A program made the position numbers and the translations under genes. The notes beneath the pieces are model-generated. The model saw only the letters and a list, made by a program, of their open reading frames with translations. It searched no databases and had not been told where the DNA came from. Positions 1 through 43,542 of a stretch of DNA of 43,542 nt are shown piece by piece. The number at the start of each line of letters is the position of its first letter. Positions within the stretch are counted from its first letter, which is position 1. The stretch is from Phycisphaerae bacterium. GTDB lineage: Bacteria; Planctomycetota; Phycisphaerae; SM23-33. The stretch spans positions 1 to 43,542 of the forward strand of contig JAFGJE010000183.1 of the NCBI GenBank assembly GCA_016929245.1, written 5' to 3'.

Positions 1-351
1 GAAACATATGTCGCGCCCTTTGAGGGTTTGGATGATTAGAAAACCTTTTTCCCAGGGCGTTGCCCTGGGCTGGTATATTTCAGCCCGCTGGGCTGTAAGA
101 AAGAATTTAGATGCGTAAACCCTTGGCCGTGAGGATTCGGATGTGAATTCTCCCTGAACTTTTCAATTCCGGGTATGGCGTCACCGGATTTCGGGTTTGA
201 GTTCGGATTTTGGTCAATGAATATAGATGCGTAAGCACCGGCCTTTGGGAGACAGATTCTTTCCCGGCGCGGTTTGAAATGGTACAAAGGCTTCTTGTTG
301 GCTTGAATCCCATGAACCTTGTCGGGCAGATGACCCGGGAGAATTTTTCGG
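1..351. other. Non-coding stretch with repeats upstream of the VWA gene
   Basis: I see no convincing gene here; the ORF-track entries are shadows. It holds a stem-loop-rich element at about 51-95 and two copies of a short direct repeat, ATAGATGCGTAA-like, near 107-120 and 221-234 (first copy starts TTTAGATGCGTAAAC, second ATATAGATGCGTAAGC). A GGGAG about 11 nt before the ATG at 352 can serve as ribosome binding site for the next gene. No clear promoter was recognised. Confidence 0.6.
51..95. repeat. Palindromic intergenic element (family I)
   Basis: Two adjacent hairpins: CCCAGGGCGTTGCCCTGGG, which folds on itself, followed by CAGCCCGCTGGGCTG, which also folds on itself. Double hairpins of this kind are typical of dispersed intergenic repeats. 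Only one copy is present in this window, so calling it a family is an inference. Confidence 0.6.
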
Positions 352-2940
352 ATGCGCCTGGAATTCCAGTCCACACACGCCGGGGGACTTCTGTTGACGC
401 TGCTGTTGGGCGTTTCGGGGGGGATGTGCGTGTACGGGCTGGCGGTGTGGATTCGGGGTCGCCGACGGGCGGGATTGCTGGGTTTGTCGGGCGTGGGCGG
501 TCCGGTGACGGCCTGTTTGGCGCTGCTGCTGGACGCGGCCTGGCGGTTCTGGCGCGACGACACCGCGGCAGCGAGACGTTCCTTCCTGGCGGGATTTTCG
601 ACGTTGGTACTGGTGATCGTCACGGCGGTGGTGTGGGAGCGTACCGGTGACGGCGGGGCGTTCTGGATGACGCTGCTGGGGGGGCACCTGGCGACGGGTT
701 TGGGATTGATCTACGCTTCCACGTATCGCGCGTTGGGCAAGGGACGATTTACAACACTGCTGGCGCTGCGGCTGGGTGCGACGGCGGTTCTGCTGGTGAT
801 TCTGTTCAAACCGGCGCTGATGTTTCCCGTCGACACCGACGCGCACAAGCCGACGCTGGCGGTTCTGCTGGATCGCTCCGGTTCGATGGCGACGCGGGAT
901 CAACCCGATGCGCCCAGTCGGCACGCCCGGGCGGCGCGGATGCTCCAGTCCCAGGGCCGGCGGCTGGGTGAGGTGTTCCGCGTGCAATGGTCTGACTTCG
1001 CCGCCGCGGCGGGAGCGGTTTCGTCCGTCGAGCAACTCGCGCATCGTAAACCGGCCGGCCCGGGTACGGACGCGACGGACATCGTCGCCGGATTACGCCT
1101 GGCGGGACAGGTTCAGCCGGGTGTCGGCGTGCTGCTGCTTTCCGACGGAATCCAGAACACGCCCGGCGATCCTGCCGCCTTCGCCGAATCACTCGGTGTG
1201 CCCGTGTACGTGGCGGCGGTCGGTTCCACCAAGCCCTCACCCGGCGGGATGAACCTGGAACTGCTCCGCGTGGACGCTCCGCTCCAGGCGGCCGCCGACC
1301 ACGCCGTGGATATCACCGCCCGGATTCGCATGACGCGCCTCGCGAACCGCCAGGCGGAGGTGCAACTGTTCGAGGGAAACGCCGCCGCTCCGTTGGCGAG
1401 CGAAAGGATTTCCACCACCGAGGACGACGCGGCCGTCCCGGTGAGATTCTCCTGGACGCCGCGAAACCCCGCCGACGCGGAATCGAAAGACAATCCCGTC
1501 ACGCTGCGCGTCCGCGTTTCGCCCCAGCCCGCCGAAAGCACCACCGACGACAATGAAATCGTGCTGCACGTGGCCGTCACGGAACCGACGCTGCGCGTGC
1601 TGTACATCGAAGGCGCGGTTCGGCCGGAGTATAAATATCTCCGTCGATTGTTGCGGCGCGACCCGAACGTGCAGTTCGCCGGGCTGGTGCGCATCGGGGG
1701 GAACCGGTTCTGGTCGCAGGGGAAACTCGACGGTAAGGGTTTGGCGGGATTGCCCACGAGCGACGAGGATTTTCGCCGGTTCGACGTGCTGATTCTCGGC
1801 GACCTGGCGGCATCGTTCCCGGGTCCGGCGCGGATGGACCGCATCCGCCGCTTCGTCGCCGACGGCGGGGGACTCGTGATGCTCGGTGGGCAGAGCAGTT
1901 TCGGGCCCGGCGGATATGATCGGACAGCCGTCGCGGCCGCGTTGCCCGTCGTCGTGGGCGACAGGAATCAGCCGCAGGTCCAGGGACAGTTCGTGCCGCA
2001 ACTGACGGCCTTGGGCGCGGAGCATCCGATCTTCGCCGGGATCGCGCACTATTTTTCCCGGCAGGACGGCCGGGCTCCGGACGCTTCCGTCGCGCCCCTG
2101 CCGCCGCTGAAAGGCTGCGTGAGCGTCCCTCGCGCCAAGCCCGGCGCCGCCGTCCTGGCGGTGCATCCGACGGAGCGCAACGAAGCCGGGCCTTTAATCG
2201 TGCTGGCGGTCGAACCGTTCGGCGCGGGGCGGTCGGCGGCGTTGACCGTCGACACCACCTGGCGATGGTACTTACCGCTCCAGGCGATGGGCGTCAAAAG
2301 TCCCTACGCGCGATTCTGGCGGCAGATGATCCGCTGGCTGGCGGGCGCGGAAGCGTCCGCGTCGCGCGACGGCGCGATGGCGGTGCTCCGCGCGGAACGA
2401 ACCTTCGCGCGGGCCGGGACGCCTTTGCCCGCACAGGCCTACGTGCGAAACACCGACGGCGCCCCGGCGAAGGAAGCGAAGGTTACCATGACAATTCGCC
2501 CGGCTGGGGGATCGGGTGAAAGCAACCCGCTGGACATCCAACGTAAAGCCACCGAATCCCCGGGATTGTTTGAAGGGGAAATTGCACTCACCGAACCGGG
2601 CAAGTTTATCATGACGATGACGGCGACGGACGAAAACGGCATGTCCCTCGGCGGCGACGAATTACCGCTGACGATCCTCCCAAAATCCTCGGAGCGCGAC
2701 GATACCGCCCGCAACGACACGCTGCTCCGCGCCCTGGCGGATCGCAGCGGGGGGGTGTTCGTGGAACTCCCATCCCTGCCGGACCTTCTGGATATGCTTC
2801 TATCAAGGCACAGCCGTCAAACCGACTCCCTCCCCCAGGCGAGAGTGCAACCCCTCTATCACTTCCCCTCGCTCTTCGTGGTCTTCCTGCTTCTCCTGAC
2901 CGCCGAGTGGGTGCTGCGAAGACGTTGGCAGCTGCGTTGA
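352..2940 (+). CDS. Membrane protein with VWA domain and glutamine amidotransferase-like domain
   Basis: 862 aa. About four N-terminal membrane segments (roughly residues 12-35, 45-62, 78-95, 105-155) precede a von Willebrand A domain that carries the MIDAS-type motif DRSGSM at 174-179. A later region starting near LRVLYIEGAVRPEYKYL (about 415) and running through FVADGGGLVMLGG resembles the class I glutamine amidotransferase-like fold found in planctomycete VWA proteins; I see no catalytic Cys-His-Glu triad. A last membrane segment lies near the C-terminus (FVVFLLLLTAEWVL). Most of the protein should be periplasmic. Relatives often sit beside BatA/MoxR-type genes, but the upstream neighbour is outside the window, so that context cannot be checked. 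The substrate and exact role are unknown. The ATG start has GGGAG about 11 nt upstream. Confidence 0.8.
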   Translation: MRLEFQSTHAGGLLLTLLLGVSGGMCVYGLAVWIRGRRRAGLLGLSGVGGPVTACLALLLDAAWRFWRDDTAAARRSFLAGFSTLVLVIVTAVVWERTGDGGAFWMTLLGGHLATGLGLIYASTYRALGKGRFTTLLALRLGATAVLLVILFKPALMFPVDTDAHKPTLAVLLDRSGSMATRDQPDAPSRHARAARMLQSQGRRLGEVFRVQWSDFAAAAGAVSSVEQLAHRKPAGPGTDATDIVAGLRLAGQVQPGVGVLLLSDGIQNTPGDPAAFAESLGVPVYVAAVGSTKPSPGGMNLELLRVDAPLQAAADHAVDITARIRMTRLANRQAEVQLFEGNAAAPLASERISTTEDDAAVPVRFSWTPRNPADAESKDNPVTLRVRVSPQPAESTTDDNEIVLHVAVTEPTLRVLYIEGAVRPEYKYLRRLLRRDPNVQFAGLVRIGGNRFWSQGKLDGKGLAGLPTSDEDFRRFDVLILGDLAASFPGPARMDRIRRFVADGGGLVMLGGQSSFGPGGYDRTAVAAALPVVVGDRNQPQVQGQFVPQLTALGAEHPIFAGIAHYFSRQDGRAPDASVAPLPPLKGCVSVPRAKPGAAVLAVHPTERNEAGPLIVLAVEPFGAGRSAALTVDTTWRWYLPLQAMGVKSPYARFWRQMIRWLAGAEASASRDGAMAVLRAERTFARAGTPLPAQAYVRNTDGAPAKEAKVTMTIRPAGGSGESNPLDIQRKATESPGLFEGEIALTEPGKFIMTMTATDENGMSLGGDELPLTILPKSSERDDTARNDTLLRALADRSGGVFVELPSLPDLLDMLLSRHSRQTDSLPQARVQPLYHFPSLFVVFLLLLTAEWVLRRRWQLR

Positions 2941-3039
2941 ACCATGAAGTCTTCAGTGAGGATTGTGCTCGAACTATATTGCGGATTGTCGAAAATCCCA
3001 TAGGGACGGATTGAAAACATGGAAGATTCCCCCTCTTCG

Positions 3040-3270
3040 TCCCGGAGGGACGGGAAGCGTTTAGCCGGGGTGTGAGCAAAGCGAACCCCCGGAAAGGATA
3101 CCCGAGAAAATGAGTCCCAACGGGACGACAGCGATTTGGATATTTCGCAAGACGAACGAATATTTCAGATTCGCTGCCGTCCCTCCGGGACTTGGGATTT
3201 CAGGAATCCCGTAACCGGGGGTTCGCTGCGCTCACACCCCGGCTAAACGCTAACGGCCCCTTCGGGGCCG
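3040..3270. repeat. Composite palindromic element (family E)
   Basis: A 230-bp array of nested hairpins fills most of the 2941-3327 gap. The outer arms GCGTTTAGCCGGGGTGTGAG (from 3057) and its complement, ending in CCGGCTAAACGC (to about 3250), pair over about 36 bp with two mismatches. Inside or beside them lie smaller hairpins: CGTCCCGGAGGGACG (3039-3053), GTCCCAACGGGAC (3114-3126), GTCCCTCCGGGAC (3179-3191) and GGCCCCTTCGGGGCC (3255-3269). No gene is visible in the gap. It separates the VWA gene from a convergent minus-strand gene and could terminate either transcript. Confidence 0.75.
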
Positions 3271-3327
3271 GGATATTCCAAAACAGAAAAAACGGATGAA
3301 CCTTTTTCCGCATTTTCCCTCCAAATG

Positions 3328-3729
3328 TTATTTCCCGCTCTTCTCCATCTCCCGCAGGCGTTTCACGACTTCGTTGAGGCGGAATTCGATGGTGTTTAAG
3401 ATCCAGAACTGGAAGTGCTCGACCTTGGCCTGCTTGTGGATCATCCAGATGACCTTCAGGCTGACCATCAGGACGGCGATTTCGAGGGAAATCAGCGTCG
3501 GCATGATTTTCAGGTCGGGATACACGTGCCCCATAACGTCCAGCGCCAGCAGGATCAGCAGCAGCGTGATGAAGATCACGTTGAGCAGGCGGTCGCGCCG
3601 GCGGTCTTCCTCGCCGCCGATCTGCCCGATGATGTCGCGAATTTTCTCCTTCTCTTCGCGGTAGCTGCGCAGTTCCTCCTGCAGCGAGGCGAATTCCGCT
3701 TCCGATCGTCGTGAGGGATGTTCGTTCAT
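3328..3729 (-). CDS. Small membrane protein with N-terminal coiled coil, unknown function
   Basis: 133 aa from the ATG at 3729. The ORF track extends 17 codons further to a TTG, but the ATG is preferred because an AGGAAAGAG lies about 12 nt upstream. The N-terminal third is charged and heptad-like (LQEELRSYREEKEKIRDII). Two hydrophobic segments follow (LLNVIFITLLLILLALDVMG and PTLISLEIAVLMVSLKVIWM), then a charged tail (FRLNEVVKRLREMEKSGK). The expected topology is two transmembrane helices with both ends cytoplasmic. I do not recognise a named family, and nothing in the sequence shows an enzymatic role. It lies 87 bp downstream of the M50 peptidase gene on the same strand, so the two may be cotranscribed. 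Confidence 0.7.
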   Translation of the reverse strand: MNEHPSRRSEAEFASLQEELRSYREEKEKIRDIIGQIGGEEDRRRDRLLNVIFITLLLILLALDVMGHVYPDLKIMPTLISLEIAVLMVSLKVIWMIHKQAKVEHFQFWILNTIEFRLNEVVKRLREMEKSGK

Positions 3730-3816
3730 GATGATTGGATTCTCTTTCCTGTGTTCTTCCTGTCCCGTGGATGGATTCAAAGTATAACGGGACTTCAGCC
3801 CGCCGTTTCATACAAC

Positions 3817-4497
3817 TTACGCCAATCCCACCGCTCGCTGGGTGATGTGCATGACCTCGGACAGCAGCCAGCCGAGGGGGTCGGGCATGGGCTGGTGAAA
3901 AAAACGCGAAAACAAACCCGGACCCGCCAGCAGCAGCAACAACGTCCACATCCCGTATTTCATCTGCCACTGCATGAAACCCATCTGTTTTTCCGGCGGG
4001 AGCATTTCCCGCAGGATATGATGGCCGTCCAGGGGGAACAGGGGCAGCAGATTGAACGTGAACAGACAGACGTTGATGGAAAGGATAATCAGTAACGCCT
4101 CGATCACCAAAATACCGCGTTCGCCGAGGGTTTCCATCAACGGCGAGGCGATGAAAACCCGCAATCCGCATCCGGCGAGGATCGCCAGGGACAGGTTCGA
4201 CAACGGGCCGGCCAGCGACACCATGATATCGCCGATCCGGCGGGGATGGAGATTGTACGGATTGACGGGAACGGGCTTGGCCCAGCCGAATCCCGCCACC
4301 AGCAGCATGATCGTCCCGATGGGATCGAGGTGTCGCAACGGATTCAGCGACACGCGCCCCGCGCGCAAGGCGGTCGGATCCCCGAACGCCAGGGCGATCC
4401 GCGCGTGGGCGAACTCGTGCAGCGTCAGGCTCAGCAGCAACACCGGAACCAGCAGGACGAAAAGCACGGGATTTTGTTGTAGTAGTTCGATCAGCAT
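3817..4497 (-). CDS. Site-2 protease-type zinc metallopeptidase (M50 family)
   Basis: 226 aa, almost entirely membrane-embedded. The zinc motif HEFAH is at residues 27-31, inside the first transmembrane segment. The third ligand lies in the motif [10 protein letters not shown] (149-158, D157), as in site-2 proteases. A PVNPYNL segment and AGPLSNL near residue 100 are also typical of the small bacterial group of this family that lacks PDZ domains. Such enzymes cut membrane-spanning peptides within the bilayer. No anti-sigma factor or other clear substrate is encoded nearby. The gene is divergent from kdsD; a possible minus-strand promoter (TTGTAT, 17 bp, TAAAAG) ends about 9 nt before the ATG, and there is no obvious Shine-Dalgarno sequence, which hints at a leaderless message. 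Family call is strong, substrate unknown. Confidence 0.9.
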
Positions 4498-4513
4498 ATT
4501 TCTATTCTTTTAC

Positions 4514-4543
4514 TTGACCCCACGGCGGCATACAAGACATAAT
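4514..4543 (+). promoter_or_regulatory. Candidate sigma70 promoter for kdsD
   Basis: TTGACC (4514-4519), an 18-bp spacer and CATAAT (4538-4543). Transcription would begin near 4550, leaving a leader of about 60 nt before the kdsD ATG. Seen by eye only. Confidence 0.5.
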
Positions 4544-4609
4544 GCCCCCCTTATTCAGCCCGACACGGCTGAATCCTCGTCTTCGGGAAAACCAACGGCG
4601 GGGAAGAAC

Positions 4610-5611
4610 ATGGATAATGCCTCGGAACAACTTGTGCAGGGGGCTCGCATTCTGCGGGCCGAGGGCGAAGCGATTGCCGCCCTCGCGGAGCGCATCGGAA
4701 CCATGCCCGCGTTCACGGAGGCGGTGCGGGCGGTGCATGAGTGTACCGGCAAGGTGGTCCTGACCGGCGTGGGCAAGGCCGGAATCATCGGACAGAAGAT
4801 CTCCGCGACCCTCGCCTCCACCGGAACGTTGAGCATTTTCCTGCATCCCGTCGAAGCCCTGCACGGCGACCTGGGCCGGCTGCAACGCGACGACGTGGTC
4901 ATCGCGCTGTCCAACAGCGGATCGAGCGAGGAAATCGTCCGCCTGCTGGATCACATCAAGCGGCGCGGCACGAAACTCATCGCCTTCACCGGACAGGCGG
5001 ATTCCCCGCTGGCGCACCACGCGGACATCACGCTGTGCTACGGGCCCATCGAGGAAGCCTGCCCGCTGGGCGTCGCCCCGTCGGTCAGCACGACGGTGAT
5101 GCTCGCCCTGGGCGACGCGCTGGCGCTGACGGTGATGGAAATGCGGAAGTTTCAGCCGGAGGACTACGCCGCCTTCCACCCCGGCGGGGCGCTGGGGCGA
5201 AAATTCCTCAAGGTCGAGGAAGTGATGACCTTCCGCCGGGGCGAACGCTTGAGCACCGCCGAGGAAGGACTGACTCTCGCCGAGGCGCTTCGCCAGGCGG
5301 AACAGGTCGAGCGGCGCACCGGCGCGATGCTCCTGGTGGACGGGGAGGGGAAACTCACGGGCATCCTCACCGACGCCGACCTGCGCCGCAAGCTGGTCGC
5401 CGCCGACGCCGCGGCGCTGCTGGACCAATCCGTCCGGGACGTGATGACGAAGAATCCCAAGCGAATCCGCCTGGGCGACCTGGCGAGCCAGGCCGAGGCG
5501 ATGATGAACCGGTATCGTATCGACGAGTTGCCCGTCGTGGACGACGCGGATCGACCCGTCGGCGTGATGGACGTTCAGGATCTGCTGGGCGTGAAAACCA
5601 TACGTGAATAA
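4610..5611 (+). CDS. kdsD: Arabinose-5-phosphate isomerase (KpsF/GutQ type) with two CBS domains
   Basis: 333 aa from the ATG at 4610. The ORF track begins at 4052, but that extension is antisense to the M50 gene and shows no family similarity. The SIS domain (about 35-190) has the signature GVGKAGIIG and the sugar-phosphate-binding SNSGSSEE, then [13 protein letters not shown] as in KdsD. Two CBS domains follow (about 205-330; [10 protein letters not shown] and [10 protein letters not shown] mark their starts). The family interconverts ribulose 5-phosphate and arabinose 5-phosphate, the first step towards Kdo for lipopolysaccharide, in the cytosol. No kdsA, kdsB or kdsC is in the window. A GGGGAAG a few bases upstream supports the start. 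The length matches E. coli KdsD (328 aa). Confidence 0.93.
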
Positions 5612-5661
5612 CGGGGGAATGTCGGAAGCATGAACAGGACAGTCAACAGGAGTACAACGAA

Positions 5662-6861
5662 GTGAAACCGATGGGTGTAGCAGTGGTCGGCGCGTCGATG
5701 CGCAGCAGCATGGTGTTGAAATACCTGAAGGATCATCCGGAGAACGGGCATATCGAAGGAATCTATGACATCATCCCCGCTCGCGGCGAATACATGCTGA
5801 AACAGTACGGGCATTCGGACGCCCGCGTGTATGATTCTCTTGAGCAGGCGGTCGGCGATCCGGACGTCGACGCGGTGTGCGTCTGCACTTCCGACGGCGA
5901 GCACGTCAAACCGTCCGTGGCGGCGCTGGCGGCGGGCAAGCACGTGTTCTGCGAAAAACCCATGACGATCACTCTCGAAGACGCCGATGAACTGATCGCC
6001 GCGGCGCAGAAGTCCCGGGCCGTCTTTTACCTGGGTATGAACCTGCGGCATGCGCCGGTGTTCGACCAAATGCACAAGATGGTGCAGGAGGGGAAGATCG
6101 GAAGACTGCTGGCGATTGAATCCAACGAGCATTATTTCGGCGGGCGGACGTATTTCCGTCGCTGGAACCGCCTGCGACAGTACGGCGGCGGGTTGTGGAT
6201 CACCAAAGCCTGCCACGACTTCGATCTTCTGAACTGGTTCGCCGGTGGAAAGGCGAAGCGCGTCTTCGGCGTGAGCAGCCTGAGCCACTACAAGCCCAAT
6301 CCCAAGGCCGGAACGCATTGCCGGGTGTGCGGCCTGAAAAACGAGTGCCCCGACTATTTCGACGTCAGCGATCCGAAGGCGTTGAGCTGGAGTCCGGAAA
6401 ACGAAGTCCTGGGGCGTCTGACGGAAGAAGCCACGGGCGTTCCGCGGGATATTTGTCTGTACAATTCCGACAAGGACACCTTCGACAACGGTATCGCGAT
6501 TGTCGAATACGACAACGACGTAAGGGCGACGTACACCGTCAGCGTGGTCGCGTCGATGAGCACCCGGCAGATGCGTTTGACGGGCACGGACGGTTTCATC
6601 GAGGGCGATCTTCACGCCGGTATCGTGAAATACTGGAAACGATACGCCAAGGAAGGCGATTGGCCCGAAGTGATCGACCTGAATGAAAAAATGCACTCCG
6701 GGCACGGCGGCGCGGACGACAATCTGTTGTATGACTTTTTCGAGTGCTGCCGCACGGGCAAGAAACCCAGGAGCAGCTGGATGGACGGCCGCGCGAGCGT
6801 GCAGGTGGGTCTGGCGGCGCGGGAATCCTGCGACACCGGAAACCCCGTGATCCTGGGATAA
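5662..6861 (+). CDS. Gfo/Idh/MocA-family NAD(P)-dependent oxidoreductase with Cys cluster
   Basis: 399 aa. The N-terminal Rossmann fold starts VAVVGASMRSS and contains the family hallmark CEKPMTITLEDADELI. The substrate-side domain has the histidine of KACHDFDLLNWF. A short cysteine cluster (HCRVCGLKNECPDYF, about residue 220) may bind a metal or stabilise the fold and is an addition to the core family. Members oxidise or reduce sugars and cyclitols, often on cell-wall or plant polysaccharide breakdown routes; the substrate here is unknown. There is no signal peptide, so it should be cytosolic. The GTG start at 5662 is chosen because AGGAG lies 9 nt upstream, a better distance than for the ATG at 5671. 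It may be cotranscribed with kdsD, 50 bp upstream, and with the next oxidoreductase, although a long palindrome separates them. Confidence 0.88.
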   Translation: MKPMGVAVVGASMRSSMVLKYLKDHPENGHIEGIYDIIPARGEYMLKQYGHSDARVYDSLEQAVGDPDVDAVCVCTSDGEHVKPSVAALAAGKHVFCEKPMTITLEDADELIAAAQKSRAVFYLGMNLRHAPVFDQMHKMVQEGKIGRLLAIESNEHYFGGRTYFRRWNRLRQYGGGLWITKACHDFDLLNWFAGGKAKRVFGVSSLSHYKPNPKAGTHCRVCGLKNECPDYFDVSDPKALSWSPENEVLGRLTEEATGVPRDICLYNSDKDTFDNGIAIVEYDNDVRATYTVSVVASMSTRQMRLTGTDGFIEGDLHAGIVKYWKRYAKEGDWPEVIDLNEKMHSGHGGADDNLLYDFFECCRTGKKPRSSWMDGRASVQVGLAARESCDTGNPVILG

Positions 6862-6872
6862 AAAAACGAAAT

Positions 6873-6965
6873 GATCCACGGATTTCACGGATTCAAGAGG
6901 ATTGCACGGATGTTTTTTACAAATAAATCCGTGCAATCCTCTTGAATCCGTGAAATCCGTGGATC
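6873..6965. repeat. Perfect long palindrome (family F) between two oxidoreductase genes
   Basis: Arms at 6873-6911 and 6927-6965 are exact reverse complements over 39 bp, with a 15-nt AT-rich spacer. The arm begins GATCCACGGATTTCACGGAT. A transcript would form a 39-bp hairpin. A fragment of similar wording (TCCACGAATCC...TTTCACGTATTCCACGA) sits at 8122-8160, downstream of the next gene. Confidence 0.9.
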
Positions 6966-7040
6966 CTGTATTGGAAGATGGATTTGTGAATCCAAACGCA
7001 TTCGATTCGATGGGAAACCGGATTTCAAAGGAGCAATACC

Positions 7041-8120
7041 GTGGCGAAGCGAATATTGACCGTGGGTATTTTAGGCCAGGGACGCAGCGGGTATGACATT
7101 CACGCCCGATGGCTGCGACAAGCGCCGAAGCAATACAAAATCACCGCCGTCTCGGACGAACTGCCCGAACGCCGTGCGGACGCCGCCCGGGAACTCGGCG
7201 CCCGAACCTACAAGGATTACCGCGAACTTCTCCGTAAGGAGAAGGATCTGGACCTGATCGTCAACGCCTTACCGAGCACCGGGCATCCCGCGGGCACGAT
7301 TGAAGCGTTGAACCTCGGCCATAATGTCGTCTGCGAGAAACCGCTGGCGACGAAAGTCGCCGACCTGGACAGGATGATCGCGGCCGCCAAGAAAAACCGT
7401 CGCCTGCTGGCGCCGTTTCAGAATTCGCGCTTCGCGCCGTATTTCACCAAGACCCGCGAAGTGATCGCTTCGGGCGTGCTGGGCGAGATTCTCTACATCC
7501 GGTCCAACTGGAGCGGATTCTCCCGTCGCTGGGACTGGCAGACGCTGCAGAAGAACTGGGGCGGCAGCCTGAACAACACCGGCCCGCACCCGATGGACCA
7601 GGCGGTGATGCTCTTCGGGGAAGGGAAAAAAATGCCGAACGTCTTCGCGAAGATGATCTCCGGCCCGGGCAGCCTCGGCGACGCCGACGACCTGGACGTG
7701 ATCATTCTGCACGGAAAGGGTTCGCCGACGATCGAAGTCGTCCTCAACAGCTACCAGGCGTTTCCGCAGGGGGACTTGATCAACGTCAGCGGTTCCCTCG
7801 GCGGACTGGCGGCGGGACAGAACGGGGTCACGTGGAAATACTACGATCCGAAGAAGGCCTCCAGACAAAAGCTCCATAAAAAATGGTCCGTCAATCGCCA
7901 GTACGTCTCGGAAAAAATTCCCTGGACGGAAAAGTTCTGGAAACTGCCTAAACAGTATCTCGAAATGGGATTCCCCTATATGTCGATGCTGTTTTATAAC
8001 AACATTCACGACGTGCTGACGGGCAAAGGCAAACTGATCGTGACCCCCCAACAGGTGCGAACGCAGGTGGCGGTCATCGAGGAATGTCACCGACAGAACC
8101 GCCTGCCGAAGAAGAAGTAG
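7041..8120 (+). CDS. Gfo/Idh/MocA-family oxidoreductase
   Basis: 359 aa. It begins with a Rossmann dinucleotide-binding motif GILGQGRSGYDIHARW, followed by the family signature NVVCEKPLATKVADLDRMI. The second domain carries GGSLNNTGPHPMDQAV, which places the expected catalytic histidine. Members act on sugars or cyclitols with NAD(H) or NADP(H) in the cytosol; the substrate is not evident. It is only distantly similar to the upstream gene product, so this is a pair of different subfamilies, not a recent duplication. The GTG start at 7041 has AAAGGAG 7-8 nt upstream, an excellent ribosome binding site. The C-terminus is basic (RQNRLPKKK). The neighbouring oxidoreductase suggests a shared sugar pathway. 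Confidence 0.87.
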   Translation: MAKRILTVGILGQGRSGYDIHARWLRQAPKQYKITAVSDELPERRADAARELGARTYKDYRELLRKEKDLDLIVNALPSTGHPAGTIEALNLGHNVVCEKPLATKVADLDRMIAAAKKNRRLLAPFQNSRFAPYFTKTREVIASGVLGEILYIRSNWSGFSRRWDWQTLQKNWGGSLNNTGPHPMDQAVMLFGEGKKMPNVFAKMISGPGSLGDADDLDVIILHGKGSPTIEVVLNSYQAFPQGDLINVSGSLGGLAAGQNGVTWKYYDPKKASRQKLHKKWSVNRQYVSEKIPWTEKFWKLPKQYLEMGFPYMSMLFYNNIHDVLTGKGKLIVTPQQVRTQVAVIEECHRQNRLPKKK

Positions 8121-8172
8121 TCCACGAATCCCTCAGGGACAGGTTTCACGTATTCCACGAAAAAAATCGGTC

Positions 8173-8256
8173 GGGTGCCGTGGTTCGCGGAATCCCGTAG
8201 GGGTGAAGCAACCACGTAATTCGTGGAACGTGGTTGCTTCGCGAACCACGGCACCC
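8173..8256. repeat. Palindromic element (family D, copy 1)
   Basis: The left arm starts GGGTGCCGTGGTTCGCG and the right arm ends CGCGAACCACGGCACCC. The inner arms GAAGCAACCACGT and ACGTGGTTGCTTC also pair. The left arm carries about 15 extra bases (GAATCCCGTAGGGGT) that break the symmetry. Copy 2 is at 42927-43023. It lies between convergent genes ending at 8120 (+) and 8275 (-). Confidence 0.85.
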
Positions 8257-8274
8257 GGTGTTTTTCATTTCTTT

Positions 8275-8637
8275 CTACTCAATCCGTCGCAGTGTCCAAT
8301 GATCGTCTTTTTCTTGTTGTAGTTCCATCACAACGTTGAAATCGTTTCTTTTCAGTAGGATTTGACGATGGGATTCGTCGGTTTGGAGGACTTGATAATC
8401 TCCGTGTTGAGCGCGACGGACACATCCGCGATCCCGGCTGACCGGTCCTTCGTAATGGAGATAGGCCATACGATGATCGGGGAGTTTTCGGCAGGGAATG
8501 CTTTGCCCGGGGGATAGAGTGGTTGGGTCGGCGGGACACTGCCATGTCGCCAGCGCGTCGGATTCTTCAAGCAGGAAGTCCCAGTGCTCCCGCTGGTCCA
8601 TGGTGTGATGCAGTATGACAAATCTTCGTGTCATCAT
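8275..8637 (-). CDS. Stand-alone LigD-type 3'-phosphoesterase (DNA polymerase ligase N-terminal) domain protein
   Basis: 120 aa from the first of two tandem ATG codons (8637; the second is at 8634). The extra 50 residues in the ORF track are the translation of an intergenic repeat and are rejected. The sequence RRFVILHHTMDQREHWDFLL (residues 4-23) and LPDHRMAYLHYEGPV (52-66) match the core motifs of the 3'-phosphoesterase domain that in many bacteria is fused to DNA ligase D; H11, D20 and H55 are candidate metal or catalytic residues. That domain trims 3'-phosphate or ribonucleotide ends during non-homologous end joining. Here it stands alone, as in several planctomycetes, with no Ku, ligase or polymerase gene nearby. 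The role is therefore inferred; family membership is likely. Confidence 0.78.
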   Translation of the reverse strand: MMTRRFVILHHTMDQREHWDFLLEESDALATWQCPADPTTLSPGQSIPCRKLPDHRMAYLHYEGPVSRDRGCVRRAQHGDYQVLQTDESHRQILLKRNDFNVVMELQQEKDDHWTLRRIE

Positions 8638-8663
8638 GAGGATTCCATCACGAGGGAACTTAT

Positions 8664-8892
8664 ACAAATTCAACAAAAAAACCGATCTTGATATTTGTCT
8701 TTCTTTGAAAGTAGCCACGGGCGCAAGCCCGTGGGAAAAAGAATCTGTGATTTTCCCGAGCCCCGCGGGGGCGATTGAAACATTCAATCGCCCCCGCGGG
8801 GCTCGAATGTATCTTCACGGCGAGGTGTCCATCCCTAAGGGATGGCTACTTTCAAAGAAAGAACAACAAATTATATCACCTTTGTTGAATCG
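8664..8892. repeat. Nested palindromic element (family A, copy 1)
   Basis: The core runs from about 8700 to 8863. It starts TTCTTTGAAAGTAGCC and ends GGCTACTTTCAAAGAA. The left outer arm CCACGGGCGCAAGCCCGTGG is itself a hairpin with a GCAA loop. The central palindrome pairs GAGCCCCGCGGGGGCGATTG with its complement. The right outer arm differs from the other copies: CCATCCCTAAGGGATGG, also a hairpin. Flanking ATTCAACAAA (left, near 8667) and TTTGTTGAAT (right, near 8881) extend the symmetry almost to the stop codon of the endonuclease V gene at 8896. Other copies are at 10916-11087 and 42720-42877. Confidence 0.88.
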
Positions 8893-8895
8893 GCG

Positions 8896-9558
8896 TCATA
8901 CGTCCCGTTTCGCCCGCGCTACGTGTCGGTCGGCGAGGCGCGTCGGTTCGGGCAGGCGGAATCCTCGCCCGGCCCGGAGTACCCAATCCACGCATTCCTC
9001 GAGCGTGACGCGATGACCGACGGAAATGTAGAGCGGTTTGACGTTGTCCCGCGTTCGCAACACCGCGCCGATGGTGTGATCCTGGAAACGAAGCGGCGCC
9101 TTCGCGCCGCGTTTCAGGCCGGGCGTTCGATGGTCCCCGCGGAGACGACTCTTGGCGACCCCGATCGTCGGCACGTTCAGCCACAATCCCACGTGCGACG
9201 CCAGGCCCAGGCCGCGGGGATGCGCGACCCCCTGTCCGTCGCACATCAGCAGATCGGGCGCGGGGGTGAGTTTCCCGACAGCCGCGATGACCGCCGGCGC
9301 TTCGCGGAAGCTCAACAATCCCGAGACATACGGAAACCCACAAGGCTGCACTTCGACGGCGGAGGTCAGAACCTCCATCGTCTCGGCGTCGCACAGCACC
9401 GCGACGGCGACGATGCGATTGTCGTCGGTAAACGCGCAATCCACACCGGCGATGGTTCTGACGTCTCCCGATAAAGGCGCTTGGCGCACCAGCCCGGCCA
9501 GTTCCTTCTGCAACGCGATCGCGTCGGAAGGCGAAATGTCCCAGCGGTGATGAATCAT
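8896..9558 (-). CDS. nfi: Endonuclease V (deoxyinosine 3'-endonuclease)
   Basis: 220 aa. All family signatures are present: IAGVD (D40), PYVSGLLSFRE (E86), DLLMCDGQGVAHPRGLGLA (D107), GVAKSRL and SVGHRVTLEECVD. The spacing of the three acidic metal ligands (46 and 21 residues) is the same as in the well-studied bacterial enzymes. The enzyme nicks DNA one base 3' of deoxyinosine and so starts repair of deaminated adenine; in the cytosol it acts on DNA or inosine-containing nucleic acid. The ATG at 9558 has no clear Shine-Dalgarno sequence, but a CATGAT hexamer lies just upstream, so the message may have little or no leader. The neighbouring LigD-like domain gene on the same strand is also a DNA-repair type, but a repeat separates them. 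Confidence 0.96.
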   Translation of the reverse strand: MIHHRWDISPSDAIALQKELAGLVRQAPLSGDVRTIAGVDCAFTDDNRIVAVAVLCDAETMEVLTSAVEVQPCGFPYVSGLLSFREAPAVIAAVGKLTPAPDLLMCDGQGVAHPRGLGLASHVGLWLNVPTIGVAKSRLRGDHRTPGLKRGAKAPLRFQDHTIGAVLRTRDNVKPLYISVGHRVTLEECVDWVLRAGRGFRLPEPTRLADRHVARAKRDV

Positions 9559-9604
9559 ATCATGCTTTTTACTCAGGATGACGGGATTCTCACCCGTCGA
9601 GTGA

Positions 9605-9716
9605 ATGCAAAATCACGAAGACCACAAAGGCCACGAAGATCACGAAGAAGATCAATAGAATCCTTAAAAAAACTCTTTGTGAACTTCGTGATCTTAGTGA
9701 ACTTTGTGATTCATTC
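9605..9716. repeat. Imperfect palindrome (family G) abutting a stop codon
   Basis: The left arm (about 9610-9648) is rich in CACGAAGA/CCACAAAGG/CCACGAAGATCACGAAG words. The right arm (about 9679-9715) is the imperfect complement GAACTTCGTGATCTTAGTGAACTTTGTGATTC. The element fills the gap between endonuclease V and the next minus-strand gene, and its right end touches the stop codon of the latter (9717). Confidence 0.75.
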
Positions 9717-10826
9717 TTATTCAAACAACGTACCGTTGGTCGTTTCGATCACGTATCGGTTGTCCAGAAAATATTGGATCGCCTCCGGGCAGGAACGAAA
9801 TACTTCGGTAGCCGTCTCGGTGATGAAGGGGGAGGGGTCGCGCCGGGGTTTCCACACGACGAACACGTCGCGCGTGGATTCGTGGGCGTGCTGGAGTTCG
9901 CGTTCCACCCCGCTGGAGAGCGCCGGCTTGCCGTCGGGCAGCTCCGGAACGAGGGAGATGATCATGTCGGCCTGGTCGATCAGCTTGAAGTCCCGCACGT
10001 AAATCTGCCCGTCGATATCGGCGATCACTCCGAGCACCTCGCTGGTGTCCAGCGTGATGCGCTCCGGCTCCTCGCCGACGGTGATCGTGCGCTTGCCGTC
10101 CTGAGCGGCCTGGATCGCCTGGAAGGTCAGCGGTTTTTCCTTTTCCATGTCCGCCGGGTCGAAGCAGGTGAAGTAGCGTTTCATGTCCCGGCGGAACTGC
10201 TCGATTTCCGCCAGCACGTCGGGAAGGTCCATCACGTGCGACATGGGGAAGCTCAGGTACGCCTTTTTCATCTCAGGGCGAAACATTAATCGCACGATCG
10301 TCTGGGCGAGATCGTCCCCGCCGCGAACGCAGATGAAGAACTTCCCGTGCCCGCGCACGATGCGGCTGAGCAGTTCCGTGGCGAGAATTTCCTCCTCCCG
10401 CCAGACCATCAGGTCCTTGAGCGTCGGGTCGTGATGCCCGTCCTGGCGCAGGCGGCGGTACACCTGGTCGATGCTGTCGACCAGCACGATGTACAGGTCG
10501 GCGTCGAGGAGCTTCATCTGGTCGTGGTCGAACGCGAAAAACAACCCGTGCCGCCAGCGGAACGTGGCGTGCGTGTTGATGATGACGTTGGACTCGGTTT
10601 TCGCCTCGGCGATCACGTCCTTGAAGACGCTGCGACGGAGGTTTTCCAGCCGTCCCAGGGGCAGGTCGAGAATTTTCCCCGCGCCCACGTCCGGCGCCTC
10701 GGCGTACATCATGTCGCCGATGTGAAACAGCTTCACGTCGAACCCCTCCTGCTTCGCCATCGCGGCGACGTTCTGCAGGAACGGTTTTTTATCCAAACCA
10801 ACCTGTCCGGTGACGACGACCTTCAT
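9717..10826 (-). CDS. P-loop NTPase / nucleoside 2-deoxyribosyltransferase-like fusion protein
   Basis: 369 aa with two parts. Residues 1-180 begin MKVVVTGQVGLDKKPFL, a modified Walker A resembling archaeal-type adenylate kinases but with LDKK in place of the usual GKT/S. VIINTHATFRW (81-91) and LYIVLVDSIDQVYRRL (111-126) fit a nucleotide-kinase core. Residues 186-330 look like the nucleoside 2-deoxyribosyltransferase fold: KAYLSFPMSH, YVRDFKLIDQADMII (276-290) and SSGVEREL (304-311, E308 as candidate nucleophile). The two together suggest nucleotide sensing or salvage, but no reaction can be assigned. It has no signal peptide. A GGAAAGG about 5 nt before the ATG supports the start. The neighbours (endonuclease V, RNA ligase-like phosphoesterase) are nucleic-acid related, which is only circumstantial. 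Confidence 0.72.
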   Translation of the reverse strand: MKVVVTGQVGLDKKPFLQNVAAMAKQEGFDVKLFHIGDMMYAEAPDVGAGKILDLPLGRLENLRRSVFKDVIAEAKTESNVIINTHATFRWRHGLFFAFDHDQMKLLDADLYIVLVDSIDQVYRRLRQDGHHDPTLKDLMVWREEEILATELLSRIVRGHGKFFICVRGGDDLAQTIVRLMFRPEMKKAYLSFPMSHVMDLPDVLAEIEQFRRDMKRYFTCFDPADMEKEKPLTFQAIQAAQDGKRTITVGEEPERITLDTSEVLGVIADIDGQIYVRDFKLIDQADMIISLVPELPDGKPALSSGVERELQHAHESTRDVFVVWKPRRDPSPFITETATEVFRSCPEAIQYFLDNRYVIETTNGTLFE

Positions 10827-10915
10827 GGAACCTTTCCGTTTCGTTATTCAGAATCCATAACAAAAAGAGTTTTGCCACAAAGGGTACGGCGCGGGCTTCG
10901 CCCGTAAACTAATTC

Positions 10916-11087
10916 TCTTTTTGAAAGTAGCCACGGGCGCAAGCCCGTGGATAAATGCCGTTTCTTCTCTTTGAGCCCCGCAGGGGCGATTGAAATACAA
11001 TACATATCTCTCAATCGCCCCTGCGGGGCTCTTGTCATATTCAAATCGTTTTTCCCACGGGCTTGCGCCCGTGGCTACTATCAAAAA
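10916..11087. repeat. Nested palindromic element (family A, copy 2)
   Basis: Outer flanks CTTTTTGAAAGTAGCC and GGCTACTATCAAAAA. Both outer arms are GCAA-loop hairpins (CCACGGGCGCAAGCCCGTGG at about 10931-10950 and the reverse form CCACGGGCTTGCGCCCGTGG at about 11055-11074). The centre is a 20-bp-arm palindrome, GAGCCCCGCAGGGGCGATTG paired with its complement. A small GGGCTTCGCCC hairpin sits just to the left (10893-10903). It fills the space between two divergent genes (starts at 10826 on minus and 11262 on plus), so it lies in or near both 5' regions. Confidence 0.88.
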
Positions 11088-11248
11088 CATAAAGAATGAA
11101 AATCGTTACACAAATTACAGACTTGACTCGTTAGTAGTATAGAGATCACAAAAGTAATAGAAACAATTCTTTGCGACCTCCGCGTCCTTTGTGGCTTCTT
11201 GTTTTTTCAAAGGCCACGTTATCTTTAGGCGTTGCGGGATGCAAGTGT

Positions 11249-11254
11249 TATACT
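11249..11254 (+). promoter_or_regulatory. -10 element placed for a leaderless thpR transcript
   Basis: TATACT ends 7 nt before the thpR ATG, the usual distance to a transcription start, and no Shine-Dalgarno sequence is present. A weak -35 (TTAGGC, 11225-11230) lies 18 bp upstream. Confidence 0.45.
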
Positions 11255-11261
11255 GCTCCGC

Positions 11262-11855
11262 ATGTCTCATCGGACGTTTATCGCGCTGGACGTGAACGAC
11301 GCGGTCCGCCGCCGGTTGGGGGAACGGCGCGACGCGATTCGCCCGGCTGTCGGACGGAGTGACAAAATCAACTGGGTTTCCCCGGAGAATTTCCACGTGA
11401 CGCTGAAATTCCTCGGCGACGTGCCCGACGCGATGCTCTTGGACGTCTGTCAGGCCGTGCAAAGCGTCGCGGGACGAATCGAACCGTTTGATTTTACGGT
11501 CCGGGGAATCCAGGCGGTCCCCCCGGCGGGGCGAAACCTTCGGATGTTCTGGGCGGACGTGACCGACCCCGACGGGAAACTGGTGAATCTGTTCGCCGCG
11601 ATGGAAGAAGCGATGGAAGGGTTGGGATTTCCTCGGGAAACCCGTCCCTTCGCCCAGCATATCACGCTGGCGCGCGTGAAATACGTCCGCGACGCCGAAT
11701 CGCTCCGGGTCGCGGCTTCCGGGCGGGGGAGTGAATCGGTCGGCGTGGTTCGGGCGGAACAGGTTACGGTATACACCAGTCAACTGACCCAAGGCGGATC
11801 GATCTACACACCAACCGTCAAAGCAAGATTGGGACCTTTACCTCATATTCCATGA
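11262..11855 (+). CDS. thpR: RNA 2',3'-cyclic phosphodiesterase (2H family)
   Basis: 197 aa from the ATG at 11262; the track's upstream TTG start lacks support. The two HxT motifs of the 2H phosphoesterase fold are clear: NFHVTLKFLGDVP and FAQHITLARVK. The family hydrolyses 2',3'-cyclic phosphate ends of RNA to 2'-phosphate and was first described as a 2'-5' RNA ligase. It acts in the cytosol. The length and order of motifs match ThpR/LigT proteins. A -10-like TATACT sits 7 nt before the start codon, so the message may be leaderless. The gene is followed by a family B palindrome at 11876, which may end the transcript. No tRNA-processing partner is in the window. Confidence 0.93.
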   Translation: MSHRTFIALDVNDAVRRRLGERRDAIRPAVGRSDKINWVSPENFHVTLKFLGDVPDAMLLDVCQAVQSVAGRIEPFDFTVRGIQAVPPAGRNLRMFWADVTDPDGKLVNLFAAMEEAMEGLGFPRETRPFAQHITLARVKYVRDAESLRVAASGRGSESVGVVRAEQVTVYTSQLTQGGSIYTPTVKARLGPLPHIP

Positions 11856-11875
11856 CAAGCGATTCTTCCTGTTTT

Positions 11876-11935
11876 TCCAACAGCGCCGAGCGGCAAGCCG
11901 ACACGGTAGTCGGCTTGCCGTTTGGCGTCGTTGGA
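11876..11935. repeat. Palindromic element (family B, copy 1)
   Basis: TCCAACAGCGCCGAGCGGCA pairs with TGCCGTTTGGCGTCGTTGGA (three mismatches); the inner AAGCCGAC and GTCGGCTT also pair. A second right-end-like sequence, GGGCGCTGTTGGGGTAACG, occurs 60 bp downstream (11998-12016), so the copy may be nested or expanded. It follows the stop codon of thpR by 20 bp. Other copies: 31626-31679 and 40291-40343. Confidence 0.85.
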
Positions 11936-12103
11936 CAATAAGAAGAAGATTCCATTTCCCGAAACTCCTTCGTCCAATCCATACGAGGCGGAGAGTCTGG
12001 GCGCTGTTGGGGTAACGAACCTTGCATTGTTTTGCCGACATTACGATAATGCGTTAATACCAATGGAACGTAGGTTTTTATCCTCGCAAGTGGAGATGTG
12101 ATT

Positions 12104-12517
12104 ATGACGGCACGAAAGAGGTTGGGAGTACTGACGGTGGTTTCGGTCGCGGTGATGCTGGCCGCCGGCGGCTGCAAGACCGTGCAGACGACGTTTGTCA
12201 ACACGACCAGCGAATCGCTGGAGCTTCAGGTGAACGGCCCGGGCAACAACGTGGGCTATCTCGGAACGATCCCCGGCGACGGGCAGCTCCGCACGAAAAT
12301 CGAAGTCAGTCCCGTCTGGCTGCCCACGACGTACACCTTCACCGCCCGAAGCCAGACGAACAAGGAATACAACGGGGCGTTTTCCCTGGCGAACGACTCG
12401 AACGACAAGATCCAGATCATGATTCCCCAGGAAGACACCGCCCGGACGCCGGACTGGCGACATGCCGAAGGGTCGGGACAAACCGGCGGACATACCCCGG
12501 TCGTCTATGAGCCGTAA
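12104..12517 (+). CDS. Putative lipoprotein, unknown function
   Basis: 137 aa. The ATG at 12104 is preferred over the GTG at 12098 because GGAG lies 8 nt upstream. The N-terminus is a lipoprotein signal peptide: basic MTARKR, a hydrophobic stretch, and the lipobox LAAGGC with C24 as the lipidated cysteine. The mature part (about 113 aa) looks like a single beta-rich domain (TTFVNTTSESLELQVNG ... TTYTFTARSQTNKEYNG). It should be anchored in a membrane facing the periplasm. I do not recognise the family. The stop codon is 8 bp from the end of the convergent response-regulator gene. Confidence 0.72.
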   Translation: MTARKRLGVLTVVSVAVMLAAGGCKTVQTTFVNTTSESLELQVNGPGNNVGYLGTIPGDGQLRTKIEVSPVWLPTTYTFTARSQTNKEYNGAFSLANDSNDKIQIMIPQEDTARTPDWRHAEGSGQTGGHTPVVYEP

Positions 12518-12525
12518 TCGGAAAC

Positions 12526-13212
12526 TCAGGATTCCGGCGACGAAACCGAACCGGCGATGTCGGGCTGCTGCACGGAGATGATGCCCCGGCGAATGGCGAA
12601 TTTCACCAGCGACGTCTGATCGTGGATGTTGAGCTTGCGCATCAGCCTCGTCCGGTGCGTGTCGATGGTCTTCGTCGCCAGGCCCAGCATTTCGGCGATC
12701 TTGCGATTGGTTCTGCCTTCGGCGATCAGTTGCAGCACCTGCCGTTCGCGCGAACTCAAGCGCTGATACGGATCGTCGCCGCCGTCGCCGATGCGCTCGA
12801 GCACCTTCCGCGGGATTCCCGGGCCAAGGTACAAGTCCCCGGCCGCCACCCGGCGAATCGCCGGACCGAGCTGGTCGGCGGCGGATTCCTTCAGGAGATA
12901 TCCCGTCGCGCCGCTTTCCAACGCCTGGGCGACGAATCCCTCGTCGTTGTGCATGGTGAGGATCAGCACGCCCAGTCCTTCGCCGCGCTTGGTCAGATCC
13001 CGGCAGAGGTCCAGGCCGTTGAGTCCCGGCATGGTCACGTCCAGCACCACGACGTCCGGATCCAGCTCCAGAACCTGCGGTAGCACCTCCAGCCCATTGC
13101 CGCATTGGCCCACGATTTCGATATCCGGTTCATCCGCCACCAGAGCGGCAACGCCTTCGCGCATCATGGCGTGATCGTCCGCTAACAACACTCTGATTGT
13201 GTCACTTTGCAT
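12526..13212 (-). CDS. NarL/FixJ-type response regulator, orphan
   Basis: 228 aa. The receiver domain (about 5-122) contains the acidic pocket (LLADDH), the phosphoacceptor D58 in VVVLDVTMPGLNGLD, the conserved threonine of ILTMHND and the lysine of YLLKES. The LuxR-type helix-turn-helix (about 150-210) is LSSRERQVLQLIAEGRTNRK followed by TIDTHRTRLMRKL. This is a DNA-binding transcription factor controlled by a histidine kinase. No kinase gene is adjacent, so its partner is encoded elsewhere and its targets are unknown. A GGGG-containing sequence about 10 nt upstream may serve as ribosome binding site. The C-terminal 20 residues (QQPDIAGSVSSPES) are an unstructured tail. Confidence 0.93.
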   Translation of the reverse strand: MQSDTIRVLLADDHAMMREGVAALVADEPDIEIVGQCGNGLEVLPQVLELDPDVVVLDVTMPGLNGLDLCRDLTKRGEGLGVLILTMHNDEGFVAQALESGATGYLLKESAADQLGPAIRRVAAGDLYLGPGIPRKVLERIGDGGDDPYQRLSSRERQVLQLIAEGRTNRKIAEMLGLATKTIDTHRTRLMRKLNIHDQTSLVKFAIRRGIISVQQPDIAGSVSSPES

Positions 13213-13546
13213 TCGGTTGTTCCCCGATCAAAAAAGAATCGCACGTAACCCGAAACAGGTAAAAACATAACACGATCCCCAGACAAGACGCGAAACACTG
13301 TGTTTCCGACTCCACGCTCCACGCCGCGTATGGGGTCACTCGTCAAGAATCTTTATATTATGAGTCAACGAAAGATAAAACGCAAGTCTTTCATGGACGA
13401 AAATTTCACAAAGGACTGTAGTTACTTTAGTTCCGGAATTTGCTTACAAAGGGGGCGGTAAACACCCTACAAGTGTCCAGTAACCCGCCGTTTCTTTTTT
13501 TCTTCTTCTGGAAGAAGGAAGGTCAACTCGGTATGATCTCTCCGCG
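13213..13546. other. Non-coding gap between divergent genes
   Basis: 334 bp with lower G+C than the flanks. It separates the minus-strand response regulator from the plus-strand HAD gene and must hold both promoters. On the plus strand TATGAT (13532-13537) lies 9 nt before the HAD ATG. I see no repeat of the families found elsewhere and no RNA gene. Confidence 0.5.
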
Positions 13547-14224
13547 ATGGACGCGTTGATTTTTGATTTTGACGGCGTGCTGATGGATTCCGAACCGGTG
13601 CATCTCCGCGCGTTTTCGGAGGTGCTCGCTTCGGTGGGTGTGACGTTGACGCGCGAGGAATACTTCGAGCGATACCTCGGTTATGACGATTATACCTGCC
13701 TGTCGGAGGCGATGCGATATCACGGCCTGTCGGGTTCGGAGTCGGTGATCGAGAAGATGGTAGCCGACAAGACGCGCGTGCTGCAGCGGCACCTTGCCGA
13801 GTCTATTCCCCCCATCGCCGGAGCGGTGGAACTGGTCCTTGCCGCCTTCGCCGCCGGTGTGCCCCTGGCGATCGCCAGCGGAGGTCTGCGGAAGGAAATC
13901 CGGATCGGCGTGGAAGCGATAGGCCTGGCGGGGTGTTTCCCCGTGATCGTTGCCGCCGAGGACGTTCGTCAGACCAAACCGCACCCGGAAGCCTATCGGC
14001 AGGCGGCGGCGCTGCTTTCGGAGCATCACAGCCGGCCAATCGATCCGCGTCAATGCGTAGCCGTCGAGGATTCCCCCACGGGGATCGCCTCCGCGAAGGC
14101 GGCGCAGATGCGCGTCCTGGCGGTGCACACGAGCTACCCGCCCGAGCAGCTTCACCAGGCCGACCGCGTCGCGCCCGATCTGTCGGCCGTCACGCTCGAA
14201 TCGCTCCGGGCGATGACGACGTGA
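13547..14224 (+). CDS. HAD-superfamily phosphatase (beta-phosphoglucomutase-like)
   Basis: 225 aa. Motif I is FDFDGVLMDSE with D7 as nucleophile and D9 as acid/base. Motif II is the serine of LAIASGG. Motif III is the lysine of QTKPHPEAY, and motif IV is VEDSPTGIASAKAA. The helical cap of the C1 subclass follows motif I. Members dephosphorylate sugar phosphates or related small molecules, or isomerise hexose phosphates. The exact substrate cannot be told. It should be cytosolic. The ATG has no near Shine-Dalgarno; AGGAAGG is 25 nt away, and a TATGAT hexamer 9 nt upstream suggests a leaderless message. The stop codon is 6 bp from the convergent zinc-ribbon gene. Confidence 0.9.
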   Translation: MDALIFDFDGVLMDSEPVHLRAFSEVLASVGVTLTREEYFERYLGYDDYTCLSEAMRYHGLSGSESVIEKMVADKTRVLQRHLAESIPPIAGAVELVLAAFAAGVPLAIASGGLRKEIRIGVEAIGLAGCFPVIVAAEDVRQTKPHPEAYRQAAALLSEHHSRPIDPRQCVAVEDSPTGIASAKAAQMRVLAVHTSYPPEQLHQADRVAPDLSAVTLESLRAMTT

Positions 14225-14230
14225 CCGGTC

Positions 14231-14500
14231 TTATTCCTCGTCCTGCGCCGGGAGCAACCGTTGGGAGACGACGGAATATTCCCACGATCCCATGCCGCAC
14301 TTGGGGCAGACACCGTCGGCGGGAATTTTCGAGGGCCCGTATCCGCAGTAATGGCAGAGGATCAGTTTCCTCGTCAGCGCCTTGCGGTAGGGGTCGATCC
14401 AGGCGTCGCCTTCGATTTCCTGGTGTTGGCGACGGAACTTCGCTTGAGGACGCGGTTGGGTGCGTCCTCCATGAGACATACACTTCGCGGAACGTATCAT
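14231..14500 (-). CDS. Small zinc-ribbon protein, unknown function
   Basis: 89 aa from the ATG at 14500, chosen because AAGGAGG lies 7 nt upstream; the longer track version has no such support. The middle is basic and glutamine/arginine rich (PRPQAKFRRQHQEIEGD). The second half carries a CHYCGYG ... CPKCGMG pair of Cys-x2-Cys knuckles about 14 residues apart, a rubredoxin-like zinc ribbon expected to bind one metal ion. No enzymatic domain is seen. Such ribbons often bind nucleic acid or a protein partner. I do not recognise a named family. It is convergent with the HAD phosphatase gene. Confidence 0.7.
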   Translation of the reverse strand: MIRSAKCMSHGGRTQPRPQAKFRRQHQEIEGDAWIDPYRKALTRKLILCHYCGYGPSKIPADGVCPKCGMGSWEYSVVSQRLLPAQDEE

Positions 14501-14791
14501 CGGCAGGCCTCCTTGGCGAGCATGCTTCCGACATACTCCCGTCGATCGCGGCGGAGCACTTTCCATTCCTGCCATGGATAAGCACTGTATTATGGCGGGA
14601 AATATACGGCATAACCCGTACTTTTTAACTCATTTTATATAAGCATCTTACGTTCTTTTCCGTGTTGGACACTTGGTATCGTGAAACAATAAATTCTTTG
14701 CACGTTTTCCCTATGTTTTTGATATCCAATGAGATCATCCCAAGTCGTTCCAACGATAATACTGTTTTGTCACATCATAAATTATCAAGTT

Positions 14792-14890
14792 GTCATCCTG
14801 AGCGAAGCGAAGCGCAGCCGAAGGACCTTACGCGCAGCTACCAGTAAGGTCCTTCGGCTGCGCTCGAAGACTCGCTCCGCTCAGGATGAC
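14792..14890. repeat. Palindromic element (family C, copy 1)
   Basis: The arm begins GTCATCCTGAGCGAAGCGAA and the complement ends CTCAGGATGAC; the inner CCGAAGGACCTTAC and GTAAGGTCCTTCGG pair exactly. It lies 28 bp beyond the stop codon of the minus-strand glycosyltransferase gene and could act as its terminator. The rest of the 14501-14918 gap is AT-rich and I see nothing else in it. Other copies: 29246-29337 and a divergent half copy at 42603-42676. Confidence 0.87.
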
Positions 14891-14918
14891 AGATAACAAT
14901 TTAAGATGTGACTAAACA

Positions 14919-16664
14919 CTACGAGGAGGTGTTCGCTTTGGGTTTGGACGTTTCCTTCGCCGTCCGGGGCGGGCCTTTGTAGCGCAGCAATACCACCGCC
15001 GGTCGGTTCTGGTGCGGACGGGCGTAGGAGTCCACTTCCTCGAACCAGTCCCGCACGTTGGTCCATCGAACCGTCTTTCCGTGCGGAAGGGGGAGAATCC
15101 AGAGTCTGTCCCGCTGGGCCAACTGCCACTGCATCGCCAGGTAGAACGGGCCTGGGTTGTCGTGAATGCGTTCCGCCAGCGCCTCCCGATCCGGCAGCCA
15201 GGATAAGGGTTTTTCGAGGTGGTAATACACGAAAGCGCACTGCTTGACGTAGTCATACACCTTCGCGTCGTCGGGTAAGCGGCGCAACCGCTCCGAGAGT
15301 TGTCGTCCCGGGCCGCCCATCGATCTGTGCTCCGCGATCGTGGGAACGTACCCAGCCGTGATGATCCCCATCGCCAGCACGCAGAGCATCGCCACGCCTT
15401 TCACGGCGACGTCGTCCCGGCGGTAAAACACGCCCAGGAACACCGCGGCGGCGACGAAACACGCCGCGATCAGCACCGGATCGAGAATCCCCCTTGGAAA
15501 TCGGTATTCCAGAATGATCGCGCCGACGATTCCGCCGATTCCGAGGACTCCCATTTGCGAATGAAGCACCAGTCGCTCCTGCCAGCAGGCGAGTTTCTCG
15601 TGAAACAGGCGAACGATCCCGCACCAGCAGATTCCCATCACCACCGCCGCCGGAACCGCCAGGGAATACAGATAGTTCGCCTTGGCGGAAAACAGGAGAC
15701 TCACCCCCGCGAACGACGAGACGAACCACGCCCACGGCATCCAGACGTTTCGGGAAAAGGCGTGGTGACGTTTGAGAAACGGAACCGACAGGCCGCCCAG
15801 GAACAGGGGAATCCAGGGGAAAAGGATCCCCATGAGATACATCAGGCTCTTGATCGGATTGGGCTGGAGCTTTTGGGAGACTTCCCGTCCCCAGAGGTCT
15901 CGCGGATCGACGCCGTGTTTCCACAGCAACCAAGGCCAGGGCGCCACGATCGCCGCGACGATCAGCACCCCCAGGAGAGGCTGCAACCGCCAGATGAGGA
16001 TCGGTTTTCGCCGCCAGATCACCAGCGCGAGAATCGGCAGGCCGCAATGGATCAGAATAAACGGCCCTTTGCTCAGCGTCGCTAAGGCAATGCTCACGTA
16101 AAAAACGATCAGCCACCCCCAGCGGTTCCAGCGTCGCGGCGAGTTCCAGCTCCACCATGCCGCGGCGATCGCCAGCGTGGAAAAGAGCGTAAAGGGCATG
16201 TCCGGGCCCGCCTGTCGGGCTTCGTACACGAACTGCGGTGTAGCGACGAGAAAGCAGGCCGCCGCCAGTCCCACCGACGGGCTGATAAGGCTTCGCCCCA
16301 GGGCGTAGCACAGCAGGACCAGAAGCACGCCTTCGATCGCCCCGGGCAGGCGTCCCTCGAGGCGTCCCACCTGTCCGGTCAGACTTCCCACCGCGGCGAT
16401 GCGCCAGTACACCCAGGGAGGTTTTTCCAGCCGGGGGCGATTGCCCAGCCGCGGAACCACCCAGTCGCCGCTTTCGACCATCTGCCGGGCGGGGGTGATC
16501 GCCTTCGGTTCGCGCGCGCCCATCAGTTCCGAACGATCCAGTTGCAGGAACATCGCCACCGAGGAGATCAGCGTGAGGATCACGACGTGCGGCAGCACGT
16601 CCCGGCGGGATTGCACCGGGTCCGACGCGTCGTGCGCGGGGAGATGTACATCTGTTGGGGCCAT
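14919..16664 (-). CDS. ArnT/GT39-like membrane glycosyltransferase
   Basis: 581 aa with about 11-12 hydrophobic segments across residues 25-430 and a soluble C-terminal part. The region MGAREPKAITPARQMVESGD followed by RLEKPPWVYW near residues 48-88 is the family's loop 1 signature: an acidic residue after a small-residue turn and the KPP motif. The family uses a polyprenyl-phosphate sugar donor and transfers the sugar to lipid A, other lipids or protein on the periplasmic face. The donor and acceptor here are unknown. AGGAAGAGG just before the ATG supports the start. It is not clearly linked to its neighbours; a C-family palindrome follows its stop. The family call is good, the specific product is not. 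Confidence 0.86.
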   Translation of the reverse strand: MAPTDVHLPAHDASDPVQSRRDVLPHVVILTLISSVAMFLQLDRSELMGAREPKAITPARQMVESGDWVVPRLGNRPRLEKPPWVYWRIAAVGSLTGQVGRLEGRLPGAIEGVLLVLLCYALGRSLISPSVGLAAACFLVATPQFVYEARQAGPDMPFTLFSTLAIAAAWWSWNSPRRWNRWGWLIVFYVSIALATLSKGPFILIHCGLPILALVIWRRKPILIWRLQPLLGVLIVAAIVAPWPWLLWKHGVDPRDLWGREVSQKLQPNPIKSLMYLMGILFPWIPLFLGGLSVPFLKRHHAFSRNVWMPWAWFVSSFAGVSLLFSAKANYLYSLAVPAAVVMGICWCGIVRLFHEKLACWQERLVLHSQMGVLGIGGIVGAIILEYRFPRGILDPVLIAACFVAAAVFLGVFYRRDDVAVKGVAMLCVLAMGIITAGYVPTIAEHRSMGGPGRQLSERLRRLPDDAKVYDYVKQCAFVYYHLEKPLSWLPDREALAERIHDNPGPFYLAMQWQLAQRDRLWILPLPHGKTVRWTNVRDWFEEVDSYARPHQNRPAVVLLRYKGPPRTAKETSKPKANTSS

Positions 16665-16807
16665 GCCTCTTCCTGTCCGAAGGTCGATTCCTCCGTGAAG
16701 TCCCGGTTTCCGGGACCATCCCTGTCGCCGAAATCCCCTCTATCTCACATTTTCCCCGGATTTTCAAGAGGCGTTTTGATTGACCACCCCGTCCGTCCAA
16801 ATACAAA

Positions 16808-16854
16808 CGAAAGGAGACGGCTGTCCACGCCGCGGGAGCAACCGTCTCCTTTCG
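16808..16854 (-). terminator. Probable terminator downstream of PEP-CTERM gene
   Basis: CGAAAGGAGACGG (16808-16820) and CCGTCTCCTTTCG (16842-16854) form a perfect 13-bp stem with a 21-nt loop. Read on the minus strand it is followed by TTTGTATTTGG. It lies about 120 bp beyond the stop codon at 16978. Confidence 0.65.
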
Positions 16855-16977
16855 ACATTCACCTCGTGGCGCCTCCCACGGGGGATGCGCCCACGACTGT
16901 TTCTTCCATCCGCGCCCTCCTATCGTCTGTGCATCCGTCAACGGATGCCGCCAACCAACCCGTCAACCACTTGTTCT

Positions 16978-17787
16978 TTAGATGTCGCGCCGACGAGTTC
17001 CCATCGCCAGTGCGCTGATTGCCAATAGACTCAGCGTCGCCGGTTCGGGAATCCCCGCCGGCACGGCGATCACCTGGGGCGCTCCGGTATCGTACCCGTA
17101 GGATACCTCGGCCCGGTTCGTGCCCTGCACACCGACCGCCAACTTCATGGTGTCCCCGATGGACACGCCGTCCGACATTTCCTGGAGAATCGCGTCCAGC
17201 TCGGACAGACTGATCCGGGCTTCCATGACATTTCCGGAGATACACCAGGCGCCGTCGGTGACCATATCTGCAATGTCGCCCACATCGTCACCGGCGCCCC
17301 AGTAGTTAAACTGGGAATACAAACCCGGTGCGGTTTCCTCGCCCTCGCCGTCGGGACCGGAATTCTCGCCGTTCGTCCAGCCGCCGATCAGTCCGAGTTC
17401 CAGGTTCACGTCGATCCCGCGGTGATTGGAGCTCCATTCTCCCTTGTCGCCGTCGGCGCAGTTGGCGTCCCCGCCGTCGGCTAGGTACGTGTCGGTGCTG
17501 TTGTCCGCGTCGATCCACAGTCCCGGGAAGATCTTCTTGTCTTTGCCGTTCGAGGCCTGTCCCAGGAAGTCGGTCCAGCCGCGGTTGATCTCGCAGAACC
17601 AGTACAGTTGTCCGTCCTGCACCTTCGCGCCCCAGCGGGTCATTTCCACGCCCCCGGGATTGTCCGAATCGGGATCCTGAAAGATGGATTGGGCGTCCCA
17701 GTCGTTTAGGTTTCCGTCGACCGTCATCGTCGCCGACCCCGCCGTGCACACCACCAAAATCATTCCCAAAGCGTATAGGTTTTTCAT
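16978..17787 (-). CDS. PEP-CTERM sorting-signal protein with cellulose-binding-like/DOMON-like domain
   Basis: 269 aa from the ATG at 17787, with GGGAGAGG 6-8 nt upstream; the track adds 8 residues. The signal peptide MKNLYALGMILVVCTAGSAT precedes a beta-rich domain starting MTVDGNLNDWDAQS, a pattern seen in carbohydrate-binding or DOMON-like domains of sugar-associated secreted proteins. An Asp/Gly-rich segment (DADNSTDTYLADGGDANCAD) may bind calcium. The C-terminus is the exosortase sorting signal IPEPATLSLL, a hydrophobic stretch, and TRRR. The protein is therefore exported and handed to exosortase; the sorting enzyme is not in this window. Function is not established. A stem-loop (GGGCTCTGTC...GACAGAGCCC, 17815-17867) lies just upstream of its start. 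Confidence 0.83.
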   Translation of the reverse strand: MKNLYALGMILVVCTAGSATMTVDGNLNDWDAQSIFQDPDSDNPGGVEMTRWGAKVQDGQLYWFCEINRGWTDFLGQASNGKDKKIFPGLWIDADNSTDTYLADGGDANCADGDKGEWSSNHRGIDVNLELGLIGGWTNGENSGPDGEGEETAPGLYSQFNYWGAGDDVGDIADMVTDGAWCISGNVMEARISLSELDAILQEMSDGVSIGDTMKLAVGVQGTNRAEVSYGYDTGAPQVIAVPAGIPEPATLSLLAISALAMGTRRRDI

Positions 17788-17944
17788 GATTCCCTCTCCC
17801 TTGGTAAACACTGCGGGCTCTGTCCGAACGTCTCGTGAATCGTTTCAGTGTTTTTCAGACAGAGCCCAGGATTTGTTTCGACCGTTTCTACCCGTTGACT
17901 ATCGTAATCGTCTTTGTGACAGGATTCGTTTGAGTCGCCTCGAA

Positions 17945-18017
17945 CGATCCTGAGGGACGGGGGAATCTGCCATCGGTTCCCTGTCGACGCCGTGTTCGGC
18001 GGCGTCCCTCAGGATCG
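17945..18017 (-). terminator. Stem-loop after dockerin gene
   Basis: CGATCCTGAGGGACG (17945-17959) and CGTCCCTCAGGATCG (18003-18017) pair perfectly over 15 bp with a long loop. It begins 14 bp beyond the stop codon of the dockerin gene (18031). No clear T-run follows, so its role as a terminator is tentative. Confidence 0.45.
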
Positions 18018-18030
18018 TCGCGGGGATGAT

Positions 18031-19002
18031 TTATCTTCGTCTTCGGCGAGATCCGATCGCCAGGGCGCCGACGCCCAGCAGACTCAGCGTCGCCGGTTCG
18101 GGGACGTTCGACGGGACTTCGCCTCCGCCGGACCAGTTTTCCTGGAGGATTTCAAAGTCGTCCTCGTCCACGATTCCGTCGAAGTTGAAGTCCGCCTGGG
18201 ACCAGTTCGTTCCGATGCCGTAGTTGGCGACCAGGACGTCATAGTCCACCTGGTCCACGACGCCGTCCAGGTTCGCGTCGCCCTTGTGGTCGCCCGTGAT
18301 CACCTGGAAATCGTCCATCTTCGTGTTGAGGGGACTCAGTCCGCCGGTTTCCACGTACTCGTTCATGTTCAACGCCGCGTACACGCCGTTGACACCGTTG
18401 CCCAGCACCGGCACGAGCACGCCCTCGAACATCGTTTGGCCGTCGATGATCTGCTGCACGTGTCCCAGCAGCGTCGTCCCGGCGGCATCCCACGCCTGTC
18501 CGATCAGCACGGCGTCCTGTCCCATCTTCATCACCTGAAGGCGCAGATCGACCGTCTGGCCCTGCGTCCCGTGGGCGCCGCCGCCCAACGCCAGGCCCTC
18601 CAGGTTGGTGAACGAGTCGCCGTGGTTGTAGACCAGCTCGATCTTGTTGAAGAACGGATCGTAATTCAGGCCGTAAAACTCATTCGCGCCCTGCAAACGA
18701 GCCAACACGCCTTGATCGTTCCCTGTGGCGTTTCCCTCGGTGTTGACGAGCGCGGATACGAGACTGTTTCGGCCGTACGTCGCCGCGACGTATCCGCCGA
18801 TACTGGAATCGTAGTATCCGCCGGGAGAATACAGACGCAGCCCATCCGCGTCGATCACGGCCTGGGCGTCACCTCCACCATTGATCCAATTCCATGTCTG
18901 GTCGAAACTTCCGTTGAAGTCGTCGGAAATCGTCATGTCCGCCATGCCCGGCGCCGTGATGGCAAACAGCACCGCCGTTACTATACATGTTCCTCTCTTC
19001 AT
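18031..19002 (-). CDS. PEP-CTERM protein with LamG-like domain and dockerin-like repeats
   Basis: 323 aa from the ATG at 19002, chosen because GGAGG lies 5 nt upstream. The N-terminal signal peptide (MKRGTCIVTAVLFAITAPGM) precedes a beta-rich region (about 25-235) that looks like a concanavalin-type lectin fold. Residues about 240-300 hold two calcium-binding dockerin type I-like repeats: GDANLDGVVDQVDYDVL and ADFNFDGIVDEDDFEIL. The C-terminus is VPEPATLSLLGVGALAIG plus a run of arginines, the PEP-CTERM sorting signal. The dockerin-like repeats suggest docking to another surface protein, but no cohesin is in this window. Exosortase elsewhere should process it. A stem-loop after the stop may end the transcript. 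Confidence 0.87.
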   Translation of the reverse strand: MKRGTCIVTAVLFAITAPGMADMTISDDFNGSFDQTWNWINGGGDAQAVIDADGLRLYSPGGYYDSSIGGYVAATYGRNSLVSALVNTEGNATGNDQGVLARLQGANEFYGLNYDPFFNKIELVYNHGDSFTNLEGLALGGGAHGTQGQTVDLRLQVMKMGQDAVLIGQAWDAAGTTLLGHVQQIIDGQTMFEGVLVPVLGNGVNGVYAALNMNEYVETGGLSPLNTKMDDFQVITGDHKGDANLDGVVDQVDYDVLVANYGIGTNWSQADFNFDGIVDEDDFEILQENWSGGGEVPSNVPEPATLSLLGVGALAIGSRRRRR

Positions 19003-19432
19003 ACCTGCCTCCAATCGCATTTGATTTATAGTGCTCTCGCCGCCGCTCCGTTCACGAAAACGAACGAAGGCGAAGAGACGTTACGCTCGGTCGTCAATGA
19101 TGCACTCACCGGAGTTCGGGATGAAATCATCCCCGGGTCGACGGTCGAACTGCGCCTCCCCCGACAGGGAGAGCGGGTTCGCCTCCAGCGAGTAGTCCAA
19201 CCTTGTCAAACAGCTAAGCACCCCGCGGGAATTCTCAGCATCGCGGGGGTTTCACAATCCAAACGTAGAATACAATTTCTCCCCCAGCCAATTTTTTTGA
19301 CTTTTTTATTCAAGTCCCCGAAATCCCGCGTTCCCGGATGAAAAACGTCATGGAATAAAACAGCGGGAATCGTTCACAGGGATGCCCGTGAACGATTCCC
19401 GTCGCCGGTACAACTATTTATATTACCGAATG
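19003..19432. other. Gap between dockerin gene and glycosidase-like gene
   Basis: 430 bp with no convincing gene. It contains a stem-loop CCCCGCG...CGCGGGG at 19221-19248, the terminator-like stem at 19364-19401, and an imperfect palindrome CGTTCACGAAAACGAACG (19050-19067) that could be a regulator site for the dockerin gene. No promoter could be named with confidence. Confidence 0.5.
19364..19401 (-). terminator. Terminator after glycosidase-like gene
   Basis: CGGGAATCGTTCAC (19364-19377) and GTGAACGATTCCCG (19388-19401) form a perfect 14-bp stem with a 10-nt loop. On the minus strand it is followed by CTGTTTTATTCC. It lies about 30 bp beyond the stop at 19433. Confidence 0.75.
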
Positions 19433-21547
19433 TTAGATCAACGGCGGGGGAGCCTGGATGGAACTGGGCACGCCGTATTCGGGCATGGGTTCGTACTGGA
19501 TGGTTCCGTAGAGTCCCTGGAAACCCTTAATATATCCAACCATCACGTGGTGGTAACTGACGATATTCCCTTCCACACCGCGATCCACGCAGTTGGAGGC
19601 CATGATGTGTAACCATTTCTCCGCGTCCGCGAGGGCTTCGTCGCCGAGGGCCTGGAATTGATTCCGCTGTTCGGCGGTCAGGTTCGTCCGATCTACCGTT
19701 TTCAAATAATCCGCCATCCGCTTGACCTTCAGGGCGGCCTGAATATGTTCGACGCCCGCCTGTAAGGTCGCCCGTTGGAACCGCATGCTCTTCAATCCCG
19801 CCGTGCGCGTGGACTGCGCGATGAGCCTGTCCAGCAAATCGACGGCTTTTCGGGTCGTTTCGAGTTGTTCCGCCGTTTCCTCCTCCGTGATATTGTTGGT
19901 CATGGGGAACATGTCCTTGTTGGGATCGACGTCCCACCAGCAGGCCAGGTAGCAGAATCCGCATTTCGGTTGCAGCCGGTCGACCGCCTCCATCGCCTGG
20001 AGGAATTCCTCCAGCAACGCTTCATCCCGCACGCCCCAATAGGGTTTCAGCACCTTCGGGCCGAAGTCCGCCGGCGAAAGGTCGGCGTAACTCGCCAGGG
20101 AAGCGTACAGCAATCCAAGCTCGTTTTCCGCGTTGCGCCAGTGGTTGAACAGCACGCCGCGCGACTGGCGGGGATCGCCGGCGTTGACGCAAAAGTCGAT
20201 ATTCTCCTTCAAACCCGTGCGCGGGAACTGCGGAGTGTACATGAATCCGTCGATTTCGACCCACGAATACATGCGAAGCCGCGCGCGATCCGCCGGCGGG
20301 AGCTTCTTGCTCTCGACGCGCAGGTGGCAGGTGTGCGCCCCATGACCGGGCAGCCACGCCAGGCCGTATTCCTCCGGAACCGCCGCCGTCAGCACCCGCG
20401 CGTTGGGTTCGGAAATCCCCGCCATGCCGTTGTACAACCCGACGGAGAGTTTCTTGCCCGTCAGGCGCGGGGCGATCTCCTTCGACTCCTTCGCCCGCCG
20501 AAACGCCTCCAGCGCCACGTCGACGCACTCCAACGTCTGCAAAAACCCGCCTTTTTCATAGTCCGAATCCACGTTCGCCGACGCGATCAATTCGTCGACC
20601 TTCTCCTTCGACCAATCCGGCAGGAGTCGCGCCAGGAACGCGCGACATTCGCCTTCCCAGTCGTCGGATTCCCTGGAGACGTTTTCCGGGGAGATCAACT
20701 CGAAGTCGTCGGCATCGCCATACAACGCCGTCATCTGGTTGAGCATTTCCAGCGTCGCCTTGACCCACAGCCCCCGGTCGTATGACTTGGCGTTGGGGAA
20801 ATAGTCCTTGAAATTAGACCCGGCGATGTCCGTCGAGACGGACACGTACAGCCCGTAACGCTTCGCCTCGCGGATCAACTCGCCCAGGAAGCGATATGCG
20901 AAGCTCCTCGCCTCTTTCGTGCCGTAACGGGATTCTCCCTCCGGCGGGCAGAAGGTGTGTTCGTTGCGGACGACGGCCTGGATGTACGGCTCCTCCGGGA
21001 CGGGGTGATACTCGGAGTAGAAAAACGTGTAATCGTGGATTCTGCCTTTGCGATCGACGAACGAATCGCCGATTTCGGGCAGGTCCATGTGAAACCATCC
21101 GCACGCGAGATATTGATGGAACGTGATCGCGTTGAAGCGCATGCGGGCAAGGTTGCGGAGATATTCCTTCGCTTCCGCGAGCGGATACGAGGAGATATCC
21201 ATCGGGAAGTTGATGTGCTGGCGAATCCCGCGCCGTTTGAGATACGGCTGATACGTGCGCGTCAGCGTGGGCAGCTCCTGGATCGTCGCGTCCGGAGCGA
21301 CCGGTCCGTTGACCGTGAACAGGAATCCCAGTTCCTCAAGCCAGCTGTACAGGCTGTGAAGAACATCGACCGGCGTCCTTCCGGTGACGGTCAGTTTACC
21401 GGGCGCGGACTCCACCCGCGCCCGCGAGTCTTCCAGCGCGGCGTCCGTGTGGAACGCCACGTTCAGCGCATCCCAGTCGCCCGCGTAGGCCGGGCAAAGG
21501 AGGTGATGCAGTTCTTTTTTCGCCGGATTCATCGTATTGTCAGGCAT
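19433..21547 (-). CDS. Glycosidase-like TIM-barrel protein, substrate unknown
   Basis: 704 aa with no signal peptide (MPDNTMNPAKKEL), so probably cytosolic. Residues about 50-100 (KLTVTGRTPVDVLHSLYSWL, EELGFLFTVNG) match the small alpha/beta domain that precedes the barrel in GH67/GH20-like and DUF4838-type enzymes. The middle resembles the start of a (beta/alpha)8 barrel (RFNAITFHQYLACGWFHM, GLYVSVSTDIAGSNF) and contains many exposed His, Glu and Asp residues. The C-terminal 150 residues are helical. The catalytic residues cannot be assigned with confidence. The GH39 enzyme next door and a LacI regulator support carbohydrate use. The ATG at 21547 has AGGA about 8 nt upstream. It could also be a family that binds sugar without hydrolysis. 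Confidence 0.6.
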   Translation of the reverse strand: MPDNTMNPAKKELHHLLCPAYAGDWDALNVAFHTDAALEDSRARVESAPGKLTVTGRTPVDVLHSLYSWLEELGFLFTVNGPVAPDATIQELPTLTRTYQPYLKRRGIRQHINFPMDISSYPLAEAKEYLRNLARMRFNAITFHQYLACGWFHMDLPEIGDSFVDRKGRIHDYTFFYSEYHPVPEEPYIQAVVRNEHTFCPPEGESRYGTKEARSFAYRFLGELIREAKRYGLYVSVSTDIAGSNFKDYFPNAKSYDRGLWVKATLEMLNQMTALYGDADDFELISPENVSRESDDWEGECRAFLARLLPDWSKEKVDELIASANVDSDYEKGGFLQTLECVDVALEAFRRAKESKEIAPRLTGKKLSVGLYNGMAGISEPNARVLTAAVPEEYGLAWLPGHGAHTCHLRVESKKLPPADRARLRMYSWVEIDGFMYTPQFPRTGLKENIDFCVNAGDPRQSRGVLFNHWRNAENELGLLYASLASYADLSPADFGPKVLKPYWGVRDEALLEEFLQAMEAVDRLQPKCGFCYLACWWDVDPNKDMFPMTNNITEEETAEQLETTRKAVDLLDRLIAQSTRTAGLKSMRFQRATLQAGVEHIQAALKVKRMADYLKTVDRTNLTAEQRNQFQALGDEALADAEKWLHIMASNCVDRGVEGNIVSYHHVMVGYIKGFQGLYGTIQYEPMPEYGVPSSIQAPPPLI

Positions 21548-21659
21548 AGAGCAATTCCTTGGGGAAAAGGCACAGAATGAAAATGCGGGGGGATTCTATG
21601 GGGATTGATTATCCCTGTCCAATGAATTCAAAAAAATCTCGCGTAGGTCAAAACGGGGA

Positions 21660-24140
21660 TTATTTCACCGGCTGAATGTCCAGGAAGCGGATGCCGGGGG
21701 AGGGAACGATCACTTTCAGTTCGATCGTGCCGTCCGGTCCGGGTCGCACTTCCGGCGGAGTGAGAACGCCGTGTTGAATCGCCTGTTGCAGCTTGCGCTT
21801 CGCGGCGTCGTCGGTGTAGGCGGGTTTGCCCATCTTCACCCACTCGCCGTGCGTGTTGCCGAACTTCTCGTCGGCGGCCCAGAGACGCGTGCAGGTGTAC
21901 TTCGTGTCGGGCGGGCCTTGCAGTTGCACGTACACTTCCGTTTCATACGGCTGGCGGGCGGTGTCCTCGTCGTAACTCGTCAGCACGATCCGAACCGCAC
22001 CGTCGGGCATGAGCACCGCCAGCCCGTCGATGGGATCGTTGCTGCTGGTGAATTTCAGCCGACGGCCGCCTTTTAATTCATTGAGGAACACGAATCCGTT
22101 ATACCCCGGCTTGGGAATCGGCAGGTTCTTCCGTGTGAAGAGTCCCATCGAATCCTGGAACAGCGGTTCGGAGTCCGGGATCACGTCCGGGTGATCCGCC
22201 AGGCCGAAGTACGTCGCGTAATCCAATCCCGCGTCCAGCATGATTCGGACGGCCTTGACGACGAACGTCGCGTTCCAGGGTTTATCGAACAGCGGACTTT
22301 GCATCGAATTGCAGTTCCACTCCGTGCAGCCGAGTTGCTTGAACTTCAGGCCGGGGTAGCGCTTTTCGTATCCGCGCGTGATGTTCTTCAACGCCTCCTC
22401 GAACATGCGAATCGACGAACTCCCGCCGGCGTAGATGTGCGTGGAGTAGTGATCGATCATGCCCAGCATGTTCTTCTTCTGAAGGAACGCGACCAGGGGT
22501 TCTTCGATATCATTCGTGCCGCTGCTGGTTAAACCCATCTTCAAATCCACGCCGTATTTCTTCTCCACGCGGTCGGCGGCGAGGTAAATCTGCTCCGCCA
22601 GCGCGAGAAATTCCTCCAGCGAACCGCTGTAATATCCGTTCGGCAGGCCCGGTTCGTTCCAGACTTCCCACAGCCACTGCTCCACGTACTCCTTGCCGTA
22701 GCGCTGGATGGCGTGCTCGAAGATCGCCTCGATCATCCTGCCCCATTTTTTCATGTCCTTCGGCGCGCCGGTGTTGTGGAAGTCAGGCCGGCGTGCGTCG
22801 GGCTTATCCAGCGGTAACGGTGTACTCTCCAGCGTCACGATCGGAATGATCCCGTTTTTCTTGTACAGGTCGTGAATGGAATCGAAGAGCGTCCAGTCGT
22901 AAACGGGATTTCCCTTCTCGTCGTCGCGCAGGTAAAATTCCGTGCCGTTGATAAACTCGTGATTACGGATCTGCACGAATCCTGCCTTGACGAGAAACGG
23001 CATGATCTGCCGGATTTCGTCCCGCTTCCACCAGCCGATCGTCACGCCCGTGTCGATGCCCGCCCAGACGCGATGCTGGATCACGTCGCCGGGCGCGGCG
23101 GCGTCGACGCTGACCTTCGCCCGCTTCGGGTTGAATGGTTTCTGCGCGCCTAAGGGAACGCGCGCGAGGCGCACCTCGTCGAACCACGATTCGCCTTTCG
23201 CGCCGTCGAACTGGCGAATCCAGACCTGCACGTTTTTGACGGCCGCGGGGAAGGTGTAATCGCCTGTGCGGTAGCGCCAGGGTTGGGTCTCGAATAAAAT
23301 GTCCAGGTCGTGGTGGGCGAAATGCTTTCCGTCTTTATCCAGGCCGACGAACTGAATTCCCGCGCCCGCCCAGCCGGTCTTTCCGCACTTGACGCCCTTC
23401 GACCGCATCCACGCGGAAAGAAGGAGCTTCTCGCCGTTGTAGGGAAACGCCTTGCTGACGACCGTCGCGGGTCCGGTCAGGTGCAGGCCGCGCGGGCCCA
23501 CGACGAAATTTCGCTCGTCGTGCTTCGCTTCACTGCCGCGAGCCCAGGTGTCCAGATCGTCCCAATCCTTGCTGTTCCGCACGAAATACCAGTGGTCGGC
23601 GTTGAGCGTGCCCTCAAAGCCGGGGTCGCCGATCATCTCCTCGGCCTGTTCGGGATCGCTGATCGAGATCGAAAAATCCTTGTACCACACCTTGCCCTTG
23701 CTGCCGGCGTTGCTCAGGTTCACCTGGAAATATTTCACCTGGTCGTTGAAGTCATACGTGCCGGTATAAGTTTTCCATGGCTGGGTTCCGCCGACGAGGA
23801 TGATGTCCTGGTGGCAGAGTTCCTTTTTATCCCCGCCGAATCCGGTGATCGTCGCCCAGCAGACGTCCCAGCCGTTCTTCCCGGGCTTGACGTTGTGGCA
23901 GCGGGATTTGACGGAAACGGAAACCTTCATCCCCGCGCGATAGGGGAACATCGCGGTATTCAGGGACGCTCCCGGCCGAAGGACAGCCGCGCCGCCCGCG
24001 ACGGAGATGTTCCCTCGTTGCGAGGGAAACAGTTCCCGCCACGCCGGCTTGGCGAAATCCACCCGCAGCAAAGGCCGCTCGGCCAAGGCGGAACCCACCG
24101 ACAGGACACACAGGAGAGAAGTAATCAAAATTCGATTCAT
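21660..24140 (-). CDS. Secreted GH39-type glycoside hydrolase with N-terminal carbohydrate-binding-like domains
   Basis: 826 aa. A signal peptide (MNRILITSLLCVLSVGSALA) precedes two beta-sandwich domains (about 25-165 and 170-335) with internal similarity: each has a KCG/KPGKNGWD-type segment, a TQPW segment with tyrosines, and VKNVQVWIRQ or VKYFQVNLSN. These look like carbohydrate-binding domains. The TIM barrel (about 350-650) has the acid/base motif WEVWNEPGLP with E496 and the nucleophile region GCTEWNCN with E607, as in GH39 beta-xylosidase or alpha-L-iduronidase enzymes. A C-terminal beta domain follows. It should act outside the cytoplasm on a plant or algal glycan; exact sugar unknown. 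It shares its strand with the glycosidase-like gene 112 bp downstream. An AGGAT upstream is a weak ribosome binding site. Confidence 0.85.
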   Translation of the reverse strand: MNRILITSLLCVLSVGSALAERPLLRVDFAKPAWRELFPSQRGNISVAGGAAVLRPGASLNTAMFPYRAGMKVSVSVKSRCHNVKPGKNGWDVCWATITGFGGDKKELCHQDIILVGGTQPWKTYTGTYDFNDQVKYFQVNLSNAGSKGKVWYKDFSISISDPEQAEEMIGDPGFEGTLNADHWYFVRNSKDWDDLDTWARGSEAKHDERNFVVGPRGLHLTGPATVVSKAFPYNGEKLLLSAWMRSKGVKCGKTGWAGAGIQFVGLDKDGKHFAHHDLDILFETQPWRYRTGDYTFPAAVKNVQVWIRQFDGAKGESWFDEVRLARVPLGAQKPFNPKRAKVSVDAAAPGDVIQHRVWAGIDTGVTIGWWKRDEIRQIMPFLVKAGFVQIRNHEFINGTEFYLRDDEKGNPVYDWTLFDSIHDLYKKNGIIPIVTLESTPLPLDKPDARRPDFHNTGAPKDMKKWGRMIEAIFEHAIQRYGKEYVEQWLWEVWNEPGLPNGYYSGSLEEFLALAEQIYLAADRVEKKYGVDLKMGLTSSGTNDIEEPLVAFLQKKNMLGMIDHYSTHIYAGGSSSIRMFEEALKNITRGYEKRYPGLKFKQLGCTEWNCNSMQSPLFDKPWNATFVVKAVRIMLDAGLDYATYFGLADHPDVIPDSEPLFQDSMGLFTRKNLPIPKPGYNGFVFLNELKGGRRLKFTSSNDPIDGLAVLMPDGAVRIVLTSYDEDTARQPYETEVYVQLQGPPDTKYTCTRLWAADEKFGNTHGEWVKMGKPAYTDDAAKRKLQQAIQHGVLTPPEVRPGPDGTIELKVIVPSPGIRFLDIQPVK

Positions 24141-24210
24141 GAAAAAGATCCTCAGGAAGTTTGCATTCGATGTTCTTTGTGAATTCTGGATGGAACAGAA
24201 TGGATTTTAC

Positions 24211-25092
24211 TTAATATCCGCCGCCGAATTTCAAATTGATCTCCCACCCCACGTCGCCCCAGTGATCAAAGAATTCTTCCTGGTTTCTCGTCTCGCAGGC
24301 GCCGTTCCAATACACTACATTAAAGCCCCCCAGATGTCGATCCGACAAACCATCCCACCACGGAATACATCCCTTATTTTCCGAATAAGGAGGTGTTCCA
24401 TTGTAACCGATTACATGATTCGGTATGACTTCCGAATATAAGAAGCAATATTCCGGATGCTGAATCTGATCCATTCGTCCGCCCGGTGCAGGCCTATCAC
24501 CAAGAAAATCATGGCTGATGGCGTCGGTGTAATAATACGTGGCAAGAACATTCAAACCATATCCCCCTTCGCTTCTGCCCCAATCACAAAAACCGTTTGT
24601 CGCGGGACAGGAAAAAATCGGTAGATACTCATAGGGAGAAGCCGTATCCGCATGTTTGGGTTGTCCTTGATGGTTCTTTAAATCGAACATTCCGCACAAT
24701 TGTTCACCCGCCCAGCCATTGTGGGAGTTTCCCCAGAAGTTATTGTCATCAGAACTCAAACAGAACACACCGTCATAATCGTGGGCGTACAGAAACACCA
24801 TCGTGCTGATTTCTTTGAGATTGGCGATACAAACCACGGACTTGGCCAGGTCCTTGGCCTTTTGCAGCGAGGGCAGCAGAATCGACACCAGCAGGGAGAT
24901 GATGGCGATGACGACTAATAGTTCTATCAACGTAAACCCATTAGAAAAATGGGTCAGGCGCCTTTTTGAAGTCGTCTTTCGCGCCGGATCCGCGGGACGT
25001 ATCGGATGAATAGGATCAACTGCGGAATGGCAAACGCGAAAAGACGCCTGACCCCTTTTCCTTCCGAATTGTACTTCCCGTCGCTTCATCAA
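24211..25092 (-). CDS. Pseudopilin-like protein with prepilin signal and H-X9-NG motif
   Basis: 293 aa as an ORF. The prepilin cleavage site and first helix are NGFTLIELLVVIAIISLLVS (residues 51-70), the type IV pilin/type II secretion signature cut by a prepilin peptidase. The C-terminal part has the pattern H-x9-NG (HLGGFNVVYWNG), a variant of the H-X9-DG motif common in planctomycete and verrucomicrobial pseudopilins; the Asp is replaced by Asn. Two Cys residues in the middle may form a disulfide. The 50-residue leader is abnormally long for this family and most of it is encoded by a palindromic repeat (24944-25059), so the true start is uncertain; no ATG occurs between that repeat and the signal. 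Likely membrane-anchored, exported. Role unknown. Confidence 0.75.
   Translation of the reverse strand: MMKRREVQFGRKRGQASFRVCHSAVDPIHPIRPADPARKTTSKRRLTHFSNGFTLIELLVVIAIISLLVSILLPSLQKAKDLAKSVVCIANLKEISTMVFLYAHDYDGVFCLSSDDNNFWGNSHNGWAGEQLCGMFDLKNHQGQPKHADTASPYEYLPIFSCPATNGFCDWGRSEGGYGLNVLATYYYTDAISHDFLGDRPAPGGRMDQIQHPEYCFLYSEVIPNHVIGYNGTPPYSENKGCIPWWDGLSDRHLGGFNVVYWNGACETRNQEEFFDHWGDVGWEINLKFGGGY
24944..25059. repeat. Inverted repeat (family J) inside the pseudopilin 5' end
   Basis: AAAAATGGGTCAGGCGCC (from 24945) and GACGCCTGACCCCTTTT (to 25059) are the arms; the inner CGTCTTTCGCG and CGCGAAAAGACG also pair. The element is about 115 bp and lies within the region translated as the N-terminal leader of the pseudopilin. 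Its arms carry the GGGTCAGGCG word. No transposase is near. Confidence 0.78.
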
Positions 25093-25396
25093 TTATCTAC
25101 CGCAAGGATTCGGCGCGGCCGGGACGATCCATACGGAACAGTCCCTTCCATCACCTATATACCATTATATATCGTTCAGGCAAGCACTGAAATTATTAGG
25201 TCGCTCGCGAAGAAAAAGGGCGGAGGAGGGACGATGCGATCATCGTCCCTTTTCTCGCCCGACGGAAAAAAGGAACTGTACCTTCCTTTTCTTATTTTCC
25301 GGATCGCGAAACATCGCATGAATCACGTTGGAACACGTTCGGCAATTCGGCAACGTTCCGGCCTATCGACTTCGCCGTCTCAAGAAGCGGCTTCGT
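25093..25396. other. Gap between pseudopilin and PEP-CTERM genes
   Basis: 304 bp with no gene. It contains a short stem-loop GGGACGATG...CATCGTCCC at 25228-25249 and, at 25330-25362, two CGTT-centred imperfect half-palindromes (GGAACACGTTCGG and GGCAACGTTCC) that could be sites for the LacI-family regulator. AT-rich toward the pseudopilin. Confidence 0.45.
25228..25249. terminator. Possible terminator between PEP-CTERM and pseudopilin genes
   Basis: GGGACGATG-CGAT-CATCGTCCC is a perfect 9-bp stem with a 4-nt loop, followed by TTTT on plus and, after a GC-rich stretch, CCCTTTTT on minus. It lies 147 bp beyond the PEP-CTERM stop codon. Confidence 0.45.
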
Positions 25397-26086
25397 CTAG
25401 CGACTACGCCGTCTTAAAAGCGCCAATCCGCCGGCCGCCAGCAGGCTTAGCGTCGCCGGTTCGGGGATGATTTTCAGATGGGCGGACCCTATCTGGATTT
25501 GTGAATTCCACGACTCGGCATACACCCGCATCGCGACGGACGGCATGTTCAGGGAAGGTGCATCATTCAACAAATCGAATAACAGCGTACTTCCGTGCCA
25601 AACCTGGATATTGTCCGTCGACCAGGCAATCGAGAAGTCACCATTCATGGTATTGCTTCCCATCAGGTACACTTTCTGCTCCGAACCGTTGTTCTTCACG
25701 TTCAGGACGGTCGCCTTAGAGACGCCACCGAAGTCGTCCATCATAAGAAAAATCCCATTGTCGCCGGCGCCCGCCAGCCCCCAATAGACACCGTTGCCCC
25801 ATTCCTGCGTTGTAATTCCGGTGGATGTGAGCACCACTTCCTGGTCCGCTTCGGGCAGGAATTGCAGGTGATTCTGGGAGTGCAAGCGGGCATTCGTGCC
25901 CCAATTATTGCCCTGCAACGTAACCTTGCTGTCGGCGACGGTGATCGTTCCGCCGCCTTCGCTGATCCACGTGCCGGAATCCAGTGAAGAACCGGGAAAA
26001 TCGTCGTCGATATACACGCCGACGGGCGACGCCCACGCGGCGCCGGATAGAACCAAGACAAGCGACATTAGCAGCGATTTCTTCAT
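25397..26086 (-). CDS. PEP-CTERM sorting-signal protein, LamG-like
   Basis: 229 aa from the ATG at 26086, which has GGAG 7 nt upstream; the ATG at 26092 is too close to it. The signal peptide MKKSLLMSLVLVLSGAAWAS precedes a domain of about 180 residues beginning VYIDDDFPGSSLDSGTWISE, the pattern of a LamG or other lectin-like beta-sandwich opening. The C-terminus is IPEPATLSLLAAGGLALL followed by RRRSR, a clean PEP-CTERM sorting signal. The mature protein should be exported and processed by an exosortase encoded elsewhere. Function unknown. A palindrome TTTCGGAAACGTTCCGAAA lies 40-58 bp upstream of the start, and the LacI regulator is the next gene upstream on the same strand. Confidence 0.86.
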   Translation of the reverse strand: MKKSLLMSLVLVLSGAAWASPVGVYIDDDFPGSSLDSGTWISEGGGTITVADSKVTLQGNNWGTNARLHSQNHLQFLPEADQEVVLTSTGITTQEWGNGVYWGLAGAGDNGIFLMMDDFGGVSKATVLNVKNNGSEQKVYLMGSNTMNGDFSIAWSTDNIQVWHGSTLLFDLLNDAPSLNMPSVAMRVYAESWNSQIQIGSAHLKIIPEPATLSLLAAGGLALLRRRSR

Positions 26087-26125
26087 GTTCATTCTCCTTT
26101 ATCAAAGGCCCTCTAACAGCCATGT

Positions 26126-26144
26126 TTTCGGAAACGTTCCGAAA
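26126..26144 (-). promoter_or_regulatory. Candidate LacI-family operator before PEP-CTERM gene
   Basis: TTTCGGAA-ACG-TTCCGAAA has perfect 8-bp arms around a central ACG, the form of LacI-family sites with a central CG. On the minus strand it follows a TTAATACAA stretch that could be a -10 element, so a bound protein would sit over the start of transcription. Confidence 0.5.
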
Positions 26145-26151
26145 GGTTGTA

Positions 26152-27210
26152 TTAATTGTCCGGCGAATCCGGCGAAGTGCAGGATTCGCGGATCAGCAAT
26201 TCCGGATTCAACTCGCAGGTGTAGTTTTGATTCAACAGCCGCGATTTTCCTTCCACGTGATCGATGAGCAGTTCGGCGGCCTTGGCGCCCAGAGTCTGCG
26301 CGTCCTGCCGCACCGACGTCAACGCCGGGACGGCCGCCTCGCAGAACGGCAGGTCGAAACCGCTGATGACGCTCAGGTCTTCCGGGCATCGCAAACCCGC
26401 CCGGTGCATCTCCCGCAGCAGGCCCAGGATCACCTGGTATCCGCCCATCACCGCCGTGGGTCGGCGGGCCGGTTCGATGTTTCGCCAGACGTTCAGCATA
26501 TCCGGCGCGTCGGAATAGTCGGCTGTCTGCTTCGGTGTGATCAGCGTCGTCAATTCACACTCCGCCAGTTTCACCCGCCGCCGCAACCGCGTGAGGATGT
26601 CTTCCGCCCATTGTTTCGCCCGCCAGCGGTCGGCGATGTGCAGAGCGATCCGCCGATGTCCCAGTTCGGCAAGGTACTCGAACGCCAGGCCCATCTGGGT
26701 GGAGCAGTCGCTGACGACCGAGGGCGCCTCTTCGGGCAGTTCGCGGTCGTCGCCGATGCAGATGAAGGGAATCCGGAATTCGCGGAACGTTTTCAAGACG
26801 GCCCCGTGGGCGTAGTCCGCGAGGATCAGCCCGTCCACCGTCCGCTCGCCGACCCTGGACGGGAAAACGAACGTTTCGAAATTACTCAGGTTGTACGTCG
26901 TGATGTTCAACCCGTACCCGCGATCGTGGCAGGTCTTCTCCACGCCCTGCAAACATTGGGCGTAGTAGGCGTTGCCCCACGCTTCGGCGACCGAATCGGA
27001 GAGAATGAAACCGATCTGCCCCGTTCGATTCGTCGTCAGCGCCCGCGCCGCGGCGTTGGGGTGATAGTCCAATTCCTTGACGGCTTGATAAATCCGGCGT
27101 CTTGTCTTGTCCGAAACCTTGATCGCCGTCGTGCGATTGTTCAGCACCACCGAAACCGTGGATTTCTTCACACCCACACGATCCGCAATGTCCTGAAGCG
27201 TTACCGCCAT
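26152..27210 (-). CDS. LacI-family transcriptional regulator
   Basis: 352 aa from the ATG at 27210; the track extends 10 residues to a TTG. The helix-turn-helix is MAVTLQDIADRVGVKKSTVS, followed by VVLNN and the hinge PNAAARALTTNRTGQIGFIL. The periplasmic-binding-protein-like sensor domain (about 65-340) ends in a typical LacI C-terminus (ISGFDLPFCEAAVPALTSVR). The protein is a cytosolic repressor or activator responding to a sugar or sugar phosphate. Candidate targets are the carbohydrate block on the same strand, including the PEP-CTERM gene just downstream with a palindrome in its 5' region, and its own gene through the palindrome at 27241-27270. The ligand is unknown. Confidence 0.95.
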   Translation of the reverse strand: MAVTLQDIADRVGVKKSTVSVVLNNRTTAIKVSDKTRRRIYQAVKELDYHPNAAARALTTNRTGQIGFILSDSVAEAWGNAYYAQCLQGVEKTCHDRGYGLNITTYNLSNFETFVFPSRVGERTVDGLILADYAHGAVLKTFREFRIPFICIGDDRELPEEAPSVVSDCSTQMGLAFEYLAELGHRRIALHIADRWRAKQWAEDILTRLRRRVKLAECELTTLITPKQTADYSDAPDMLNVWRNIEPARRPTAVMGGYQVILGLLREMHRAGLRCPEDLSVISGFDLPFCEAAVPALTSVRQDAQTLGAKAAELLIDHVEGKSRLLNQNYTCELNPELLIRESCTSPDSPDN

Positions 27211-27240
27211 ATTCAAAGCCTGCCGCAAGGATTTATTCAA

Positions 27241-27270
27241 CTCTAACCGGTATACTGCTACCGGTTAGAG
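27241..27270 (-). promoter_or_regulatory. Palindromic operator at the LacI-family gene's own promoter
   Basis: CTCTAACCGGTA (27241-27252) and TACCGGTTAGAG (27259-27270) are a perfect 12-bp inverted repeat with a 6-nt spacer, each arm itself containing the palindrome ACCGGT. It lies 31-60 bp before the start codon. On the minus strand TTGACA (27290-27295) followed after 16 bp by ATACTC is a sigma70-like promoter, so the palindrome overlaps the expected transcription start, the classic position for autorepression. Confidence 0.72.
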
Positions 27271-27289
27271 TATCCGATATGCCTGAAAT

Positions 27290-27295
27290 TGTCAA
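27290..27295 (-). promoter_or_regulatory. -35 element of the LacI-family gene
   Basis: Perfect TTGACA on the minus strand, with ATACTC (27268-27273, 16-bp spacer) or TACTCT (27267-27272, 17-bp spacer) as the -10. The -10 overlaps the edge of the operator. Confidence 0.55.
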
Positions 27296-27365
27296 GAAAA
27301 AAACGACAGGAGCGGAATTGCGTGAGCGACCGGAATTTCCGGCATAACGAAGAAACAACAAATCC

Positions 27366-27437
27366 GACACTGAGTTTCTGAGAGACTGAGAGGATTTTTT
27401 TATATATCTTCTCTGATTTTCTCAGTATCTCAGTGTC
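27366..27437. repeat. Imperfect palindrome (family H)
   Basis: GACACTGAGTTTCTGAGAGA and its imperfect complement ending CAGTATCTCAGTGTC surround an AT-rich centre (TTTTTTTATATATC). It lies between the divergent LacI-family and TPR genes. Only one copy is in the window. The rest of the 27271-27811 gap is AT-rich with no gene. Confidence 0.65.
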
Positions 27438-27662
27438 GCTCTTTCTTGAGTTTTGGCGGTGCCTTAAGCTGTGCTGAATCACAACCAGAAAACAAGGTCA
27501 CTCACGGAATTGCAGGCATAGTATGGTATTAGAGAATTATTTTCGTATCGTTGGGATTCCCAAACCCTTGATTTTTCTCGTAAATAGTATGGAAATCACA
27601 GGGGGAAGGATAGAAAAAGAAAATTTTTTACGATATTTCATAGAATACCGATTCTGGACTCC

Positions 27663-27691
27663 TTGTCAGATTTTTCACCTTGCGATATAAT
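27663..27691 (+). promoter_or_regulatory. Strong sigma70-like promoter for the TPR gene
   Basis: TTGTCA (27663-27668), a 17-bp spacer and a perfect TATAAT (27686-27691). Transcription should start near 27698, giving a leader of about 114 nt before the TPR ATG. Confidence 0.75.
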
Positions 27692-27811
27692 AGGCCCATC
27701 AGATAAAAGAAAGCTGTCAACGCCGTGGTATCGGTCAATAGGCTCGGATAGGAAAAATTAGAAAAAAGCCTGTAGAGGCTTATCGCCAGGGATGGTGGAG
27801 GACAAGCTCAT

Positions 27812-29164
27812 ATGAACGATTGGATGGACGCCGACGGGCGCGTGCAACGCGCGCACGAACTGTACGAGAAGGGGCGCTGGCTCGAAGCGGCAGCGGAACT
27901 TCGCGCCGCCATCGAGTCGAATCCGTTCCACGCCTCCTGGCACTTCAATCTCGGTCTGGCGCTGGAGGCGATGGAGGATTACGTCAACGCCTGCAAATCC
28001 TACCAGAAAGCCCACGAACTGGATCCCGACGATATCGAAACCCTCAACTGTCTCGGGGTGAACTATACCCGCGTCGGGAAGTACGCCGAGGCCTTGGGAT
28101 GCTTCGAGGTGATCCAGAAGGTCAAGCCCGACTACGAACCGTGCTACTGCAACCGGATCGTCACGTACACGGAACTGTCGCGGCACGAGGAAGCCGAGTT
28201 GATGTTCTACCTCGCCCGGCAGGTGAAGGAGGAATGTCCGACGTGCTATTTCAACATCGGAAACAGCTTCTACACGCGCGAGCAGTACGACCGGGCGATT
28301 GACTGCTGGCGCCAGACGCTGCGCCTCTCCCCCGAGCATCCGCAGGCCCACGCGAGAATCGGAGACGCCTACTGGATCAAGGGCGATCTGGAAAAAGCCC
28401 GCGAGCATTACGAAGCCGAAGTGAACCTCACCCACCGAAGCGGCGAAGCGCTGCTGGACCTTGGCGAGGTGTTGATGGAATTAGGCCGTCTCACCGAAGC
28501 CGAGGAACACATCCGCACCGTCGTGGAAGAGAATCCCCAGTTCGCGCCGGGGCAATTCTCCATGGGTGAACTGGCGGAGAAGCGCAAAGAATATCCCCTG
28601 GCGGAAAAATGCTACCGCAAGGCGCTGGAACTGGACGAACGGTATCCCGGTGTCAAAACCCGCCTGGCGCGGCTGCTGCTGCGCATGAATCGTCAGAAGG
28701 AGGCCGCCAAATTCCTGATCGAGGAAATGCGGCAGTGCGGCAGCGATCCGGGGCGTCTCCAGGAGGTCGGGGAACTGCTGATCGAAACGCGGCAAACGGA
28801 CCAGGCGCGCGAGGTGCTCTCGCGCCTGGTGGAAATCAAACCCCGCGACGCGCACGCGAGGCACAACCTGGCGGTGAGTTACTTCCTGCAGGACAGCCTC
28901 AACGAGGGCATTCGTCACTGCCGCCACGCCCTGCGCCTGCAACCGAAATATCCATTGGCGCTGTACAACCTCGCCCTGGCGCACCTGCGGAAGGGGCAGG
29001 AGCATCGCGCCCGACACTACGTCGCCCGGGCGATGCGCCTCGCGCCGGAGGACAAGAATATTCAACAACTGGGCCAACGTCTGGGATTGCACGGTTTCTG
29101 GTCCAAACTTCGCGTGCGGTTGATTCCGAAACGCAAAAAGCATCATAAGCGGGTCGAAGAATAA
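27812..29164 (+). CDS. TPR-repeat protein
   Basis: 450 aa made of about 11-12 tandem tetratricopeptide repeats from near residue 10 to 410, for example RAHELYEKGRWLEAAAELRA, LGVNYTRVGKYAEALGCFEV and LGEVLMELGRLTEAEEHIRT, each with the expected small-residue and aromatic pattern. The C-terminal 40 residues are basic (VRLIPKRKKHHKRVEE). There is no signal peptide or membrane segment, so it is probably a cytosolic scaffold for protein assembly. Several cysteines cluster around residues 105-150 (CYCNR, ECPTCYF), possibly metal-related. The ATG has GGAGG about 11 nt upstream. A strong promoter precedes it and a terminator-like stem follows it, so it looks monocistronic. The partner protein is unknown. 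Confidence 0.92.
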   Translation: MNDWMDADGRVQRAHELYEKGRWLEAAAELRAAIESNPFHASWHFNLGLALEAMEDYVNACKSYQKAHELDPDDIETLNCLGVNYTRVGKYAEALGCFEVIQKVKPDYEPCYCNRIVTYTELSRHEEAELMFYLARQVKEECPTCYFNIGNSFYTREQYDRAIDCWRQTLRLSPEHPQAHARIGDAYWIKGDLEKAREHYEAEVNLTHRSGEALLDLGEVLMELGRLTEAEEHIRTVVEENPQFAPGQFSMGELAEKRKEYPLAEKCYRKALELDERYPGVKTRLARLLLRMNRQKEAAKFLIEEMRQCGSDPGRLQEVGELLIETRQTDQAREVLSRLVEIKPRDAHARHNLAVSYFLQDSLNEGIRHCRHALRLQPKYPLALYNLALAHLRKGQEHRARHYVARAMRLAPEDKNIQQLGQRLGLHGFWSKLRVRLIPKRKKHHKRVEE

Positions 29165-29182
29165 TCCGCGCCACCCAAGAGG

Positions 29183-29227
29183 AAACGCGAACCATGGAAA
29201 CGTAGAGTTTGCACGGTTCGCGTTTTT
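29183..29227 (+). terminator. Rho-independent terminator after the TPR gene
   Basis: AAACGCGAACC (29183-29193) and GGTTCGCGTTT (29215-29225) form an 11-bp stem, followed by further T residues and TTATTATC. It begins 19 bp beyond the TPR stop codon. Confidence 0.8.
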
Positions 29228-29245
29228 ATTATCTCTACGTTGTTT

Positions 29246-29337
29246 GTCATCCTGAGCGGAGCGCAGCGAAGTCGAAGGATCTTACGTGCTCGTACCCGTA
29301 AGGTCCTTCGACTTCGCTGCGCTCCGCTCAGGATGAC
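29246..29337. repeat. Palindromic element (family C, copy 2)
   Basis: Arms of 41 bp at 29246-29286 and 29297-29337 with one mismatch and a 10-nt spacer; the arm begins GTCATCCTGAGCGGAGCGCA and ends AAGGATCTTACG. It lies between the TPR terminator and the promoter region of the DUF362 gene. Confidence 0.9.
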
Positions 29338-29375
29338 AAGAAGGGAAGGGATTTTATTTTCTTTCCCACGCGGCC

Positions 29376-29381
29376 TATAAT
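29376..29381 (+). promoter_or_regulatory. Candidate -10 element of the DUF362 operon
   Basis: Perfect TATAAT 59 bp before the DUF362 ATG; the best -35 at 17 bp (TTTATT) is weak. Confidence 0.4.
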
Positions 29382-29440
29382 GTTCCGTAGGTATCCCGCG
29401 ACCGGTGCATTCGTAAATCATCCTGGGAAGGAAGGCGATC

Positions 29441-30364
29441 ATGGACGAGTTCGGCTGGTTTTCCCGTCGGGAATTTTTGCGGGCGTCCCTGGCGGGGACG
29501 GCCGCGGCGCTGCTGCCGGGGCGACTGCTTTGGGGCGCCGCCGCCGACGCGGCGACGAAAGTCTGGGTCTTTCACGGCCCGGACCGAACGCGCCTGATGA
29601 ACGCCTGCCTTCAGACGATCGACAAGAACGGCGGATTCGGAACGGACGTGAAAAAACTCACGCTGAAAGTCAACGCCGCCTGGGCCCGCCCCGCCCGGAT
29701 GGCGGCCAACACCAATCCTGAACTGGTGGACGCGTTTTTGAAAGGTTGTCGCGAGCGGGGAATCAAGGAACTCGTCCTGCCGGAAAAATCCTGCGACCGG
29801 GCGTCGGAAAGTTTTCGACTCAGCGGTATCGAGGCGGCTGCCCAAGCCAACGGCGCGCATCTGCTCGATCTGCGGCGCGAGAAAAACGCCTTTGTGTCCA
29901 GGCAAATTCCGCGCGGCAGGAATCTCCGCCGGGCGGACGTCGCCCGCGAGGTGCTGGAAACCGACGCGCTGGTGAATCTGCCGGTCGTGAAGCATCACGG
30001 GGCGGCGCGCATGACGGCGGCGATGAAAAACTGGATGGGGTCGGTGGACGATCGGGGGGCGTGGCACCGCAATTATCTGCACCAGTGCATCGCGGATTTC
30101 AGTTCGTTCCTCAAACCGCGATGGTCGATCCTGGACGCGACGCGCGTGATGGCCAGCGGCGGGCCTAAGGGTCCTTCGCGGGACATTAAGACGCCCGAAC
30201 TGCTGATCCTCTCGCGCGATCCGGTGGCTGCCGACGCGTACGCGGCGACACTGCTGTCTCGACGCGGGGCGAAGGATGTGATGTATATCATGCTCGCCGA
30301 GCGCATGGGCGTCGGCGTGGCGGACCTGGAGAAAATGTCCGTGGAGAAAATCGAGGTCGAGTGA
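29441..30364 (+). CDS. Tat-exported DUF362 domain protein
   Basis: 307 aa. The N-terminus has the twin-arginine motif SRREFLRASL followed by a hydrophobic stretch (AGTAAALLPGRLLWGAA), so it is likely exported folded across the membrane. The body (about 40-300) is the DUF362 domain: LTLKVNAAWARPARMAANTN, VNLPVVKHHGAARMTAAMKN and DATRVMASGGPKGP, the latter two conserved in the family. DUF362 domains often occur beside or fused to 4Fe-4S ferredoxin domains and are suspected to work in iron-sulfur-dependent redox chemistry; the reaction is unknown. It overlaps the next gene by 4 bp (GTGA), pointing to translational coupling with a polyferredoxin. GGAAGGAAGG before the ATG is a strong ribosome binding site. 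Function inferred only. Confidence 0.88.
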   Translation: MDEFGWFSRREFLRASLAGTAAALLPGRLLWGAAADAATKVWVFHGPDRTRLMNACLQTIDKNGGFGTDVKKLTLKVNAAWARPARMAANTNPELVDAFLKGCRERGIKELVLPEKSCDRASESFRLSGIEAAAQANGAHLLDLRREKNAFVSRQIPRGRNLRRADVAREVLETDALVNLPVVKHHGAARMTAAMKNWMGSVDDRGAWHRNYLHQCIADFSSFLKPRWSILDATRVMASGGPKGPSRDIKTPELLILSRDPVAADAYAATLLSRRGAKDVMYIMLAERMGVGVADLEKMSVEKIEVE

Positions 30365-31605
30365 CGCGGCGCGTGAAGATAATCCGATGGTCGGTGCGCT
30401 TGGCGCTGCTGGGCGTCGCGGGGGTGCTGGCGGCGGGGGGCGTCGTGCCGGAGATTCTTGGAAGGTGGATTCCGTCGCTGAGTCCCCTGGCGGTGTTTTC
30501 GACGGCCCTGGCGCATCGCGGGTGGTATCTGGCGATCTACTGGTTGATCGGCCCGGTGCTGATGCTGGTCCTGGCGTTCTGGCGGGGCAGGTTGTTTTGC
30601 CGGTGGATGTGCCCGGTCGGCACGCTCGTGTCGCTCTCCTCGCGCGCGGGGGTGAAGAACGTATTTTGGCGGTGGCGCGTCAACGCGTCGCTGTTCTGGA
30701 TCGTGATCGTTTCCTCGCTTCTCGGCCTGCCGCTGCTGCTGATGCTCGATCCGCTGGCGACGTTTCAACGGGCCGCCGCCGCGGCGCGGGGGGTGTACTT
30801 CGGGCTGTCGCTCGTGCCGGGGTTGCTCCTGCCGGTGCTGCTGGTGCTGTGCGTCGTTCAGCCGATGATCTGGTGCACGCACATTTGCCCGTTAGGGTAC
30901 GGCCTGGAGCTTTTGCAGCGCCTGCGGCGGGACAAACCGCGACAGGTGTTTCAGCGGACGCGTCGTCATCTGCTGATCGGCCTGGCGGTGGGCGTGCCGG
31001 TGGGACTGCTGGGGCGATGGGCGTTTCGTCGGCGCGTGCAAACCCCGCGAACACCGATCCTTCCGCCCGGCGCGAAGGACGAGGAAAACTTCGCGGCCAC
31101 CTGTATCCGCTGCTACGCGTGCGTCAGCGCCTGTCCGATGCGCATCCTTCAGCCGGTCGGACCGGCGGATCGAATGTTGGGACAATGGTTTCAGCCGGAA
31201 GTGGTGTACAAGCCCTCGGCGGGCGAGGACGAGGGGTATTGCGAGGAAACCTGCACGATCTGTACGAACGTCTGCCCGACCGGCGCGATTCGGACGCTGA
31301 CCCTGCATCAGAAGCGCCAGCGGAAGATCGGAACCGCGAAGGTGATCCGCGAGGCGTGTCTCGCCTGGGCGGACAATCGGGATTGCATGGTCTGCCAGGA
31401 GCATTGTTCCTACGGCGTGATCGAAACGGAATGGAATGAATCCGAAACGCCGCGCCCGATCATCCGCGAGGATATATGTCGCGGCTGCGGACAATGCTAC
31501 CACGCATGCCCGGCCGTCCGACAAGGAAAAGCGATTCGTATACAAGGCGTGAAAGAACAAACCGAAATTAACGACGGTTATGCGGATCTGTTTGAAGAAG
31601 GATAG
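30361..31605 (+). CDS. Membrane polyferredoxin (NapH/NosR-like 4Fe-4S protein)
   Basis: 414 aa with GTG start at 30361, overlapping the DUF362 stop by 4 bp. The N-terminal half has about five membrane segments and two short Cys motifs, CRWMCPVG (about 80-87) and CTHICPLG, that mark NapH/NosR/CcoG-type membrane ferredoxins. The C-terminal half carries ferredoxin-like clusters: CIRCYACVSACPM, CTICTNVCPTG, CMVCQEHC and CRGCGQCYHACP. The clusters could hold several 4Fe-4S centres. The family passes electrons from the quinone pool or cytosol to periplasmic partners. The coupled DUF362 protein is the obvious partner. No nitrate or nitrous oxide reductase gene is in the window, so a respiratory role is not shown. 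The direction of electron flow is unknown. Confidence 0.9.
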   Translation: MTRRVKIIRWSVRLALLGVAGVLAAGGVVPEILGRWIPSLSPLAVFSTALAHRGWYLAIYWLIGPVLMLVLAFWRGRLFCRWMCPVGTLVSLSSRAGVKNVFWRWRVNASLFWIVIVSSLLGLPLLLMLDPLATFQRAAAAARGVYFGLSLVPGLLLPVLLVLCVVQPMIWCTHICPLGYGLELLQRLRRDKPRQVFQRTRRHLLIGLAVGVPVGLLGRWAFRRRVQTPRTPILPPGAKDEENFAATCIRCYACVSACPMRILQPVGPADRMLGQWFQPEVVYKPSAGEDEGYCEETCTICTNVCPTGAIRTLTLHQKRQRKIGTAKVIREACLAWADNRDCMVCQEHCSYGVIETEWNESETPRPIIREDICRGCGQCYHACPAVRQGKAIRIQGVKEQTEINDGYADLFEEG

Positions 31606-31625
31606 TAAAACAGCGTGTTGGGAAT

Positions 31626-31679
31626 AACAGCGCCGAACGGCAAGCCGACGCTCATGTCGGCTTGCCGTTCGGCGCTGTT
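31626..31679. repeat. Palindromic element (family B, copy 2)
   Basis: AACAGCGCCGAACGGCAAGC and its perfect complement form 24-bp arms around a 6-nt centre (GCTCAT). It lies between the convergent polyferredoxin gene (stop at 31605) and SGNH gene (stop at 31713), so it could act as a two-way terminator. A separate hairpin-forming repeat, CCTATCCTCCCCCGGTGGGG, follows at about 31712 and supplies the last codons of the SGNH gene. Confidence 0.88.
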
Positions 31680-31703
31680 GGGGAAACGAATCGATACTGG
31701 GAT

Positions 31704-31736
31704 CCCCCCTCCCTATCCTCCCCCGGTGGGGGAGGG
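31704..31736. repeat. CCTCCCCC-GGTGGGGGAGG hairpin (family K) at the SGNH gene 3' end
   Basis: CCTCCCCC and GGGGGAGG pair around CGGT within a GC-rich repeat. The repeat covers the stop codon of the SGNH hydrolase gene and encodes its last residues (PSPTGGG). Confidence 0.6.
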
Positions 31737-32522
31737 ATTATTTTTTTTCGCCGGCGGTGGGTTCAGGGCTTGGATCGTGGTGGTCCAGATTTCCTCGGCG
31801 ATTTTTTTCATCCCGCGATTGCCCGGATGCCAGTTCACGCCGGGGTGTTTGAAATTCCCTTCCGAACCGGCGGAGTTTTTCGGGTCTTTCGACAACGGGC
31901 GAAGATCGACGAAGATCGAACCCGTTTCCTCGGCCACCTGCTTGACCAGGTCGTTGCGTTCGGCGTCCCGCCCCCACAGGCTGGGGATAATGATGATCGC
32001 GCTGGGATTGGCTTGTTTCAGCGCCGTGACGAGCCGGATGAACGGATCGACGAAATCCTTCCGGTTCGTCCGCGGGGGACGGAGGTTGTCCCCCATTTGC
32101 AGGACCACGAAATCGGGTTTGTACTCCAGCAGTTCCTTGCGCGTCTTGATCGCGTGGGCGAGCATGCTTTCGATTTTCAGTTCCGGTTCACGCCCCGCCG
32201 GTTTTTGCACGTCGCGGATTTTTTTGTACAGTTGATGCGCGTAATCGTTTTGCGGCGCCGTGGCGGCCATCCCCCAGTTGTTAGGCCAGCCCAGTTTTTC
32301 CGTGCTGGGCCCGTGTTTCGTGAGGGAATTTCCGACGATCAGAACCCGTTGGATCTTCGTGAGCGTTTCGGGAACCATCAAAGGCTTCTGCTTCATCGAG
32401 GAACAAACGGTGTCGCGCGTTTTTTTTTCGGACTTGTCGGATTTCGGTTCGTCGTCGGCGGAACCCGTCGACGTCAAAGACATCGGCAGAACCATAATCA
32501 TCAGGATAAAAAAACGTTTCAT
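31713..32522 (-). CDS. Secreted SGNH/GDSL-type hydrolase
   Basis: 269 aa from the ATG at 32522, which has AGGAG 9 nt upstream; the track adds 13 residues. The signal peptide MKRFFILMIMVLPMSLTSTG precedes a linker (DDEPKSDKSEKKTRD). The SGNH blocks can be seen: VLIVGNSLTKHGPS (block I, catalytic Ser), FVVLQMGDN (block III Asn) and NWHPGNRGM (block V, catalytic His). It should be exported and act as an esterase or lipase-like enzyme on acetylated glycans or other esters; the substrate is unknown. The last 15 residues (PPPAKKNNPSPTGGG) are partly encoded by a repeat and are unlikely to matter for catalysis. The gene is alone, flanked by a convergent polyferredoxin gene and a divergent DUF502 gene. 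Confidence 0.85.
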   Translation of the reverse strand: MKRFFILMIMVLPMSLTSTGSADDEPKSDKSEKKTRDTVCSSMKQKPLMVPETLTKIQRVLIVGNSLTKHGPSTEKLGWPNNWGMAATAPQNDYAHQLYKKIRDVQKPAGREPELKIESMLAHAIKTRKELLEYKPDFVVLQMGDNLRPPRTNRKDFVDPFIRLVTALKQANPSAIIIIPSLWGRDAERNDLVKQVAEETGSIFVDLRPLSKDPKNSAGSEGNFKHPGVNWHPGNRGMKKIAEEIWTTTIQALNPPPAKKNNPSPTGGG

Positions 32523-32769
32523 GGGAATGAACTCCTGGATCTTGTTTACGAATTTTTTCAATCCAGTGCAATTTTATATGAAACACCGGGGGATATCGAG
32601 GTGTATTTCCGACTTTCCGGAAGGATATCCGATTGACTCAACGGGTGGTCGTGCACTACACTCACGATGTCGGGCGACGGGAGTTTGTCGTCCGGACCGG
32701 CTTGTTTCCCCCATTCCTGTTTGTCAGTACGCAAGCCGTGAGTCAGCGAGCGTTTCGGGAGTCGTGCGA

Positions 32770-33537
32770 GTGATCACCAAACCCGGCGGACATTTCAGGC
32801 GATTCTTTCTGCGAGGGTTGGCGGCGGTGCTTCCGACGGCCTTGACGATTGGTCTGATCGTCTGGGTGTTTTCCAAGATCCAGCAGTATTTCGGCGATTA
32901 TATCAACAAAGGCGCCGCCTACGTCACCACGCGCATCTACGTCTGGATCGCCGGGATCAGCGATCCGGACGCCGTCAGCCGGTTGCGGTTGAAGATCGTC
33001 ACGCTGTGGGATCATTGGCTGTTCTGGTTCGGATTCGCGCTGGCGGTGCTGGGGGTGTATTTCTTCGGGCGGTTCCTGGCGAGTTTTTTCGGACGAATTG
33101 TCTGGAGACTGATCGAAAAAACCCTCATCCAGCTTCCGATAATTAAGCAGGTGTATCCGTCCGTAAAACAGGTGACGGATTTCTTACTGGCGGAGCGGAA
33201 GTTAAAAGTATCGAAAGTGGTGGCGGTGGAATATCCACGTAAAGGTATTTGGTCATTAGGTTTAGTGACGAACCGGGGATTAAGGACGCTGGAGAAATTC
33301 TCCGCGGAGGACTTGTTGACGGTTTTTATCCCTTCCAGTCCGACCCCGATCACCGGATATACGATTACCGTTCGACGTGACGAAGTGATCGATCTTCCCT
33401 TAAGTCTGGATGACGCGTTGCGGTTTACCATCAGCGGCGGGGTCATTCAGCCGTCGGGAGAAACGCTCGGGGAGGGCGATCTTCCCCGGATCGATCCGTC
33501 AACCCTACGGAACACAAGTCAGGAAGGAGACGACTGA
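32770..33537 (+). CDS. DUF502 family membrane protein
   Basis: 255 aa from the GTG at 32770, chosen because GGGAG lies 8 nt upstream; the track version starting at 32260 overlaps the SGNH gene antisense and is rejected. Two hydrophobic segments occur (LRGLAAVLPTALTIGLIVWV near residue 20, and WLFWFGFALAVLGVYFFGRF near 80). The soluble part has the family core KTLIQLPIIKQVYPSVKQVT, TVFIPSSPTPITGYT and DALRFTISGG. DUF502 proteins are widespread and uncharacterised; some are reported in membrane-associated contexts. The stop codon TGA is followed directly by the GTG of the next gene (0 bp apart), so it is probably cotranscribed with hpf. Confidence 0.88.
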   Translation: MITKPGGHFRRFFLRGLAAVLPTALTIGLIVWVFSKIQQYFGDYINKGAAYVTTRIYVWIAGISDPDAVSRLRLKIVTLWDHWLFWFGFALAVLGVYFFGRFLASFFGRIVWRLIEKTLIQLPIIKQVYPSVKQVTDFLLAERKLKVSKVVAVEYPRKGIWSLGLVTNRGLRTLEKFSAEDLLTVFIPSSPTPITGYTITVRRDEVIDLPLSLDDALRFTISGGVIQPSGETLGEGDLPRIDPSTLRNTSQEGDD

Positions 33538-33852
33538 GTGAACATTACCATTGAAGCCAGGCACATGGAAGTGACCGACGCGATCCGTCAGTACGCCGAA
33601 TCCAAGGTCGAAAAGCTCCCGAAGTTTTACGACAACATCCAGTCCATCGAGGTGGTCATCGACATGGACGGCGGGCAGCCCGCGGTGGAAATCATCGTGC
33701 AGGCCAGCCGAAAGAACACGTTCGTGGCGCATCATCGCGACGCGGACCTGTACGCCGGGATCGATGAATGCGTGGACAAGGTTTCGCAGCAGCTTCGGCG
33801 GCACAAGGACAAGGTGCGGGATCGCCAGGGGACGCCGCACGGCGAGGTATAA
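33538..33852 (+). CDS. hpf: Ribosome hibernation promoting factor, short form
   Basis: 104 aa. The N-terminal HPF/RaiA domain is complete: MNITIEARHMEVTDAIRQYA, then VEKLPKFYDNIQSIEVVIDM and IVQASRKNTFVAHHRDADLY; the domain ends around residue 95 with a short basic tail (RRHKDKVRDRQGTPHGEV). The lack of a C-terminal dimerisation domain marks the short form. It binds the 30S subunit in slow growth and shuts down or protects ribosomes. The GTG start at 33538 has AGGAAGGAG about 10 nt upstream. The neighbouring ptsN-like EIIA gene mirrors the hpf-ptsN arrangement found near rpoN in proteobacteria. Cytosolic. Confidence 0.93.
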   Translation: MNITIEARHMEVTDAIRQYAESKVEKLPKFYDNIQSIEVVIDMDGGQPAVEIIVQASRKNTFVAHHRDADLYAGIDECVDKVSQQLRRHKDKVRDRQGTPHGEV

Positions 33853-33919
33853 TCGGCTTCGCGCGGACCGGGTCGCGGTGATCTCAAACCGGTCGGAAAG
33901 AATCGCGACGGCAATGGGG

Positions 33920-33948
33920 TTGCAGTCGTCGCCCGCGCCGGGTACACT
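33920..33948 (+). promoter_or_regulatory. Candidate promoter of the PTS gene run
   Basis: TTGCAG (33920-33925), a 17-bp spacer and TACACT (33943-33948). A perfect 12-bp palindrome ACCACCGGTGGT (33958-33969) covers the expected start. The leader to the EIIA start codon is about 180 nt. Confidence 0.45.
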
Positions 33949-34134
33949 GGGGACTCTACCACCGGTGGTTCCGAGTTGTTTTGGAAAACCGAGACGGTGG
34001 TGGTGTTTTAGGATCTCGCTTGCTGTTCGAGTAATGGACTTGAGATAACCGTAGTTCATGGGCCAAGTTGCCGCCGACGGATGTGTGTCGGTCTTGCGCC
34101 GTCTACGGTGCGTTTTTACATCCGGGAGCAAAGA

Positions 34135-34602
34135 ATGAAACTGTCGGACATCGTGGTGACCGACGCGATTCAGGCCCAGTTGCGGGCCAGGACGCGTGAC
34201 GAGGCCATCCAGGAACTGGTGGCTGCCCTGGCGAGCGCCGGGGCGATTGCCAAAAAGAGTGTGGGCGAAATCGCCAAGGCCATCATCGCGCGGGAATCGC
34301 AAGCCACCACGGGCATCGGAAAGGGAATCGCCCTTCCGCACGCGAAGATCAAGGAAATCAAGAAACCCATCGCCACCATCGGCGGGGCGCCGGAGGGGCT
34401 GGACTTCAACAGTCTGGACTCCCAGCCGGTGTATTCGGTGATCCTTCTGTTGAGCAGTCCGGACAATCCCGATGAGCATTTGCAGGCGATGGAGACCATT
34501 TTCCGGCACGTCCAGCGGGACATGTTCCGGAAATTCCTTCGCCAGGCGCAGACGACCGAGGCGGTCGTCGACCTGGTGACCGAGGCCGACGAAATGGGCT
34601 AA
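34135..34602 (+). CDS. ptsN: PTS EIIA-like protein (PtsN type)
   Basis: 155 aa from the ATG at 34135, with GGGAG 7 nt upstream. The fructose-type EIIA fold is shown by MKLSDIVVTDAIQAQLRA, then TTGIGKGIALPHAKI with the phosphorylated H69 (the equivalent of H73 in E. coli PtsN). The region following has the phosphotransfer face typical of the nitrogen-type EIIA (VILLLSSPDNPDEHLQAMET). It receives phosphate from HPr and regulates other proteins. No permease (EIIB/EIIC) is near, so this is probably a regulatory EIIA rather than a sugar importer part. It lies between hpf and HPr. Length and motifs fit PtsN. Confidence 0.88.
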   Translation: MKLSDIVVTDAIQAQLRARTRDEAIQELVAALASAGAIAKKSVGEIAKAIIARESQATTGIGKGIALPHAKIKEIKKPIATIGGAPEGLDFNSLDSQPVYSVILLLSSPDNPDEHLQAMETIFRHVQRDMFRKFLRQAQTTEAVVDLVTEADEMG

Positions 34603-34657
34603 GCGCGGGCTTACGCCCTGAAATCCGAACCTTGATGTACCCTATGGAATTTTCCCG

Positions 34658-34942
34658 GTGTCGAACGTTCAGCGTGATGTCACGATTGTCAACAAATACG
34701 GCCTGCACGCCCGACCGGCGATGCAGTTCGTGGAGTTGGCGAACAAATTCGCCAGCGGCATCGAGGTGTCCAAGGCGTCGCTGACCGTGGACGCCAAGAG
34801 CATCATGTCCGTGATGCGCTTGGCGGCGACGAAGGGAACCACGCTGAAAATCGTCGCCGACGGAGACGACGCGGCCGACGCGGTCGAAGCCCTCGCGGAG
34901 CTGATCGCCGGCGGATTCGGTGAAATGGAACCGGGAAGTTGA
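34658..34942 (+). CDS. ptsH: PTS phosphocarrier protein HPr
   Basis: 94 aa. GLHARPA with H17 is the histidine phosphorylated by EI. AKSIMSVM carries S48, in the position of Ser46 of the Gram-positive HPr that HPr kinase can phosphorylate; whether an HPr kinase is present cannot be seen here. The rest fits the open-faced beta-sandwich (VELANKFASGIEVSKASLTV). The GTG start at 34658 has only a weak upstream GGAAT; the nearby ATG at 34644 is out of frame. It carries phosphate from EI to the EIIA encoded just upstream. The EI gene lies 440 bp downstream with one small gene between. Confidence 0.93.
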   Translation: MSNVQRDVTIVNKYGLHARPAMQFVELANKFASGIEVSKASLTVDAKSIMSVMRLAATKGTTLKIVADGDDAADAVEALAELIAGGFGEMEPGS

Positions 34943-34991
34943 TCCTTTTCGGTTTTTCCGCCGACGGACGGGCCGCGGGAAGGAAAGAACT

Positions 34992-35327
34992 ATGAATAAA
35001 AAAAGTAAATCCATTCCGAAAGAGGTTCAAGAAGCCGTTCAGGAAGAAGTACACCGGTTCAATCAAAAAAACAGCGGTCGGGAAGACTGCTATTACGAGG
35101 TGCGTTTCAGAGGAAAGCACTGTTACCTGGACCGATCGGATTTCGGACGGTTAGGACCCATTTGCAGGCTCACCTACAAGGGCGCCGTCGACGACTGGGA
35201 TTTTTCCATATTCAAATGGAGCTCCGAACGATACGATCCGGAGGAATGGATGTTTCCGGGCAGTGAATTGGTGGATGGAACCGTCAAAGGCGCAATGCGC
35301 GCGGGACTGGAAGCCTATCCCGTCTGA
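34992..35327 (+). CDS. Small conserved-looking protein between HPr and enzyme I, unknown function
   Basis: 111 aa from the ATG at 34992, with AGGA about 7 nt upstream. There is no signal peptide or membrane segment. The N-terminus is charged (MNKKSKSIPKEVQEAVQEEV). The core is rich in aromatic and charged residues: FRGKHCYLDRSDFGRLGPIC, RLTYKGAVDDWDFSIFKWSS and DPEEWMFPGSELVDGTVKGA. The composition suggests a compact alpha/beta domain. I do not recognise a named domain. Its position, 49 bp after ptsH and 54 bp before ptsI, on the same strand, suggests a role with the phosphorelay, but no evidence shows it. Confidence 0.75.
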   Translation: MNKKSKSIPKEVQEAVQEEVHRFNQKNSGREDCYYEVRFRGKHCYLDRSDFGRLGPICRLTYKGAVDDWDFSIFKWSSERYDPEEWMFPGSELVDGTVKGAMRAGLEAYPV

Positions 35328-35381
35328 GCACGTGGATTCCGGCAAAAGCGTCCCGAGAAACCATGGAAATCTGAAACCATT

Positions 35382-37124
35382 ATGATCCAGAAGAAGGGCA
35401 TTGGGGTTTCGCCGGGTGTGGCGATATCGCAAGTTGTCGTGATCGACAACGAGGATTTCGACATCCCCGAACGTCACGTGCCCGTCGACCATGCGCAGAA
35501 CGAACTGGATCGACTCGACCAGGCGATCAGCTTCTCCAAGCAGGAAATTCTCGACCTCCAGAAACGCACCGTCGAACGGATCGGAAAGGAGGCGGCCAGC
35601 ATCTTCGATTTCCATCTCGGTCTGCTGGACGACAAGGTGCTGTACAAGAAATTCAAGGATACCATCCACAGCGGGCACGTTACCGCGGAGTACGCCGTGG
35701 CGACCGTCCTGCGGGCCTACGCGCGGGAATTCCTCGCCATGCCGCAGTATCTCGCCGAGCGCGTCAAGGACGTGTACGACATCGAGAAAAAGCTGCTGCG
35801 GAATCTCACCGGGCAGTCCCGCCAGTCGCTGGCGCACCTGACGCGCGACGTGATCGTCATCGCCCACGACATGACGCCCAGCCAGACGGCCGGGATGGAC
35901 CGCGAGCATATCAAGGGCATCGCCACGGACGCCGGCGGCGCGACCAGCCACACCGCGATCATCGCCCGCGCGCTGGGCATTCCCGCGGTCGTCGGACTGG
36001 AGGACATCACCACCCTCGCCACCGGCGGCGACACCGTCATCATCGACGGCGTGCACGGAACCGTCATCGTCTCTCCCGGAGACGAGACGAGGAAGCAGTA
36101 TGAAAAACTCGCCAGGCAGCAGGTGGAATTCGTTCATTCCCTCGACGCGTTGCAGGAATTGCCCGCGGTCACGAAGGACGGCCATCATATCACGCTGCTG
36201 GGCAACATCGAATTTCCCGAGGAAGTGCACGCCGTGCGGAACAAGGGCGGCGAGGGCGTGGGGTTGTATCGAACGGAATTCCTCTTTCTCGGATCGGACA
36301 CCGAACCGACCGAGGAGGATCACTACCAGGCCTACCGCGAGGTGATCGAACTGTGCGAGGACGGTCCGGTCATTATCCGCACGCTGGACCTGGGAGCCGA
36401 CAAGTACACGCAAAGCCGCGCCCGCACCCCGGAGCGCAACCCGTTTCTGGGATGTCGTTCGATCCGGTTCTGCCTGCAGAACCTGCCGCTGTTTCGCCGG
36501 CAGATTCGCGCGATTCTCCGCGCGAGCACCGACGGCGACGTGCACATGCTCTTCCCGCTGGTCTCGAACATCACCGAGCTTCGCCAGGCGAAAAGCCTCG
36601 TCCGCGACGTCGCGGAGGACCTCGAGGAAGAGGGCGTGCCGCACCGGCATGACATTCCGATCGGGATCATGGTCGAGGTGCCCTCGACGGCCCTCCAGGC
36701 CGACGCCTTCGCCAAGGAAGTGGACTTCTTTTCCATCGGCACGAACGACCTGGTGCAGTACACCCTCGCCGTCGACCGCGGAAACGAACGCGTCGCGCCG
36801 CTGTTCACCGCCGCCCACCCGGCGGTGCTGCGCCTCATCCGCGAGGTGATCCGCACCGGGCAGCAGCAGGACGTCTCCGTGAGCCTGTGCGGGGAAATCG
36901 CCGGCGATCCCGAATACACCATGCTCCTGCTGGGACTGGGATTGCGACGCTTCTCCTGCACCCCCTCGGCGATTCCGGAAGTCAAGAAAGTCATCCGTTC
37001 GGTCACCATGCAGCAGTCGCTGGAAGTCGCCCGGCAGGTCAGCCGGTTCGATTCCGACAAGGAAATCACCAGTTATCTCCGGGCCGTGGTGCGGAAAGTG
37101 CTTCCGGAACTGTATAACGAATAA
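35382..37124 (+). CDS. ptsI: Phosphoenolpyruvate-protein phosphotransferase (PTS enzyme I)
   Basis: 580 aa, full length for the family. The N-terminal HPr-binding helical domain is followed by the swivelling histidine site GGATSHTAIIARALGIPA with H190 (E. coli H189). The C-terminal PEP-binding barrel contains RTEFLFLGSD, RTLDLGADK, LFPLVSNITELRQAK, VEVPSTALQADAFAKEVDFF, then NDLVQYTLAVDR and the SLCGE motif with the active-site cysteine near 505. The N-terminus has no GAF domain, so this is the ordinary EI form rather than EI-Ntr. It moves phosphate from PEP to HPr (ptsH). Cytosolic. With ptsN and ptsH it makes a full relay lacking sugar permeases, which fits a regulatory role. A GC-rich hairpin follows at 37142. 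Confidence 0.95.
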   Translation: MIQKKGIGVSPGVAISQVVVIDNEDFDIPERHVPVDHAQNELDRLDQAISFSKQEILDLQKRTVERIGKEAASIFDFHLGLLDDKVLYKKFKDTIHSGHVTAEYAVATVLRAYAREFLAMPQYLAERVKDVYDIEKKLLRNLTGQSRQSLAHLTRDVIVIAHDMTPSQTAGMDREHIKGIATDAGGATSHTAIIARALGIPAVVGLEDITTLATGGDTVIIDGVHGTVIVSPGDETRKQYEKLARQQVEFVHSLDALQELPAVTKDGHHITLLGNIEFPEEVHAVRNKGGEGVGLYRTEFLFLGSDTEPTEEDHYQAYREVIELCEDGPVIIRTLDLGADKYTQSRARTPERNPFLGCRSIRFCLQNLPLFRRQIRAILRASTDGDVHMLFPLVSNITELRQAKSLVRDVAEDLEEEGVPHRHDIPIGIMVEVPSTALQADAFAKEVDFFSIGTNDLVQYTLAVDRGNERVAPLFTAAHPAVLRLIREVIRTGQQQDVSVSLCGEIAGDPEYTMLLLGLGLRRFSCTPSAIPEVKKVIRSVTMQQSLEVARQVSRFDSDKEITSYLRAVVRKVLPELYNE

Positions 37125-37141
37125 CACGAGTTGAAAACGAG

Positions 37142-37161
37142 CCGGGCCTGTCAAGGCCCGG
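37142..37161 (+). terminator. Stem-loop after ptsI
   Basis: CCGGGCC-TGTCAA-GGCCCGG is a perfect 7-bp GC-rich stem 17 bp beyond the ptsI stop. No T-run follows, so termination would be weak or absent. Confidence 0.4.
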
Positions 37162-37314
37162 ACCTGAAACCAATACATGGATTCCCGTTCCGGATGAACG
37201 GGAGAACGATACAGCAGCGTCGCGAGAAAAAAGGCGGGAGGCCTTTGGAACGCGACGAGTGTGAAAAAACAAACGCGGCTGATACCGTGAGAACGAAAGG
37301 AAAATTCAGACCAG

Positions 37315-38031
37315 GTGTCGTACCGTTGGGCCATACGATTGGCCGTCGAGGGCGACCTGAAATTTCTCTCGCATCATGACATGATGCGGGTGATGGAGCG
37401 ATTGGCGAGCCGGGCGAAACTGCCGCTGCGATATTCACGAGGATTCAACCCCCGCCCGATCCTTTCGCTTCCCTGCCCCCGACCCGTGGGCGTCGCCTCG
37501 CGCGACGACGTGCTTGTCCTCGCGCTGGACGAACCCGTACCAACCGACGCGGTATTGTCGGCGTTGAACGCCCATGCGCCGGAAGGTATGTCGTTTCGCG
37601 ACGCGCGCGTCCTGCCGGTGGGACAAACGTCCGTCCACGCCGAACGCATGGAATACGAAACGCCCGTGAACGTCGAGGACATCCCGGCGCTGCGGCGGCG
37701 GATCGAGGCCTTACGACAGGAACACGCCTGGATCGTCGAACGGCGAAAAAAACCGTCTCGACGGGAACGAACCCAACATCAAACTCCGCGCACCGGTCCT
37801 CTCGACGTCAAACCCCTGATCGCCGAGTTGCGGTTGCGCGGGGAGCGGCTTTGCTTCGCGTGCGTGCCGCACGAGCAGAAGTGGGCCAAACCGAAAGAAA
37901 TTCTGCACCTCGTGGGATTGTCCGAGCCGAAGCGGCTCGCTCGCGTGGTGCGCACGAACATACAGGCGGACGCAGCCGACGCGGCGGAGAACCTTCCGCC
38001 GGCGCGACGCGACGCCGACGAAACATCATAG
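37315..38031 (+). CDS. TIGR03936/DUF2344 protein (radical SAM-associated)
   Basis: 238 aa with GTG start. The N-terminal pattern RLAVEGDLKFLSHHDMMRVM and RYSRGFNPRPILSLPCPRPV matches the DUF2344 domain, which in many bacteria lies beside or is fused to a radical SAM protein and precedes an RNase E/G gene. The C-terminal part of this copy is charged (RRKKPSRRERTQHQ) and then alpha/beta. The likely radical SAM partner is not in the window. It ends 12 bp before the RNase E/G gene, the same neighbourhood seen in many genomes. The role is unknown but is thought to concern RNA or ribosome-linked modification. Cytosolic. Confidence 0.85.
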   Translation: MSYRWAIRLAVEGDLKFLSHHDMMRVMERLASRAKLPLRYSRGFNPRPILSLPCPRPVGVASRDDVLVLALDEPVPTDAVLSALNAHAPEGMSFRDARVLPVGQTSVHAERMEYETPVNVEDIPALRRRIEALRQEHAWIVERRKKPSRRERTQHQTPRTGPLDVKPLIAELRLRGERLCFACVPHEQKWAKPKEILHLVGLSEPKRLARVVRTNIQADAADAAENLPPARRDADETS

Positions 38032-38043
38032 AAAGAATACCGA

Positions 38044-40275
38044 ATGTCAAAAACCATGTTGATCAACACCGTGGAGGGACACGAATGTCGTATCGCCCTC
38101 CTGAAGGACAAACGCCTCGAAGAACTCTACACCGAACGCAAGAGCAGCGCCAGCCAGGTCGGAAGCATTTACAAGGGGCGCGTCACGAACATCGAGCCGT
38201 CGATTCAGGCGGCCTTCATCGACTTCGGCGGCGTGAAGAACGGATTTCTGCACATCTCCGACGTGCATCCGCGCTTCTTCCCCAAGGGCAAGAAAAGCAC
38301 CGAGCAGGTCGGGCGGCGGACGGCCCATCGCACTCGCCCGCCCATCCAGGAGTGCCTGCGGCGCGGGCAGGACGTCGTCGTGCAGATGACCAAGCAGGGG
38401 ATCGGCACGAAGGGACCGACCTTAACGACGTACCTTTCCATCCCGGGCCGGTTGATCGTGATGATGCCCGACATGACCCACGTGGGCATCAGCCGCAAGA
38501 TCGAGGACGAGGAATCGCGCGGAAAACTGCGAAAAATTCTCGACCAGCTCGACGTCCCCAGGGACATGGGCGTGATCGTCCGCACCGCCGGAATCGACCG
38601 TCCCAAGCGCGACCTCCAGCGCGACCTGTCGTACCTGTCGCGCCTGTGGAAGGCCGTCCAGGATCGCATCGCCGAGACCCGCGCGCCGGCGGAGATTTAC
38701 CAGGAATCCGACCTGGTCATTCGCACCATCCGCGACGTGTTCGACTCGGACGTGAATCGGATCGTCTGCGACAACGAGGAGGTGGCCGTCAGCGTGCGCG
38801 ATTTTCTCGACGTCGCCGTCCCGCGCACCAAGTGCGCCATCGAATATTACACCGGCCGGCGGGGACTGTTCGAGGAGTTCGGCGTGGAGGAGGAAATTCG
38901 CAAGGTGCATTCCCGTCACGTCGCCCTGCCCAACGGGGGCAGTCTGGTGTTCGACCAGGCCGAGGCGCTGGTGGCGATCGACGTGAACTCCGGCAGCTTC
39001 CGCGCCCACTCCAACGCCGAAACCAACGCGCTGAACCTGAACCTGGCGGCCGCCGAGGAAATCGCCCGTCAACTGCGCCTGCGCGACATGGGGGGAGTGA
39101 TCATCATCGATTTCGTCGACATGCGCGACGAGAAGCATCGCCGCCAGCTCGAAAAGAAAGTGCGCGACCTGCTCAAGAAAGATCGCGCCAAGAGCAAGGT
39201 GCTTCGCATCAGCAATTTCGGGATCCTGGAGATGACCCGCCAGCGGCTGAAGCCCTCGCTGAAACAAAGCATCTTCTCCCGCTGTTCCCATTGCGACGGC
39301 ACGGGACTGGTGATGAGCCAGGAGTCGGCCGCCCTGGACGTGATGCGCAATCTGCAGGTCGCCTGCGCGAACAAGGACGTGGATAAAATCGAGGTGACCG
39401 TCGCGCCGAACGTCGCCCACCATCTCTCGAACTCGCAGCGCCAGTCCCTGGCGGAACTCGAACGCCGCGGCGGGAAAAACATCGTCATCTTCGCCGCCGC
39501 CGACGTCAGCGAAAACGAAATCCAGATCCGCTGCAAAAACGCGCGCGGCTCGAACGTCGCCTGGGACAAACCGCCTCTCAAGGGCGATCTCCGCGACGAA
39601 ACGGAGTTCCAGGATATTCGGGATCGTCTGGGAAATTCCCCCGACGCGGAGTTGGAGGAACCCGAAGAACCGGAGGAAGGTTCGGAAGAGAAAACCACCG
39701 ACGAAACCCGGGAAAAATCCAGGTCGCATCGGCGCGGCAAGCGGGGAGGCCGGCGACGACGAAAAAAATCCGAAACCCTCGCCGAGGGTTCCCCGGAGCT
39801 TCCTCCCGCTCCCGTCGCGGCGGATCCCAACGACGTGAGCCCCGAACTGCGCGTCGAAGCCGTCATCCCCGAAACGCCCCTCCCCGCCGCGGTGCGGAGG
39901 GAAACGAGTCCCGATTACGCGCCTCTGTTCGAGAAGGACGTACAGGACGAAATCCCCTCCGGCGACGCCGAACCGCCGCGGGAGGAAACGCCCTCCCCGA
40001 CGGTGAAAAAGCCCAAAGCCCGTCGCCGCCGGAAAAAAACGGCGAAAACGGATAGCGCAAAGCCCGCTTCCAATACCGACACGGCGTCTCCGGAGGCGTC
40101 TGAGGCAAGGGCTTTTTCCGAAGCGAATCCATCCGAAGAATCCCAGGCCGAGGAGAAGAAGAAAAAATCCCGCCGCCGGGGAAAACGGGGAGGACGCAAG
40201 CATAAAAAGAAATCCGCCGACGGCGAAACCGCGGAGAAGTCCCAAACCGCGTCGGAAACACCCGCGATGGAATAA
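38044..40275 (+). CDS. Ribonuclease E/G
   Basis: 743 aa. The N-terminal S1 domain (about 38-125) carries a 30-residue insertion (KGKKSTEQVGRRTAHRTRPP). The catalytic core has the RNase E/G metal sites D313 in VAIDVNSGSF and D356 in IIIDFVDMRDE. The zinc link CSHCDGTG (C414, C417) is close to the family's CPRCSGTG. The first 500 residues are a full RNase E/G core. The C-terminal 240 residues are disordered and very charged with RRGKRGGR repeats, likely to bind RNA or partner enzymes. The enzyme cleaves single-stranded RNA in mRNA decay and rRNA processing in the cytosol. The ATG at 38044 follows the TIGR03936 gene by 12 bp. A family B palindrome after the stop can end the transcript. Confidence 0.93.
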   Translation: MSKTMLINTVEGHECRIALLKDKRLEELYTERKSSASQVGSIYKGRVTNIEPSIQAAFIDFGGVKNGFLHISDVHPRFFPKGKKSTEQVGRRTAHRTRPPIQECLRRGQDVVVQMTKQGIGTKGPTLTTYLSIPGRLIVMMPDMTHVGISRKIEDEESRGKLRKILDQLDVPRDMGVIVRTAGIDRPKRDLQRDLSYLSRLWKAVQDRIAETRAPAEIYQESDLVIRTIRDVFDSDVNRIVCDNEEVAVSVRDFLDVAVPRTKCAIEYYTGRRGLFEEFGVEEEIRKVHSRHVALPNGGSLVFDQAEALVAIDVNSGSFRAHSNAETNALNLNLAAAEEIARQLRLRDMGGVIIIDFVDMRDEKHRRQLEKKVRDLLKKDRAKSKVLRISNFGILEMTRQRLKPSLKQSIFSRCSHCDGTGLVMSQESAALDVMRNLQVACANKDVDKIEVTVAPNVAHHLSNSQRQSLAELERRGGKNIVIFAAADVSENEIQIRCKNARGSNVAWDKPPLKGDLRDETEFQDIRDRLGNSPDAELEEPEEPEEGSEEKTTDETREKSRSHRRGKRGGRRRRKKSETLAEGSPELPPAPVAADPNDVSPELRVEAVIPETPLPAAVRRETSPDYAPLFEKDVQDEIPSGDAEPPREETPSPTVKKPKARRRRKKTAKTDSAKPASNTDTASPEASEARAFSEANPSEESQAEEKKKKSRRRGKRGGRKHKKKSADGETAEKSQTASETPAME

Positions 40276-40290
40276 TAAAAATGGAATCAG

Positions 40291-40343
40291 AACAGCGCCG
40301 AGCAGCAAGCTGGGATACAATCCAGCTTGCTGCTCGGCGCTGT
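40291..40343. terminator. Family B palindrome (copy 3) acting as a two-way terminator
   Basis: AACAGCGCCGAGCAGCAAGC and its complement form 24-bp arms with one mismatch around a 5-nt loop. On plus, GTCGTCTTTTCTTAC follows; on minus, TCTGATTCCATTTTTATTATT follows. It separates the convergent RNase E/G (stop at 40275) and alanine racemase (stop at 40353) genes. Confidence 0.7.
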
Positions 40344-40352
40344 CGTCTTTTC

Positions 40353-41486
40353 TTACTCCACCACGATTCGTTCGATGCGATGTCCCAGGCGCGTCGTCAC
40401 TTCCTGGGGAATCGTTTCCAGCATACGACACAAACCCGCCACGCTGTTGGGGGCGTTTTCGTCGGCGGAAATGATTTCCACTTCCATGCCGACCCGGGCG
40501 TTTGGAATGTCGCTTACGTCGATAATGGTCTGGTCCATACTCACCCTGCCGCGAACGGGAACCTCCCGCCCGCCGATGCGCATGATCCCGCGATTGCTCA
40601 GCGCGCGGGGGTATCCGTCGCCGTATCCGACGGGCACGACGCCCACCACGCCCGCCTGGCTGAATGTGTGCGTCAACCCGTATCCGCATCGCGTGCCGGG
40701 CGCGACGCGACGCATCTGCAGCAAAGGACCGCAAAGGCGCATGCAGGGTTTCAACGGCGGGCGATGGTGCATCTCGTCGCTGGAGTGGTATCCGTACAGC
40801 GAAACGCCGGGCCGAACCATGTCGTAGTGCGATTCGGGCAGGTCGATCACGCCGGGGGAGTTGGCGGCGTGGCGGACGATCCCGTCGCCCGGATGAATGT
40901 CGCACTCCGCCAGCACCGCGTCGAATTTCGCCAGTTGCTGTCGGGCGGAGGTCTTGTCGGCCTCGTCGGCGCAGGCGAGGTGCGTGTAGATTCCCGCCAG
41001 TCGCACGTTCTTCGCGGCCCGGATCGCCTCGACGAGCGCCTTGGCGTCGTCGGCGGGCACGCCCGATCGCGTCATGCCGGAATCCACCTTCACATGCACC
41101 GACGCTTCGCGATTCCCGGCGGCGAATTCAATCGCGCGGAGTTGCTGGAGGGAAGTCACCGTCAGCGTGACGCCTCGCCGGAGCAGTTCCGCCAGCAGCG
41201 CGGGGATGTCCATCGCGTCGTCGTCGGCGCCGGCCGGCAGCAGCAAGAGCACGGGATCGTCGTATCTCAAATCCCGCAGTTGCAGCGCCTCGGCCGGCGT
41301 TGCCACCGCCAGGCAGTCCACCTGCCCCGCGAGAATCGAGACAACCTCTTTCAACCCGTGCCCGTAGGCGTTACACTTGACAGCCGGACAGAACTGCACG
41401 CCCGGCGCGACGCGCTGACGGAGCAACCGAAGATTCTCCCGGATCGCCGAAGCGGAAATGTACGCTGTAAGGTAATCGTAACCCAT
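40353..41486 (-). CDS. alr: Alanine racemase
   Basis: 377 aa from the ATG at 41486; the track adds 14 residues. The PLP lysine is K37 in PAVKCNAYGHG. The second catalytic residue is the Tyr of RCGYGLTHTF (about 258). MVRPGVSLYGYH and GYGDGYPRALSN are further family motifs. The enzyme converts L-alanine to D-alanine for peptidoglycan. The fit of length and motifs is excellent. On the minus strand TTTACT, a 17-bp spacer and AATACT end 7 nt before the ATG, so the transcript may be leaderless; no Shine-Dalgarno sequence is seen. It is divergent from hisC with 56 bp between the two start codons. Cytosolic. Confidence 0.95.
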   Translation of the reverse strand: MGYDYLTAYISASAIRENLRLLRQRVAPGVQFCPAVKCNAYGHGLKEVVSILAGQVDCLAVATPAEALQLRDLRYDDPVLLLLPAGADDDAMDIPALLAELLRRGVTLTVTSLQQLRAIEFAAGNREASVHVKVDSGMTRSGVPADDAKALVEAIRAAKNVRLAGIYTHLACADEADKTSARQQLAKFDAVLAECDIHPGDGIVRHAANSPGVIDLPESHYDMVRPGVSLYGYHSSDEMHHRPPLKPCMRLCGPLLQMRRVAPGTRCGYGLTHTFSQAGVVGVVPVGYGDGYPRALSNRGIMRIGGREVPVRGRVSMDQTIIDVSDIPNARVGMEVEIISADENAPNSVAGLCRMLETIPQEVTTRLGHRIERIVVE

Positions 41487-41493
41487 GCGCGCC

Positions 41494-41522
41494 AGTATTG
41501 ACGAAGCGTGGAAATAAGTAAA
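41494..41522 (-). promoter_or_regulatory. Candidate leaderless promoter of alr
   Basis: Minus-strand TTTACT (41517-41522), 17 bp, AATACT (41494-41499), then 7 nt to the alr ATG. Confidence 0.5.
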
Positions 41523-41542
41523 GAACAAACAACGGAACCACC

Positions 41543-42586
41543 ATGTCGTATTTCCGAGACAACATTGAAGCGATGCAGGCCTACGTTCCCGGCGAACAAC
41601 CCGCCGGTTTGGCGCGCATCATCAAACTCAACACGAACGAGAATCCCTATCCGCCCTCACCGGCGGTGGCGCGGGCGCTGGCGGAGTTTTCCGCCGACGC
41701 GCTGCGGGTGTATCCCGATCCGCGCGTCGGTACGTTTGTGCGGGCGGTGTCCGACGTGCTGGGGGTGGACCGGGAGATGATCCAGGCCGCCAACGGCAGC
41801 GACAACCTGCTGGTGATGATCGCCCGTGCGGCGCTGCAGGCGGGGCGGTCGGTCGCGTACCCCGGGCCCACGTTCCCGTTTTACGAAACCCAGGCGCGAA
41901 TCGCCGACGCGAAGATTCTCGAAGTGCCCTTCGAGCCGGAGTACAGCTTCCCCTTGCAAGGCCTGATCGACGCGGCCGCGTCGGTGACCTTCGTCGCCAA
42001 TCCCAACAGTCCCACGGGCACGACCGCGAGCGTGCAGCAGTTGGAAACGCTCGCCGAGTCGCTGCGAGGCGTCGGCCTGCTCGTGGTTGACGAAGCCTAC
42101 GTGGACTTCGCCGACGCGACGGCTGTCAAATTACCCTCGCGGTACGAAAACGTGATCGTGCTTCGCACGTTAAGCAAGGGATATTCGCTGGCGGGACTGC
42201 GGCTGGGCTACGCCGTCGCCCAACCGGGCGCGCTGGAGCAGCTTTGGAAGACGAAGGAAATCTACAACGTCGGGATGCTCGCGGACCAACTCGGCGCGGC
42301 CGCCTTCCGCGACCAGGAATACATGCAAGCCAATGTCGCGAAGATCAAAGCGTCCCGCGAGAAACTCTCCACAGACTTGCAGGCTCTGGGTTGGACCGTT
42401 TGGCCGAGTCAGGCGAATTTCATCCTTGCCCGACCCCCGGCCGGCGACGCGAAGGGAATCTATGAAACCCTCCAAGCCGACGGAATCTTCGTGCGATACT
42501 TCCAGCATCCCGACCTGGCGGACAAACTCCGCATCACCATCGGCACGGAAGAACAAAACGCGGAATTTCTGAAGCGGATTGGATAA
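41543..42586 (+). CDS. hisC: Histidinol-phosphate aminotransferase
   Basis: 347 aa. The aminotransferase class I/II fold has LNTNENPYPPSPAVARAL at the start, ANPNSPTGT and VVDEAYVDFAD in the middle, then the PLP lysine K212 in RTLSKGYSLAGLRLGY, and LRITIGTEEQNAEFL near the end. These are the HisC motifs. It transfers an amino group to imidazole-acetol phosphate in histidine synthesis. No other his gene is in the window. The ATG at 41543 has a weak CGGAACC upstream. The 56-bp gap with alr may hold a shared control region. Cytosolic dimer expected. The call could be a close relative in the same class, but HisC fits best. Confidence 0.92.
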   Translation: MSYFRDNIEAMQAYVPGEQPAGLARIIKLNTNENPYPPSPAVARALAEFSADALRVYPDPRVGTFVRAVSDVLGVDREMIQAANGSDNLLVMIARAALQAGRSVAYPGPTFPFYETQARIADAKILEVPFEPEYSFPLQGLIDAAASVTFVANPNSPTGTTASVQQLETLAESLRGVGLLVVDEAYVDFADATAVKLPSRYENVIVLRTLSKGYSLAGLRLGYAVAQPGALEQLWKTKEIYNVGMLADQLGAAAFRDQEYMQANVAKIKASREKLSTDLQALGWTVWPSQANFILARPPAGDAKGIYETLQADGIFVRYFQHPDLADKLRITIGTEEQNAEFLKRIG

Positions 42587-42602
42587 AAAAAACGCAACGA
42601 TT

Positions 42603-42676
42603 GTCATCTCCTGGGGAGTCCCAAGGACCCGAGCGGAGCGCAGCCCCTTGGGGGCAAGCTACGTCGAAGGACCTTA
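42603..42676. repeat. Divergent half copy of family C
   Basis: It begins GTCAT, then carries inserts around GAGCGGAGCGCAG and ends GTCGAAGGACCTTA like the left arm of copies 1 and 2. The two inserts (about 42608-42629 and 42644-42661) are partly complementary (CCCAAGG and CCTTGGG). There is no right arm. A conserved-looking CTTATACCAATTCAACAAAA follows, as before family A copy 1. Confidence 0.7.
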
Positions 42677-42719
42677 TACCAATTCAACAAAATCAAGGCC
42701 GATAGGGTCATTTGAATTT

Positions 42720-42877
42720 CTTTGAAAGTAGCCACGGGCGCAAGCCCGTGGATTTTCCGTCGTACAGATTCATTCGAGTCCCGTAGGGACGATTGAAACG
42801 CTCAATCGCCCCTGCGGGGCTCGTTGAAAAACAAGAGCATCTTTTCCACGGGCTTGCGCCCGTGGCTACTTTCAAAA
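42720..42877. repeat. Nested palindromic element (family A, copy 3)
   Basis: Outer flanks CTTTGAAAGTAGCC and GGCTACTTTCAAAA. Both outer arms are GCAA-type hairpins (CCACGGGCGCAAGCCCGTGG and its complement form), and the centre holds GAGTCCCGTAGGGACGATTG paired imperfectly with CAATCGCCCCTGCGGGGCTC. It lies in the 42587-43096 gap after hisC, between the family C half copy and family D copy 2. No gene is seen in that gap. Confidence 0.88.
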
Positions 42878-42926
42878 ACAAATATTCCTATGTTTTGGAT
42901 TCATACGTATCACGAGACGATCGGCT

Positions 42927-43023
42927 GGGTGCCGTGGTTCGCGCAGCGCGGCGGAGCAACCACGTTTATGAGACCAACGTTAAAACGTGGTTGCTCCGCC
43001 GCGCTGCGCGAACCACGGCACCC
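42927..43023. repeat. Perfect long palindrome (family D, copy 2)
   Basis: Arms at 42927-42967 and 42983-43023 are perfect complements over 41 bp with a 15-nt spacer; the arm begins GGGTGCCGTGGTTCGCGCAG. Copy 1 at 8173 has the same outer words but a different middle. Confidence 0.92.
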
Positions 43024-43036
43024 TTTCTCAGTAAAC

Positions 43037-43069
43037 AAAAAAACGTGGCGGAGCAGGTGCTTCGCCACG
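43037..43069 (-). terminator. Rho-independent terminator of the LysM gene
   Basis: On the minus strand CGTGGCG and CGCCACG form a 7-bp stem with a 12-nt loop, followed directly by TTTTTTT. It lies 27 bp beyond the LysM stop codon. Confidence 0.85.
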
Positions 43070-43096
43070 CCGTTCATATTTTTTCCCGCACTTCCG

Positions 43097-43542
43097 TCAA
43101 CTCGGAATCTTCAGCGTCATTCCTTCGACGATGCTGTCGCGGTCGGGGAGTTTATCCTTGTTGGCTTCGAAGAGGCGCTCGACGGCGTCCCGGCTGCCGT
43201 CGTTGTAGACTTTCCGGGCGATGCGGGTGAGGTTGTCCCCGCTCTGGACGACATACACGCGTCGCGAGGCCGCGCGAGGCTGTTGGGTGAATTGTCGCAA
43301 CCCCTCCAGGTCCACCTGCCGCGCACGGGTCGGGGTGGTGGAATTCGACGCGACGGCGGGAGCGACGGTTTGCCCCGCCAACGGAGGAATCACCAGCTCC
43401 TGTCCGACGTGGATGCTCGACGCGTCGGAGAGTTGATTCCGGTTGGCGTCGAAGATGTTCGTGTACAAATGTTCTTTTCGCGGGCCGTAGACTTTCGCGG
43501 CGATTCGCGAAAGCGTGTCGCCTTCCTCCACGCGATACGTGC
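43097..43542 (-). CDS. LysM-domain protein, cut by the window edge
   Basis: At least 148 aa visible; the reading frame runs off the window to the right with YRVEEGDTLSRIAAKVYG, so the true N-terminus is missing and the ORF-track GTG at 43531 is not the start. Two LysM domains are seen: EEGDTLSRIAAKVYGPRKEH with QELVIPP, and VVQSGDNLTRIARKVYNDGS with MTLKIPS, separated by a Thr/Ala/Arg-rich linker. LysM domains bind peptidoglycan or related glycans. The protein is presumably exported, but the signal peptide is outside the window. A clean terminator follows. Function beyond cell-wall binding cannot be told. Confidence 0.88.
   Translation of the reverse strand, partial: TYRVEEGDTLSRIAAKVYGPRKEHLYTNIFDANRNQLSDASSIHVGQELVIPPLAGQTVAPAVASNSTTPTRARQVDLEGLRQFTQQPRAASRRVYVVQSGDNLTRIARKVYNDGSRDAVERLFEANKDKLPDRDSIVEGMTLKIPS

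Follow-up and report, generated by a model that had tools for sequence, protein, structure and literature searches.

The closest described relatives of the C-terminal half of the protein reported here are enzymes that act on deoxynucleoside monophosphates (dNMPs). Phage DmtZ (Ghobes gp53 and the N-terminal domain of Wayne gp53) is a dAMP hydrolase and deoxyribose-5-phosphate transferase (PMC12884076), and enzymes of this kind have so far been described from Z-DNA phages. Pro57 of Ghobes DmtZ is kept in all known transferases, and phage Wayne fuses DmtZ to an enzyme that converts dNTPs to dNMPs, yielding DmtZ-DutZ (gp53) (PMC12884076). The roles of individual residues have been described for DNPH1 (also known as Rcl), a 5-hydroxymethyl-dUMP N-hydrolase (EC 3.2.2.-) in which one of the two phosphate serines, S128', is contributed by the partner subunit (PMC10603095). 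The related enzyme MilB carries a Phe in place of DNPH1 Y24 and uses ribonucleotides as its substrate (PMC10603095). For the N-terminal half the nearest relatives are the archaeal AdkA-type adenylate kinases, among them that of M. igneus (M. igneus AK), in which Met43 touches the AMP adenine (PMC10883716).

Here we analyse a 369-residue protein encoded in the window (the whole stretch of 43,542 nucleotides under study), in which an altered adenylate-kinase-like domain is joined to a domain of the NDT superfamily. The original prediction knew of no named enzyme with this layout, and our literature search, which covered few subscription papers, likewise returned no description of a kinase-NDT fusion. 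The fusion is a new architecture built from known domain families, for which DmtZ-DutZ of phage Wayne is the nearest architectural precedent. In the phage a base-cutting domain is naturally fused to a second nucleotide-pool enzyme, a dUTPase-like domain, and here the partner of the predicted base-cutting domain is an AdkA fold. The protein is likely to be a new player in nucleotide-pool control.

The fusion gene and its distribution

The gene lies on the minus strand (Table 1), and the plus strand of 9717-10826 contains no open frame. All of the motifs on which the original prediction was built are present in the 369-aa product: GQVGLDKKP at residues 7-15, YVRD at 276-279, DQADMII at 284-290 and SSGVERE at 304-310. 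Chance can be set aside as an explanation for this frame because orthologues are found in 50 of 60 relatives examined and in 222 of 244 good genomes of class Phycisphaerae, 78 residues are invariant across 38 diverse homologues (the alignment to which all conservation counts below refer), and pairwise dN/dS values are low in both halves (~0.07-0.45). The AlphaFold model of the full-length protein, built from the same 38-member alignment, has a pLDDT of 88.7 and a pTM of 0.87. In-frame stops had been reported for some relatives (family f8 and others), but none falls inside the coding region at the nine loci that were read; in these relatives the gene ends a few residues short of the model end.

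Table 1. Position of the fusion gene, its domains and its predicted functional residues in the window.
Feature	Position	Strand	Basis
Fusion gene, 369 codons	9717..10826	-	ORF call; ATG 10826-10824, stop 9719-9717
N-half, archaeal AdkA-type adenylate-kinase-like domain, residues ~1-183	10278..10826	-	Pfam, profile, Foldseek
Altered Walker A GQVGLDKKP, residues 7-15	10782..10808	-	G7, G10, D12, K13, K14
N84 within NT (residues 84-85), replacing the Walker-B-like Asp of AdkA DTH	10572..10577	-	Alignment
C-half, DNPH1/DmtZ/NDT-type N-glycosidase domain, residues ~186-360	9747..10271	-	Model, Foldseek, hhalign
Y190, predicted catalytic Tyr (Y24 human DNPH1, Y6 Ghobes DmtZ)	10257..10259	-	38/38, alignment
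F222-D223-P224, FDP motif, end of strand 2	10155..10163	-	P224 pairs with Ghobes DmtZ Pro57
Beta-hairpin insertion, residues ~242-266, region of DNPH1 shielding loop	10029..10103	-	Model, alignment gap
D279, predicted catalytic Asp (D80 DNPH1, N77 DmtZ)	9990..9992	-	38/38, hhalign
S304, predicted 5'-phosphate Ser (S98 DNPH1; D92 L. leichmannii NDT)	9915..9917	-	37/38, hhalign
E310, predicted nucleophile (E104 DNPH1, E103 DmtZ)	9897..9899	-	38/38, hhalign
S332 of PSPF, predicted second phosphate Ser (S128' DNPH1)	9831..9833	-	38/38, hhalign

The two halves are joined throughout the 222 class genomes that carry the protein, mostly in a single copy. No genuine split form was seen among the class genomes examined; an apparent split in one genome (G533) is an assembly effect, since the scaffold contains an N-run and another contig has its first base within the C-terminal half. 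A sample of the phylum (n=294) gave matches in 21 members of the class and in one of the ~272 other planctomycete genomes, the sole exception (G277) being 83% complete and in 1020 contigs. Absences within the class are clustered, such that families f108 and f14 lack the fusion in every listed genome. Those of f14 include three single-contig genomes that are 98-99% complete, and because closed, near-complete genomes of one family do without it, the fusion is not universally needed. The distribution beyond Planctomycetota was judged from the best 80 of 442 genome-contig matches together with searches of phage, plasmid and viral-contig sequences. The titles of those best 80 matches are planctomycete, naming Phycisphaerae, with the exception of one MAG, Chitinophaga pinensis, and the plasmid, phage and viral-contig searches with the fusion protein gave no match. 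An apparent full-length structural match to a viral entry (A0A0U4IH67) was discarded; the window protein matches no phage record by tblastn.

The C-terminal half resembles dNMP-acting members of the NDT superfamily

The deoxyribosyltransferase-like character first proposed for this half on the basis of short motifs is corroborated by its fold. Modelled alone, it reaches a pLDDT of 90.3, and its top 31 Foldseek matches in the PDB are all DNPH1, NDT or MilB (E 5e-6, best 5.1e-6, to 6e-4). Conventional domain searches are less telling: the window protein does not match PF05014 (NDT), 17 of the 38 homologues do so weakly and below the cut-off (best E 0.0034), and the model scores above its cut-off in one of 61 class genomes sampled. 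Profile comparison places the domain nearest to the dNMP-acting branch formed by DNPH1 and the phage enzyme DmtZ. Against a combined DmtZ and DNPH1 profile, hhalign gave a probability of 86.5%, an E of 4.6e-6 and a score of 42.0, to be compared with at most 21.4 over 60 column shuffles, 11.5 for the reversed profile and 10.6 for the N-terminal half.

The residues expected of a working active site are in place. In the unsupervised profile alignment, D279 falls opposite D80 of DNPH1, S304 opposite S98, E310 opposite E104 and S332 opposite S128', and the reference sequences of human DNPH1 and L. leichmannii NDT agree letter for letter with their PDB chains. Conservation of a nucleophile among homologues had been set beforehand as a check on this half, and E310 is invariant (38/38). 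The role predicted for Y190 follows that of the corresponding Tyr in DNPH1 and DmtZ (PMC10603095, PMC12884076). Since the ribonucleotide enzyme MilB has Phe at this position, the invariant Tyr suggests that deoxyribose is the sugar recognised. D223, P224 and D226 are likewise invariant.

Comparison with individual enzymes reveals both shared and divergent features. With DmtZ the domain shares the fold, the motifs Y-x-[AS]-x-P-[IVM], FDP and SxG..E, and the equivalences Tyr6/Y190, Pro57/P224 and Glu103/E310, but the two are only ~20% identical, and D279 stands for Asn77 and Ser/Thr196 for Asp12. With DNPH1 it shares the fold, the Tyr/Asp/Glu triad and two phosphate serines. It differs in having FDPxD for LTEHV (E55, H56), a Ser/Thr at the place of R30, and a beta-hairpin instead of the shielding loop (modelled as strands 247-250 and 257-260, and a gap against DNPH1 and DmtZ in the alignment); identity is low, and DNPH1 is not a fusion protein. 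Nucleoside-type NDT (PF05014; L. leichmannii NDT) has the same fold and nucleophile, whereas Ser304 here occupies the position of D92 and the Pfam score is under the cut-off. Taken together, sequence and model make the domain a member of the NDT superfamily that is similar to the enzymes of the family acting on dNMPs, and it looks like an intact base-cutting enzyme for DNA building blocks.

The N-terminal half is a maintained but altered adenylate-kinase-like domain

The original prediction of a nucleotide-kinase-like half agrees with the fold, which is that of a P-loop NMP kinase. The domain matches Pfam AAA_17 (E 7.7e-10) and archaeal AdkA in a profile search (6ln3, E 3.2e-10), and archaeal AdkA structures are the Foldseek PDB matches of the full model (E ~1e-8, target-normalised TM up to 0.82). 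The domain libraries searched report just 'AAA domain' for this region, and the score for NCBIfam PRK04040, at 33.3 bits, is below the cut-off of 155. The Walker A motif had been described as unusual in the placement of its lysine. The motif is indeed altered, but the lysine itself (K13) occupies the canonical position of GxxxxGK[ST] and it is the flanking residues that have changed: Gly to Asp before it and Thr/Ser to, mostly, Lys after it. These features are well conserved (G7 and G10 in 38/38, D12 and K13 in 37/38), with Lys at position 14 in 29/38 homologues and Thr in just 2/38. A second substitution affects the Walker-B-like DTH of 6ln3 and 6pjw, with which N84 aligns in 38/38 homologues.

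Relative to archaeal AdkA (PRK04040; 6pjw, 6ln3, 1nks), then, the domain retains the fold, the conserved GxxG, the THxxx region and the AMP-contacting Met (invariant M40, which lines up with Met43 of M. igneus AK), but GK[ST] has become DK[K] and DTH has become NTH, there is no clear LID arginine pair, the host is bacterial and the domain is fused. R125 aligns with LID R131 of M. igneus AK, and R138/R140 have no counterpart in the profile alignment, with the invariant K137 and R143 nearby. Judged from its sequence, this is probably not an ordinary working kinase. Such degeneracy of the P-loop is not proof of lost kinase activity, because some archaeal AdkAs deviate and are still adenylate kinases; M. 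igneus AK itself is without the Walker lysine (GVPGVGGTT). The domain is maintained, since its conservation is as high as that of the C-terminal half (mean 0.72 versus 0.67, with 40 versus 38 invariant positions) and its dN/dS is low.

Proposed activity and alternative explanations

We infer that the protein may be a dNMP N-glycosidase of housekeeping deoxynucleotide pools whose N-terminal half binds a nucleotide either to deliver the substrate or to regulate the enzyme, a reading we consider about evenly balanced between right and wrong. The earlier suggestion, that the protein salvages or senses nucleotides or makes a nucleotide signal, is thereby narrowed: dNMP chemistry is likelier than nucleoside chemistry because the phosphate-binding serines and the similarity to DNPH1 and DmtZ point there, and the signal role is argued against (see below). 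In the proposed mechanism, a 2'-deoxynucleoside 5'-monophosphate would bind with its phosphate on S304 and S332' and its sugar over Y190, D279 and E310; E310 would attack C1', with the base departing with the help of D279; and the resulting deoxyribose-5-phosphate ester would then be passed to water or to another base. The C-terminal half is thus possibly a deoxyribose-5-phosphate transferase instead of a hydrolase. The N-terminal half would still bind a nucleotide, its AMP-type site probably taking an adenine nucleotide, but with its Mg/phosphate positions replaced it would not carry out ordinary phosphoryl transfer, and might instead bring substrate to the glycosidase or toggle its activity. 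If true, Phycisphaerae would have a class-wide deoxynucleotide-pool enzyme, DNPH1/DmtZ chemistry would extend to bacterial housekeeping, and an adenylate-kinase fold would apparently have been converted to a role in binding or control. Testable residues are D12, K13 and N84 in one half, and Y190, D279, E310, S304 and S332 in the other. A bolder version, which we regard as doubtful, is of a chromosomal, class-wide 2'-deoxyribose-5-phosphate transferase/hydrolase of the DmtZ kind, controlled by a pseudo-kinase that senses adenine nucleotides through its rewritten P-loop (DKK).

Several other explanations were considered. The protein could be a bifunctional salvage enzyme, in which the C-terminal half moves deoxyribose-5-phosphate from a dNMP to a free base and an active kinase half phosphorylates the new dNMP, so that the fusion would channel dNMP to dNDP. 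Retention of K13 (37/38), the alignment of invariant P224 with the transferase-conserved Pro57 and the ability of DmtZ to perform both hydrolysis and transfer (PMC12884076) are all in keeping with this. We nevertheless think it unlikely, given that nearly all homologues have other residues at the Mg/phosphate positions (the T/S after K and the Asp of DTH), that the profile alignment offers no clear equivalent of the catalytic LID arginines of AdkA, and that the host genome already carries a canonical adk. Rather less plausible is an N-terminal ATPase or nucleotidase that breaks di- or triphosphates down to (d)NMP for use by the C-terminal half: the dNMP-making domain fused to DmtZ in Wayne gp53 (PMC12884076) is a precedent, but such activity is not known for the AdkA fold and the metal-binding residues look lost. 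That both halves are catalytically dead, the fusion serving as a nucleotide-binding scaffold or sensor, would account for the loss of canonical kinase residues but sits badly with a C-terminal triad and phosphate serines that are (near-)invariant across the class, which is unexpected in a dead enzyme; we judge it improbable. Finally, although the NDT/DrHyd superfamily includes nucleotide-signal and NAD-processing enzymes of the TIR-DrHyd-SLOG kind (PMC9503650), a role of this sort in defence or regulation is very improbable, since a class-wide, mostly single-copy distribution disfavours conflict or signalling, and the protein evolves slowly, has no mobile or defence context and matches none of the PADLOC defence models.

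Genomic neighbourhood

The fusion gene is followed immediately, in the same orientation, by an endonuclease V gene (8896-9558, minus strand). It is tempting to read a DNA-pool role from this adjacency, but the adjacency is kept, as is that of an oxidoreductase neighbour, only within the same genus. The largest conserved cluster of neighbours around the fusion gene covers at most 13 of 79 loci and, because no wider neighbourhood is conserved, function has to be deduced from the fusion protein alone. Also in the vicinity are a stand-alone protein with a LigD 3'-phosphoesterase-like domain (8275-8787, minus strand) and, adjoining the fusion gene on the opposite strand, a LigT-like 2'-5' RNA ligase/phosphodiesterase (11232-11855, plus strand). 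An imperfect inverted repeat just 3' of the fusion stop codon (9623-9708; CACAAAGGCCACGAAGATCACGAAG / CTTCGTGATCTTAGTGAACTTTGTG) may be a terminator or a repeat. The pair formed by the endonuclease V and fusion genes is flanked by two copies (8698-8862 and 10913-11092) of an intergenic element with nested palindromes, of the form GAAAGTAGCCACGGGCGCAAGCCCGTGG ... GAGCCCCGC[A/G]GGGGCGATTGAA and its inverse; the inner unit of this element occurs in 11 copies in the genome, compared with 0 for the reversed control.
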